Source: Bacteroidaceae bacterium
GTDB taxonomy: Bacteria > Bacteroidota > Bacteroidia > Bacteroidales > Bacteroidaceae
Length of the DNA stretch: 41,399 nucleotides
Direction: 5' to 3'
Assembly: GCA_024398405.1 (NCBI GenBank)
Contig: JAKSJE010000010.1
Location: forward strand, 1 to 41,399
The notes beneath the pieces are model-generated. The model did no database searches. It was not told the origin of the DNA and worked only from the letters and a program-made list of their open reading frames with translations. This document shows positions 1-41,399 of the stretch, piece after piece. The position numbers were made by a program, and so were the translations under genes. The stretch's first letter is position 1, and every line of letters begins with the position of its first letter.

Positions 1-21
1 ACCTGTTCGGAACAAACCTCA

Positions 22-53
22 AAATCGCAAGAAATGAATTTATAGAACCCACC
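22..53 (-). repeat. Intergenic repeat, copy A (GGTGGGTTCTATAAATTC family)
   Basis: A 32-base stretch just before the sigma-54 activator gene. Read on the minus strand it starts GGTGGGTTCTATAAATTCAT. It matches the copy at 27645-27676 at 31 of 32 positions, and a more diverged copy lies at 19872-19903 (27 of 32). It sits in the last bases before the ATG at 64, so it is probably in the leader or spacer between this gene and the one upstream of the window. Function unknown. Confidence 0.75.
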
Positions 54-63
54 ATTAATCATT

Positions 64-1287
64 ATGCAAGACAACAAACTACAACAGTTCAAACAAAGAT
101 ACAGTATCGTCGGTAACAGCGACGAGCTGAACAGGGCATTAGACATTGCCATACAGGTAGCGCCGACAGACCTCTCAGTCCTCATCGAAGGAGAGAGCGG
201 TGTGGGCAAGGAGATCATACCTCGCATCATCCATGACAACTCAGCGAGGAAACATCAAAAGTATTTTGCCATCAACTGCGGCTCTATCCCTGAAGGCACG
301 ATTGATTCCGAACTGTTCGGCCATGAGAAAGGAGCCTTCACCGGAGCCATCGGCGAGAGGGATGGCTATTTCGGTGCTGCTAACAAAGGGACACTGTTCC
401 TCGACGAAGTCGGCGAACTGCCAATCGCCACACAAGCCCGTCTGCTGCGAGTTCTCGAGACTGGTGAATACATCCGAGTCGGCTCAAGCGAGGTCAGGAA
501 GACAGACGTCAGAATAGTGGCCGCCACCAACATGAAACTACAAAAGGCAATCACCGAAGGGAAGTTCAGAGAGGACCTGTACTACAGATTAGCGACCATT
601 CCCATCGCCATACCACCTTTGAGAAGCAGAGGCAGAGACATAGAGCTGCTCTTCCGCAAGTTCGCCAATGACATGGCAGAGAAATACCATCTTGCTCCGG
701 TGGTACTGAATGATGAATCCAGATACCTACTATCCTCTTACAAGTGGCCGGGCAACATCCGTCAACTCAAGAACATAGTGGAGCAACTCAGCATAATAAG
801 CCCATCAAGAGAAATAACCGGCGACATACTGCGTCAGGTGGGTGTGACAAACGACAACAACGCCGGCACCGGTATAGTACTGGCAAGTCAGAAACAGGGC
901 AGGACAAATTCGTACGAGAACGAGAGAGACCTCCTGTTTCAGATACTGGGTAGCCTGAAAAGCGAGATTAAGGAAATCAAGAGCATGCTATCCAAACAAA
1001 GCCAAGGACAGCCGATGACAGTGAGCAACGAACTGCACCAATACCTCGAATCAGGACAGTCGATATCGTCAAGCAGCAACGACAACGGCAATGAGATATA
1101 CCTGCAAGCAGAAGAAGTGACAGCAGTGGAGGAACGACCAAAGACGAAGAAGGATACAGAGAGGATGATGATAGTTGACTCCTTGAGACGGAACAACGGA
1201 AACAGGAACAAGGCAGCAGCCGAGCTGGGCATCAGCGACCGGACGTTATACAGGAAAATCAATGAGTATGGACTGGATCACAAATAG
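64..1287 (+). CDS. Sigma-54-dependent transcriptional activator (AAA+ plus Fis-type HTH)
   Basis: An enhancer-binding protein that would use ATP hydrolysis to open promoters held by RpoN polymerase. Residues 10-250 form the AAA+ core: Walker A G43-E50 (GESGVGKE), an intact GAFTGA loop at 90-95 that contacts sigma-54, and Walker B LFLDE at 111-115. A Gln/Ser-rich linker follows, and a Fis-type helix-turn-helix (AAAELGISDRTLYRKI) ends the 407 residues. There is no N-terminal receiver, PAS or GAF domain, so any signal must act through expression, a partner or the linker. It overlaps the LptE-like gene by 26 bases, so the two are probably cotranscribed. The ATG at 64 begins just upstream of the AAA+ fold. 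Family assignment is firm; the target genes cannot be read from the sequence. Confidence 0.93.
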   Translation: MQDNKLQQFKQRYSIVGNSDELNRALDIAIQVAPTDLSVLIEGESGVGKEIIPRIIHDNSARKHQKYFAINCGSIPEGTIDSELFGHEKGAFTGAIGERDGYFGAANKGTLFLDEVGELPIATQARLLRVLETGEYIRVGSSEVRKTDVRIVAATNMKLQKAITEGKFREDLYYRLATIPIAIPPLRSRGRDIELLFRKFANDMAEKYHLAPVVLNDESRYLLSSYKWPGNIRQLKNIVEQLSIISPSREITGDILRQVGVTNDNNAGTGIVLASQKQGRTNSYENERDLLFQILGSLKSEIKEIKSMLSKQSQGQPMTVSNELHQYLESGQSISSSSNDNGNEIYLQAEEVTAVEERPKTKKDTERMMIVDSLRRNNGNRNKAAAELGISDRTLYRKINEYGLDHK

Positions 1288-1801
1288 AAAGAAAACCATA
1301 TGGTGCATGACCGTACTATCACTGTCCTGCATAATCCTGTATGCTTGCACGATAAGTTACTCACTCAACGGCTCAAGTATTGATTATAATAAGGTGAAGA
1401 CCATCTCATTCGACAAGTTTCCCATCAGGAGCGCATATGTATGGAGTCCGATGGAGAGCATGTTCTACAACTCACTGGTTGACGTTTATTCACAGAAGAC
1501 CAAGCTCAAATTGCTGAAACGCAACGGAGACCTCCAGCTGGCAGGTGAAATCACGGAATATTCCCAGACCAATAAGAGCGTGGCAGCCGACGGCTACTCC
1601 GCCCAGACACAACTCAAGATCACTGTCAACGCCCGGTTCGTCAACACACAGAATCATGCTCAGGACTTCGAGAAACAATTCTCCGCGACTGCAGAATATC
1701 CATCGACGCAGCAGTTGGCAGCGGTTCAGGAACAGTTGGTAACAGAGATGTTCAAAGATATCATAGACCAGATATTCAACGCCACAGTGGCTCAGTGGTG
1801 A
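1262..1801 (+). CDS. lptE: LptE-like outer membrane lipoprotein
   Basis: Probable LptE, the lipoprotein plug of the LptD pore that inserts lipopolysaccharide into the outer membrane. The 179-residue product has a basic N-terminus, a hydrophobic stretch and a lipobox (LYAC) with the lipidated Cys at 29. The following ISYSLNGSSIDYNKVKTIS is the usual start of the Bacteroidetes LptE-like fold, and the rest is alternating beta/alpha. It overlaps the sigma-54 activator by 26 bases and precedes secG. This envelope-biogenesis order is common in Bacteroidales. ATG codons at 1262 and 1268 are both possible starts. The family is recognised by overall pattern, since LptE proteins diverge strongly; the lipoprotein nature is certain. 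Confidence 0.8.
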   Translation: MSMDWITNRKKTIWCMTVLSLSCIILYACTISYSLNGSSIDYNKVKTISFDKFPIRSAYVWSPMESMFYNSLVDVYSQKTKLKLLKRNGDLQLAGEITEYSQTNKSVAADGYSAQTQLKITVNARFVNTQNHAQDFEKQFSATAEYPSTQQLAAVQEQLVTEMFKDIIDQIFNATVAQW

Positions 1802-1818
1802 AAAATAATCACGAATAA

Positions 1819-1850
1819 TTTGGCTGAGCGGAGATTTTTTTGTAATTTTG
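1819..1850 (+). promoter_or_regulatory. Bacteroidetes-type promoter for secG
   Basis: TTTG at 1819-1822 and TAATTTTG at 1843-1850, 20 bases apart, match the -33/-7 pattern of the Bacteroidetes primary sigma factor. The expected start near 1855 leaves a leader of about 50 bases before the secG ATG at 1905. Confidence 0.7.
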
Positions 1851-1904
1851 CGAGACAATTCGGTAAAAACAGACTATAAGATAACAAATTAATCATAAAA
1901 GGAC

Positions 1905-2258
1905 ATGTTATACACATTAATTATCATTCTGGTGATTCTCGCATCCATACTTATGGTCGGAATCGTTCTTATTCAGGAGTCAAAAGGCGGTGGCCTTGCT
2001 TCCGGTTTCTCATCCTCCAATCAAATCATGGGTGTCCGCAAGACAACAGACTTCCTTGAGAAGGCAACATGGGGTCTTGCCATCGCGATGGTCGCCCTGA
2101 GCGTCATATCAGTTGCATTCGCTCCTAAAACCACAAGTCAGGAAGCACCGCTTCCGATTGTCGCACCAGTTCTCCCGACAACAACAAACCAAGCAGCACA
2201 AACACCCGCCTCAGCAAGTCCAGCACAGGAGACACCAGCAGAGACTCCAGGTGACTAA
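1905..2258 (+). CDS. secG: Preprotein translocase subunit SecG
   Basis: SecG is the small auxiliary subunit of the SecYEG inner-membrane channel and helps the SecA cycle. The 117-residue product has two membrane helices (about 2-22 and 55-75) separated by the conserved loop with VLIQESKGGGLASGF. A low-complexity Ala/Pro/Thr tail of about 40 residues follows, as is common in Bacteroidetes SecG. It has its own promoter at 1819-1850, so it need not depend on the upstream lptE transcript. nhaA starts 12 bases after the stop, so the two may be cotranscribed. Confidence 0.93.
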   Translation: MLYTLIIILVILASILMVGIVLIQESKGGGLASGFSSSNQIMGVRKTTDFLEKATWGLAIAMVALSVISVAFAPKTTSQEAPLPIVAPVLPTTTNQAAQTPASASPAQETPAETPGD

Positions 2259-2270
2259 CACAGATTTGCA

Positions 2271-3686
2271 ATGAGGATTATTCCTACGTATGTTGTAGCA
2301 AAACGAGTACGACACTCACATAACTCTTGGAAGAATTTCACCGAGCAGCCTTGGGCAGCCGGTGGGATTCTTCTTTTATGCGTAATCATTGCAATGCTTC
2401 TGGCTAACCTGCCAGTCACAAAGGATGTTTACCGTCACTTCCTCGAGACAAACCTTTCCGCGACAGTACAGAGTCCGCTGCAGGCAGACGGAACCAGAGT
2501 CATCGACTGGACATTCCCCAAAGACATGAACGTAGAGAAGTTCATCAATGACTTCCTCATGGTCATATTCTTCTTCGCTGTAGGTCTGGAAATCAAGCGC
2601 GAGTTAGTCAGCGGAGAATTGTCATCACCCAAGAAAGCGATGCTCCCCGTGATAGCAGCAGCCGGAGGTATGGCAACCCCTGCACTTCTGTTCATCCTGT
2701 TCAATCACGGGACAAGTGCCTCAAGCGGTTGGGGAATACCAACGGCCACTGACATCGCATTTGCCGTGGGAATAATGTCCATACTCGGGAACAAGGTTCC
2801 CATATCGCTCAAGATATTCCTGACGGCATTGGCCATTGCTGATGACTTGGGGGCGATACTGGTGGTGGCACTGTTTTACGGTGGGAACGTGAACCTGCCA
2901 TTACTATGTGTCGCACTTCTTCTGCTGGTATTCCTCGTCCTGCTCAATCAGTTAGGTGAAAACAGAATGATATTCTATCTCGTACCGGCGGTCATCATGT
3001 GGTTCATCTTCTATTACTCCGGCGTGCATTCGACGATGTCCGGCGTAGTGATGGCAATGACAATCCCCATGAAGCCAAGGTACTCACCTGCATACCTGAC
3101 CAGAAGAACCAAGGAATACAAACAGCGGTTGCTTATGTACCGAACGGAGGAAGAGTTTCCTAATGAGAACCAACGCCATTGCCTAAGAAGGATGAGTTTC
3201 ATCAACATGAACGCGATGGGTATGAGTTCCCGTCTCGAGCATGCGCTTTATCCTTACGTCAACTACTTGATTATGCCGATTTTCGCATTGGCAAATGCTG
3301 GTGTCGAGATTCCAGACCTCAGCTATTTCAACATTTTCCAGTACAGTCCTGAAATCGGGTCTGTCGGAATGGGTGTGTTCTTCGGATTGGTTCTCGGAAA
3401 GCCGATAGGCATTACATTGGCAAGTTTCATCGCCATTAAGTGCCGAATCGGAGTCATGCCATCCTTAGCGAGTTGGAAGATGCTGTTTGCGGTTGCTTGT
3501 CTCGGCGGTATCGGATTCACCATGAGCATCTTCGTAGATACCCTTTCGTTCGGCGATTGCACAGAATACGCCGAGCACCTCAGATCATGTGGAAAGATAG
3601 CTGTACTGTTAGGATCACTTACATCTGGGATACTGGGCTCAGTACTGATCAGACTATTCTCAGCCAAGACAAAGCAAACAGACTGA
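2271..3686 (+). CDS. nhaA: Na+/H+ antiporter NhaA
   Basis: An inner-membrane antiporter that expels Na+ (or Li+) in exchange for protons, for pH and salt balance. The adjacent aspartates of the transport site are D191-D192 in LAIADDLGAILVVALFY. The family motif FFFAVGLEIKREL lies near residue 105, and GGIGFTMSIFVDTLSF near the end. At 471 residues it is longer than the 388 of E. coli NhaA. Much of the excess is a charged cytoplasmic insert at about 267-315, rich in Arg, Lys and Glu. It starts 12 bases after secG and its stop lies 2 bases from the stop of the convergent metallo-hydrolase gene, with no room for a separate terminator. Confidence 0.95.
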   Translation: MRIIPTYVVAKRVRHSHNSWKNFTEQPWAAGGILLLCVIIAMLLANLPVTKDVYRHFLETNLSATVQSPLQADGTRVIDWTFPKDMNVEKFINDFLMVIFFFAVGLEIKRELVSGELSSPKKAMLPVIAAAGGMATPALLFILFNHGTSASSGWGIPTATDIAFAVGIMSILGNKVPISLKIFLTALAIADDLGAILVVALFYGGNVNLPLLCVALLLLVFLVLLNQLGENRMIFYLVPAVIMWFIFYYSGVHSTMSGVVMAMTIPMKPRYSPAYLTRRTKEYKQRLLMYRTEEEFPNENQRHCLRRMSFINMNAMGMSSRLEHALYPYVNYLIMPIFALANAGVEIPDLSYFNIFQYSPEIGSVGMGVFFGLVLGKPIGITLASFIAIKCRIGVMPSLASWKMLFAVACLGGIGFTMSIFVDTLSFGDCTEYAEHLRSCGKIAVLLGSLTSGILGSVLIRLFSAKTKQTD

Positions 3687-3687
3687 G

Positions 3688-4452
3688 TCAGAATTCAATC
3701 TCCAAACCGTCATACGCAAGCCTGACTGACGGAGGAAGTAGTGCTTCCTCCTCAACTATGGGCAAGACGAAATGGGACATGTGTATAAGGTAGGTGTTCG
3801 CTGCATTCGTGCGTTTTGCGAACTCAACCGCTTGTTCCACAGTCTGATGCGAAGGATGCGGTCTATGATGGAGAGCATTGACCACTAAAGTCTTGACCCC
3901 ATCTAAATACGCCCACTCGGAGTCGGGCATGGTACTCATATCCGTAATATACGCCAGTTGGCCAATCCTGAATCCAACGATGGGCAGTTTGCCATGCATG
4001 ACACGAAAAGGCAGGATTTCCATGTCCCCCACCCTGACCGAGACATGCGGTTCCATATGCTCCAGATTTATCGCAGGTACGCCTGGGTAACGTTTATCCT
4101 TGGGAGTGAAGCAATAAGGGATACGCTGACGAAGATGTTCGGCACAGAGTTCCTCAGCATATACGTTCATCTGAAACAACTGAACAGGCCGCAGGTCATC
4201 CAGTCCTCCTACATGATCATAATGCTCATGGGTTATGAAGATAGCATCTATATGCTGAGAAGGGAGCGAGATAACCTGCTGGCGGAAATCCGGGCCACAG
4301 TCAATCAGGACGCATGTGCCACCATCCGACTCTATCAGGGACGAGCAACGTAGCCGTCTGTCACGCGGGTCAGTTGACCGGCAAGTACGGCAGCGGCATC
4401 CAATCTGCGGAACACCATTGCTGGTACCGGTTCCAAGGAATCTCAACTTCAT
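3688..4452 (-). CDS. PhnP-like metallo-beta-lactamase-fold hydrolase
   Basis: A 254-residue metal-dependent hydrolase. The metal-binding motif is THEHYDHVGGLDDLRP, with H75, H77, D79 and H80. Further ligand candidates are the MHG near residue 153 and a late His in LIHMSHF. An N-terminal Cys cluster (GCRCRTC; C19, C21, C24) is the zinc knuckle seen in PhnP, the phosphoribosyl cyclic phosphate phosphodiesterase. No phn genes are nearby, so the substrate may be another cyclic phosphodiester; this type is widespread in Bacteroidetes as a stand-alone protein. The ATG overlaps the murB stop as ATGA, making it the third gene of the minus-strand operon that starts near 6259. Confidence 0.85.
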   Translation of the reverse strand: MKLRFLGTGTSNGVPQIGCRCRTCRSTDPRDRRLRCSSLIESDGGTCVLIDCGPDFRQQVISLPSQHIDAIFITHEHYDHVGGLDDLRPVQLFQMNVYAEELCAEHLRQRIPYCFTPKDKRYPGVPAINLEHMEPHVSVRVGDMEILPFRVMHGKLPIVGFRIGQLAYITDMSTMPDSEWAYLDGVKTLVVNALHHRPHPSHQTVEQAVEFAKRTNAANTYLIHMSHFVLPIVEEEALLPPSVRLAYDGLEIEF

Positions 4453-5450
4453 ATTATACGAACCTCCGGATGAATTTCGATACCGAACATAGCCTTGACA
4501 TCACGTCTGATGGCATCAGACAGTTCAACAATATCCTTGCCCTTTGCCCCGCCCCTGTTGACCAGCACCAGAGCCTGACGCTCATAAACACCGACAGCAC
4601 CGACATAGCGTCCCTTCCAACCACACTGTTCTATCATCCAACCGGCAGGAATCTTCACACCGCCATCCTGTTCATAGAACGGCATAAATGGATAGTCTTT
4701 TCTAATACGGAGGAAGACATCCCTGTCAACAACAGGGTTCATGAAGAACGAACCGGCATTGCCAAGTACCGTAGGATCCGGCAGTCTTGAGTTCCTGATA
4801 TCTATCACAGCACCCCGCACGGCAGCAGGAGACAACCCCTCTTCGAAATCATGGCCTAACGAGTCTGTCAGATATTTCCTTAGTCCACCATACTCAAGCC
4901 GTGGCACGAAAGCCGTGTCAAGATGGAAGCAGACCCTTGTGACTGCCACCTTGTCTTTCAGGCTGTTCTTGAAAATACTCTGGCGATAACCATATTCAGC
5001 CTCTTCACAACCAAGTCTGACAGTCTCGCCATTTGAGAGACACACAAACTCCACCCATCGGATGAAGTCCTTTGCCTCGACACCGTATGCACCTATGTTC
5101 TGAACAGCAGCAGCACCCACCTCGCCAGGTACAAGGGAGAGGTTCTCGACTCCTGGATAACCATTGGACACAGTCCAAGCCACAAAGTCATCCCACACCT
5201 CACCAGCACCGACGACGATGTCAGTACCTACGACGTCAATGCCCCTAATACCGCAATGCAAGACAGTACCTCTGTAGTCGTGTGTGAAAAGCATGTTGCT
5301 TCCCCTACCTATAATTAAATAAGGTGTGCGAAGAGTTTTGAATATGTATTTAAGGTCATCATCGCTCTCATACTCGACGAAATTCTCAGCCTTGACATCA
5401 AGGCCAAAGGTGTTGAACCGCCTTAAACTGAAGTCATGATAACATCTCAT
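4449..5450 (-). CDS. murB: UDP-N-acetylmuramate dehydrogenase
   Basis: A cytoplasmic FAD enzyme that uses NADPH to reduce UDP-GlcNAc-enolpyruvate to UDP-MurNAc, an early step of peptidoglycan synthesis. The FAD-binding half includes LIIGRGSNMLF and VPGEVGAAAVQNIGAYG. YGYRQSIFK carries the catalytic Arg, LGNAGSFFMNP the catalytic Ser that protonates the intermediate, and EIHPEVRII the C-terminal Glu. The arrangement resembles type I (E. coli-like) MurB. The open frame runs upstream to 5474, but the ATG at 5450 (MRCYHDFSLRRFNTFG) overlaps the preceding stop as ATGA and begins where the family usually does, giving 333 residues. The downstream hydrolase also overlaps by 4 bases. Confidence 0.95.
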   Translation of the reverse strand: MRCYHDFSLRRFNTFGLDVKAENFVEYESDDDLKYIFKTLRTPYLIIGRGSNMLFTHDYRGTVLHCGIRGIDVVGTDIVVGAGEVWDDFVAWTVSNGYPGVENLSLVPGEVGAAAVQNIGAYGVEAKDFIRWVEFVCLSNGETVRLGCEEAEYGYRQSIFKNSLKDKVAVTRVCFHLDTAFVPRLEYGGLRKYLTDSLGHDFEEGLSPAAVRGAVIDIRNSRLPDPTVLGNAGSFFMNPVVDRDVFLRIRKDYPFMPFYEQDGGVKIPAGWMIEQCGWKGRYVGAVGVYERQALVLVNRGGAKGKDIVELSDAIRRDVKAMFGIEIHPEVRII

Positions 5451-6259
5451 AATTCTATAGCGTCCAGAAACCACAGACCATCCTTGCAGGAAAAGCGAAA
5501 CTCAATGCTGACTCCGTTGCTGAAACCCTGAAACAACAGATTACGTGTGTTCTCGTTCCCGATTCTCTGTCCATAGTCAATATTCACCAGCACAGGACTG
5601 AACAAAGGCTTGTCGGACATGAACTCCGTCCACATATCAGGAGTAACGATGCTGTCCACCTCCTCGTCACCCTCCTGAGCTTCGACCGTATAAGCGACGC
5701 CATCACCGATTGCCTCAACCTGAGTCAAAGTATCAGCGACGAACCTCTCATAGAATTTAAAGAAGTCCGCATTGGGCGAGTCCTCAAAACTGTACTCGGT
5801 CCTGTCAATCAGGAGCCACTCACCATCAATCTTCCTGAAGTTGAAACGATCGACGTTCATACTGTCAAGATAAATCCACTCCACCCCGACCTTCTTCAGA
5901 GTGGTGTCCTTCAGCAAGGCCAGATCGTCTTCGTGTTCATAGATGACGGTGAAGAAGTCATGAGTGGAGAAATGATCGAAGATAGAGCCTTTATGCTTTT
6001 TCATCGGATAGTCAGTCCTTGAGTGCTGGAACTTCACGTCCGAAATGAAATTGAAGAAGAAATCATCGAACAACTCATCAGCACGCGCCGACACAGGTTG
6101 TTCCTCGATAAGCTGGAGCGTGTCGCTAACCTCTACCAGACTGTCCTCATCAACCAACAGGGTATCAACATATTCTGTCTGTTCGGTTTTTCCGCCGGCA
6201 CATGCGACCATCAAGACAGCTGACGTTGCCAAAAGGACAATCATGTAATGTTTATTCAT
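5447..6259 (-). CDS. DUF4348-like lipoprotein
   Basis: A predicted lipoprotein of about 270 residues. MNKHYMIVLLATSAVLMVACAGG is a classic type II signal with the lipidated Cys about 20 residues from the chosen ATG. An acidic linker (30-55) is followed by a globular region with FDDFFFNFISDVKFQHSRTDYPM and a repeated beta pattern. This matches the Bacteroidales DUF4348 family, whose function is unknown. Two in-frame alternative starts lie upstream (ATG at 6265, TTG at 6268); 6259 gives the most ordinary signal peptide. It is the first gene of an operon with murB, which suggests an envelope role, but that is inference from context only. Confidence 0.75.
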   Translation of the reverse strand: MNKHYMIVLLATSAVLMVACAGGKTEQTEYVDTLLVDEDSLVEVSDTLQLIEEQPVSARADELFDDFFFNFISDVKFQHSRTDYPMKKHKGSIFDHFSTHDFFTVIYEHEDDLALLKDTTLKKVGVEWIYLDSMNVDRFNFRKIDGEWLLIDRTEYSFEDSPNADFFKFYERFVADTLTQVEAIGDGVAYTVEAQEGDEEVDSIVTPDMWTEFMSDKPLFSPVLVNIDYGQRIGNENTRNLLFQGFSNGVSIEFRFSCKDGLWFLDAIEL

Positions 6260-6290
6260 TGCCATCAACTGAACATATTCATTTGAGCCA

Positions 6291-6298
6291 CAAAATTA
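6291..6298 (-). promoter_or_regulatory. -7 element for the DUF4348-murB operon
   Basis: On the minus strand TAATTTTG lies about 30 bases before the start of the lipoprotein gene. TTG trinucleotides near 6317-6323 could serve as the -33 part. It is divergent from the pheS promoter in the same 143-base gap. Confidence 0.55.
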
Positions 6299-6382
6299 CT
6301 AAAAAAAAGCGACATGCAATCAATTTATTCGTTTATCGTTCGCTTTTTTTGAATATAATTTTCAATTTCCGATAAAAAGCAC

Positions 6383-6390
6383 TAACTTTG
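6383..6390 (+). promoter_or_regulatory. -7 element for pheS
   Basis: TAACTTTG, 22 bases before the pheS ATG, is an exact TAnnTTTG match. The base quartet 19 positions upstream (TTTC at 6360-6363) is an imperfect -33. No Phe-rich leader peptide or T-box is visible in the short leader. Confidence 0.65.
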
Positions 6391-6411
6391 CAGTGAATAA
6401 ACAAATACACA

Positions 6412-7437
6412 ATGCTTAAAAGAATACAGAGCCTGTTAGAGGAAGTAGAAAACCTCCAGGCATCAAATGCAGAAGAACTCGAGACCCTTCGGATCAAATA
6501 TCTGAGCAAGAAAGGCGCACTGAGCGCGCTAATGGCGGACTTCCGTGATGTGCCATCAGAACAGAAGAAGGAGATTGGCATACGTATCAACGAACTAAAG
6601 ACCCGCGCGTTCGACAAGATCAACGCCCTCCGCGCCCAACTGGAAAGCACAGACAGCGATACTGAGGTGGAAGGACTTGACATAACGCGCACCCCCTACC
6701 CCATTGAACTCGGCTCGCGCCATCCGCTATCAATTGTGAAGAACGAAATCATTGATATTTTCTCACGTCTCGGCTTCTCACTGGCGGAAGGACCTGAAGT
6801 CGAGGATGACTGGCATGTGTTCGGTGCGATGAACTTCGCAGAGAATCATCCTGCTCGCGACATGCAGGACACATTCTTCATCGAGAGTCACCCGGACGTC
6901 ATACTCCGCACCCACACATCATCCGTCCAGAGCCGCGTGATGGAACACACACAACCACCAATCCGCATCATCTGCCCAGGACGTGTCTATCGCAACGAAG
7001 CAATCAGCGCACGCGCCCATTGTTTCTTCCATCAGGTAGAAGGTCTCTATGTCAATAAGGACGTCAGTTTCACCGACCTCAAGCAGGTACTGCTCCTTTT
7101 CGCGCGTGAAATGTTCGGGGAGGACACACAGATTCGCCTTCGTCCATCCTACTTCCCATTCACCGAGCCAAGCGCCGAGATGGATATCAGCTGTCATCTG
7201 TGCGGTGGTAAAGGCTGCTCGTTCTGCAAAGGAACAGGCTGGGTGGAGATTTTAGGCTGCGGAATGGTTCACCCATCAGTCCTTGAGTTGAACGGAATCG
7301 ACAGCAAAATCTATAAAGGATTCGCATTCGGCATGGGAGTCGAGAGAATCACCAATCTGAAGTATCAAGTCAAGGATTTGCGCATGTTTTCTGAGAATGA
7401 CAAACGGTTTCTTGAGGAATTTACGGCTGCAAACTGA
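6412..7437 (+). CDS. pheS: Phenylalanyl-tRNA synthetase alpha subunit
   Basis: The catalytic subunit of the alpha2beta2 enzyme that charges tRNA-Phe. The 341-residue product begins with the coiled-coil tRNA-binding arm (1-90). The class II core follows: TRTPYPIELGSRHPLS, motif 2 with FHQVEGLYV, a Cys-rich loop (CHLCGGKGCSFCKGTGW) of the type seen in many bacterial PheS, and motif 3 GFAFGMGVERITNLKY. Length and motifs are standard. pheT is not adjacent, so the two subunits are encoded apart here. The next feature downstream is tRNA-Asp with its own promoter. Confidence 0.97.
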   Translation: MLKRIQSLLEEVENLQASNAEELETLRIKYLSKKGALSALMADFRDVPSEQKKEIGIRINELKTRAFDKINALRAQLESTDSDTEVEGLDITRTPYPIELGSRHPLSIVKNEIIDIFSRLGFSLAEGPEVEDDWHVFGAMNFAENHPARDMQDTFFIESHPDVILRTHTSSVQSRVMEHTQPPIRIICPGRVYRNEAISARAHCFFHQVEGLYVNKDVSFTDLKQVLLLFAREMFGEDTQIRLRPSYFPFTEPSAEMDISCHLCGGKGCSFCKGTGWVEILGCGMVHPSVLELNGIDSKIYKGFAFGMGVERITNLKYQVKDLRMFSENDKRFLEEFTAAN

Positions 7438-7464
7438 TTTTTCAGAAAAAAAAACGCAAAAAGT

Positions 7465-7495
7465 TTTGGTAGTTCAAAAAAAAGCAGTACCTTTG
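7465..7495 (+). promoter_or_regulatory. Promoter for tRNA-Asp
   Basis: TTTG at 7465-7468 and TACCTTTG at 7488-7495 are separated by 19 bases, the ideal Bacteroidetes -33/-7 spacing. The start would be near 7500, about 46 bases before the mature tRNA 5' end, so a leader must be removed by RNase P. Confidence 0.75.
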
Positions 7496-7545
7496 CACTC
7501 GCGTTTGAGAGATAACGACAATGGACAACGAAAAATAGGCAAAAC

Positions 7546-7619
7546 GGTGTGTTAGTTCAGTCGGTTAGAATATCTGCCTGTCACGCAGGGGGTCACGAGT
7601 TCGAGTCTCGTACACACCG
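7546..7619 (+). tRNA. tRNA-Asp (GTC)
   Basis: A 74-base cloverleaf. The acceptor stem GGTGTGT pairs with ACACACC at 7612-7618, and G7619 is the Asp-type discriminator. The D arm contains GTTCAGTCGGTTAGAA, the anticodon loop CTGTCAC has GTC at 7580-7582, and the T arm contains GTTCGAGTC. The 3' CCA is not encoded (CA then TAAGG follow), so it must be added after transcription. A terminator lies immediately downstream. Confidence 0.97.
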
Positions 7620-7626
7620 CATAAGG

Positions 7627-7651
7627 GGAACTCAAAAGAGTTCCTTTTTTT
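7627..7651 (+). terminator. Rho-independent terminator after tRNA-Asp
   Basis: GGAACTC, loop AAAA, GAGTTCC, then seven T residues. The 7-bp perfect stem starts 7 bases after the tRNA. Confidence 0.92.
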
Positions 7652-7713
7652 GTTTGCATACGGATTTTCAGTAACCTCGCGACAGACAACCACAAGCAAG
7701 AATACATACAGCA

Positions 7714-8154
7714 ATGAAGTACACAACAGTAGGTTTGGCAAGCGACCACGCTGCCTTCGGGCTCAAGCAGTCCGTCAAGTCCTATCTCGAAGAGAAAGGC
7801 ATCCCCTATAAAGACTATGGCACATACACAGAGGATTCCTGCAACTATGCGGAATACGGCCACAAGCTCGCAGAGGGAATCGAGAACGGAGAAGTATATC
7901 CTGGTATTGCCATGTGCGGCTCAGGCGAAGGAATCAGCATGACCCTCAACAAACACCAAAGCATCCGCGCAGGACTCTGCTGGTTACCTGAGATCGCTCA
8001 CCTCATCCGCCAGCACAACGACGCAAATGTCCTTGTAATGCCTGGCAGGTTCATTGATGAGCATTTAGCGTGGAAAATACTTGACGAGTTCTTCGCAACC
8101 GATTTCGAGGGCGGACGCCATCAGCTCAGAGTTGACTCCATCCCATGCAAATGA
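7714..8154 (+). CDS. rpiB: Ribose-5-phosphate isomerase B
   Basis: Interconverts ribose 5-phosphate and ribulose 5-phosphate in the pentose phosphate pathway. The 146-residue product is the normal length of the RpiB/LacAB family. It has the phosphate/sugar-binding start GLASDHAAFGLK (D11, H12), the DSCNYAEY segment, the catalytic Cys C68 in MCGSGEGISM, and NDANVLVMPGRF with downstream basic residues. It stands alone between two terminators. RpiB proteins can also act on allose or galactose phosphates; no such genes are nearby. Confidence 0.94.
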   Translation: MKYTTVGLASDHAAFGLKQSVKSYLEEKGIPYKDYGTYTEDSCNYAEYGHKLAEGIENGEVYPGIAMCGSGEGISMTLNKHQSIRAGLCWLPEIAHLIRQHNDANVLVMPGRFIDEHLAWKILDEFFATDFEGGRHQLRVDSIPCK

Positions 8155-8174
8155 CGAGTCACGTATCATAAGCC

Positions 8175-8205
8175 AAAAGGTGAAGGAGTTCCTTCACCTT
8201 TTTTT
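8175..8205. terminator. Bidirectional terminator between rpiB and galM
   Basis: GGTGAAGG, loop AGTT, CCTTCACC at 8179-8198 is followed by seven T residues on the plus strand. It is preceded by AAAA, which becomes a T-run on the minus strand. It therefore can end both rpiB (stop 8154) and the convergent galM gene (stop 8212). Confidence 0.9.
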
Positions 8206-8211
8206 ATTCCG

Positions 8212-9312
8212 TCATTTGAATTTGTATATCACAGTATGTCGGTAAATCTGTCCCGGATGAATCTCAGTGGAAGGAAACTCTGGATGATTCGGTGAGTCGG
8301 GAAACATCTGTGACTCGAGTGCGATGGCAGTCCTGGCTCCAGTATATACTTGTAGTCCCGGATGGTTGTTCCAGACCTCCATCGTTCGTCCGGACAAAGG
8401 GGAACGAAGCACTGCGACGAGCTCCACATCGCCCGATTTATGGGCGAGACAGAAGTTGTTGTCGTACTGACGCACCTTACCTTCCGGTATTTCCATCCTC
8501 ATCATGCCGAAACCGAAGCCGCCTTTCATCTCGACGGTGCGGTCGCCGATGCGTACCGGCTGGCGGAAATCATATGGAGTCCCTTCCACAGGCAGGAATT
8601 TCCCAGTCGGTATGTTGGCGCGATCGGTCTCTGTTATCTGTTCGGCATTGATGGAAAGCATATGATCCATTATGTCTCCACTGCCGGCGCCATTCAGGTT
8701 GAAATATGTGTGATTCGATAGGTTCACCACCGTAGGCTTATCGGTCTCAGCCTCATAACTAATTGACAATCCGTTATCCTTGGTAATGGAATAGGTCAGA
8801 GTGGTCTTCAGAGTTCCTGGGAAGCCATCCAGCCCATCCGGTAGGACACAGCACAGCACCAGTTTGTTCTTCGTGGCCTTCACCACATCCCAGACGGTGT
8901 GGTCAAAGCCTTTCGACCCGCCGTGCAGCGTGTGCGGTCCGCTATTCTTCGTGACATTGTACTCATTTCCGCCAATCACGAAATGTCCGTTGGCTATACG
9001 GTTGGCATAGCGACCCAATGCCGGACCCACCATGCCCATGTTGTAACGTAGATATTGGTGTATGGACTCGTAGCCAGTGACGAGATTGGCGAATTTGCCA
9101 TCCTTGTCAGGTGCGAACATGGATACGACGAAACCGCCGAAGTTTGTCACCTGAGCAGCCACCTTACCGTTGGTGATGGTGTAGAGAGCCACTTTCTTCC
9201 CGTCCATGATAGTGTCGAATCTGGCTGCATCCACTAACGGAAACGTCACGCCCTTCGCATAGACACCGATAAAGGCAGAGATAAGAGCGATTGAGATAAA
9301 TAGTCTTTTCAT
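8212..9312 (-). CDS. galM: Secreted galactose mutarotase (aldose 1-epimerase)
   Basis: Interconverts alpha and beta anomers of galactose or related aldoses. The product has 366 residues and starts with a signal peptide (MKRLFISIALISAFIGVYA), so it should act in the periplasm rather than the cytosol. GalM hallmarks are the substrate loop NSGPHTLHGGSKGFD, the catalytic His in VNLSNHTYFNLNG, and the catalytic Glu in the C-terminal TAIALESQMFPD. It follows the HAD phosphatase by 48 bases and shares a bidirectional terminator with rpiB. Secreted copies are common in Bacteroidetes that digest polysaccharides; no polysaccharide utilisation genes are in this window. Confidence 0.92.
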   Translation of the reverse strand: MKRLFISIALISAFIGVYAKGVTFPLVDAARFDTIMDGKKVALYTITNGKVAAQVTNFGGFVVSMFAPDKDGKFANLVTGYESIHQYLRYNMGMVGPALGRYANRIANGHFVIGGNEYNVTKNSGPHTLHGGSKGFDHTVWDVVKATKNKLVLCCVLPDGLDGFPGTLKTTLTYSITKDNGLSISYEAETDKPTVVNLSNHTYFNLNGAGSGDIMDHMLSINAEQITETDRANIPTGKFLPVEGTPYDFRQPVRIGDRTVEMKGGFGFGMMRMEIPEGKVRQYDNNFCLAHKSGDVELVAVLRSPLSGRTMEVWNNHPGLQVYTGARTAIALESQMFPDSPNHPEFPSTEIHPGQIYRHTVIYKFK

Positions 9313-9359
9313 TGCAGATTGTAATATTTATGGTTATATACGTATCATTTCCTCGGTAC

Positions 9360-9971
9360 TCAGTTGCCCCATACCCTCAGCATTTCTCTCAGATCATGTT
9401 CGTATTGCTGTGCGTCGCGGAAAAGTATCGCCTTCATTCCTGCTCGTAGCGCACCGTCAACGTTCACCTGTTTGTCATCGGTAAAGATGCACTCGTCAAT
9501 ATTCAGTCCGAACTTCTCACACAGTCTGAGGTAAATTCTCACGTCGGGTTTTACGATTTTCTCCTCCGACGAAATCACAGTACCGTCCATCATGCGCAAG
9601 ATGTCGTATTTCCCAATCACACGATAGACCGTATTGCTCCAGTTGGTCAGACCATACAGCCTGAAGCCCTCGTCACGAAGGCGTGAGAGCAGGACATGCA
9701 TTCCCGGTATCTCACCCTTTATGAATTCAAGGAAATTCTCATCGAACCTCCTGAACGCTTCAGCCCACTGCGGATGACGTCGCTGCTCCCTGAGCATGAT
9801 GTCCTGCAACGACATGAAGCCTATGTCGGTCTCATCGACGAATGCCGGGTCGAGGAGCAGGCGCTTGAACCCCGCCCTGTCGTTATCCTCCTCCACGAAA
9901 CCATCAAGAGTCGTGACAAAGTCATAATCAACAAGGACCTTGCCAAAGTCGAAAACCAGATTACGTACCAT
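9360..9971 (-). CDS. HAD-family phosphatase (YihX-like)
   Basis: A cytoplasmic phosphatase of 203 residues with all four HAD motifs: I is FDFGKVLVDYD (nucleophile D8), II is LTNWS, III has the Lys in EEKIVKPDVRIY, and IV is FTDDKQVN. Motif I has Gly in place of the second Asp (DFGxV), as in E. coli YihX, which acts on glucose 1-phosphate and other sugar phosphates. The cap is the small helical type between motifs I and II. It sits upstream of galM in the same direction with a 48-base gap, so a shared role in sugar handling is plausible but not proven. Confidence 0.87.
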   Translation of the reverse strand: MVRNLVFDFGKVLVDYDFVTTLDGFVEEDNDRAGFKRLLLDPAFVDETDIGFMSLQDIMLREQRRHPQWAEAFRRFDENFLEFIKGEIPGMHVLLSRLRDEGFRLYGLTNWSNTVYRVIGKYDILRMMDGTVISSEEKIVKPDVRIYLRLCEKFGLNIDECIFTDDKQVNVDGALRAGMKAILFRDAQQYEHDLREMLRVWGN

Positions 9972-10073
9972 TAGGACATAATGGGCTTTTGTTTAGAAAA
10001 CAGGCGAGGAAACCTATCGCAAGTATGAGGATACAGATTGTGCGCGTCACATCCCATCATGCTGCGCACGAAA

Positions 10074-10238
10074 TCACCATATGCCACGACCATCCTCCTC
10101 CTTCACCAAACCCTCACCACCTGGCGAATCAGTGCCAGGCACTCCCGGAACATCCTCCGAAGAAGGACTCGTCTGGATGACACTTAAAAGCTCAACGTAC
10201 TTGACGTAGATGCCAGGCTGCTCGTATGATTTTCTCAT
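10074..10238 (-). CDS. Very small protein (54 aa), function unknown
   Basis: ATG at 10238 to TGA at 10074, 54 codons; the product begins MRKSYEQPGIYVKYVELLSV and ends in a Gly/Pro/Glu/Asp-rich tail (EEDGRGIW). The main evidence is the promoter: TAATTTTG at 10258-10265 and TTTG at 10285-10288, exactly 19 bases apart on the minus strand, leaving a leader of about 15 bases. The layout (MKK/MRK-Ser/Thr-Tyr-x-x-Pro start, then a short hydrophobic patch, then an acidic Gly-rich tail) recalls the many short hypothetical proteins in Prevotella and Bacteroides genomes, whose role is unknown. No signal peptide or transmembrane helix is evident. It stands alone between the HAD gene and the OmpA gene. 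Confidence 0.6.
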   Translation of the reverse strand: MRKSYEQPGIYVKYVELLSVIQTSPSSEDVPGVPGTDSPGGEGLVKEEDGRGIW

Positions 10239-10256
10239 AATTACAATTTTACTTCT

Positions 10257-10288
10257 GCAAAATTACAATATTTTTTCAAAACCACAAA
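10257..10288 (-). promoter_or_regulatory. Promoter for the 54-aa gene
   Basis: Read on the minus strand: TTTTG ending at 10285, 19 bases, then TAATTTTGC at 10265-10257. This is one of the best -33/-7 matches in the window, and it points to the small open frame at 10238. Confidence 0.75.
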
Positions 10289-10460
10289 ACAATTCACGAA
10301 AAAGAACACCCTTGTACCCCAAGCCACCGAAATAAGACCTCCCGGCACATACCCCCACGGCAGCATCAAGCCCCGTGGTGACATCCCTTGCCTTGGGCAT
10401 CAGAGTTCACATGAGACTTGCACGCGTCAGGCAATGCTCATGCCGAGCGTACCATCAAGA
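10289..10460. other. Intergenic stretch without a recognisable gene
   Basis: About 170 bases between the small-gene promoter and the hairpin after the OmpA gene. A short inverted repeat (CCACGG with CCGTGG, around 10353-10379) and CCCAAG/CTTGGG are present, but there is no T-run, credible ORF or known RNA pattern. I see nothing assignable. Confidence 0.4.
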
Positions 10461-10496
10461 AACCGGCACAACCTCAATGGTAGAGATTGTGCCGGT
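10461..10496 (-). terminator. Hairpin after the OmpA-type gene
   Basis: AACCGGCACAA and TTGTGCCGGTT form an 11-bp stem, with CCTC/GAGA nearly extending it. It lies 27 bases past the minus-strand stop at 10523. Only a short T-run (TTTCTTG) follows, so it may be a weak terminator or an RNA-stabilising hairpin. Confidence 0.6.
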
Positions 10497-10522
10497 TGTC
10501 ATTCCCATCAGATACAGACCGT

Positions 10523-11356
10523 TCACTGCTTTGTAGGGTCTTTCTCTAAGAGTTCCATGAACTGGTCGAGTTTAGGAGTGATGATGATTTGTGTACGACG
10601 GTTACGTTCACGACCTTGCTCCGTACTGTTGTCGGCCACGGGGTTGTACTCACCACGACCGCCGGCCGTCAGACGTGAAGGATTGACTCCGAAGTTCTCC
10701 TGCAGATACTGAACCACACTTGACGCACGAAGACAAGAGAGATCCCAGTTGTTGCGGATGTTCTTCTGACTGATTGGGACCGTGTCGGTGTTACCTTCAA
10801 CGAGGACATCGTAGTCATTATAGTCAGTGATAATCTTAGCGATCTTGGCAAGCACTTCTCTGGCGGCGCTGTTGATTTCATAACTGCCGGACTTGTAGAG
10901 CATGTTGTCAGAAAGACTTACATAGACCACACCCTTCAGCACCTGAACGTCGATGTCTTTCAGTTCCTCACGGCTCAGACTACGAGTGAGGTTGTTGGTG
11001 AGGATGAGATTGAGGGAGTCTGACTTGCTCTTCAGGTCAGTGAGGTGACGGATGTACTGGTTCGACTCATTTATCTGGTCAACCAGTTTAGCGATGTTCA
11101 CGTTCGACTGACTTGTTGACGAGAGAGTCTTGTCGAGTGTTTTCTGAAGCGCCTCATTCTCCCTACGCGCTGAGGCGAGCTGGTCATCGAGACTGGAGAG
11201 ACGTGTACGTGCCACTGCCAGTTCACTCTTCACCTGCTGGAGTTGCTCTGTGAGAGATTTGTTGTCCTGCTGACAACTGAGCAGTTGCTTCTTGGTCTTG
11301 CAAGAAGACAGTCCTAAGACTGCCACTGCTGATAATACGAAAATAACCTTCTTCAT
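10523..11356 (-). CDS. OmpA-family peptidoglycan-binding lipoprotein
   Basis: A predicted outer-membrane lipoprotein of 277 residues. The signal ends in the lipobox LSSC (Cys 19). A long coiled coil rich in Gln, Leu, Lys and Ser covers about 28-110. The C-terminal OmpA domain (about 145-270) has VEGNTDTVPI, NNWDLSCLRASSVVQYL and the Arg-rich GRERNRRTQIII; the conserved Asp and Arg bind diaminopimelate of peptidoglycan. It would tether the outer membrane to the wall in a Pal-like way, though no tol genes are near. A single-gene unit with a -7 element at 11384-11392 and a hairpin downstream, divergent from the Crp-type regulator. Confidence 0.9.
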   Translation of the reverse strand: MKKVIFVLSAVAVLGLSSCKTKKQLLSCQQDNKSLTEQLQQVKSELAVARTRLSSLDDQLASARRENEALQKTLDKTLSSTSQSNVNIAKLVDQINESNQYIRHLTDLKSKSDSLNLILTNNLTRSLSREELKDIDVQVLKGVVYVSLSDNMLYKSGSYEINSAAREVLAKIAKIITDYNDYDVLVEGNTDTVPISQKNIRNNWDLSCLRASSVVQYLQENFGVNPSRLTAGGRGEYNPVADNSTEQGRERNRRTQIIITPKLDQFMELLEKDPTKQ

Positions 11357-11383
11357 ATAACAATGTTTTTAATGTTGTTCGCT

Positions 11384-11392
11384 GCAAAATTA
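11384..11392 (-). promoter_or_regulatory. -7 element for the OmpA-type lipoprotein
   Basis: TAATTTTGC on the minus strand, 28 bases before the ATG at 11356. The -33 region is poor (TTCG near 11411-11414). Confidence 0.6.
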
Positions 11393-11499
11393 TAAAATAA
11401 AACGGACATGCGAAGGATTTCAGTGGGGAATATTGCTTCGTTTATGTTTTTTTAAGAAGAATGTGTTAATTAATTGTGATACTTTTAAGTTAAATTGAT

Positions 11500-11508
11500 T
11501 AACTTTGC
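11500..11508 (+). promoter_or_regulatory. -7 element directly at the start of the Crp-type gene
   Basis: TAACTTTGC ends only 3 bases before the ATG at 11512. No good -33 is seen at 19-20 bases spacing (TGAT there); TTG at 11474-11476 is too far. This could mean an activator-dependent promoter and a leaderless or nearly leaderless mRNA. Confidence 0.55.
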
Positions 11509-11511
11509 ATC

Positions 11512-12186
11512 ATGGAAATGAAAATGTACGAAAAGATGCAGCTCCTACCTCTTTTCCAGGGGATGAGTCTGAGTGACTTCACCGAAGTGCTTCAGACACT
11601 GAAACTGGACTTCGAGCAATACGACGAGGGGGACACCATCATCCAGCAAGGCGAACCGTTCATGCACCTTATTTATATACTGGATGGTGAATTCGAGGTT
11701 GAGTTACATTGCACGCATCCGAATATGATTCTGACCGAGCTATGCGGCAACGTGCCATACCTGATTGAGCCTTACAACATATTCAGCGTCAAACGCAACA
11801 GCGAGCGGACATATTCATTCCACACCAAAGGCTCCACATTCAAGATACAGAAGTCAGTATTCACTCAGAAGCTGATGAGCAACCCCATCATCAAGAGCCA
11901 CATGATCAACTACACGAGCAATATGCTCCGCAAGATGAACGACAGATGTACTGATGTCGTTCCGATGCGGATTGAGGAGAAAATCCGCAACCTGATATGC
12001 CAGATGTGCAAGATACCATATGGCGAGAAGGACATAAGGATAAAGATGGAGGTGCTTGCCGACTGCATACAGGAGACGCGGCTCAACGTGTCGAGGGTGC
12101 TCAACCAATGGCACCAAGACGGAAAAATCGTACTGCGAAGAAGCGGGTTTGCAGTACTTAGTATTGAGAATCTGACAGACAAGTGA
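11512..12186 (+). CDS. Crp/Fnr-family transcriptional regulator
   Basis: A regulator of 224 residues. The N-terminal cyclic-nucleotide-binding-type beta barrel (about 10-125) starts with LLPLFQGMSLSDFTEVLQTL and has YDEGDTIIQQGEPFMHLIYILDGEFEV. A dimer helix follows, then a Crp-type winged helix with CIQETRLNVSRVLNQWHQDGKIVLRR as recognition region. The Cys cluster of FNR is missing, so it is not an obvious oxygen sensor; the ligand is unknown. The -7 element ends at 11508. Initiation may therefore be at the first ATG (leaderless) or at in-frame ATG codons 11518, 11524 or 11536. The M3 peptidase gene begins 14 bases after its stop. Confidence 0.9.
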   Translation: MEMKMYEKMQLLPLFQGMSLSDFTEVLQTLKLDFEQYDEGDTIIQQGEPFMHLIYILDGEFEVELHCTHPNMILTELCGNVPYLIEPYNIFSVKRNSERTYSFHTKGSTFKIQKSVFTQKLMSNPIIKSHMINYTSNMLRKMNDRCTDVVPMRIEEKIRNLICQMCKIPYGEKDIRIKMEVLADCIQETRLNVSRVLNQWHQDGKIVLRRSGFAVLSIENLTDK

Positions 12187-12200
12187 CAACAGACTGATCG

Positions 12201-14246
12201 ATGAACAAGATATTACAGAAATACGACACGCCACACGAGACGTTTCCATTTGGTGAAGTCTCGCTGGGCGACTACGAAGAAGCCATCATGCAAGGCATGA
12301 CGGACGAAGACAAAGAGATAGAAGCCATTGTGAACAACCCTGATGAGCCGGACTTCAGGAACACGATAGTCGCACTTGAATGTGCGGGCGACTTGCTCGG
12401 CAAAGCCACGGAAGTGTTCTTCAACCTGCTGAGCTGTTCCACGACAGATGAAATGGACGAATTGTCAGAGAAACTATCCCCTATCCTTTCCGACCATGCC
12501 ACCAGAATCTGTTTCAACAAGCGATTGTTCGAGAGAGTCAGGTATGTCTATGAGCATGCAGACAGGTCGTCACTCACCCCAGAAGACCTCATGCTCCTCG
12601 ATGACACTTACAAAGGTTTCACACGTAGCGGCGTGAACCTTCCGGAAGACCGACAGGAACGTCTCCGTGAGATTAGCAACGAGATGAGCCTGCTTGACTT
12701 GAAGTTCTCTCAGAACAAACTCAAGGAAACCAACGATTTCATACTCCATATCACCGATGAAGAAGACCTTGCCGGGCTGCCGGAAAGCGCTGTCGATGCA
12801 GCCAGGACAGAGGCGAGGAAGCGGAAGAAGGAAGGCTGGGTGTTCACACTCCATTCCCCTTCACTGTCACCGTTCATGACCTACAGCAGCCGGCGTGAGC
12901 TTCGCCGACAGATGTACATGGCAAGCAACACTATCTGTTTCCATGACAACAAACGCAACAACACCACCATCGTGAAAAGAATCGTGGACCTCTGCCGTGA
13001 GGAAGCACAGATACTCGGCTACGACAACTATGCCGACTTCGTTCTCGAGGAGCGAATGGCCGGGAACAAGGAGAATGTCTATAGGCTCTTCAGCCAGCTC
13101 ATCACCGCCTACAAGCCGACCGCACTCAAAGAGCAAGAGGCGCTCAAGGCTATGGCACGCGAGTTGGAAGGTGAGGATTTCGAGCTGAAGCCCTGGGACA
13201 AAGGCTACTACTCAAACAAACTCAAGGAGAGACTCTACGACATCAACTCGGAGATGCTGCGTCCATATCTCGAGCTCAGCAAGGTCAAACAAGGTATCTT
13301 CGGACTCGCCACACGGCTCTACGGCATCAGTTTCGTCAAACGCGACGACATACCCGTCTATAACGAAGAGGTAGATACCTATGAGGTATTCGATGAGGAC
13401 GGAAGATACCTTGCTGTGCTTTACTGCGACTTCCATCCACGTGAAGACAAGAAATCAGGCGCATGGATGACCACGTTCAAAGGGCAATGGAAAGAAGAAG
13501 ACGGCACAGACTCACGTCCTCATGTATCCTTGGTGATGAATCTCACCCGTCCTACGGAAGACAAGCCCTCACTCCTCACCCTCGGCGAGGTTGAGACCTT
13601 CCTACATGAGTTCGGCCACGCACTACACGAGATTTTCGCCGACGGCACTTATGGTGAGCTTTCGGGCAGCAATGTCGATTGGGACTTCGTCGAACTGCCT
13701 TCACAGCTGATGGAGAACTTCAGCGTAGAGAAGGACTTCCTCTCCACATTCGCGCGTCATTACAAGACAGACGAGCCGCTGCCCGACGCGCTGATTGACA
13801 GAGTCGTGGCAAGCAAGAACTTCAACATAGCCACCGATTGCCTCTCACAGGTGCGGTACGGACTTCTCGACATGGCATTCTACACTCTCGAACATGAATT
13901 CGAGGGCGACATAGAAGCCTTCGAACAAGAAGCATGGAAAGACGCACAGATAACCGAGACCACATCCGGGACGTGTATGTCCGTACAGTTCTCCCACATC
14001 ATGGCAGGCGGTTACGCAGCGGGATACTACAGCTATAAGTGGGCAGAGGTACTCGACGCTGACGCCTTCTCGGTCTTCCGCCATAACGGCATCTTCGACC
14101 GTGCCACCGCACAGCGCTTCCGCGACTGCATTCTCTCGAAAGGCGGGACTGAGAAACCCATGACACTCTACAAGCGTTTCCGCGGTTGTGAGCCTACCAT
14201 TGACGCACTGCTGGAGAGAAACGGAATCCACAACCACAAGAGCTGA
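12201..14246 (+). CDS. M3-family metallopeptidase (oligopeptidase/Dcp type)
   Basis: A zinc peptidase of 681 residues, the normal size for oligopeptidase A and dipeptidyl carboxypeptidase. The zinc motif is HEFGH (H469, E470, H473) in FLHEFGHALHEIFA, with the third ligand E498 in FVELPSQLMENF. The C-terminal substrate region has GGYAAGYYSYKWAEVLDADAF, typical of the family. There is no signal peptide, so it should be cytosolic and degrade short peptides, useful for a peptide-fermenting anaerobe. It follows the Crp-type gene by 14 bases and precedes the small lipoprotein by 22, so the three may be cotranscribed. Dcp and OpdA cannot be told apart here. Confidence 0.93.
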   Translation: MNKILQKYDTPHETFPFGEVSLGDYEEAIMQGMTDEDKEIEAIVNNPDEPDFRNTIVALECAGDLLGKATEVFFNLLSCSTTDEMDELSEKLSPILSDHATRICFNKRLFERVRYVYEHADRSSLTPEDLMLLDDTYKGFTRSGVNLPEDRQERLREISNEMSLLDLKFSQNKLKETNDFILHITDEEDLAGLPESAVDAARTEARKRKKEGWVFTLHSPSLSPFMTYSSRRELRRQMYMASNTICFHDNKRNNTTIVKRIVDLCREEAQILGYDNYADFVLEERMAGNKENVYRLFSQLITAYKPTALKEQEALKAMARELEGEDFELKPWDKGYYSNKLKERLYDINSEMLRPYLELSKVKQGIFGLATRLYGISFVKRDDIPVYNEEVDTYEVFDEDGRYLAVLYCDFHPREDKKSGAWMTTFKGQWKEEDGTDSRPHVSLVMNLTRPTEDKPSLLTLGEVETFLHEFGHALHEIFADGTYGELSGSNVDWDFVELPSQLMENFSVEKDFLSTFARHYKTDEPLPDALIDRVVASKNFNIATDCLSQVRYGLLDMAFYTLEHEFEGDIEAFEQEAWKDAQITETTSGTCMSVQFSHIMAGGYAAGYYSYKWAEVLDADAFSVFRHNGIFDRATAQRFRDCILSKGGTEKPMTLYKRFRGCEPTIDALLERNGIHNHKS

Positions 14247-14268
14247 GCAAACAGGACACACATTGATT

Positions 14269-14694
14269 ATGAGAACAAGAGGATTGATATTCGCAGCCTT
14301 GCTCATGGCAGTCTGTTCGTGCAACAAGAATGATGACCTTGATGAGATATTCTCTGGAAGATTCAAGATTACCAGCTACAGATACAACGGCACATTTGAG
14401 AACGGCAAGCTGACGGAACTAAACAAGAGCAGAGACAACTACTGGATCTTTTTCTCCGGTGGCACGCTCAACGGAATGCTCACGAACGGCGTGGTCTTCA
14501 ACGGCACATGGCAAGCAGACCCCGAAAGCCGGGACATGAAGGTAAGGGTAAGCGACATCGCCACCTACCCTTCCGAACTGAGCCGCTACGTCATAAACAT
14601 CCTGAGGAATGCCACAAGCTATTCCGGCGACCACAACGTACTGAGAATATATCAAGACAAAAATAACTACATAGACCTGGATTCAGGAATATAA
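14269..14694 (+). CDS. Small lipoprotein, DUF4847-like
   Basis: A 141-residue predicted lipoprotein. The signal MRTRGLIFAALLMAVCSC carries the likely lipidated Cys at 18 (Cys 16 is a second candidate). The mature part, from CNKNDDLDEIFSGRFKITSYRY, is a single small beta domain with an ending like RIYQDKNNYIDL. This resembles the Bacteroidales DUF4847 family of unknown function. The open frame extends upstream into the peptidase gene, but the ATG at 14269 gives the signal peptide. It lies 12 bases before the dCMP deaminase gene. Confidence 0.75.
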   Translation: MRTRGLIFAALLMAVCSCNKNDDLDEIFSGRFKITSYRYNGTFENGKLTELNKSRDNYWIFFSGGTLNGMLTNGVVFNGTWQADPESRDMKVRVSDIATYPSELSRYVINILRNATSYSGDHNVLRIYQDKNNYIDLDSGI

Positions 14695-14706
14695 CGAGAC
14701 AATATC

Positions 14707-15132
14707 ATGGAACGAGACAAGCAAGCACTCTTAGACGAGCGCTATCTGAAGATGGCACGCATCTGGGCAGAGAACTCCTATTGCAAGAGAAGACAGGTGG
14801 GCGCACTGGTGGTGAAGGACAAGATGATCATCTCCGACGGCTACAACGGCACACCGTCTGGTTTCGAGAACATCTGCGAGGAGAACAACGTGACGAAGCC
14901 CTATGTACTCCACGCCGAGGCCAATGCGATCACCAAACTGGCACGTTCACACAACTCGAGCGAGGGTGCCACAATGTACATCACGGCATCCCCATGCATC
15001 GAGTGCGCCAAACTAATCATCCAGTCAGGCATCAGGCGTGTGGTATATGGCGAGAACTACCGCCTCGACGAGGGCATCAACCTACTGCGACGAGCAGGAA
15101 TAGAAGTGGTATATCTCAGTATAAGCAACTGA
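14707..15132 (+). CDS. dCMP deaminase (ComEB-like)
   Basis: A cytosolic zinc enzyme that converts dCMP to dUMP, feeding thymidylate synthesis. The 141-residue product has the deaminase signature HAEANAI (H69 zinc ligand, E71 proton shuttle) and SPCIECAKLII (C97, C100 zinc ligands). VGALVVKDKMIISDGYNGTPSGF is the nucleotide-binding N-terminal part typical of dCMP deaminases. Start 12 bases after the lipoprotein stop. Confidence 0.93.
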   Translation: MERDKQALLDERYLKMARIWAENSYCKRRQVGALVVKDKMIISDGYNGTPSGFENICEENNVTKPYVLHAEANAITKLARSHNSSEGATMYITASPCIECAKLIIQSGIRRVVYGENYRLDEGINLLRRAGIEVVYLSISN

Positions 15133-15133
15133 A

Positions 15134-15190
15134 GGTGGATTCTATAAATTCACCGAATAATACGATTTTATCAAACATGGGTTCTATAAA
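15134..15190 (+). repeat. Intergenic repeat, copy D plus partial second copy
   Basis: GGTGGATTCTATAAATTCAC at 15134-15153 and GGGTTCTATAAA at 15179-15190, in the same orientation, fill most of the 86-base gap between the dCMP deaminase and the S41 protease. The following ACCGAATAA also matches the inner side of the inverted copy near 27891. Part of the window-wide GGTGGGTTCTATAAATTC family. Confidence 0.6.
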
Positions 15191-15218
15191 CAACTGAACA
15201 AAAAAAAGACGATACGAA

Positions 15219-16841
15219 ATGAAGAAGAATTCCAGATTTGTGCCGATAGTGATCGCCGTGAGCGTCGTGGCCGGAATGATTATAGGCATGTTCTTTGCCA
15301 ACCGCTTCGCAGGAAACCGCCTGAACATCATCAACACGACATCGAACAAGATAAACGACCTGTTGCACATCGTAGATGACCAGTACGTTGACACCGTGGA
15401 CATAGCGGCAATCGTGGAGTCCACCATGCCCGCCATCCTTTCGAAGCTCGACCCCCACTCGTCATACCTCTCCGCTGACGACTCGAAGATGGATGATGAC
15501 CTGAAGAAGAGTTTCAGCGGCATCGGCGTCCAGTTCACCATCCGTAACGACACCGTCTATATCACCAACATCATCAAGGGCGGACCATCCGAGAAAGTCG
15601 GACTCTGCGCCGGCGACCGTATCGTCAGCGTCAACGACTCCCCTTATGTAGGCAAGATAGTGACCAACAACGAGACCCTCCACCGGCTCAAGGGCGAGAA
15701 AGGCACTACTGTCAGGCTGGGCATCCGACGCCACGGCGAGAAAGAGCCTCTCTACTTCAACATAGTACGCGGTGACATCCCACTCACCAGCATCGACGCG
15801 TCGTACATGCTCAATGACGAACTGGGCTACATCAAGGTAGCCAAATTCAGTGAGACGACCTACACCGAACTGCTCACCGCACTCGCCAAGCTTGAGCTTG
15901 AAGGCTTCAAAGGACTTGTCATCGACCTGCGCGACAACAACGGTGGCTACATGGTCAGTGCGATACAGATGGTTAACGAGTTCCTGCCTGCCAACCGCCT
16001 GATAGTCTATACCCAGGGAAGGAAAATCAAACGCGAGGACTACAAGAGCGACGGACGTGGCTCATATCAGGACATTCCGCTCATCGTCCTCACCAATGAG
16101 CTCAGCGCCAGCTCGTCCGAGATCTTCGCGGGAGCGATACAGGACAACGACCGCGGCGTGATTGTCGGCCGCAGGACGTTCGGAAAGGGTCTCGTGCAAC
16201 AGCCATTCCCGTTCTCCGACGGCTCACAGATACACCTCACCGTCGCACGCTACTACACTCCTTCAGGGCGTTGCATCCAGAAACCGTACTCCAGCGGCGA
16301 TGACAAGGACTACGAACTCGACCTCATACGCCGTTACGAGCGTGGGGAGTTCTTCAACGAAGACTCCATCCGCCAGAGCGGCGAGATCTACCACACCAGC
16401 ATCGGACGGGAGGTCTATGGCGGAGGAGGAATCGTGCCTGATGTCTTTGTCGCCGAGGACACCACGTCGTTCACGTCATACTACCAGGAGGTAGCCGGCA
16501 AGGGACTAATCAGCCAGTTCTGCTTCGAGTACTCCGACAACAACCGCAAGGAACTCGAGTCGCTCGGCAACGCCGACGCTATCGTGGCACATCTCAGGAG
16601 AACCCATCTCATCGAACAGTTCATCAAGTTCTGCGACAGCAAGAACGTCAAACGCAGGAACAACCTCATAAAACGCTCACGCCAGTTGTTCGAGGATGTG
16701 ATTTTCGGTTCCATCCTCTACAACATCATGGACATGGAGGAATACGTCAAGTACTTCAACCGTAACGACATCACCGTAGCGAGAGCGATAGAGATCTACA
16801 AACGCCGGGAGACACGTCCCGTACTTCACGCCAATGACTAA
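15219..16841 (+). CDS. Carboxy-terminal processing protease (S41 family)
   Basis: A periplasmic serine protease of 540 residues anchored by an N-terminal membrane helix (about 8-28). The order is tail-like segment, PDZ domain (about 85-170, with SGIGVQFTIRNDTVYITNIIKGGPSEKVGL), then the S41 catalytic domain. The catalytic pair is S298 in ELSASSSEIFAGA and K323 in TFGKGLVQ, 25 residues apart as in E. coli Tsp. The last 120 residues are a helical extension usual in Bacteroidetes. It may trim or degrade envelope proteins. It overlaps the 5-formyl-THF cyclo-ligase gene by 8 bases (ATGACTAA). Confidence 0.94.
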   Translation: MKKNSRFVPIVIAVSVVAGMIIGMFFANRFAGNRLNIINTTSNKINDLLHIVDDQYVDTVDIAAIVESTMPAILSKLDPHSSYLSADDSKMDDDLKKSFSGIGVQFTIRNDTVYITNIIKGGPSEKVGLCAGDRIVSVNDSPYVGKIVTNNETLHRLKGEKGTTVRLGIRRHGEKEPLYFNIVRGDIPLTSIDASYMLNDELGYIKVAKFSETTYTELLTALAKLELEGFKGLVIDLRDNNGGYMVSAIQMVNEFLPANRLIVYTQGRKIKREDYKSDGRGSYQDIPLIVLTNELSASSSEIFAGAIQDNDRGVIVGRRTFGKGLVQQPFPFSDGSQIHLTVARYYTPSGRCIQKPYSSGDDKDYELDLIRRYERGEFFNEDSIRQSGEIYHTSIGREVYGGGGIVPDVFVAEDTTSFTSYYQEVAGKGLISQFCFEYSDNNRKELESLGNADAIVAHLRRTHLIEQFIKFCDSKNVKRRNNLIKRSRQLFEDVIFGSILYNIMDMEEYVKYFNRNDITVARAIEIYKRRETRPVLHAND

Positions 16842-17355
16842 GCAGGAGATAAGAGACCATCTCAGGCAGGTCAGGAGAACGGCCTACGACGCCGCTTCGC
16901 TTGATGCGATGAGCCAGGAAGCCACCGGCAGACTGGAACGGCATCCGCTGTTCCGCCAGTCTCGCCGACTGCTACTATTCCATTCACTTCCCGACGAGGT
17001 CAACACCCACGAGTTGATCAACCGCCACTGGAGGGAGAAAACCATACTCCTACCTGTCGTCACAGGCGATGACATCACGCTCCGCGTCTTCGACGGGCGC
17101 TGCGAGGAAGGCAAGTTCGGCATCTGCGAACCGGTGGGAGCCGTGTTCACCGACTACCGAAGCATCGACCTCGCCGTGATTCCGGGAGTCGCCTTCGACG
17201 GCGACCGCAACCGCCTCGGCAGGGGAAAAGGCTATTACGACCGGTTCCTTCCATTGCTCCGATGCCATACCATCGGTCTCTGCTACCCGTTCCAGCTTAT
17301 CGAACACATTCCCACCGAACCACACGACATCAAAGTCAACGAGGTGATATCATGA
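16834..17355 (+). CDS. 5-formyltetrahydrofolate cyclo-ligase
   Basis: Converts 5-formyl-THF to 5,10-methenyl-THF with ATP, salvaging a folate side product. The 173-residue product has a basic N-terminal region with LRQVRRTAYDAAS, the folate/phosphate part PDEVNTHELI, and the signature GRGKGYYDRFLP near 128-139, followed by GLCYPFQLIEHIPTEPHD. Normal length. Its start overlaps the protease stop and its stop overlaps the AraC gene start (ATGA), so translation of the three is probably coupled. The pairing with a protease is likely only genomic economy. Confidence 0.93.
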   Translation: MTKQEIRDHLRQVRRTAYDAASLDAMSQEATGRLERHPLFRQSRRLLLFHSLPDEVNTHELINRHWREKTILLPVVTGDDITLRVFDGRCEEGKFGICEPVGAVFTDYRSIDLAVIPGVAFDGDRNRLGRGKGYYDRFLPLLRCHTIGLCYPFQLIEHIPTEPHDIKVNEVIS

Positions 17356-18236
17356 CAGAACTCAAGACACTGGATTTCTCATCCTTCCCCATTGACGAGG
17401 ACTGCGCCAAGATAGACGGGAAACTCTATCTCATGGACAACCTCACACGTCACCGATACGGGTCAACCACCATGAAAGCCCCTGTGCGTCTCACGATGAC
17501 CATCGTCATGGTAGCCACGGGAGGCTACACGAGAATGCGAATCAACCTGCATGAGTACGTCATCCGCGAGAAGATGGTCGCTACGATGACAGCCGGCTCA
17601 TTCATGCAAATCATGGAGACCAGCCCGGACTTCAGCGGGTTCATCATAGCAATCGCAAAGGATTTCTTTGACTACTCACACAAAATCATGATAGGCATGG
17701 CGATGCTGCACCGCAACAACGACGTGCCTGTGGCAGAACTGAGCCATGACAACTACCTCGACGCCACCGAAATATACGCCATACTGAAGCGCAAACTCCT
17801 ACAGCCCGACTTCAAGTACAAGGAAGAAGTGGCGCGGATGTACCTCGGACTCTTCCACTACAACGGACTTCAGGCCATGGAGGAACACATCGACAAGGAG
17901 AAGCCACTCATCGCCAACCGCAAGGACGACCTCTCAGCACAGTTCCTGCAACTGGTGAAGGAACACTATCGAAAAGAGAGGACCATCTCCTTCTATTCCA
18001 CACGCCTCGGCGTCACACCCAAATACCTGTCAGCGGTAGTGAAAGACGTCACAGGCAAGTTCGCGTCCGACTGGATCAACGAGTACGTCATACTCGAGTC
18101 GAAGGCACTACTCAAGAACAGCAACATATCCATTAAGCAACTGAGCAACGAACTCAATTTCGGCAGCACATCCATATTCACCAAATACTTCAAACAGCAC
18201 ACCGGCAGCACGCCGATGGAGTACCGCAAAATGTAA
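17352..18236 (+). CDS. AraC-family transcriptional regulator
   Basis: A regulator of 294 residues. The N-terminal 175 residues form a cupin-like sensing domain without a clear ligand signature; the C-terminal 100 are the double helix-turn-helix: TISFYSTRLGVTPKYLSAVVKD, then SIKQLSNELNFGSTSIFTKYFKQHTGSTPMEYRK. The open frame extends back to 17262, but the ATG at 17352 overlaps the preceding stop as ATGA and is the better start. uxaA begins 5 bases after its stop, which makes the sugar-acid enzyme a candidate target, but no binding site was identified. Confidence 0.9.
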   Translation: MTELKTLDFSSFPIDEDCAKIDGKLYLMDNLTRHRYGSTTMKAPVRLTMTIVMVATGGYTRMRINLHEYVIREKMVATMTAGSFMQIMETSPDFSGFIIAIAKDFFDYSHKIMIGMAMLHRNNDVPVAELSHDNYLDATEIYAILKRKLLQPDFKYKEEVARMYLGLFHYNGLQAMEEHIDKEKPLIANRKDDLSAQFLQLVKEHYRKERTISFYSTRLGVTPKYLSAVVKDVTGKFASDWINEYVILESKALLKNSNISIKQLSNELNFGSTSIFTKYFKQHTGSTPMEYRKM

Positions 18237-18241
18237 CCACC

Positions 18242-19726
18242 ATGAAAGTCATACAGATCAATCCGTCAGACAACGTGGCAGTAGCCATCCATCCCACACA
18301 CAAAGGCGAGACCGTCAGCATAGGCGGCAAGTCGCTGACCGTCGCTGACGACATCCCCGCCGGACACAAACTCCTCCTGGAAGACCTCCGCCAGGGTGCG
18401 GACGTCATCAAGTACGGCTACCCCATCGGGCACCTGACATCCGACCGCAAGGCGGGAGCGCTCGTCGATGACACGAATATCAAGACCAACCTCTCAGGAC
18501 TCCTCGACTACGAGTACAATCCAGTAGGCGAGACCGCGGTTGACACCTTCGGCATCGAGCTCCCACCGACGTTCCGGGGCTTCAGAAGGCGTAACGGCGA
18601 GGTCGGTATCAGAAACGACATCTGGATTGTGCCGACAGTCGGATGCGTCAACGGAGTCTGCAACGAGATAGCCGCGCGGTTCAATGCGACCCATGACACC
18701 AAGGCGATACCGTTCGGACACAACTACGGCTGCAGCCAGCTCAGCGAGGACCACGAGAACACACGGCTCATCCTGCGCGACCTCGTACTGCACCCGAACG
18801 CGGGAGCCGTGCTCATCGTCGGACTCGGATGCGAGAACAACCAGCCCGACAAGTTCTTGGGACTTCTCGGTGACTACGACACCGACCGAATCCGCCTCAT
18901 GGTCTGCCAGCAGGTCGAGGGCGACGAAGTCGGGACCGGCCTGGCAATCATGGAGGAACTCCACGCTCTCGTATCCTCTGACCAACGCCAGGACATACCC
19001 ACGTCCGAACTCCGCATAGGACTGAAGTGCGGAGGGTCCGACGGATTCTCAGGCATCACGGCCAACCCACTGCTCGGAGTGTTCTCCGACATGATAGTCA
19101 AAGCAGGCGGCACGAGCGTGCTCACAGAAGTACCGGAGATGTTCGGAGCAGAGACCATCCTCATGAACCGCTGCGAGAACGAGGAACTCTTCAGGCAGAC
19201 AGTCAGCCTCATCAACGACTTCAAAGCCTATTTCCTCTCCCACGGAGAGCCCGTCGGCGAGAACCCGTCACCAGGCAACAAGGCAGGCGGCATATCAACC
19301 CTCGAAGAGAAAGCCTTGGGATGCACCCAGAAATGCGGCAAGAGTCCCGTCAGGGGAGTGCTCCGCTACGCCGAACGACTTGAGAGCAAAGGGCTCAACC
19401 TCCTCTCAGCCCCTGGCAACGACCTCGTGGCAAGCACGGCACTCGCCGCCTCAGGATGCCATATCGTACTCTTCACCACAGGTCGCGGAACACCATTCGG
19501 CACCTTCGTACCGACAATGAAGATATCGACCAACACCACGCTCTACCGCGACAAACCCAACTGGATAGACTTCAACGCCGGCACACTACTCGAAGGCACA
19601 TCCATGGCAGAACTCGCCCGAGCGTTCGCCCGACAAGTACTTTCCATAGCCAACGGCACACCCACTAACAACGAACTCCACGGCTACCACGAGATAGCCA
19701 TCTTCAAGACAGGAGTCACATTGTAG
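18242..19726 (+). CDS. uxaA: Altronate dehydratase, UxaA family
   Basis: Dehydrates altronate to 2-keto-3-deoxygluconate in galacturonate breakdown. The 494-residue product contains both parts of the family: an N-terminal SAF domain (1-95) and the C-terminal catalytic domain with VPTVGCVNGVCNEIAARF, FGHNYGCSQL, GLKCGGSDGFSGITANP and FTTGRGTPFGTFVPTMKI. Cys and Gly residues there are candidates for binding the metal centre. It is orphaned: no uxaB, uxaC, kdgK or kdgA is in the window, so partners must lie elsewhere. Related sugar-acid substrates (galactarate-type) cannot be excluded. It is 5 bases downstream of the AraC regulator gene. Confidence 0.9.
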   Translation: MKVIQINPSDNVAVAIHPTHKGETVSIGGKSLTVADDIPAGHKLLLEDLRQGADVIKYGYPIGHLTSDRKAGALVDDTNIKTNLSGLLDYEYNPVGETAVDTFGIELPPTFRGFRRRNGEVGIRNDIWIVPTVGCVNGVCNEIAARFNATHDTKAIPFGHNYGCSQLSEDHENTRLILRDLVLHPNAGAVLIVGLGCENNQPDKFLGLLGDYDTDRIRLMVCQQVEGDEVGTGLAIMEELHALVSSDQRQDIPTSELRIGLKCGGSDGFSGITANPLLGVFSDMIVKAGGTSVLTEVPEMFGAETILMNRCENEELFRQTVSLINDFKAYFLSHGEPVGENPSPGNKAGGISTLEEKALGCTQKCGKSPVRGVLRYAERLESKGLNLLSAPGNDLVASTALAASGCHIVLFTTGRGTPFGTFVPTMKISTNTTLYRDKPNWIDFNAGTLLEGTSMAELARAFARQVLSIANGTPTNNELHGYHEIAIFKTGVTL

Positions 19727-19762
19727 CCACAGGAATCAACACACACCGCGATGGGCGGTCAC

Positions 19763-19779
19763 GGGGCGCCATACGCCCC
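19763..19779 (+). other. Hairpin after uxaA
   Basis: GGGGCG, loop CCATA, CGCCCC, starting 37 bases after the uxaA stop. The stem is strong but no T-run follows, so a role as terminator or 3'-end stabiliser is uncertain. Confidence 0.45.
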
Positions 19780-19871
19780 ACCCTATCTCTGGCCACAAAC
19801 CCAACTCCCGAGCGAGAGCCTGTCTGACCGCGTCAGCACATCTGGCCGACGTGAGCCAATCCACGATTTCA

Positions 19872-19903
19872 AAAACACAAGAAATGAATTCATAGCACCC
19901 AAC
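19872..19903 (-). repeat. Intergenic repeat, diverged copy C
   Basis: Aligns without gaps to copy A (22-53) at 27 of 32 bases, sharing CAAGAAATGAATT and ATAG-ACCC. It lies in the 638-base gap between uxaA and the GH10-like gene, upstream of the palindrome array. Confidence 0.6.
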
Positions 19904-19966
19904 ATCCATGATTACCCTTGCAGCATCATTGTCCGACAAACCATCTCCGACGGTCGCCAGGACTTG

Positions 19967-20166
19967 ACACACCGCACGCCATTTGGCAATACTACGCACG
20001 AGACATCGCAAGGGTGCGCATGACATTATCCACGATTACGGACAAAACTATATTTCTGTTACTAACAAGTGGTATATATCTGTTACTAACAGGAGGTATG
20101 CGCTGTTAGTAACAGGAGGTATGCGCTGTTAGTAACAGGAGGTATATACTTGTTACTAACAAGTAG
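19967..20166. repeat. Dispersed element copy 1: 90-base head plus palindrome array
   Basis: Bases 19967-20056 match 41183-41272 with no indels and about 12 substitutions. They lead into five copies of the 11-base palindrome TGTTASTAACA starting at 20057, 20081, 20104, 20127 and 20151, spaced 24, 23, 23 and 24 bases. The centre base is C in copies 1, 2 and 5 and G in copies 3 and 4. Spacers read aGTGGTATATATC, gGAGGTATGCGC (twice) and gGAGGTATATACT. It lies between uxaA and the convergent GH10-like gene. Function unknown. Confidence 0.85.
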
Positions 20167-20232
20167 GTAATGTTAAGCGCAGTCTCTGGTAATGTTATCC
20201 GCAGTCTCTCGTATTGTTATCCGCAGTCCGGG
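20167..20232. repeat. Second tandem repeat, three 22-base units
   Basis: Units start at 20167, 20189 and 20211 with consensus GTAATGTTATCCGCAGTCTC, and abut the palindrome array. The third unit is degenerate at its end. Unlike the 24-base units, they lack the TGTTASTAACA palindrome, although GTAATGTTA recalls half of it. Confidence 0.75.
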
Positions 20233-20248
20233 GGTTCATCAAATCAAA

Positions 20249-20284
20249 AACCGTCCACAGACGTTCGCAGTCCAGTGGACGGTT
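20249..20284 (-). terminator. Hairpin downstream of the GH10-like gene
   Basis: AACCGTCCAC and GTGGACGGTT form a 10-bp stem with a 16-base loop. On the minus strand it is followed by TTTGATTTG, giving five consecutive T with the stem end. It lies about 80 bases after the stop at 20365 and is a plausible terminator for the long minus-strand series. Confidence 0.65.
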
Positions 20285-20364
20285 GACATGGCTGAGCGAT
20301 ATTACCGGGTCTTCTTGGATTTGGAGTGTCCACGGAATAATGCACATGCGCCGATTTCTGTGCC

Positions 20365-21879
20365 CTACAATTGTATTTTCCTGACTTTGGATTCGTTTTG
20401 GAGACGGTCCAAGGCTGTGACTACGAAAGTGCAGCCTGACTGATTGCCTACGAGCTGATAGCGAGTGTCACGTGTGATGGCTACGAGATGTCTGGCTGCC
20501 TCAGGTGAGTCGATGTCTATCTTCTCGCCTTTGACGAATCTGTATATGGCATAGGACTTGGCGGCATTGAGCTCTTTCTTACCGCGAGGCGACTTCCAGG
20601 AAAGGAATATGTCTCCAGTGCTTGGTTCAATGATGACAGAGAGCCCGCGTACTTTCTTCGGCGCTTTCTTGTCTATCCACGGCATCAGAGGCTGGAGCGC
20701 GGGTGTCTTATGGTAGTGGTTCTGGAGGAGAGTGCCGTATGAACCGATGTCGCTCACGACGGCAGCCGCATACCACTGGCAACTGCCCTTGATGTTAGGG
20801 AGCGAGCGCTGGATACGGTACTTCGCGGCCATCTGATGAGTTGACGGGTTGTCGGGGTCGGCGCCCTGGACTGTGCGCTCTACATCCTGTCCGATGAAGA
20901 CGGGACGTTCGCCACAATAGTCGTTCCACCATTCCGCGAGTATTTTGTAGTCTGCCGCCTTGTTACCTATGTTCCAGTAGATCTGTGGTATGTTGTAGTC
21001 AACCCATCCTTTCCTGACCCAATAGACGACATCGGCATATAGCTGGTCGTAGTTCTGAAGTCCGTTGGTGGCACTACCCCGTTCGCTGTTGACGCCGGCA
21101 GGGTTGTTACGGTAGATTCCGAACGGGGATACTCCGAACTTGACCCACGGCTTGACGGTGCGGATGAGTTTGTGGATGTCACGGATAAGCATGTTGACAT
21201 TGTCGCGTCGCCAGTCGTTGATGTTATCGAAACCGCGACGATGGGTCAGGAACTCATTCCCGTCCGGAATCTCGATACCGGCCTCGGGATAAGGATAGAA
21301 GTAGTCGTCCATGTGGAGTCCGTCAACGTCATAATTGACCAGTATGTCCTCAATGACGGCGCAGATGTACTGACGGTTGATTTCCTTGGCCGGGTCGAAG
21401 ATGATGAGGTCGCCATAACGGAAGGTCCGCTCGGGATGGAGCACGACCTGATGATTGCGGGCCAATGCGATCGTGCCTTTGGTCTTAGCTCGGTAGGGGT
21501 TGATCCAGGCATGGCATTCCATATTGCGGCTGTGGCATTGCTCTATCATCCACTCCAACGGGTCCCAGCCATCGGACGGAGCAATCCCCTGCTTGCCAGT
21601 AAGGTAACGGCTCCAGGGTTCATAGCTGGACTTGTAGAGGGCATCGCCTTCGGCGCGGACCTGAAACATGATGGCGTTGATGCCGTCTTTTTGCAGGACA
21701 TCAAGCTGTGAGGATAGCATCTGACGGATTTCAGCCATTGACTTGCCGAGATACTGTCCATTGACGCACTGAATCCATGCGCCACGGAACTCACGTTTCT
21801 GCGCGTCGCAAACAGCTGACGCGAAAGCGACCATTGCCAACATAAGGGCAAGGCGTCGGAGATTGTTTTTTCTTTTCAT
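20365..21879 (-). CDS. Glycosyl hydrolase-like GH10/DUF187 family protein
   Basis: A secreted protein of 504 residues. The signal peptide ends near SAVCDAQ. The catalytic-like barrel (about 28-390) begins with FRGAWIQCVNGQYLGKS and has IMFQVRAEGDALYKSSYEPWSRYLTG, ECHAWINPYRA and DGLHMDDYFYP; these match the family 10-like glycosyl hydrolases formerly DUF187, some members of which cleave peptidoglycan or other glycans. The C-terminal 100 residues form a fibronectin-like beta domain (LSWKSPRGKKELNAAKSYAIYRF). Its ATG overlaps the PLD-like stop (ATGA). The substrate cannot be read from the sequence. Confidence 0.87.
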   Translation of the reverse strand: MKRKNNLRRLALMLAMVAFASAVCDAQKREFRGAWIQCVNGQYLGKSMAEIRQMLSSQLDVLQKDGINAIMFQVRAEGDALYKSSYEPWSRYLTGKQGIAPSDGWDPLEWMIEQCHSRNMECHAWINPYRAKTKGTIALARNHQVVLHPERTFRYGDLIIFDPAKEINRQYICAVIEDILVNYDVDGLHMDDYFYPYPEAGIEIPDGNEFLTHRRGFDNINDWRRDNVNMLIRDIHKLIRTVKPWVKFGVSPFGIYRNNPAGVNSERGSATNGLQNYDQLYADVVYWVRKGWVDYNIPQIYWNIGNKAADYKILAEWWNDYCGERPVFIGQDVERTVQGADPDNPSTHQMAAKYRIQRSLPNIKGSCQWYAAAVVSDIGSYGTLLQNHYHKTPALQPLMPWIDKKAPKKVRGLSVIIEPSTGDIFLSWKSPRGKKELNAAKSYAIYRFVKGEKIDIDSPEAARHLVAITRDTRYQLVGNQSGCTFVVTALDRLQNESKVRKIQL

Positions 21880-23093
21880 AGGAAAGGGGTTAAGAGATTA
21901 CCGAACCATGCTACGAAGCGGTTCCATAATGTTTTGTTTCGATAAAACTCGCGTGACATGCGGACGGACTGACCTGCGTCCTCCCTGAACATGTCGTTCA
22001 GTTCCGCTGTGAAGTCCCTGTCGAAGACCACGGTGTTGATCTCATAGTCGCAGCGGAGGCTTCGGCTGTCAAGATTGGATGAGCCGACGGTGCAGAAGGT
22101 GTCATCGACGGTCATCATCTTGGAATGATGGAACCCACCCTGGAAGAGATAGACGGTCGCCCCATACTTCTGCATCTTGCGGCCGACGTAATGTGAGGCA
22201 TTGGGTGTGAGAGGAATGTCGCCCTTCTCGGAGATCATGATCTGGACGTCTATCCCGCGCTCTATGCAACGTCGCAAAGCCGCGCGGACTTTCTTAGTGG
22301 GAACGAAATAGGGGTTGATGAGTCGCACGTTGCGCTGGGCATTGTCGAGCATGTCGATATACAGCTGACGAATGGCCTTGTTGGTACGGTGCGGGACGCG
22401 GTCAACGACAGCCATCTTGACGTCGCCGGCCTTCTCAGGCTCAGGGAAGTACTTCGCCCCAGTGAGTAACTCACCCGTCTCCTCGTACCACATGCCACAG
22501 AAGATTTTGTTGAGTTCGTTGACCGCACTGCCCTCGATGTGCATGTGGAGATCCCTCCAAGGGCCGATGCCTTCGAGACCGTTGACATAGTAGTCAGCCA
22601 CGTTCATCCCTCCGGTGTACGCCACCCTGCCATCGATGACGACGATTTTGCGATGGTCGCGAGGAAAGATATGGTTCACCCAGGGGAATGTGATCGGATC
22701 CCATTTGACAAGACTGATGCCTGTGGATGATATTGAGTCGTGATGGGAATGGTTAATAGGCTGGTTGTTTGACGAGTTGCCGAAGGCATCGTACATGGCA
22801 CGAACCTCGACCCCTTCCCTGACTTTATCGGCCAGGATGGAGAACAGCAGGTTGGCAATGGAGTCATTGCGGAAATTGAAATACTCCAGATGGATGAATG
22901 ACTTGGCGTTCCTTATCTCGTAGAACATGTCCTCGAACTTGTCGTGACCGCTCTTGATGAGACGGACGCTGTTTCCGGTCGTGATAGGAACGCCGCGTCG
23001 TGAGAGACTACGACAGACCAGGGAGTCGCTCTGGGCATGACAAGGCGAGAACGATGCTACTACACCTAATATGATTATTAATATGCGATTCAT
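21876..23093 (-). CDS. Phospholipase D-like / cardiolipin synthase-like protein
   Basis: A protein of 405 residues with two HKD motifs: HRKIVVIDGRVAYTGGMN near residue 160 and HHSKMMTVDDTFCTVGSSNLDSRS near 325. Both halves carry GxxN after the Asp, as in cardiolipin synthases, which join two phosphatidylglycerol molecules or transfer phosphatidyl groups. Instead of the usual paired N-terminal membrane helices it has a signal-peptide-like start (MNRILIIILGVVASFSPCHAQ), so it is probably periplasmic or membrane-tethered by the signal. The open frame extends to 23135; the ATG at 23093 is chosen because it yields that signal. It overlaps the GH10-like gene by 4 bases. Confidence 0.87.
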   Translation of the reverse strand: MNRILIIILGVVASFSPCHAQSDSLVCRSLSRRGVPITTGNSVRLIKSGHDKFEDMFYEIRNAKSFIHLEYFNFRNDSIANLLFSILADKVREGVEVRAMYDAFGNSSNNQPINHSHHDSISSTGISLVKWDPITFPWVNHIFPRDHRKIVVIDGRVAYTGGMNVADYYVNGLEGIGPWRDLHMHIEGSAVNELNKIFCGMWYEETGELLTGAKYFPEPEKAGDVKMAVVDRVPHRTNKAIRQLYIDMLDNAQRNVRLINPYFVPTKKVRAALRRCIERGIDVQIMISEKGDIPLTPNASHYVGRKMQKYGATVYLFQGGFHHSKMMTVDDTFCTVGSSNLDSRSLRCDYEINTVVFDRDFTAELNDMFREDAGQSVRMSREFYRNKTLWNRFVAWFGNLLTPFL

Positions 23094-23171
23094 TATGACA
23101 AAGCAGATTCTTGATTCACTTTCCGTAGCCATCACTCATTACGCGACTTCGGTACATGGCTCATTGCCGCA

Positions 23172-23834
23172 CTACCATGAGACAGGCTCTATGCCTTTGC
23201 TTCTGAGATAGTCGTTGGCAAGTGAGAAGTGATGGTTTCCGAAGAACCCACGATAAGCGGAGAGTGGAGAAGGATGCGCGGAACGGAGTACGAGATGTCT
23301 CGTCTGATCAATAAGAGGAATTTTGCTCTGCGCATACCCACCCCAGAGGATGAACACGAGGTTCTCTTTGTTCTTGCTGAGTATGCGAATCACGGCGTCA
23401 GTGAATTCCTCCCAGCCTTTGTGCTGATGGCTGGCAGCCTGGTGCTCGCGGACCGTGAGGGTGGCGTTGAGAAGGAGTACGCCTTGCCGTGCCCATCGGG
23501 TGAGATTGCCGCTCCGGGGTACGGGAATGCCGAGGTCGGACTCAATCTCCTTGAAAATATTCGCCAGTGAAGGGGGAAAAGGAACGCCATCGTTCACGGA
23601 GAAGCACAATCCATGAGCCTGACCTGGCTCATGATAGGGGTCCTGGCCGAGCATGACTACCTTGACATTATGAAATGGCGTGGTGTCGAAGGCGTTGAAG
23701 ATGAGGCTGCCTGGAGGATAACATCTTGTGCGTGAATACTCCTGACGGACGAATTCAATGAGAGAACGGAAATATGGTTTCTCGAACTCGTCCTGAAGCC
23801 AAGGTAGCCAACTTTCCTCTATCTTGACGCTCAT
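23172..23834 (-). CDS. ung: Uracil-DNA glycosylase (family 1)
   Basis: Removes uracil from DNA to start base-excision repair. The 220-residue product is of normal length with all family 1 motifs: the water-activating GQDPYH (D65, H68) in [34 protein letters not shown], and the leucine loop [13 protein letters not shown] with its catalytic His. The ATG overlaps the ABC ATPase stop by 4 bases (ATGA), so it is translated from a transcript with the transporter, with no evident functional link. Confidence 0.97.
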
Positions 23835-24571
23835 GGCTGGGTTTCGTGATGAAGACCACGTTCAAAATACTCGGAGAGTTCCGTGTTGAGATTCTCGTAA
23901 TCCTTGCTGTAGTCCTTGATTATGACGCCGTGCTCGAGAAGAGTCACACGTGAGCATATGTCAATGGTATGTGACAGATTATGACTCGACACGACGATTG
24001 TCGCACCGGTCTTCTTGTTATAATCCTCAAGGATGTATTTCGTAGCCAACTGACTGGACGGATCAAGGAAATTGAACGGTTCGTCCAGTATGATGAGCCC
24101 TGGGTTATGGAGCATTGCGGAGATGATGCCGACCTTCTGTTTGTTGCCGGCTGAGAGGTTGCGGATCAGTTTGTTCTGCCCCATCACCTCACCGTTCATC
24201 AGGTCACCAAACTGGCGAAGACGGTCGTCGAGCTCATCCTTGGAAAGCCTGTTCACCTTGGCGATAAAAGAGAAATACTCCTCAGGCGTGAGGTAGTCAA
24301 TCAGGAAGCCATTGTCTATGTAGGAGCCTGTGTATGACTTCCAGTCTTCGCAACGAGAGGTTACGAAGTCTCCGATTCTGCACTCACCGTAGTCGGGCTT
24401 GAGGAGGTCGAGCAGAACACGGAACATCGTAGTCTTTCCTGCGCCATTGTTACCAACAAGACCTAATATCTCCCCTTCATTGATGTGAAGGCTGTCGATT
24501 GACAGCGCGACTGTCTCGCCGAATGTCTTCTTGACATTATCGAGTTGCACGGAAACCTGCCATGTTTTCAT
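23831..24571 (-). CDS. ABC transporter ATP-binding protein
   Basis: The nucleotide-binding subunit, 246 residues. Walker A is [14 protein letters not shown] (about 38-50), the signature is [11 protein letters not shown], Walker B is [13 protein letters not shown], and the H-loop is VVSSHNLSH. The standard signature LSGGQ is replaced by LSAGN, as in the exporter-like ATPases of Bacteroidetes. It overlaps the DUF5687 permease gene by 35 bases and ung by 4. With that permease it likely forms a membrane exporter of unknown substrate. Confidence 0.93.
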
Positions 24572-26042
24572 ATCTTCTATTCATAAAACGTTTGTAAATA
24601 TTCTTTAGCCAAAGTGGGTGGGCGATGGTGCCTACCAGTCCTATCGCCGCCATGATGATGCCTGCCATCATGGCGTCAAGGACAATCATCAGTATGTACA
24701 TCAAGCCCATCGGGAAGAAAAGCGCCACCAGTGAAACGATTATCTGTGCTTTGGTGCTTTTGCCTCCTCTCGTCATCTTCTCGTTGAGGTGAACGGTGGT
24801 GTCGTTATAGACTGCCAGTTGGAAGAGGAACGGGAATATGACTCCCATGGAGAAGAAGAAGCATCCGAGTGCCTCGTAAATGGTCATCTTCCCTTCAGCA
24901 AGCGGCATGATGCAGAAAAGGATGGGGAGTATCATCATCATGCAGTTGAAATAGTACTTTGCCTTAAGCAAGGAGAGTACTGACTCCTTGCGGCTCATAA
25001 GACCGTCGATATAGTTGCCCTCAGCGCCCATGACGCTTGTCAGGGTGATAACACCAAGAGCCGAGAAGCAATAGACACATACGAAAGAGCGCATGAACGG
25101 CTGATTGTCGTAAGCGTCGGTGAAGGCGAACAGACTGCAGAGCATGACGGTACAGATGATGCCTGTGATGAACTGCTTCCTGACTACTGCGTTCCTACGG
25201 ATGGACTTGAGCTCGAGTTTGAGATACTCGCCCACTTCACCGAAGCGGTTGAGGAAACTCATCTCTGAGGACTTGACCTTGAGAATCTTCTCCACTCTCG
25301 CAATCTCGTAATAGACAAATCTTTTCTGGAAGCAGCGGTTGACGAAAAAGCATATTGCTATCAATGCCAAAATCGCCAGATATGACAGCACATTGCCATT
25401 AATGCAACCTCTCATAAGGTTTCTGGAGAAATCCATCAGCCATTCGCCTTCCATCATTCCGAGAAAGACCATTGCGGCATATACCGCGATTGGTATTAGC
25501 CAGTATGCGGTGTGGTGGTTAATCAGGGTACGCCAGAAAAGATACCAGTAGGCATTGAGCACGAACATGAGCCATATCCCGAGCATATAGCCGAGGAAGT
25601 TCAGTAAGGTATAGCATGGCAACATCGCGACCGACACAAAACCAAACGGCACAAAGAAGAAAAACCAGAAGAAGTTATAGCCGCAAAGCCCAATCCTGAG
25701 AAGAAAGACATTGTGAAGAAAGTCCTCGGGAATTGGCAACAGTTTGTAGGGGCGGATTTCCTGAGCAGGTGTTTCCTGCATGCCGAAACGAGTGACGAAG
25801 TCAATCATAAGGAATATAATCAACCCACCGTTGATCACATCGTATGGCTCCGTCTTTCCGTCTTCTATCACATTGGCGAAAAGGAATCCGAAGAAAATCA
25901 GATAGCAAGCCCAGAAAGCAATGAATATGTATGTGAATACCTTCATCGCCCGGTTTTTCTCGAACATGGGATGGCGCTTGGCTGCCAGGTTCTTGTTTTT
26001 GTTGATGAGTCGGAAAAGACTCCACACTTCCTTTGATGTCAT
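24537..26042 (-). CDS. DUF5687-family membrane protein, ABC permease
   Basis: A polytopic membrane protein of 501 residues. Hydrophobic segments occur near 38-58, 70-85, 107-135, 140-165, 175-195, 215-235 and, in the C-terminal half, near 290-315, 320-340, 365-385, 395-415, 430-475. A cytoplasmic basic stretch (RVEKILKVKSSEMSFLNRFGEVGEYLKLELKSIRRN) precedes the second half. The DUF5687 family in Bacteroidetes is normally paired with an ABC ATPase, as here with a 35-base overlap. Substrate unknown. It follows trxB by 43 bases. Confidence 0.85.
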   Translation of the reverse strand: MTSKEVWSLFRLINKNKNLAAKRHPMFEKNRAMKVFTYIFIAFWACYLIFFGFLFANVIEDGKTEPYDVINGGLIIFLMIDFVTRFGMQETPAQEIRPYKLLPIPEDFLHNVFLLRIGLCGYNFFWFFFFVPFGFVSVAMLPCYTLLNFLGYMLGIWLMFVLNAYWYLFWRTLINHHTAYWLIPIAVYAAMVFLGMMEGEWLMDFSRNLMRGCINGNVLSYLAILALIAICFFVNRCFQKRFVYYEIARVEKILKVKSSEMSFLNRFGEVGEYLKLELKSIRRNAVVRKQFITGIICTVMLCSLFAFTDAYDNQPFMRSFVCVYCFSALGVITLTSVMGAEGNYIDGLMSRKESVLSLLKAKYYFNCMMMILPILFCIMPLAEGKMTIYEALGCFFFSMGVIFPFLFQLAVYNDTTVHLNEKMTRGGKSTKAQIIVSLVALFFPMGLMYILMIVLDAMMAGIIMAAIGLVGTIAHPLWLKNIYKRFMNRRYENMAGFRATR

Positions 26043-26085
26043 ATACTGAGGTTATTTTTCATCATACTTATGTGTGCCCGCGGCC

Positions 26086-27018
26086 TCATTTTCCCTGAAG
26101 GAATCTTTCGGCTTCCATGGCAGCCTTGCAGCCGGAGCCGGCAGCGACAATGGCCTGACGATAATCAGGGTCGGCAACGTCACCGGCAGCAAAGACACCC
26201 GGTATATTGGTACAAGGGGTGCCGTTCTTCGTCTTTATGTAACCTGACTCATCGGTCTCAATCCACGGTTTGAAGACATCACTGTTCGGTTTATGTCCGA
26301 TGGCAAGGAAGAGCCCGTCAATAGGAAGATCGTAATGACGTTCGTCAGTCTCCCCCTTCCGGAAAACCAGATGTGCGCCTTCGACTCCGTCTTCTCCGTA
26401 AAGTCCTTCTGTGTTGGTCTCATAGAGAATCTCTATCTTCTCGTTCTCCTCAACCCGCTGCTGTAGGATTTTGCTGGCGCGTAGGAATGGTTTCCTTACG
26501 ACGAGATATACTTTCTTTGCGAGTCCGGCAAGGTATATCGCCTCACCACAAGCAGTGTCACCGCCGCCCACTACAGCCACCGTTCGTCTCCTATAGAAGA
26601 ATCCATCGCAAGTGGCACAAGCACTCACGCCCTGTCCCATGTATTTCCGTTCGTCACTGAGTCCAAGAAACTTGGCACTGGCGCCAGTGGCGATAATGAC
26701 AGTATCCGCCTCGACCTGAGTGTCATCGTCGAAAACAAAATGATAAGGAGCGGCGGACAAGTCGCTCTTGACACAAAGATGAGGACGTATCTCGACTCCG
26801 AACCTGACCACCTGCTGACGCATACGTTCCATAAGTTCCTGACCAGATAAAGCATCAGGAAAGCCTGGGAAGTTCTCTACCATGTCGGTAATAGTAAGCT
26901 GACCACCAGGTTGCATACCCTCATACAGTATAGGACCGAGATTTGCCCGGCTTGCATATATTGCCGCTGTGTAGCCAGCCGGTCCGGAACCTATTATCAA
27001 GCACTTTATTCTTTCCAT
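26086..27018 (-). CDS. trxB: Thioredoxin reductase
   Basis: An FAD/NADPH enzyme that keeps thioredoxin reduced. The 310-residue product has the FAD-binding start GSGPAGYTAAIYASRANL, the redox pair C134-C137 in CATCDGFF, the NADPH site VVGGGDTACGEA, and the FAD C-terminal motif GVFAAGDVADPDYRQAIVAAGSG. Normal length and layout. It follows the LolA-like gene with only 3 bases between, so the two share a transcript. Confidence 0.97.
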   Translation of the reverse strand: MERIKCLIIGSGPAGYTAAIYASRANLGPILYEGMQPGGQLTITDMVENFPGFPDALSGQELMERMRQQVVRFGVEIRPHLCVKSDLSAAPYHFVFDDDTQVEADTVIIATGASAKFLGLSDERKYMGQGVSACATCDGFFYRRRTVAVVGGGDTACGEAIYLAGLAKKVYLVVRKPFLRASKILQQRVEENEKIEILYETNTEGLYGEDGVEGAHLVFRKGETDERHYDLPIDGLFLAIGHKPNSDVFKPWIETDESGYIKTKNGTPCTNIPGVFAAGDVADPDYRQAIVAAGSGCKAAMEAERFLQGK

Positions 27019-27021
27019 AAT

Positions 27022-27630
27022 TTATCTTAAATCAATGATTTCCGCTTTAGGATACTTTGTCTTGTCGAACCTGAATGTCGAATCCGGGAATTTCTGACCC
27101 TTATCGTATGATGTCACAGTGACCTCAAGCACCTGATTTCTGTTAGTCGTCACCTTGAGATACTGAGGACGATAGTCGAGTTTCCCCACCCTCACTACGA
27201 TTTTTGCAAGACTTGCCTTTGCGTTGTCTGCGGTGAGTATAACCTCATGATACCGTTCGGTGCTTTTGCCAGCCGAGACCTTGTAGCCTTTCTTATAGAA
27301 GTCGAGGAAATAGTACGGATTGATTTTTGCAAGTTCGCTGCGTGTTGGAACAGTGAGATTGACCTCATCGTTAGTCTTGACGTATGACCAAAGATTCTTT
27401 CCGTCAAACCAAGTAATCAGGTCGCCCATCTGTGAATGGAACCTCCTTCCTGCCATTTTGAGTATGCCTTTATCGGAAGACGAGCCATTAGAGATAGTAT
27501 ATCCGACCATGATTCCTCCATCCTTCTTGACCTGGGCGGAAGCTTTCTTTAGAACGTCTGCGGGCTGTGCATATAGAGACTGTGCGCAGATAAGGAGTGT
27601 GGACAACAGTCCGATAAAAAGTCTTTTCAT
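27022..27630 (-). CDS. LolA-like periplasmic lipoprotein carrier
   Basis: A 202-residue periplasmic protein with a signal peptide (MKRLFIGLLSTLLICAQSLYA). The mature part has the pattern of the LolA/LolB fold: GGIMVGYTISNG, FHSQMGDLITWFDGKNLWSY, and PRSELAKINPYYFLDFY, then repeated beta strands to the end DKTKYPKAEIIDLR. LolA shuttles lipoproteins from the inner to the outer membrane. Bacteroidetes versions are diverged and often lie between ftsK and trxB, as here. Role in lipoprotein transport is inferred from the fold. Confidence 0.83.
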   Translation of the reverse strand: MKRLFIGLLSTLLICAQSLYAQPADVLKKASAQVKKDGGIMVGYTISNGSSSDKGILKMAGRRFHSQMGDLITWFDGKNLWSYVKTNDEVNLTVPTRSELAKINPYYFLDFYKKGYKVSAGKSTERYHEVILTADNAKASLAKIVVRVGKLDYRPQYLKVTTNRNQVLEVTVTSYDKGQKFPDSTFRFDKTKYPKAEIIDLR

Positions 27631-27644
27631 TACCTTTCGTTTAT

Positions 27645-27911
27645 GGTGGGTTCTACAAATTCATTTCTTGCGATTTAGTGGTTTGTTGCGAGCAGGTTGC
27701 TGTGTGGAAGGAGCCCTCAGCCCTAAACAAGGATAAGCGCTCACGCATGTGAGCCTTCAGCCCGATGCAGTCTGAAAGGCTAATCTATTTCTGGTCCATG
27801 GCAAGCGGAGCGACACCCAGGATGCCGGAACAAAGCCAAAAGCGCTGAAAAGAACCATATCACCCATGGTTGTGAATTTATTATTTGTTCGGTGAATTGT
27901 CAGAACCCACC
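27645..27911. repeat. MITE-like 267-base segment with inverted terminal repeats
   Basis: Bounded by GGTGGGTTCTACAAATTCAT (left, 27645-27664; the 32-base copy B runs to 27676) and the inverted copy E GTGAATTGTCAGAACCCACC (right, 27892-27911). The ends pair at most positions, with a short gap around TACA/GACA. Inside lie a strong hairpin GCTCAC-GCAT-GTGAGC (27739-27754), two direct 13-mers GAGCCCTCAGCCC/GAGCCTTCAGCCC (27711 and 27751) and no credible ORF. It fills the 302-base gap between ftsK and the LolA-like gene. Copy A at the window start equals copy B at 31 of 32 bases. Confidence 0.7.
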
Positions 27912-27932
27912 TTATTAACTTCAGAATATGAA

Positions 27933-30545
27933 TCATGACATCAAAGAACTGATCAGTCTGTCAAGTGACACAAAATCCTGTATCAACACTTCACGAGGCT
28001 TCTGACCGACCTGAGGTCCCACCACACCGGCCTTTTCCATCTGATCCATCAGACGCCCTGCCCTGTTGTAGCCAATTGAGAACTGACGTTGGAGCAACGA
28101 GGTGCTGCCCATCTGCTTGCTCACTATCAGTCTGGCACACTCAGCGAACATAGGATCCAGACGGCCCAAATCGTCACCGTCAGAGCCACTGCCACCCTCG
28201 TCACTTTCGGCCACCACTTCAGGAAGGTAGGCTGCATGAGGATAACCTTGTTGGGTACTGATATACCTACAGATTCTTGAGACCTCAGGAGTGTCAATGA
28301 ACGCACACTGCACTCTGACCGGATCTCCACCCTGTAGATAAAGCATATCACCACGACCGATAAGCTGGTTGGCACCCGGACGGTCGAGGATGACACGAGA
28401 GTCCATCATCGCTGCCACACGGAATGCGATACGGGCAGGGAAGTTCGCCTTGATAGTACCGGTGATGATATTCGCAGTCGGTCTCTGAGTCGCTATTATC
28501 ATGTGAATGCCGACGGCACGGGCCAACTGGGCGATGCGACAGATCGGAAGTTCTATTTCCTTTCCTGCTGTCATGATGAGATCACCGAACTCATCGATTA
28601 TGACAACGAAGTATGGCATGAACTCATGACCAACACGAGGATCAAGCTGACGTGACTTGAATTTCTCATTGTACTCCTTGATTGTCCTGACTTGAGCACG
28701 TTTAAGCAGTTCGTACCTATGATCCATCATTTGGCACAGACTGTTCAGAGTCTTGACTACATGCTGCACGTCAGTGATGATAGGCTCATCCTCATCTTCG
28801 AGTTTGGCAAGGAAGTGGTTCTCAATAGGACTGTAGATGCTGAACTCCACTTTCTTTGGATCAACCATGACAATCTTCAGTTCGGAAGGATGTTTCTTAT
28901 AGAGGAGGGATGTCACTATGGCATTCAATCCTACGGACTTACCCATACCGGTGGCACCAGCTACAAGAAGGTGCGGAGCCTTTGCGAGGTCAATCATGAA
29001 CACCTCGTTGGTAATGGTCTTGCCTAAGGCGCAAGGAAGTTCCATGGTTGTCTCCTGGAATTTCTTTGACTCAAGCACACTGTCCATTGAGACGATGTTC
29101 TTACGCTTGTTCGGAACTTCAATACCAATAGTACCTTTCCCTGGTATAGGCGCAATGATACGGATACCTTCGGCAGCAAGGCTGAGCGCAATGTCATCCT
29201 CAAGGTTTCTTATCTTGCTGATGCGCATTCCCTCTGCCGGTGTTATCTCATAGAGCGTAATTGTCGGTCCGATGGTTGCCTTGATGCTGCTGATCTCAAC
29301 GCCAAAACTATGAAGCACCTGAATTATACGGTCTTTATTGGCTTTCTGCTCATCCATATCAATCTGTGCGTCACTGACATCAGGATGATCAAGCAACGAG
29401 AACGGAGGCCTCTGATAGTACTCCAGGTCTTTATGAGGATCATAGGGAGTGGTTGGTTCCTCTTTGGCAGGACTGTCAGGATTGACTACACGTTCTGAGT
29501 CTTTGGGACTTTCTGTGATTGAGAAATCGACAGAGGTTGGTTTGTCCTCATGATTAGTTGACGAAGCTCTCTGTGCTATCTGATCGAAAAGGGCGGCTGT
29601 ATCATCAACAGCGGGTTTCACATCCTGACCGGCAGGAAGATTCTCCTCAGTCTCTGGCTGGACTGGATGCGCTGGTGTTTTGTGCCCAAGGTCACCATCG
29701 CCAGAGCCGAACACGTTGCTGTCCTTATCTCCAGACTCACGAGTGGCATCTTCAATCCACACAAGTTCCCCTGAGTTTTTGTCAACGACACCAGATGGAG
29801 TCAGTTCGTACTCGCATTCATCAACCTTCGGCACAACAACAGGAGCCGCCTGCGTTTTCTCCTCGCCGTGTTCACTCGCCCCTTGGCCAAAATGAATCCG
29901 GTTCTTCAGATACTGCATTCTCAGGGCTTTCCGTATCACAACGATGGTGTTGACACTGAAATAAATGAGGATGAGAATCGCGAAGAGAATCAGAATCTGA
30001 TACAAGCCAGGCTCCCCTACATAAGAAGTGACAGTGTAATCTGTGAACATGCCACTCGCACCGCCTGGTTTTATGTGCGATGTCTTGAACAAAGGAAGAT
30101 TGCTTATCACCGGAGAACCAAGGAAAAGACTTATCCATATCATGCAGATGCCCTGAGTGATAAACTGCCTTATCATTTTGATATTGAAAGCCCCTATCAA
30201 CTTCAATGCCAACATAACCAAAAAGACCGGCACGAAGTAAGATGCCAGACCGAAGCAGTCATTAAGGAAGAAATAGGCCGACTTCGCTCCCCAGAAACCG
30301 CACACGTTCTTGAATTCCGGAACTGGGTTGGCTATGACATCGCCTTTCATGTCATCCAATATGCTGAAGTCATCCGCACCGGAATAGAGATATGAAGTGA
30401 AAGACAACAACAGAAAAATCGCATAGGACAGAACAAGTATGCCAAATACGAACTTTACAATCTGGAACTTTGGTATGTCTGGCTCTGTTTTTCCTGTTTT
30501 GACTTTTCGAGTATTATATTTTGACTTTGATTTTGTTGCGACCAT
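27933..30545 (-). CDS. ftsK: DNA translocase FtsK
   Basis: The septal DNA pump that clears chromosome ends and activates XerCD at dif. The 870-residue product has membrane helices in the first 200 residues (about 33-53, 85-115, 130-150, 180-205), an acidic Pro/Ser linker (230-385), and the motor: beta domain with Walker A GATGMGKS (530-537, K536) and Walker B VVIIDEFGDLIM. The RecA-like core ends with DRPGANQLIGRGDMLY, and the gamma winged helix (QRQFSIGYNRAGRLMDQMEKAGVVGPQ) reads KOPS orientation sites. A -7 element lies at 30584-30591. It heads the minus-strand series with the LolA-like gene, trxB and beyond. Confidence 0.96.
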   Translation of the reverse strand: MVATKSKSKYNTRKVKTGKTEPDIPKFQIVKFVFGILVLSYAIFLLLSFTSYLYSGADDFSILDDMKGDVIANPVPEFKNVCGFWGAKSAYFFLNDCFGLASYFVPVFLVMLALKLIGAFNIKMIRQFITQGICMIWISLFLGSPVISNLPLFKTSHIKPGGASGMFTDYTVTSYVGEPGLYQILILFAILILIYFSVNTIVVIRKALRMQYLKNRIHFGQGASEHGEEKTQAAPVVVPKVDECEYELTPSGVVDKNSGELVWIEDATRESGDKDSNVFGSGDGDLGHKTPAHPVQPETEENLPAGQDVKPAVDDTAALFDQIAQRASSTNHEDKPTSVDFSITESPKDSERVVNPDSPAKEEPTTPYDPHKDLEYYQRPPFSLLDHPDVSDAQIDMDEQKANKDRIIQVLHSFGVEISSIKATIGPTITLYEITPAEGMRISKIRNLEDDIALSLAAEGIRIIAPIPGKGTIGIEVPNKRKNIVSMDSVLESKKFQETTMELPCALGKTITNEVFMIDLAKAPHLLVAGATGMGKSVGLNAIVTSLLYKKHPSELKIVMVDPKKVEFSIYSPIENHFLAKLEDEDEPIITDVQHVVKTLNSLCQMMDHRYELLKRAQVRTIKEYNEKFKSRQLDPRVGHEFMPYFVVIIDEFGDLIMTAGKEIELPICRIAQLARAVGIHMIIATQRPTANIITGTIKANFPARIAFRVAAMMDSRVILDRPGANQLIGRGDMLYLQGGDPVRVQCAFIDTPEVSRICRYISTQQGYPHAAYLPEVVAESDEGGSGSDGDDLGRLDPMFAECARLIVSKQMGSTSLLQRQFSIGYNRAGRLMDQMEKAGVVGPQVGQKPREVLIQDFVSLDRLISSLMS

Positions 30546-30583
30546 TTTTCTCCACTTTATCTACGTATTTCCTAATCGGAGTA

Positions 30584-30614
30584 CAAAATTACACTATTTT
30601 TTTGATATTACCAA
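30584..30614 (-). promoter_or_regulatory. Promoter for ftsK
   Basis: Minus strand: TTGG at 30614-30611, 19 bases, then TAATTTTG at 30591-30584. The start would be near 30579, about 34 bases before the ATG. It overlaps, back to back, the divergent promoter for the small gene at 30661. Confidence 0.65.
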
Positions 30615-30621
30615 CTAATAT

Positions 30622-30652
30622 TTTGCGTTATTACCGTTTTTTCTTAACTTTG
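30622..30652 (+). promoter_or_regulatory. Promoter for the sialic acid operon
   Basis: TTTG at 30622-30625, 19 bases, then TAACTTTG at 30645-30652: an exact -33/-7 pair. The first ATG in frame is at 30661, so the leader would be only a few bases. Confidence 0.75.
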
Positions 30653-30660
30653 CGGTGAAT

Positions 30661-30966
30661 ATGAAGGAACTCTATTACAAACAAATGATTGAAATCCTTA
30701 TGCGAAAGCCTAAGGGGATGCGTCTGTCAGCTATCGTCAAGAACATTTACAACCAAAACGCAGAGTTGTTTTCGTCAGGCGACCTATATGATGAGATATA
30801 CAGAAGCACCTTTCGTTTTCTCTACAGGGAATGCAAGAAAAAGAAGTCTATGTTCTATCATGTTCCAGACAAATGGGGATTCTACGCTATTAGACGAAGA
30901 CAAGCCAAACAACTGTTGCTCAAATTCTCCCAAACAGACGCAACCGACAACCGACAACCAATATGA
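30661..30966 (+). CDS. Small winged-helix-like protein (HARE-HTH-like), first gene of nan operon
   Basis: A basic protein of 101 residues with a layout suggestive of the HARE-HTH fold: an N-terminal helix (KELYYKQMIEILMRKPKG), MRLSAIVKNIYNQNAELF resembling helix 1-2, LYDEIYRSTFRFLYRECKKKKSMFYHV as the recognition region, and PDKWGFYAI as the final wing strand. A GTG at 30655 is also in frame, but it lies within about 3 bases of the -7 element, so the ATG at 30661 is preferred. Its stop overlaps the MFS gene as ATGA, so the two are coupled. A DNA- or RNA-binding role, perhaps regulation of this operon, is inference. Confidence 0.6.
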   Translation: MKELYYKQMIEILMRKPKGMRLSAIVKNIYNQNAELFSSGDLYDEIYRSTFRFLYRECKKKKSMFYHVPDKWGFYAIRRRQAKQLLLKFSQTDATDNRQPI

Positions 30967-32216
30967 ATGCCAAGAAGTTCTATCCGTGGATAGTCGTATC
31001 GCTACTTTGGGTAGTAGCGTTACTGAACTATCTTGACCGCCAGATGCTTTCCACAATGCAGGAAGCCATGAAAGTTGACATTGCGGAACTACGCAAGGCG
31101 GAAGCCTTTGGCGCATTGATGGCCGTATTTCTCTGGATTTATGGCTTTGTGAGTCCTTTTGCGGGCATGGTGGCAGATAAAGTCAGCAGAAAATGGTTAG
31201 TCGTAGGGAGTCTGTTCGTTTGGTCTGCAGTCACACTGTTGATGGGCTACACCACAAACTACACACAGTTGTACTGGCTACGTGCTGTGATGGGTGTCAG
31301 TGAGGCTCTGTACATCCCGTCTGCTCTATCGCTCATCGCAGACTGGCACAGCGGGAAATCGCGTTCCCTTGCCGTGGGTGTCCACACGACTGGGTTGTAT
31401 GTAGGTCAGGCCATCGGGGGATTCGGGGCTGTCGTCGCCGCATCGTTCTCATGGTGTCAGACATTCCATATTTTCGGAATCATCGGAATTCTTTACAGCA
31501 TAGTCCTCATCCTCTTCCTCAAAGAGAAAAGGAGCAGACGGCAGACGGAGACTCCAGCCGAAACCGGAAACAAAAGTGAATCCACCACATCCCATAAGGA
31601 CGGTCTGTTTGCAGGGCTGACCATTATCCTCTCTACGACCGCTTTCTGGGTCCTCTTGTTCTACTTCGTGGCACCGAGCCTGCCGGGATGGGGTATCAGG
31701 AACTGGCTTCCCACCCTGTTTGCATCCAGTCTCGACATACCGATGACAGAGGCAGGGCCCTTGGCCACTATCACGATTGCCGCTTCATCATTCGTCGGGG
31801 TGTTTATCGGTGGGCTCATGTCTGACAGATGGGTGCAGAGGAACATCAAAGGCAGAATATACACGAGTGCTATTGGTTTGTTCCTTACAATACCGGCACT
31901 GCTTCTGATCGGTCTTGGACATAGTCTTCACGCTGTGCTTTCCGCTGGCATTCTGTTCGGAATCGGATATGGTATGTTCGACACCAACAACATGCCGATA
32001 CTCTGCCAGTTCATATCAACCCGTCACCGTGCCACCGCATACGGCGTAATGAATATGATGGGGGTTTTCGCCGGAGCAGCGGTCACCACTCTCATGGGCA
32101 GATGGAGCGATGACGGCAATCTCGGAGCGAGTTTCGCATGGCTGGCAGTTCCATTGGTAATCGCATTGTTACTTCAAATCATAATTCTCAAACCAAAGAC
32201 AGACAACATACAATGA
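30963..32216 (+). CDS. MFS transporter, probable sialic acid carrier (NanT-like)
   Basis: A 12-helix major facilitator of 417 residues. Helix 1 carries LLWVVALLNYLDRQMLSTM; the loop 2-3 motif reads GMVADKVSRKW; a charged cytoplasmic loop (KEKRSRRQTETPAETGNKSE) lies near 190-215 in the middle; and the second half has GGLMSDRWVQRNIKGR. The Neu5Ac assignment rests on context: NanA starts at its stop codon (ATGA), followed by the epimerase and NanM. The family (anion:cation symporter-like) also carries hexuronates. Sialic acid carriers of the MFS type are known in Bacteroides nan loci. Confidence 0.85.
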   Translation: MNAKKFYPWIVVSLLWVVALLNYLDRQMLSTMQEAMKVDIAELRKAEAFGALMAVFLWIYGFVSPFAGMVADKVSRKWLVVGSLFVWSAVTLLMGYTTNYTQLYWLRAVMGVSEALYIPSALSLIADWHSGKSRSLAVGVHTTGLYVGQAIGGFGAVVAASFSWCQTFHIFGIIGILYSIVLILFLKEKRSRRQTETPAETGNKSESTTSHKDGLFAGLTIILSTTAFWVLLFYFVAPSLPGWGIRNWLPTLFASSLDIPMTEAGPLATITIAASSFVGVFIGGLMSDRWVQRNIKGRIYTSAIGLFLTIPALLLIGLGHSLHAVLSAGILFGIGYGMFDTNNMPILCQFISTRHRATAYGVMNMMGVFAGAAVTTLMGRWSDDGNLGASFAWLAVPLVIALLLQIIILKPKTDNIQ

Positions 32217-33136
32217 TTATGGAAAAGATTCACGGACTTATAGATGCGCCGTTCACCCCGTTTGACGAGAATGGCGATATCAATCTGAAACCAATTCCGG
32301 CGTATGCGGAAATGCTCAAAAAGAACGGACTTCAAGGCGTGTTCATCAACGGCTCATCAGGCGAGGGATACATGCTGACTCCTGAAGAGAGAATCACTCT
32401 TGCCGAGGCATGGATCGCGGCTGCACCCGACGACTTCAAAGTAATAGTCCACGTAGGCAGTTGCTGCGTTCGCGAGAGCCGCCGACTGGCTGAACACGCT
32501 CAGTCAATCGGCGCATGGGGAATCGGCTCCATGGCTCCTCCTTTCCCTAAAATCAGCAGAATCGAGGAACTGGTGAAATATATCGAGGAAATCGCATGCG
32601 GGGCTTCTGACCTCCCATTTTATTTTTATCACATTCCGGCTTTCAACGGTGTGTATCTCCCTATGATAAAACTATTGGAGGCAGTTGATGGACGTGTGCC
32701 GAACTTTGCTGGCATCAAATACACATTTGAAAGCCTTTACGAATATAACCAGTGCCGACTCTACAAAGACGGCAAGTTCGACATGTTGCACGGTCAGGAC
32801 GAGACCATCCTCCCGAGTCTCGTCATGGGCGGTGCAGAGGGCGGAATCGGTGGAACAACCAACTACAACGGTCGTGAACTCACAGGCATCATCAAGGCTT
32901 GGAAAGATGGTGACGTGCTGACGGCACGGGAACGACAGAACTTCTCACAAGAGGTCATCAACGTGATTTGCCGTTATCGTGGGAATATCGTTGCCGGGAA
33001 GCGGATCATGAAACTCATCGGTCTCGACTTAGGCAAGAACCGGACTCCGTTCCAGAACATGACTGACGAGGAAGAGGCTTCCATGAAAACTGAACTTGAG
33101 TCGATAGGATTCTTCGAACGTTGTAACCGACTTTGA
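32213..33136 (+). CDS. nanA: N-acetylneuraminate lyase
   Basis: A class I aldolase of the DHDPS/NAL family that splits Neu5Ac into ManNAc and pyruvate. Product length is 307 residues from the ATG at 32213. The start FTPFDENGDI, the sugar-acid loop NGSSGEGYMLTPEER, Tyr139 in FYFYHIPAFNGV and the Schiff-base Lys169 in FAGIKYTFESLYEY match NAL proteins. HIPAFNGV is characteristic of NAL rather than DHDPS. The start overlaps the MFS stop as ATGA; a second ATG at 32219 is possible. The epimerase gene follows 3 bases after its stop. Confidence 0.93.
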   Translation: MIMEKIHGLIDAPFTPFDENGDINLKPIPAYAEMLKKNGLQGVFINGSSGEGYMLTPEERITLAEAWIAAAPDDFKVIVHVGSCCVRESRRLAEHAQSIGAWGIGSMAPPFPKISRIEELVKYIEEIACGASDLPFYFYHIPAFNGVYLPMIKLLEAVDGRVPNFAGIKYTFESLYEYNQCRLYKDGKFDMLHGQDETILPSLVMGGAEGGIGGTTNYNGRELTGIIKAWKDGDVLTARERQNFSQEVINVICRYRGNIVAGKRIMKLIGLDLGKNRTPFQNMTDEEEASMKTELESIGFFERCNRL

Positions 33137-33139
33137 GTG

Positions 33140-34324
33140 ATGGAAAACGCCAAGGAATACCTCACGTCTTGGGCGGAACGTTATCGGAACGATTTGATGG
33201 GCAACATCATGCCATTCTGGCTGGAACATGGCTCAGACGGCACAAACGGTGGTGTATTCACTTGTCTCGACCGTGACGGAACGCTGATGGACAGCACAAA
33301 AAGCGTCTGGTTTCAAGGACGTTTCGGCTTCATCGCTGCCTATGCCTACAACAACATCGACAGGGTTCCGGCATGGCTTTCCGCCTCCAAGTCCTGCATC
33401 GATTTTATCGAAAGACACTGTTTCGACTCCGACGGCCACATGTTCTTCACTGTCAATGCTGACGGAACTCCTGTACGGAAACGCAGGTATGTCTTCTCCG
33501 AATGTTTTGCCATTATCGCAATGGCCGAATACTCCTTAGCCTCCGGAGACAGAAGCTATGCTGACAAGGCGCTTCAGTTGTTCCGCGACACTCGCCGGAT
33601 GCTCAACACACCGGGATTCCTTCCAGCCAAGACCACGTTGAAAGGTTTCAGTCACTCCATCACCATGATGTTCTTCAATGTCATTGTCGTCCTTAGGAAA
33701 GTGATTGACGCACCTGAGCTTGACGAACAGCTCAAGCACTCCCTCTATCTGATTGAGAACTACCTCATGAAACCGGAATATCACACCATACTCGAAAGTG
33801 TAGATGAAGAAGGCGGACTCGTTGACACCATCGACGGACGGATAATCAATCCGGGCCATTGCATCGAGACTTCATGGTTTCTGATGGAGGCCGCGGACTT
33901 GTTCGAGAATCCGGATCACGTCCGTAGGCTTGGAGTCCAGATCTTCGACTGGGATTTCGAATGGGGATGGGATGAGGAATTCGGTGGAATCATCAACTTC
34001 AGGGACTGCAAGGGATTTCCTTCACAGGACTATTCACAGGACATGAAGTTCTGGTGGCCTCAATGCGAGACAATCATCTCGTCGTTGTATGCCTACCTTG
34101 TCACCAACGATGACAAATATCTTGACATACATAAAAAGGTGTCTGACTGGACTTACTCTCACTTTCCAGATGACAAATACGGGGAATGGTACGGATATCT
34201 GCACCGTGACGGGTCAGTCGCCCAACCTGCGAAGGGCAACATATTCAAAGGTCCGTTCCATGTTCCGAGGATGATGATAAAAAGTCATCTGCTCTGTAAT
34301 GAAATACTGAAACGGTATGCGTAA
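33140..34324 (+). CDS. AGE-family epimerase, probable ManNAc 2-epimerase
   Basis: Predicted N-acylglucosamine 2-epimerase of 394 residues that converts ManNAc to GlcNAc. The (alpha/alpha)6 barrel of the AGE family shows VWFQGRFGFIAAYAY, ESVDEEGGLVDTIDGRIINPGHCIETSWFLMEAADLF, DWDFEWGWDEEFGGIINF, MKFWWPQCETIIS and GPFHVPRMMI, with the conserved His, Glu and Arg/Trp positions. The gene lies between nanA and the NanM-like gene, which supports ManNAc as substrate; this non-phosphorylated route (lyase, then AGE epimerase) is known from Bacteroides. GTG at 33137 is an alternative start. It overlaps the next gene by 8 bases. Confidence 0.9.
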   Translation: MENAKEYLTSWAERYRNDLMGNIMPFWLEHGSDGTNGGVFTCLDRDGTLMDSTKSVWFQGRFGFIAAYAYNNIDRVPAWLSASKSCIDFIERHCFDSDGHMFFTVNADGTPVRKRRYVFSECFAIIAMAEYSLASGDRSYADKALQLFRDTRRMLNTPGFLPAKTTLKGFSHSITMMFFNVIVVLRKVIDAPELDEQLKHSLYLIENYLMKPEYHTILESVDEEGGLVDTIDGRIINPGHCIETSWFLMEAADLFENPDHVRRLGVQIFDWDFEWGWDEEFGGIINFRDCKGFPSQDYSQDMKFWWPQCETIISSLYAYLVTNDDKYLDIHKKVSDWTYSHFPDDKYGEWYGYLHRDGSVAQPAKGNIFKGPFHVPRMMIKSHLLCNEILKRYA

Positions 34325-35447
34325 ATTCATACCGTTTTATATTGTGCCTATATTGGTGTGCTGCTGCCAGCCTGCGACCAATCGCTCCGGCGAGGTCATA
34401 GCCCAGATTGGCAACACACCCGATTCTGACTCATGTTTCGCGAAAGGGGTATCTGGTGCGGCTTGCGGCATTGTAAAAGGAAGACTCATCTTGACCGGCG
34501 GAGCCAATTTCCCCGATACCCCAGCTTGTGACGGTGGTGAGAAAAGGTTCTATGACCGGATATATTCATCTGAAGCGGGAATCGAGCATGAGGCAGACAG
34601 CCTATGCTGGACGTTATGCGGAACGATGCCTCGGCCTTTCGCCTATTCCGTCACTTGTACAGATGACGACTGCATGTACATAATAGGTGGGCAGGGGATG
34701 TCTGGTGGATTGTCTGAGGTTTACGGAATCACAGTCACCGACTGCGGCATAACGTGTGACTCCCTCTATTCCATGCCCTTTACACTTGACAATTCGTACG
34801 GGACTGTCATCGACCATGACATATTCCTCGTCGGTGGCAACAGGAACGGAAGACCTACAGACAGCGTTTTCCGGCTTGACCTGACGAATAAGGACATTGC
34901 TCTCTGCGCGACCATACCCGGAGGTCCGCGAGTACAGCCGGTATGTGCTTCCTCTGGTAGGAAGATATACATCTGGGGTGGATTCCATCAACCTGTGGAT
35001 TCATCTGGCAACACAATCACCGACTCCTGCACTATCCACACAGACGGCTGGTGCTATGATATCGATACCGGAAAGTGGACACTGCTGCCGGCTCCTCATT
35101 CCGATGACGGCGTGGAACTCACTCTGAGCGGGGCGTCAATGATACGGTATGACAGCAGGTATCTCATGGCTGTGGGTGGTGTGAACAAGGACGTGTTCCT
35201 CAATGCGATCAAAGGGAAATATCCGTCGCCTGACTATCTCAGGCACGATGTCAGTTGGTATAGGTTTAATCCATACGTCCTACTTTTCGATACGCTGACT
35301 AACGAGTGGGAAATCCTTTCCAAGTCAGGACTTGCGGCACGTGCCGGCTCGTCACTGGTCAGGAACGAGAGTTTTGCCATACTTGTCGGAGGTGAGACAA
35401 AGCCTGGCATACGTTCCACAAAGGTCTGTAGCGTAAGACGGATGTGA
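34317..35447 (+). CDS. nanM: Kelch-repeat protein, probable N-acetylneuraminate epimerase (NanM-like)
   Basis: Predicted mutarotase that equilibrates alpha and beta Neu5Ac outside the cytoplasm. The 376-residue product has an N-terminal signal with a triple Cys (C15-C17) and may be a lipoprotein. About six kelch-type blades follow, seen as IVKGRLILTGGANFPD, MYIIGGQGMSGGLSEVYG, DIFLVGGNRNGRPTDSVF, KIYIWGGFHQ, YLMAVGGVNKDVFLN and FAILVGGETKPG. Free Neu5Ac released by sialidases is the alpha form, which such enzymes speed towards the carrier's substrate. It is the last gene of the operon; copy F of the intergenic repeat follows. Confidence 0.87.
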   Translation: MRKFIPFYIVPILVCCCQPATNRSGEVIAQIGNTPDSDSCFAKGVSGAACGIVKGRLILTGGANFPDTPACDGGEKRFYDRIYSSEAGIEHEADSLCWTLCGTMPRPFAYSVTCTDDDCMYIIGGQGMSGGLSEVYGITVTDCGITCDSLYSMPFTLDNSYGTVIDHDIFLVGGNRNGRPTDSVFRLDLTNKDIALCATIPGGPRVQPVCASSGRKIYIWGGFHQPVDSSGNTITDSCTIHTDGWCYDIDTGKWTLLPAPHSDDGVELTLSGASMIRYDSRYLMAVGGVNKDVFLNAIKGKYPSPDYLRHDVSWYRFNPYVLLFDTLTNEWEILSKSGLAARAGSSLVRNESFAILVGGETKPGIRSTKVCSVRRM

Positions 35448-35453
35448 TTACAG

Positions 35454-35470
35454 GTGGGTTCTATCATAGT
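35454..35470 (+). repeat. Intergenic repeat, partial copy F
   Basis: GGTGGGTTCTATCATAG, 7 bases after the nanM stop, shares the first 12 bases of the GGTGGGTTCTATAAATTC family exactly. It stands just after the end of the nan operon. Confidence 0.5.
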
Positions 35471-35485
35471 TTAGGACTGAAAAAT

Positions 35486-35517
35486 TTGGACAATTGAGCA
35501 AACATACCTAACTTTGC
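35486..35517 (+). promoter_or_regulatory. Promoter for the DUF2007-uvrB operon
   Basis: TTTG at 35486-35489, 20 bases, then TAACTTTG at 35510-35517. The start near 35522 leaves a leader of about 14 bases before the ATG at 35536. Confidence 0.75.
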
Positions 35518-35535
35518 GCGTAAATTGATTGCTAT

Positions 35536-35775
35536 ATGGATAAAGAAGAGAAAATCATCCGTCTTGCCACATGTGGCAATAGCTACGATGCCAATATCCT
35601 GAGACTCGAACTGGAGAACAATGGCATTGCATGTATGCTTGGCAATGAGAACATGAGCAACTTATATGGAGGTCTGCTTCCCGTATTGGGAGTCGATGTC
35701 TATGTATTTGAGAAAGACGGAGAGATGGCGGCTGAAATCTATAACAGAGTCTTCATGGAGGAAGAAGCGGAGTAG
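35536..35775 (+). CDS. DUF2007-domain protein
   Basis: A small protein of 79 residues. The pattern IIRLATCGNSYDANILRLELENNGIACMLGNENMSNLYG...GVDVYVFEKDGEMAAEIYN matches the DUF2007 family of small putative signal-transducing proteins (ferredoxin-like fold). The function is unknown. uvrB starts on the next base after its stop, so the two are cotranscribed, and the promoter at 35486-35517 serves both. Whether it has anything to do with repair is unknown. Confidence 0.85.
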   Translation: MDKEEKIIRLATCGNSYDANILRLELENNGIACMLGNENMSNLYGGLLPVLGVDVYVFEKDGEMAAEIYNRVFMEEEAE

Positions 35776-37800
35776 ATGTTCTCACTCACATCAGAATATA
35801 AGCCCACAGGAGACCAGCCGGAAGCGATTGAGAGACTGACATCTGGCGTCAGGGAAGGCCTCCCTGCACAGATTCTGTTGGGTGTGACCGGTTCTGGCAA
35901 GACATTCACTATGGCTAATGTCATACAGAACATCGGGCGTCCCACCCTCATACTCAGCCACAACAAGACACTTGCGCACCAGCTCTACACTGAGATGAGG
36001 CATTTCTTCCCGGAAAATGCAGTGGAGTACTACGTTAGCTACTACGATTACTACCAGCCCGAAGCCTACCTCCCCGCCACCGACACCTACATCGAGAAAG
36101 ACCTCGCCATCAACGAGGAGGTTGACCGTCTCAGGCTTGCTGCCGTTTCCGCACTGCTTTCCGGAAGGAAGGATGTCATCGTGGTCTCATCGGTATCATG
36201 CATCTACGGCATGGGGTCGCCTATGGACTTCAGTGAGAATGTCATCGACATATCCGTGGGAAGCCAGATTGACATCAACTCGTTATTGCGGAAACTGGTT
36301 GACAGCCTCTATGTCAGGAACGACCTCGAGCTCTCAAGGGGTCATTTCCGTGTGAAAGGCGAGACGATAGACATCTTCCTCGCATACGACGAGAAAATAA
36401 TCAGAATCAATTACGGTTGGGATGAAATCGAGAGCATTGAGGAGATTGACCCTGCCACGAACCATGTCTGCGGAAATCTTGACAATTACAAGGTCTATCC
36501 CGCTAACCTGTTCATGACTACCAAGGAACGGACGTTGGAGGCAGTGAGGATGATTCAGGACGACCTTGTCGAACGCATCAGGTTCTACGAAGACCTCGGT
36601 GACATCCCCAAGCGCAACCTCATAGAGACACGAGTCACCAACGACCTCGAGATGATCAAGGAACTGGGACATTGCTCCGGCATCGAGAACTACTCACGCT
36701 ATTTCGACGGAAGGCAGCCAGGTGAGCGGCCTTACTGTCTTCTTGACTTCTTCCCGAAGGACTTCCTGCTCATCATCGACGAAAGCCACGAGTCTGTCCC
36801 GCAAATCAAAGCCATGTACGGCGGCGACCGGAAACGGAAACAGACTCTCGTCGAATACGGCTACAGGCTTCCTGCCGCGATGGACAACCGTCCGCTGACT
36901 TTCGAAGAGTTCGAGGCGATGACTCCACAAACCATCTACGTAAGCGCCACCCCTGCTGATTTCGAGCTTGAGAAGTGCATGGGCGATTTTGTGGAACAGC
37001 TCATACGCCCGACCGGACTGCTCGACCCTGACATCGAGGTACGTCCGACAGAGAACCAGGTTGACGACCTGCTCGAGGAAATCGAGGTGAGAATCGAGAA
37101 AGACGAGCGCGTCCTCGTCACGACACTCACGAAACGGATGGCGGAGGAAATGGCGGAATACCTGCTACATGCGGGAATACGCTGTTCCTACATACACAGC
37201 GACGTTGACACCTTCGAACGTGTCGAGATTCTTGACAAACTCAGAAGAGGGGAATATGACGTGCTGGTCGGAGTGAACCTCTTGCGTGAGGGGCTCGACC
37301 TGCCCGAGGTGTCGCTGGTGGCAATACTCGACGCCGACAAAGAGGGATTCCTCAGAAGCCATCGTGCGCTGACACAGACGATAGGACGTGCCGCGAGAAA
37401 CATCAACGGGAAGGCGATTCTCTATGCCGACCGCATCACGGACAGCATGCGAAAGACCATCGAAGAGACAGAGCACAGACGTGCCAAGCAGATGGCCTAC
37501 AACGAGAGACACGGCATCACACCGACACAGATACGTAAGGCTCAGACCGCGACCTCACATGGCCAGTCCGTCGATTACCTCAAAGGCAGCTATTATGATG
37601 AGAGGACGGATATGGTGGCCGAGGCCGACCCTGTGGAATCAGTCATGAACATAGAGCAACTGAGGAAGGCCATTGACAAATCCAACAAGATGATGAAAGC
37701 CGCGGCTGAGAAACTGGACTTCATCATCGCCGCACAATACCGCGACGAGATGATGAAGTACATGGAGCTGCTTGACCGAATTGACAAGGGAAATGAGTAG
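35776..37800 (+). CDS. uvrB: Excinuclease ABC subunit B
   Basis: The damage-verifying helicase of nucleotide excision repair, 674 residues. Walker A is GVTGSGKT (36-43), the beta-hairpin that slips between strands is YYVSYYDYYQPEAYLPATDTYIEKD, DEAD-like motif II reads LIIDESHE, and helicase motifs V-VI are LREGLDLPEVSLVAILDADKEGF and QTIGRAARN. A UVR domain for UvrA/UvrC contact ends the protein (IEQLRKAIDKSNKMMKAAAEKLDF). Complete and canonical. The downstream BASS-like gene starts inside its last codons (8-base overlap, ATGAGTAG). Confidence 0.98.
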   Translation: MFSLTSEYKPTGDQPEAIERLTSGVREGLPAQILLGVTGSGKTFTMANVIQNIGRPTLILSHNKTLAHQLYTEMRHFFPENAVEYYVSYYDYYQPEAYLPATDTYIEKDLAINEEVDRLRLAAVSALLSGRKDVIVVSSVSCIYGMGSPMDFSENVIDISVGSQIDINSLLRKLVDSLYVRNDLELSRGHFRVKGETIDIFLAYDEKIIRINYGWDEIESIEEIDPATNHVCGNLDNYKVYPANLFMTTKERTLEAVRMIQDDLVERIRFYEDLGDIPKRNLIETRVTNDLEMIKELGHCSGIENYSRYFDGRQPGERPYCLLDFFPKDFLLIIDESHESVPQIKAMYGGDRKRKQTLVEYGYRLPAAMDNRPLTFEEFEAMTPQTIYVSATPADFELEKCMGDFVEQLIRPTGLLDPDIEVRPTENQVDDLLEEIEVRIEKDERVLVTTLTKRMAEEMAEYLLHAGIRCSYIHSDVDTFERVEILDKLRRGEYDVLVGVNLLREGLDLPEVSLVAILDADKEGFLRSHRALTQTIGRAARNINGKAILYADRITDSMRKTIEETEHRRAKQMAYNERHGITPTQIRKAQTATSHGQSVDYLKGSYYDERTDMVAEADPVESVMNIEQLRKAIDKSNKMMKAAAEKLDFIIAAQYRDEMMKYMELLDRIDKGNE

Positions 37801-38746
37801 GACCGTCAGATTTCTGAAAGACTGGACGTTGCCGCTGTCCATGGTCACGGGCGTAGTATGCTACTTCGTCTATGTCAGCATTCCAGCGCTCGACCACACC
37901 CACCATGTCGTCAGCGACATCGTCGATATACTTCAGCCTTCACTGATATTCTGCATGCTCTTCCTCTCGTTCTGCAAGGTCAGTCCGCACGACCTGAAGC
38001 CACGACTCTTCCAGTTGGAACTGGTGGCGATACAGGTGGGAGGTTTTCTTCTCTTCGCGCTGCCTGTCATACTCTTTCCCGACATGCCGGGACGCATTCT
38101 GATGGAGAGCGCCATGATATGTCTTATCTGTCCCACGGGCACTGCCGCCGTCGTGCTCGTCAGCAAACTGGGCGGCAACGTGAGTTACACCATAAGCTAC
38201 ACCTGCCTCATCAACATCATTGTGGCCATCGTGTTCCCTGCCATCATATCCGTCATGCACACCAACAGCAACGGCGCCGACCTCGCGACCTCGTTCTTCC
38301 TGATCATGGGGAAGGTCAGTCCATTGTTGGTGTTCCCACTGCTGACGGCATTGATAGTCAAGCACCTGTTCCCAGACCTACACCTGTGGCTGCGCAGCAA
38401 GGCGGGAGCCGCCTTCTCACTATGGGCAGTCAGCCTGAGCCTTTGCATCGCCATAACCACGAAAGCCATCATGCACAGCGATGAGGGCGGGATGACGTTC
38501 ATGGGCATCGGACTCGTCAGCGCGGCATGCTGTATTGTGCAGTTCTGGGCAGGCCATCGCATCGGCTCACGTCACGACGGAAGGATATCATGCGGTCAGT
38601 GCCTCGGACAGAAGAACACCGCTTTCGCTATATGGTTGGCATATACGTTCATGAATCCGGCCACGGCTATAGCGGGAGGGTTCTACGTAATCTGGCACAA
38701 CACATTCAACACCATCCAGCTCTATCAATCCCAGCACAAGTCATGA
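37793..38746 (+). CDS. BASS-like (bile acid:Na+ symporter superfamily) transporter
   Basis: A membrane protein of 317 residues with about nine or ten hydrophobic helices. The pattern MSTVSKASALG-type loops is absent, but GTAAVVLVSKLGGNVSYTIS resembles the crossover GxxAS region of BASS carriers, and GQKNTAFAIWLAYTFMNPATAIAGGFY matches their second crossover helix. These carriers import organic anions with Na+; the substrate here is unknown. The ATG at 37793 overlaps the uvrB stop by 8 bases, and its own stop overlaps the mutS2 start (ATGA), so the three are translated in series. Assignment is by pattern only. Confidence 0.65.
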   Translation: MSRTVRFLKDWTLPLSMVTGVVCYFVYVSIPALDHTHHVVSDIVDILQPSLIFCMLFLSFCKVSPHDLKPRLFQLELVAIQVGGFLLFALPVILFPDMPGRILMESAMICLICPTGTAAVVLVSKLGGNVSYTISYTCLINIIVAIVFPAIISVMHTNSNGADLATSFFLIMGKVSPLLVFPLLTALIVKHLFPDLHLWLRSKAGAAFSLWAVSLSLCIAITTKAIMHSDEGGMTFMGIGLVSAACCIVQFWAGHRIGSRHDGRISCGQCLGQKNTAFAIWLAYTFMNPATAIAGGFYVIWHNTFNTIQLYQSQHKS

Positions 38747-41172
38747 TTTACCCGGAAAACTACGAACAGAAGATAGGCTTCAGTGACATCAGACAGATCG
38801 TCAAGGGCTACTGTCTCTCCCCTCTCGGCGAGAGTCTCGCTGACAAGATGACATTCTGCCGCGACTACGACATCGTGAAGGTACAGTTACGCCAGGTGGC
38901 GGAATTCGTACTGATACTTCAGGAAGAGGAATTTCCTTCCGATGACTTCTTCGACGTCCGTGACGTACTCCGCCATATCCGCATCGAGAAGACATGGATC
39001 GACACCGACCGCTTGTTCGAACTGCAGCGCTCACTGGGAGCCATCATCCGTATCGTGTCTTTCTTCAGCAAGACGGAACTGACCCCCACCCTGTCCGGAC
39101 TAGCGAAGGACGTACCTGTTTTCCCCCACATAGTGAAGCGGATCGGTTCGGTACTTGACAAATACGGAAAGATCAAGGACAACGCTTCGCCTGAGTTACA
39201 TGAGATCAGGAGGAACATCACCAACACCACCAACAGCATATCCCACCTGCTCCGCACCATCCTCTCACAAGCCAAAAGCGAGGGTCTGGTGGAGAAGGAC
39301 GCCTCACCCGCCATGCGCGACGGACGTCTGGTCATCCCGGTAGCACCTGCCATGAAACGACGTCTGAACGGAATCGTCCATGACGAGTCCGACACCGGCA
39401 AGACCGTCTATATAGAGCCGGCGGAAGTGGTCGAGGCTAACAACCGCATCCGGTCCCTCGAGGCCGAGGAACGACGGGAAATCCTACGCATCCTCACGGA
39501 AATGGCTGACGTCATACGCCCAGAACTAAAGGAAATCATGAGTTCCTACGACTTCCTGGCCGAAATCGACTTCATCCGCGCCAAGGCGAGATTCGCGATC
39601 GACTATGGATGCACAGAGCCAAGGTTCGAGAAACAACAGGTAGTGGACTGGTCGATGGCTATACATCCGCTACTGAGGCGGTCGCTCGCGAAGTCCGGAC
39701 GGAAAGCCGTCCCTCTCGACATACTGCTGAACTCAAGGCAGCGCATACTGATTATCTCAGGCCCTAACGCAGGGGGCAAGTCGGTATGCCTCAAGACCGT
39801 CGGACTGATTCAGTACATGCTTCAGTGCGGACTGCTTGTACCGATGGCGGAAAGCAGCGTATGCGGAATATTCGACAATATCTTCATCGACATCGGTGAC
39901 GAGCAGAGTCTCGAGAACGACCTGTCCACCTATTCATCGCATCTGCTCAACATGAAGAACATGATGAAGGGCGCGAACGGCAGGACACTGATACTGATTG
40001 ACGAGTTCGGAGGCGGCACGGAACCGCAGATCGGAGGGGCCATAGCCGAGGCGGTGCTCAGGCGATTCAATGAGAAAAGAGCCTTCGGGGTCATCACCAC
40101 ACACTATCAGAACCTCAAACACTACGCAAAGGACACACACGGCATCATCAACGGAGCGATGCTCTATGACAGACAGATGATGCAACCGCTGTTCCAGTTG
40201 AGAATCGGACAGCCCGGTAGCTCGTTCGCGGTGGAGATAGCAAGGAAAATCGGCATACCTGACGATGTCATCGAGGACGCTTCGAGACTGGTCGGACAGG
40301 ACTATATCAACGCCGACAAGTACCTGCAGGACATAGTGCGTGACAAACGCTACTGGGAGAACAAACGTCAGCTCATCCATCAGCAGGAAAAGAAACTCGA
40401 ATCCACGATAGCAGAATACGAGGAGAAGATGCAAGGCATCAAGGCCCAGAAGCGCGACATACTCGACAAGGCCAAGCAGGACGCCGAGAACCTGCTACAG
40501 CAGTCGAACGCACTGATCGAGAAGACTGTGAAGGACATCAAGGAAGCGCAGGCTGAAAAGGAAGAGACAAAGAAGATAAGGGAACGGCTTTCCCGATTCA
40601 AGGACAAGGTGCTCTCAGAAGACAAGGAAGACCAAAGCGCCCCGAGGAAGAGCAGGAAGAGCAAAAACCCGCGGCCGACCGTCACACGACCCCAGACCGT
40701 GGCCGCAGCGCCGCTGGCAGTCGGCACTTACGTACGCCTGAGAGGCCAGAGCACCGTGGGCAGGATAACCAAGATATCCGAGAAGGAAGCCCAGGTGGAG
40801 TTCGGGAGCATCATCACCAACACAAGACTCAGCAGGCTCGAAGCCGCCGAAGCACCGAAGAAAGAGAACTCCGTATCAATCAACATGCTGAGTCCCACCA
40901 CACAACTCCGTTCGGAGAAAATCGCCAACTTCAAAGGCTCCATCGATGTCCGCGGGATGCGCGGTGACGACTGCATCAGCGAGATTACGGAATACATCGA
41001 CAACGCGGTGATTGCCGGCGTCAGGACCGTAAGCATCCTTCACGGAACTGGCAACGGCATTCTCCGCAACCTCGTGAGAATGTACCTCGACACCGTCCCA
41101 CAGGTCATCAGCTATCGCGACGAACTTCCACAGTTCGGAGGAACCGGCATCACCGTCGTGGAACTCGAATAG
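38743..41172 (+). CDS. mutS2: Endonuclease MutS2
   Basis: A MutS-family ATPase of 809 residues that in other bacteria restrains recombination or rescues collided ribosomes; it is not the mismatch-repair MutS. The MutS clamp and core come first, then Walker A GPNAGGKS (340-347), Walker B in LILIDEFGGGTEPQIGG, and a His in VITTHYQNLKHYA. A long coiled coil (about 510-630) and a KOW-like segment (AVGTYVRLRGQSTVGRI) follow, and a C-terminal Smr nuclease domain (VRGMRGDDCISEITEYIDNAVIAG, then LHGTGNGILRNLV). The frame extends upstream to 38527, but the ATG at 38743 overlaps the preceding stop as ATGA and starts the family sequence. Confidence 0.95.
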   Translation: MIYPENYEQKIGFSDIRQIVKGYCLSPLGESLADKMTFCRDYDIVKVQLRQVAEFVLILQEEEFPSDDFFDVRDVLRHIRIEKTWIDTDRLFELQRSLGAIIRIVSFFSKTELTPTLSGLAKDVPVFPHIVKRIGSVLDKYGKIKDNASPELHEIRRNITNTTNSISHLLRTILSQAKSEGLVEKDASPAMRDGRLVIPVAPAMKRRLNGIVHDESDTGKTVYIEPAEVVEANNRIRSLEAEERREILRILTEMADVIRPELKEIMSSYDFLAEIDFIRAKARFAIDYGCTEPRFEKQQVVDWSMAIHPLLRRSLAKSGRKAVPLDILLNSRQRILIISGPNAGGKSVCLKTVGLIQYMLQCGLLVPMAESSVCGIFDNIFIDIGDEQSLENDLSTYSSHLLNMKNMMKGANGRTLILIDEFGGGTEPQIGGAIAEAVLRRFNEKRAFGVITTHYQNLKHYAKDTHGIINGAMLYDRQMMQPLFQLRIGQPGSSFAVEIARKIGIPDDVIEDASRLVGQDYINADKYLQDIVRDKRYWENKRQLIHQQEKKLESTIAEYEEKMQGIKAQKRDILDKAKQDAENLLQQSNALIEKTVKDIKEAQAEKEETKKIRERLSRFKDKVLSEDKEDQSAPRKSRKSKNPRPTVTRPQTVAAAPLAVGTYVRLRGQSTVGRITKISEKEAQVEFGSIITNTRLSRLEAAEAPKKENSVSINMLSPTTQLRSEKIANFKGSIDVRGMRGDDCISEITEYIDNAVIAGVRTVSILHGTGNGILRNLVRMYLDTVPQVISYRDELPQFGGTGITVVELE

Positions 41173-41182
41173 CGAGCCCGAC

Positions 41183-41399
41183 ACACACCGCATGACATTT
41201 GGCAACACAACGCACCAGACATCGCAATGGTGCGCACGACATTATCAACGATTACGGAAAAAACCACAATTCTGTTACTAACAGGTGGTATATATCTGTT
41301 ACTAACAGGTGGTATATATCTGTTACTAACAGGTGGTATATACTTGTTAGTAACAGGTGGTATATAGTTGTTACTAACAGGTGGTATATAGTTGTTACT
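41183..41399. repeat. Dispersed element copy 2: head plus 24-base palindrome array (cut by window end)
   Basis: The head 41183-41272 is collinear with 19967-20056. Six copies of TGTTASTAACA start at 41273, 41297, 41321, 41345, 41369 and 41393, exactly 24 bases apart; the last is cut by the window end. The centre is G in the copy at 41345 and C elsewhere. The spacer is GGTGGTATATATC, drifting to GGTGGTATATAGT at the far end. The array follows mutS2 by about 100 bases. No gene is seen in this 227-base stretch. Confidence 0.87.

Follow-up and report, generated by a model that had tools for sequence, protein, structure and literature searches.

The genome from which this DNA comes carries a real, many-copy and phased element, which in its broad kind is a dispersed intergenic repeat with an internal minisatellite. 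Its centre is a tandem array of the 11-base palindrome TGTTASTAACA, flanked in most copies by 22-bp units held in one phase. On the sequence evidence gathered below, we lean towards reading the element as a dispersed, non-coding platform of candidate double-stranded DNA sites for a dimeric protein. A second species of the genus has the same site plan with a wholly different recognition sequence, so that a many-copy element keeps its phase and plan while the letters presumably recognized differ completely between two congeners. To our knowledge, most dispersed repeats described in bacteria are either hairpins that a transposase mobilizes or isolated sites for one protein.

Two copies of the element in the window

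The window, by which we mean the whole stretch of 41,399 nucleotides analysed, is contig 2 of a 1.71-Mb, 75-contig assembly (labelled G000) that is 59.7% complete. As the original prediction had described, two places in it share one plan. The palindrome array of the first copy occupies positions 20057–20161, with five exact TGTTASTAACA starting at 20057, 20081, 20104, 20127 and 20151 (spacings 24, 23, 23 and 24 bp), and that of the second occupies 41273–41399, with five exact palindromes 24 bp apart (41273–41379) and a sixth interrupted by the contig end; neither array is assigned a strand. The unit lengths (23–24 against 24 bp) and unit counts first reported were thus confirmed. With up to one mismatch, TGTTASTAACA matched 11 times in the window against 0.32 expected, and none of 100 shuffles reached 11. 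TRF recovered both palindrome arrays and, in addition, a 22-bp array at 20166–20228 that had previously been overlooked.

The sequence on either side of the first array is conserved as well. Alignment of 15 left flanks of the copies that we call type A (see below) placed the head of the first copy at 19910–20056 on the plus strand, since it is kept from about 19910 in most type A copies; the 90 bases first delimited as the head, 19967–20056, are the part common to the copy at 41183 (87% identity) and so describe the window pair correctly but not the longer head of the type. Used as a query, the head matched 20 places in the G000 genome. It contains three outer units on the plus strand, CGCACGCCATTTGGC (19973–19987), CGCACGAGACATCGC (19995–20009) and CGCATGACATTATC (20017–20030), which start 84, 62 and 40 bp ahead of the first palindrome. 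Behind the array lie three 22-bp tail units of the GGTAATGTTAAGCGCAGTCTCT type (20166–20228), recovered by TRF and assigned to the minus strand from orientation counts and offsets; their reverse complement is similar to the outer motif, differing at 2–3 of 15 positions in the better copies. The remainder of the conserved tail (20229–20352, plus strand), defined by alignment of right flanks, ends in GCACATGCGCC, past which the likeness among type A copies ends; the element thus extends beyond the array to about 20352. In the second copy the head (41183–41272, plus strand) begins 11 bp beyond the end of the mutS2 gene, whose product matches Pfam MutS_V and Smr, and its outer units lie at about 41189, 41211 and 41233 on the plus strand, judged by their offsets from the array. 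Plus-strand genes precede both copies (18242–19726 and 38527–41172), and a GHL10-family gene adjoins the first, which sits within 19727–20364. A tRNA was the sole match of an Rfam scan of the window at gathering scores. At the place equal to window positions 19910–19925, type A heads have a GATTACCTTTGCAGCA-like stretch pointing into the array, where the window copy has CCCTTG; this stretch resembles the Bacteroidetes -7 promoter box, TAnnTTTG.

Copies across the genome

A search for the palindrome beyond the window, as the original prediction had proposed, found 199 TGTTASTAACA sites in the 1.71 Mb of G000, with 148 pairs of neighbours spaced by 23 or 24 bp, and the reversed control pattern gave none. 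From stretches around the places matched by array and head queries, seeded on exact palindromes, we read 42 arrays comprising 193 units; 185 of the units are exact (the other 14 of the 199 genomic sites fall outside these arrays' count), six have one mismatch and two have two. Positions 2–5 and 7–9 of the palindrome are invariant in all 193 units, and the centre base is C in 86, G in 107 and never A or T, as had been noticed in the window. The palindrome varies much less than the spacers: it departs from the consensus at 10 of 1930 positions, and the 120 spacers of 13 nt do so at 14.7% of theirs, while the 12-nt spacers (n = 31) are also kept, at 4.8%. Seeding on exact palindromes misses decayed arrays and overstates this conservation; the spacers, which come from the very same arrays, provide an internal control. 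Because the 151 spacers fall into just 41 sequence types, the most frequent of which occurs 30 times, the arrays lack the unique spacers of a CRISPR array and are not of that class.

Arrays hold 2 to 9 units, several being interrupted by contig ends. Neighbouring units differ in their centre base in 28 of 151 pairs, where shuffling within arrays expects 39.5, so there is no pull to C–G pairing between neighbours; likeness of neighbouring centres is also what tandem duplication would give. Similarity between copies fades within about 100 to 350 bp on each side, and the flanks beyond are unrelated. For 26 of the 42 arrays a contig end is no more than about 100 bases away, so that the element accompanies many assembly breaks, whether it is a protein platform or a mobile element. 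A separate repeat with AATAGAACACCCCTT-like stretches stands beside several elements, in the left flanks of L080, L119 and L079 and in the right flank of L082.

The TGTTASTAACA element itself was confined to this genome in our searches. A 204-bp element query had no match in 40 other genomes of the genus, family and order, the paired-palindrome pattern was absent from 16 congeners, the exact pair pattern was absent from the viral contigs searched, and BLAST against plasmids and phages gave no match. The further copies expected in the genome and its relatives are thus abundant in G000 and found in none of 16 congeners, which counts in part against the original prediction, though one congener, G012, has the same plan with another palindrome. 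In a scan of 84,980 species a single isolated 34-bp pair turned up, in Cytophagaceae Prado072, and it was taken as chance and not as the same element elsewhere.

Head and tail types and the 22-bp grid

Sorting by eye gave two types of copy, leaving five arrays unsorted (L084, L088, L115, L116 and L118). In type A (24 arrays, including both window copies), three outer units precede the array, and behind it come 22-bp tail units and then a longer tail with GCACATGCGCC at its end. The head of type B (13 arrays) is made of 22-bp units of the GCGAGCGCATGACATTATCAAC type, with CATCCCACT at the head end in most, and its tail is unlike that of type A. In the counts that follow, arrays interrupted by contig ends were omitted wherever the side needed was missing, and L184, L217, L218 and L219, which have no readable bases, were excluded.

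The outer motif GCGCATGACATTATC, with up to three mismatches, occurs 63 times near arrays, 42 times on the left on the same strand and 21 times on the right on the opposite strand, and never in the two remaining orientations; the whole 262 kb examined holds eight further occurrences, of which three are exact and belong to loci where part of a head stands at the edge of a contig. Of the right-hand occurrences, 13 lie in the tails of eight type A arrays (two or three mismatches each), seven in L116 and L118, where a head follows an inverted array, and one in a type B tail. Spacing is equally regular. Type A head motifs start 40, 62 and 84 bp before the first palindrome in 13, 11 and 13 of 15 flanks, and type B head motifs start 18, 40, 62, 84 and 106 bp before it in 9, 10, 9, 8 and 6 of 10, so both head types share one 22-bp phase. 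The type A tail motif (CGCAGTC type) stands at 16, 38, 60, 82 and 104 bp in 16, 15, 11, 6 and 5 of 16 flanks; among 11 type B tails, no motif offset recurs in three or more.

Type A is therefore roughly symmetric: its outer units keep to a 22-bp grid and point inward, with the palindromes at 23–24 bp in the centre, and type B has the head grid and the palindromes without an inverted tail. Since type B tails lack the phased outer motif, the symmetric plan is not general; it holds for type A and for G012. A tandem outer-motif pattern proved too strict, with one match in G000 and none in 16 other genomes. In L116 (1–150) and L118 (1–180) the array is inverted relative to its head, unlike in the sorted copies, which points to an inversion or to an exchange at the palindromes of two copies or sites.

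The same plan in a congener

In the congener G012, beside an orthologue of the GHL10-family gene, we found 22-bp units, four GGTGTACACC palindromes (one with a changed base) at 22 bp, and inverted 22-bp units. Adjacent GGTGTACACC pairs at N12 number 83 in G012 and none in 16 other genomes of the genus, G000 included. Among the copies with both flanks present and at least three near-exact sites, the core measures exactly 76 bp in 36 of 36; a relaxed pattern finds four sites in 34 and three in the other two. The palindromes of the core carry the major base at 98.7% and the spacers at 76.5%. On the left, the outer CGAGCG precedes the first site by 22 bp in 34 of the 36 copies, by 44 bp in 33 and by 66 bp in 31, and right outer units end 22/23, 44/45 and 66/67 bp past the last site in 34, 34 and 29, giving the same inward arrangement as in type A. 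The core is bracketed by A5 before the first palindrome and T5 after the last, at 92 to 100% per position over the 36 copies (for example L124 and L201). By eye, the G012 outer unit CGAGCGCTCATAAATTGTC resembles the type B unit CGAGCGCATGACATTATC of G000, and the inner palindromes of the two genomes differ.

The element stands by the GHL10 gene in both genomes (G000 window 19727–20364; G012 L124 2950–3500), and this shared position is probably a coincidence. A translated flank match to G000 array flanks was obtained for 5 of 37 G012 arrays, one over only 29 residues, which is about chance as estimated from the fraction of the genome fetched, and positional orthology was dropped for this reason. 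Among the matches listed (C9, C17, C24, C39, C51, C56 and C79), many gaps between G012 positions measure 13 to 27 kb, with exceptions of 7.4, 32 and 43 kb, and we make no claim of a regular spacing along the chromosome.

These features bear on another account, an ordinary minisatellite produced by replication slippage and without function. The variable unit number in G000, where several arrays are interrupted by contig ends, and the shared centre base of neighbouring units would both suit it, but slippage would not be expected to hold the palindrome while the spacers drift, to keep outer units in a fixed phase, to fix the core length in G012 or to build the same plan from different letters in another species. 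We consider this account very improbable.

Gene context and RNA folding

Gene context was counted with crude ORF calling in six genomes (G000, G010, G007, G005, G012 and G003). The statement that copies follow plus-strand genes is correct for the two in the window and is no rule beyond it: the head-side ORF points at the element in 12 of 26 readable G000 copies and away in 14, the caller being rough enough to have mistaken a 97-aa ORF within the head for the gene next to the first window copy. G000 copies with both neighbours called (n = 12) are 8 tandem, 3 divergent and 1 convergent, and readable G012 copies (n = 23) are 10 convergent, 10 tandem and 3 divergent, against a background (n = 51) of 12, 27 and 12. 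Gene context thus points to no single role. By the same crude calling the element is intergenic, only short ORFs overlapping the arrays.

As RNA, the arrays fold far better than shuffles (z from -5.0 to -9.5), which raised the question of a transcription terminator or another RNA-level hairpin element at gene ends. The A5 and T5 that bracket the G012 cores, as in a bidirectional terminator, and the convergent neighbours of 10 of 23 G012 copies (background 12 of 51) speak for it. However, repeated palindromes force strong folding, so the energies do not discriminate, and pairing in the G012 core beyond the sites never exceeds that of row-shuffled alignments (flank arms 0.599 versus 0.599, A5/T5 0.944 versus 0.946, spacer arms 0.676 versus 0.711, loop ends 0.600 versus 0.612, outer units 0.515 versus 0.552); there is no pairing covariation in G012. 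No terminator-like site lies at the window array (19700–20500), and in none of the G000 tails examined does the array run straight into a T tract, although G012 does have T5; the neighbouring centres do not favour C–G and only 1 of the 12 G000 copies is convergent, with 3 divergent. A hairpin or terminator was accordingly rejected as improbable. The missing covariation, the centres and the lack of a terminator at the first window copy together argue for recognition of duplex DNA over that of a folded strand.

Comparison with mobile elements and other known systems

Another account must be weighed, namely that the element is a selfish, non-autonomous, MITE-like element of the BrickBuilt kind, with units and palindromes that are transposase or recombinase sites and conservation that stems from mobility and not from a host role. 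We regard it as possible, if on the unlikely side. Among published designs known to us, BrickBuilt of Porphyromonas gingivalis comes nearest and offers a precedent: in the description examined (PMC4596501), it too is intergenic, dispersed and limited to one species and near kin, and it likewise consists of a leader, tandem units of about 23 nt and a tail, with partial copies that lack ends and a variable number of units. The initial view that no described element is of this kind must be qualified to that extent. The unrelated flanks of the copies, the negative searches for the element in congeners and the chance-level flank matches between G012 and G000 arrays would likewise fit mobility.

Some BrickBuilt copies have 12-bp IS5-type terminal repeats, and putative target duplications were reported in three of four testable copies, again in the part of that description examined (PMC4596501); neither feature was found for our element. 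The four P. gingivalis-type terminal repeats are absent within 450 bp of the 42 arrays at up to one mismatch, and fixed ends with a target-site duplication were not found in the 36 G012 copies (k = 4, 6 and 9), where the best counts lay within the range of mispaired controls and the test used fixed offsets while the right-hand offsets vary by 1 bp; few of the G000 copies are complete at both ends. An end-to-end inverted repeat was not noticed by eye in the flank alignments. PF01797 (Y1 transposase) had no match in G000, at 59.7% completeness; in G012 it gave three weak matches, two of which reached or exceeded the cut-off, and they are not tied to the element. Four inner sites at exact spacing are, moreover, not obviously needed for ends alone. 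The ends of Mu and Tn7 carry several 22-bp transposase sites in inverted arrangement. Since terminal repeats were not found, nor target duplications in G012, we do not file the element as a MITE, though it may move like one. If it is mobile, it would show which part of such an element selection or transposition holds. The strictly kept palindrome in each unit and the outer 22-bp units in fixed phase belong to our element and do not figure in the BrickBuilt description examined.

Other published repeats, as far as the portions of their descriptions examined extend, share single features with the element. MITEPgRS/464 of P. gingivalis also has a tandem core with repetitive flanks but is built of 41-nt units and has terminal repeats (PMC4596501). 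REP, BIME and REPIN sequences are dispersed extragenic palindromes with proposed protein-binding or chromosome roles (PMC3733652, PMC2817692, PMC3116915); they are repeats of 20–40 bp, in contrast to 11-bp palindromes with one unpaired centre base at 23–24 bp, and the Y1 (RAYT) transposase associated with REP and BIME is the PF01797 family whose matches in the two genomes are given above. The TAACTGA repeats of Beggiatoaceae, Cyanobacteria and some Bacteroidetes likewise form many short intergenic sets per genome, but they are direct repeats of a heptamer, which in the genome described mostly lie shortly before start codons, and not palindromes (PMC4679880). Within the parts of the open-licence literature that our search reached, we found no account from these bacteria of palindromes set in phased arrays.

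A candidate platform for a dimeric protein

The original prediction had proposed that the palindromes are repeated sites for a dimeric protein, and this is the best-supported reading, given a palindrome that is held while the spacers drift, a centre restricted to C or G, and a hairpin alternative that fails the covariation test in G012. We therefore outline how such a platform might work, and we infer the binding of a protein, its dimeric and cooperative nature and its chromosomal role. The inner palindromes (TGTTASTAACA in G000, GGTGTACACC in G012) would be sites for a homodimeric DNA-binding protein, and the flanking 22-bp units would be a second kind of site. With one site per 22 to 24 bp, or roughly two helical turns, bound dimers would lie on nearly the same face of the helix and might form one cooperative nucleoprotein block in the intergenic region; in G000, where the inner sites are spaced at 23 or 24 bp instead of 22, the same-face argument is weaker. 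Along the chromosome, such a block could serve to anchor, insulate or silence. The copies must have spread duplicatively, by transposition or by recombination between copies. Recent spread and homogenization between copies could also keep the sites alike, though the spacers of the same arrays vary.

Dimeric proteins that act on scattered chromosomal palindromes are familiar from the parS, matS, Noc and SlmA sites, which are known as single sites and not as phased arrays; our element resembles them in its dispersed palindromes and differs in its phased arrays. If a protein does bind, the element would represent a new nucleoid or regulatory system in the genus, and a clear example of joint change in a protein and its sites throughout the genome. 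A bolder and, in our judgement, doubtful extension is that species of the genus, perhaps of the family, build platforms on one plan, with dyad-symmetric sites at two-turn intervals between outer units that face inward, but in species-specific letters, with the protein and its genome-wide sites replaced together in speciation and the platforms serving chromosome organization, as a bacterial counterpart of fast-evolving centromere-like or satellite sites.

Period-22 repeats in other relatives

TRF was run on 1.17 Mb from 11 congeners (144 kb of it outside long ORFs), in stretches chosen at contig starts and around particular genes and not at random. It returned 136 noncoding tandem repeats (period at least 9, at least 2.3 copies), with a peak of 46 at period 22, 12 at 21, 17 at 11, 4 at 23, 1 at 20 and none at 24. 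G012 supplies 27 of the 46, and 19 of 90 remain at period 22 when it is excluded. Period-22 arrays occur in 7 of the 11 congeners and in none of the sampled stretches of G014, G011, G009 and G001. Period 22 was absent among the repeats inside long ORFs of six congeners. Six genomes from other genera of the family gave period 22 in 5 of 11 such repeats (4 of the 6 genomes), and the 40 kb sampled in two further families of this order, too little to judge by, gave no tandem repeats.

With G012 excluded, dyad symmetry (p up to 0.05) marks 10 of 36 units of period 21–24, the remaining 26 being without it, as well as 2 of 41 units of other noncoding periods and 3 of 25 coding ones. Many period-22 arrays have a sequence of their own, several within one genome, and hence they are not one family; a strict palindrome scan overlooked arrays that TRF recovered. 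Locus-specific, often palindromic intergenic arrays of 22-bp period were seen in G005 (L175 122–179 and 11760–11892, L174 13557–13749), and similar arrays in G003 (L206 4566–4656, L207 6707–6798, L202 474–602, L220 11844–11919) and G024 (L286 17673–17737). Several of those in G003 lie between divergent genes, as operators would. In the stretches L168–L173 of G007 there are ten noncoding tandem repeats whose period, 11, equals one turn of the helix.
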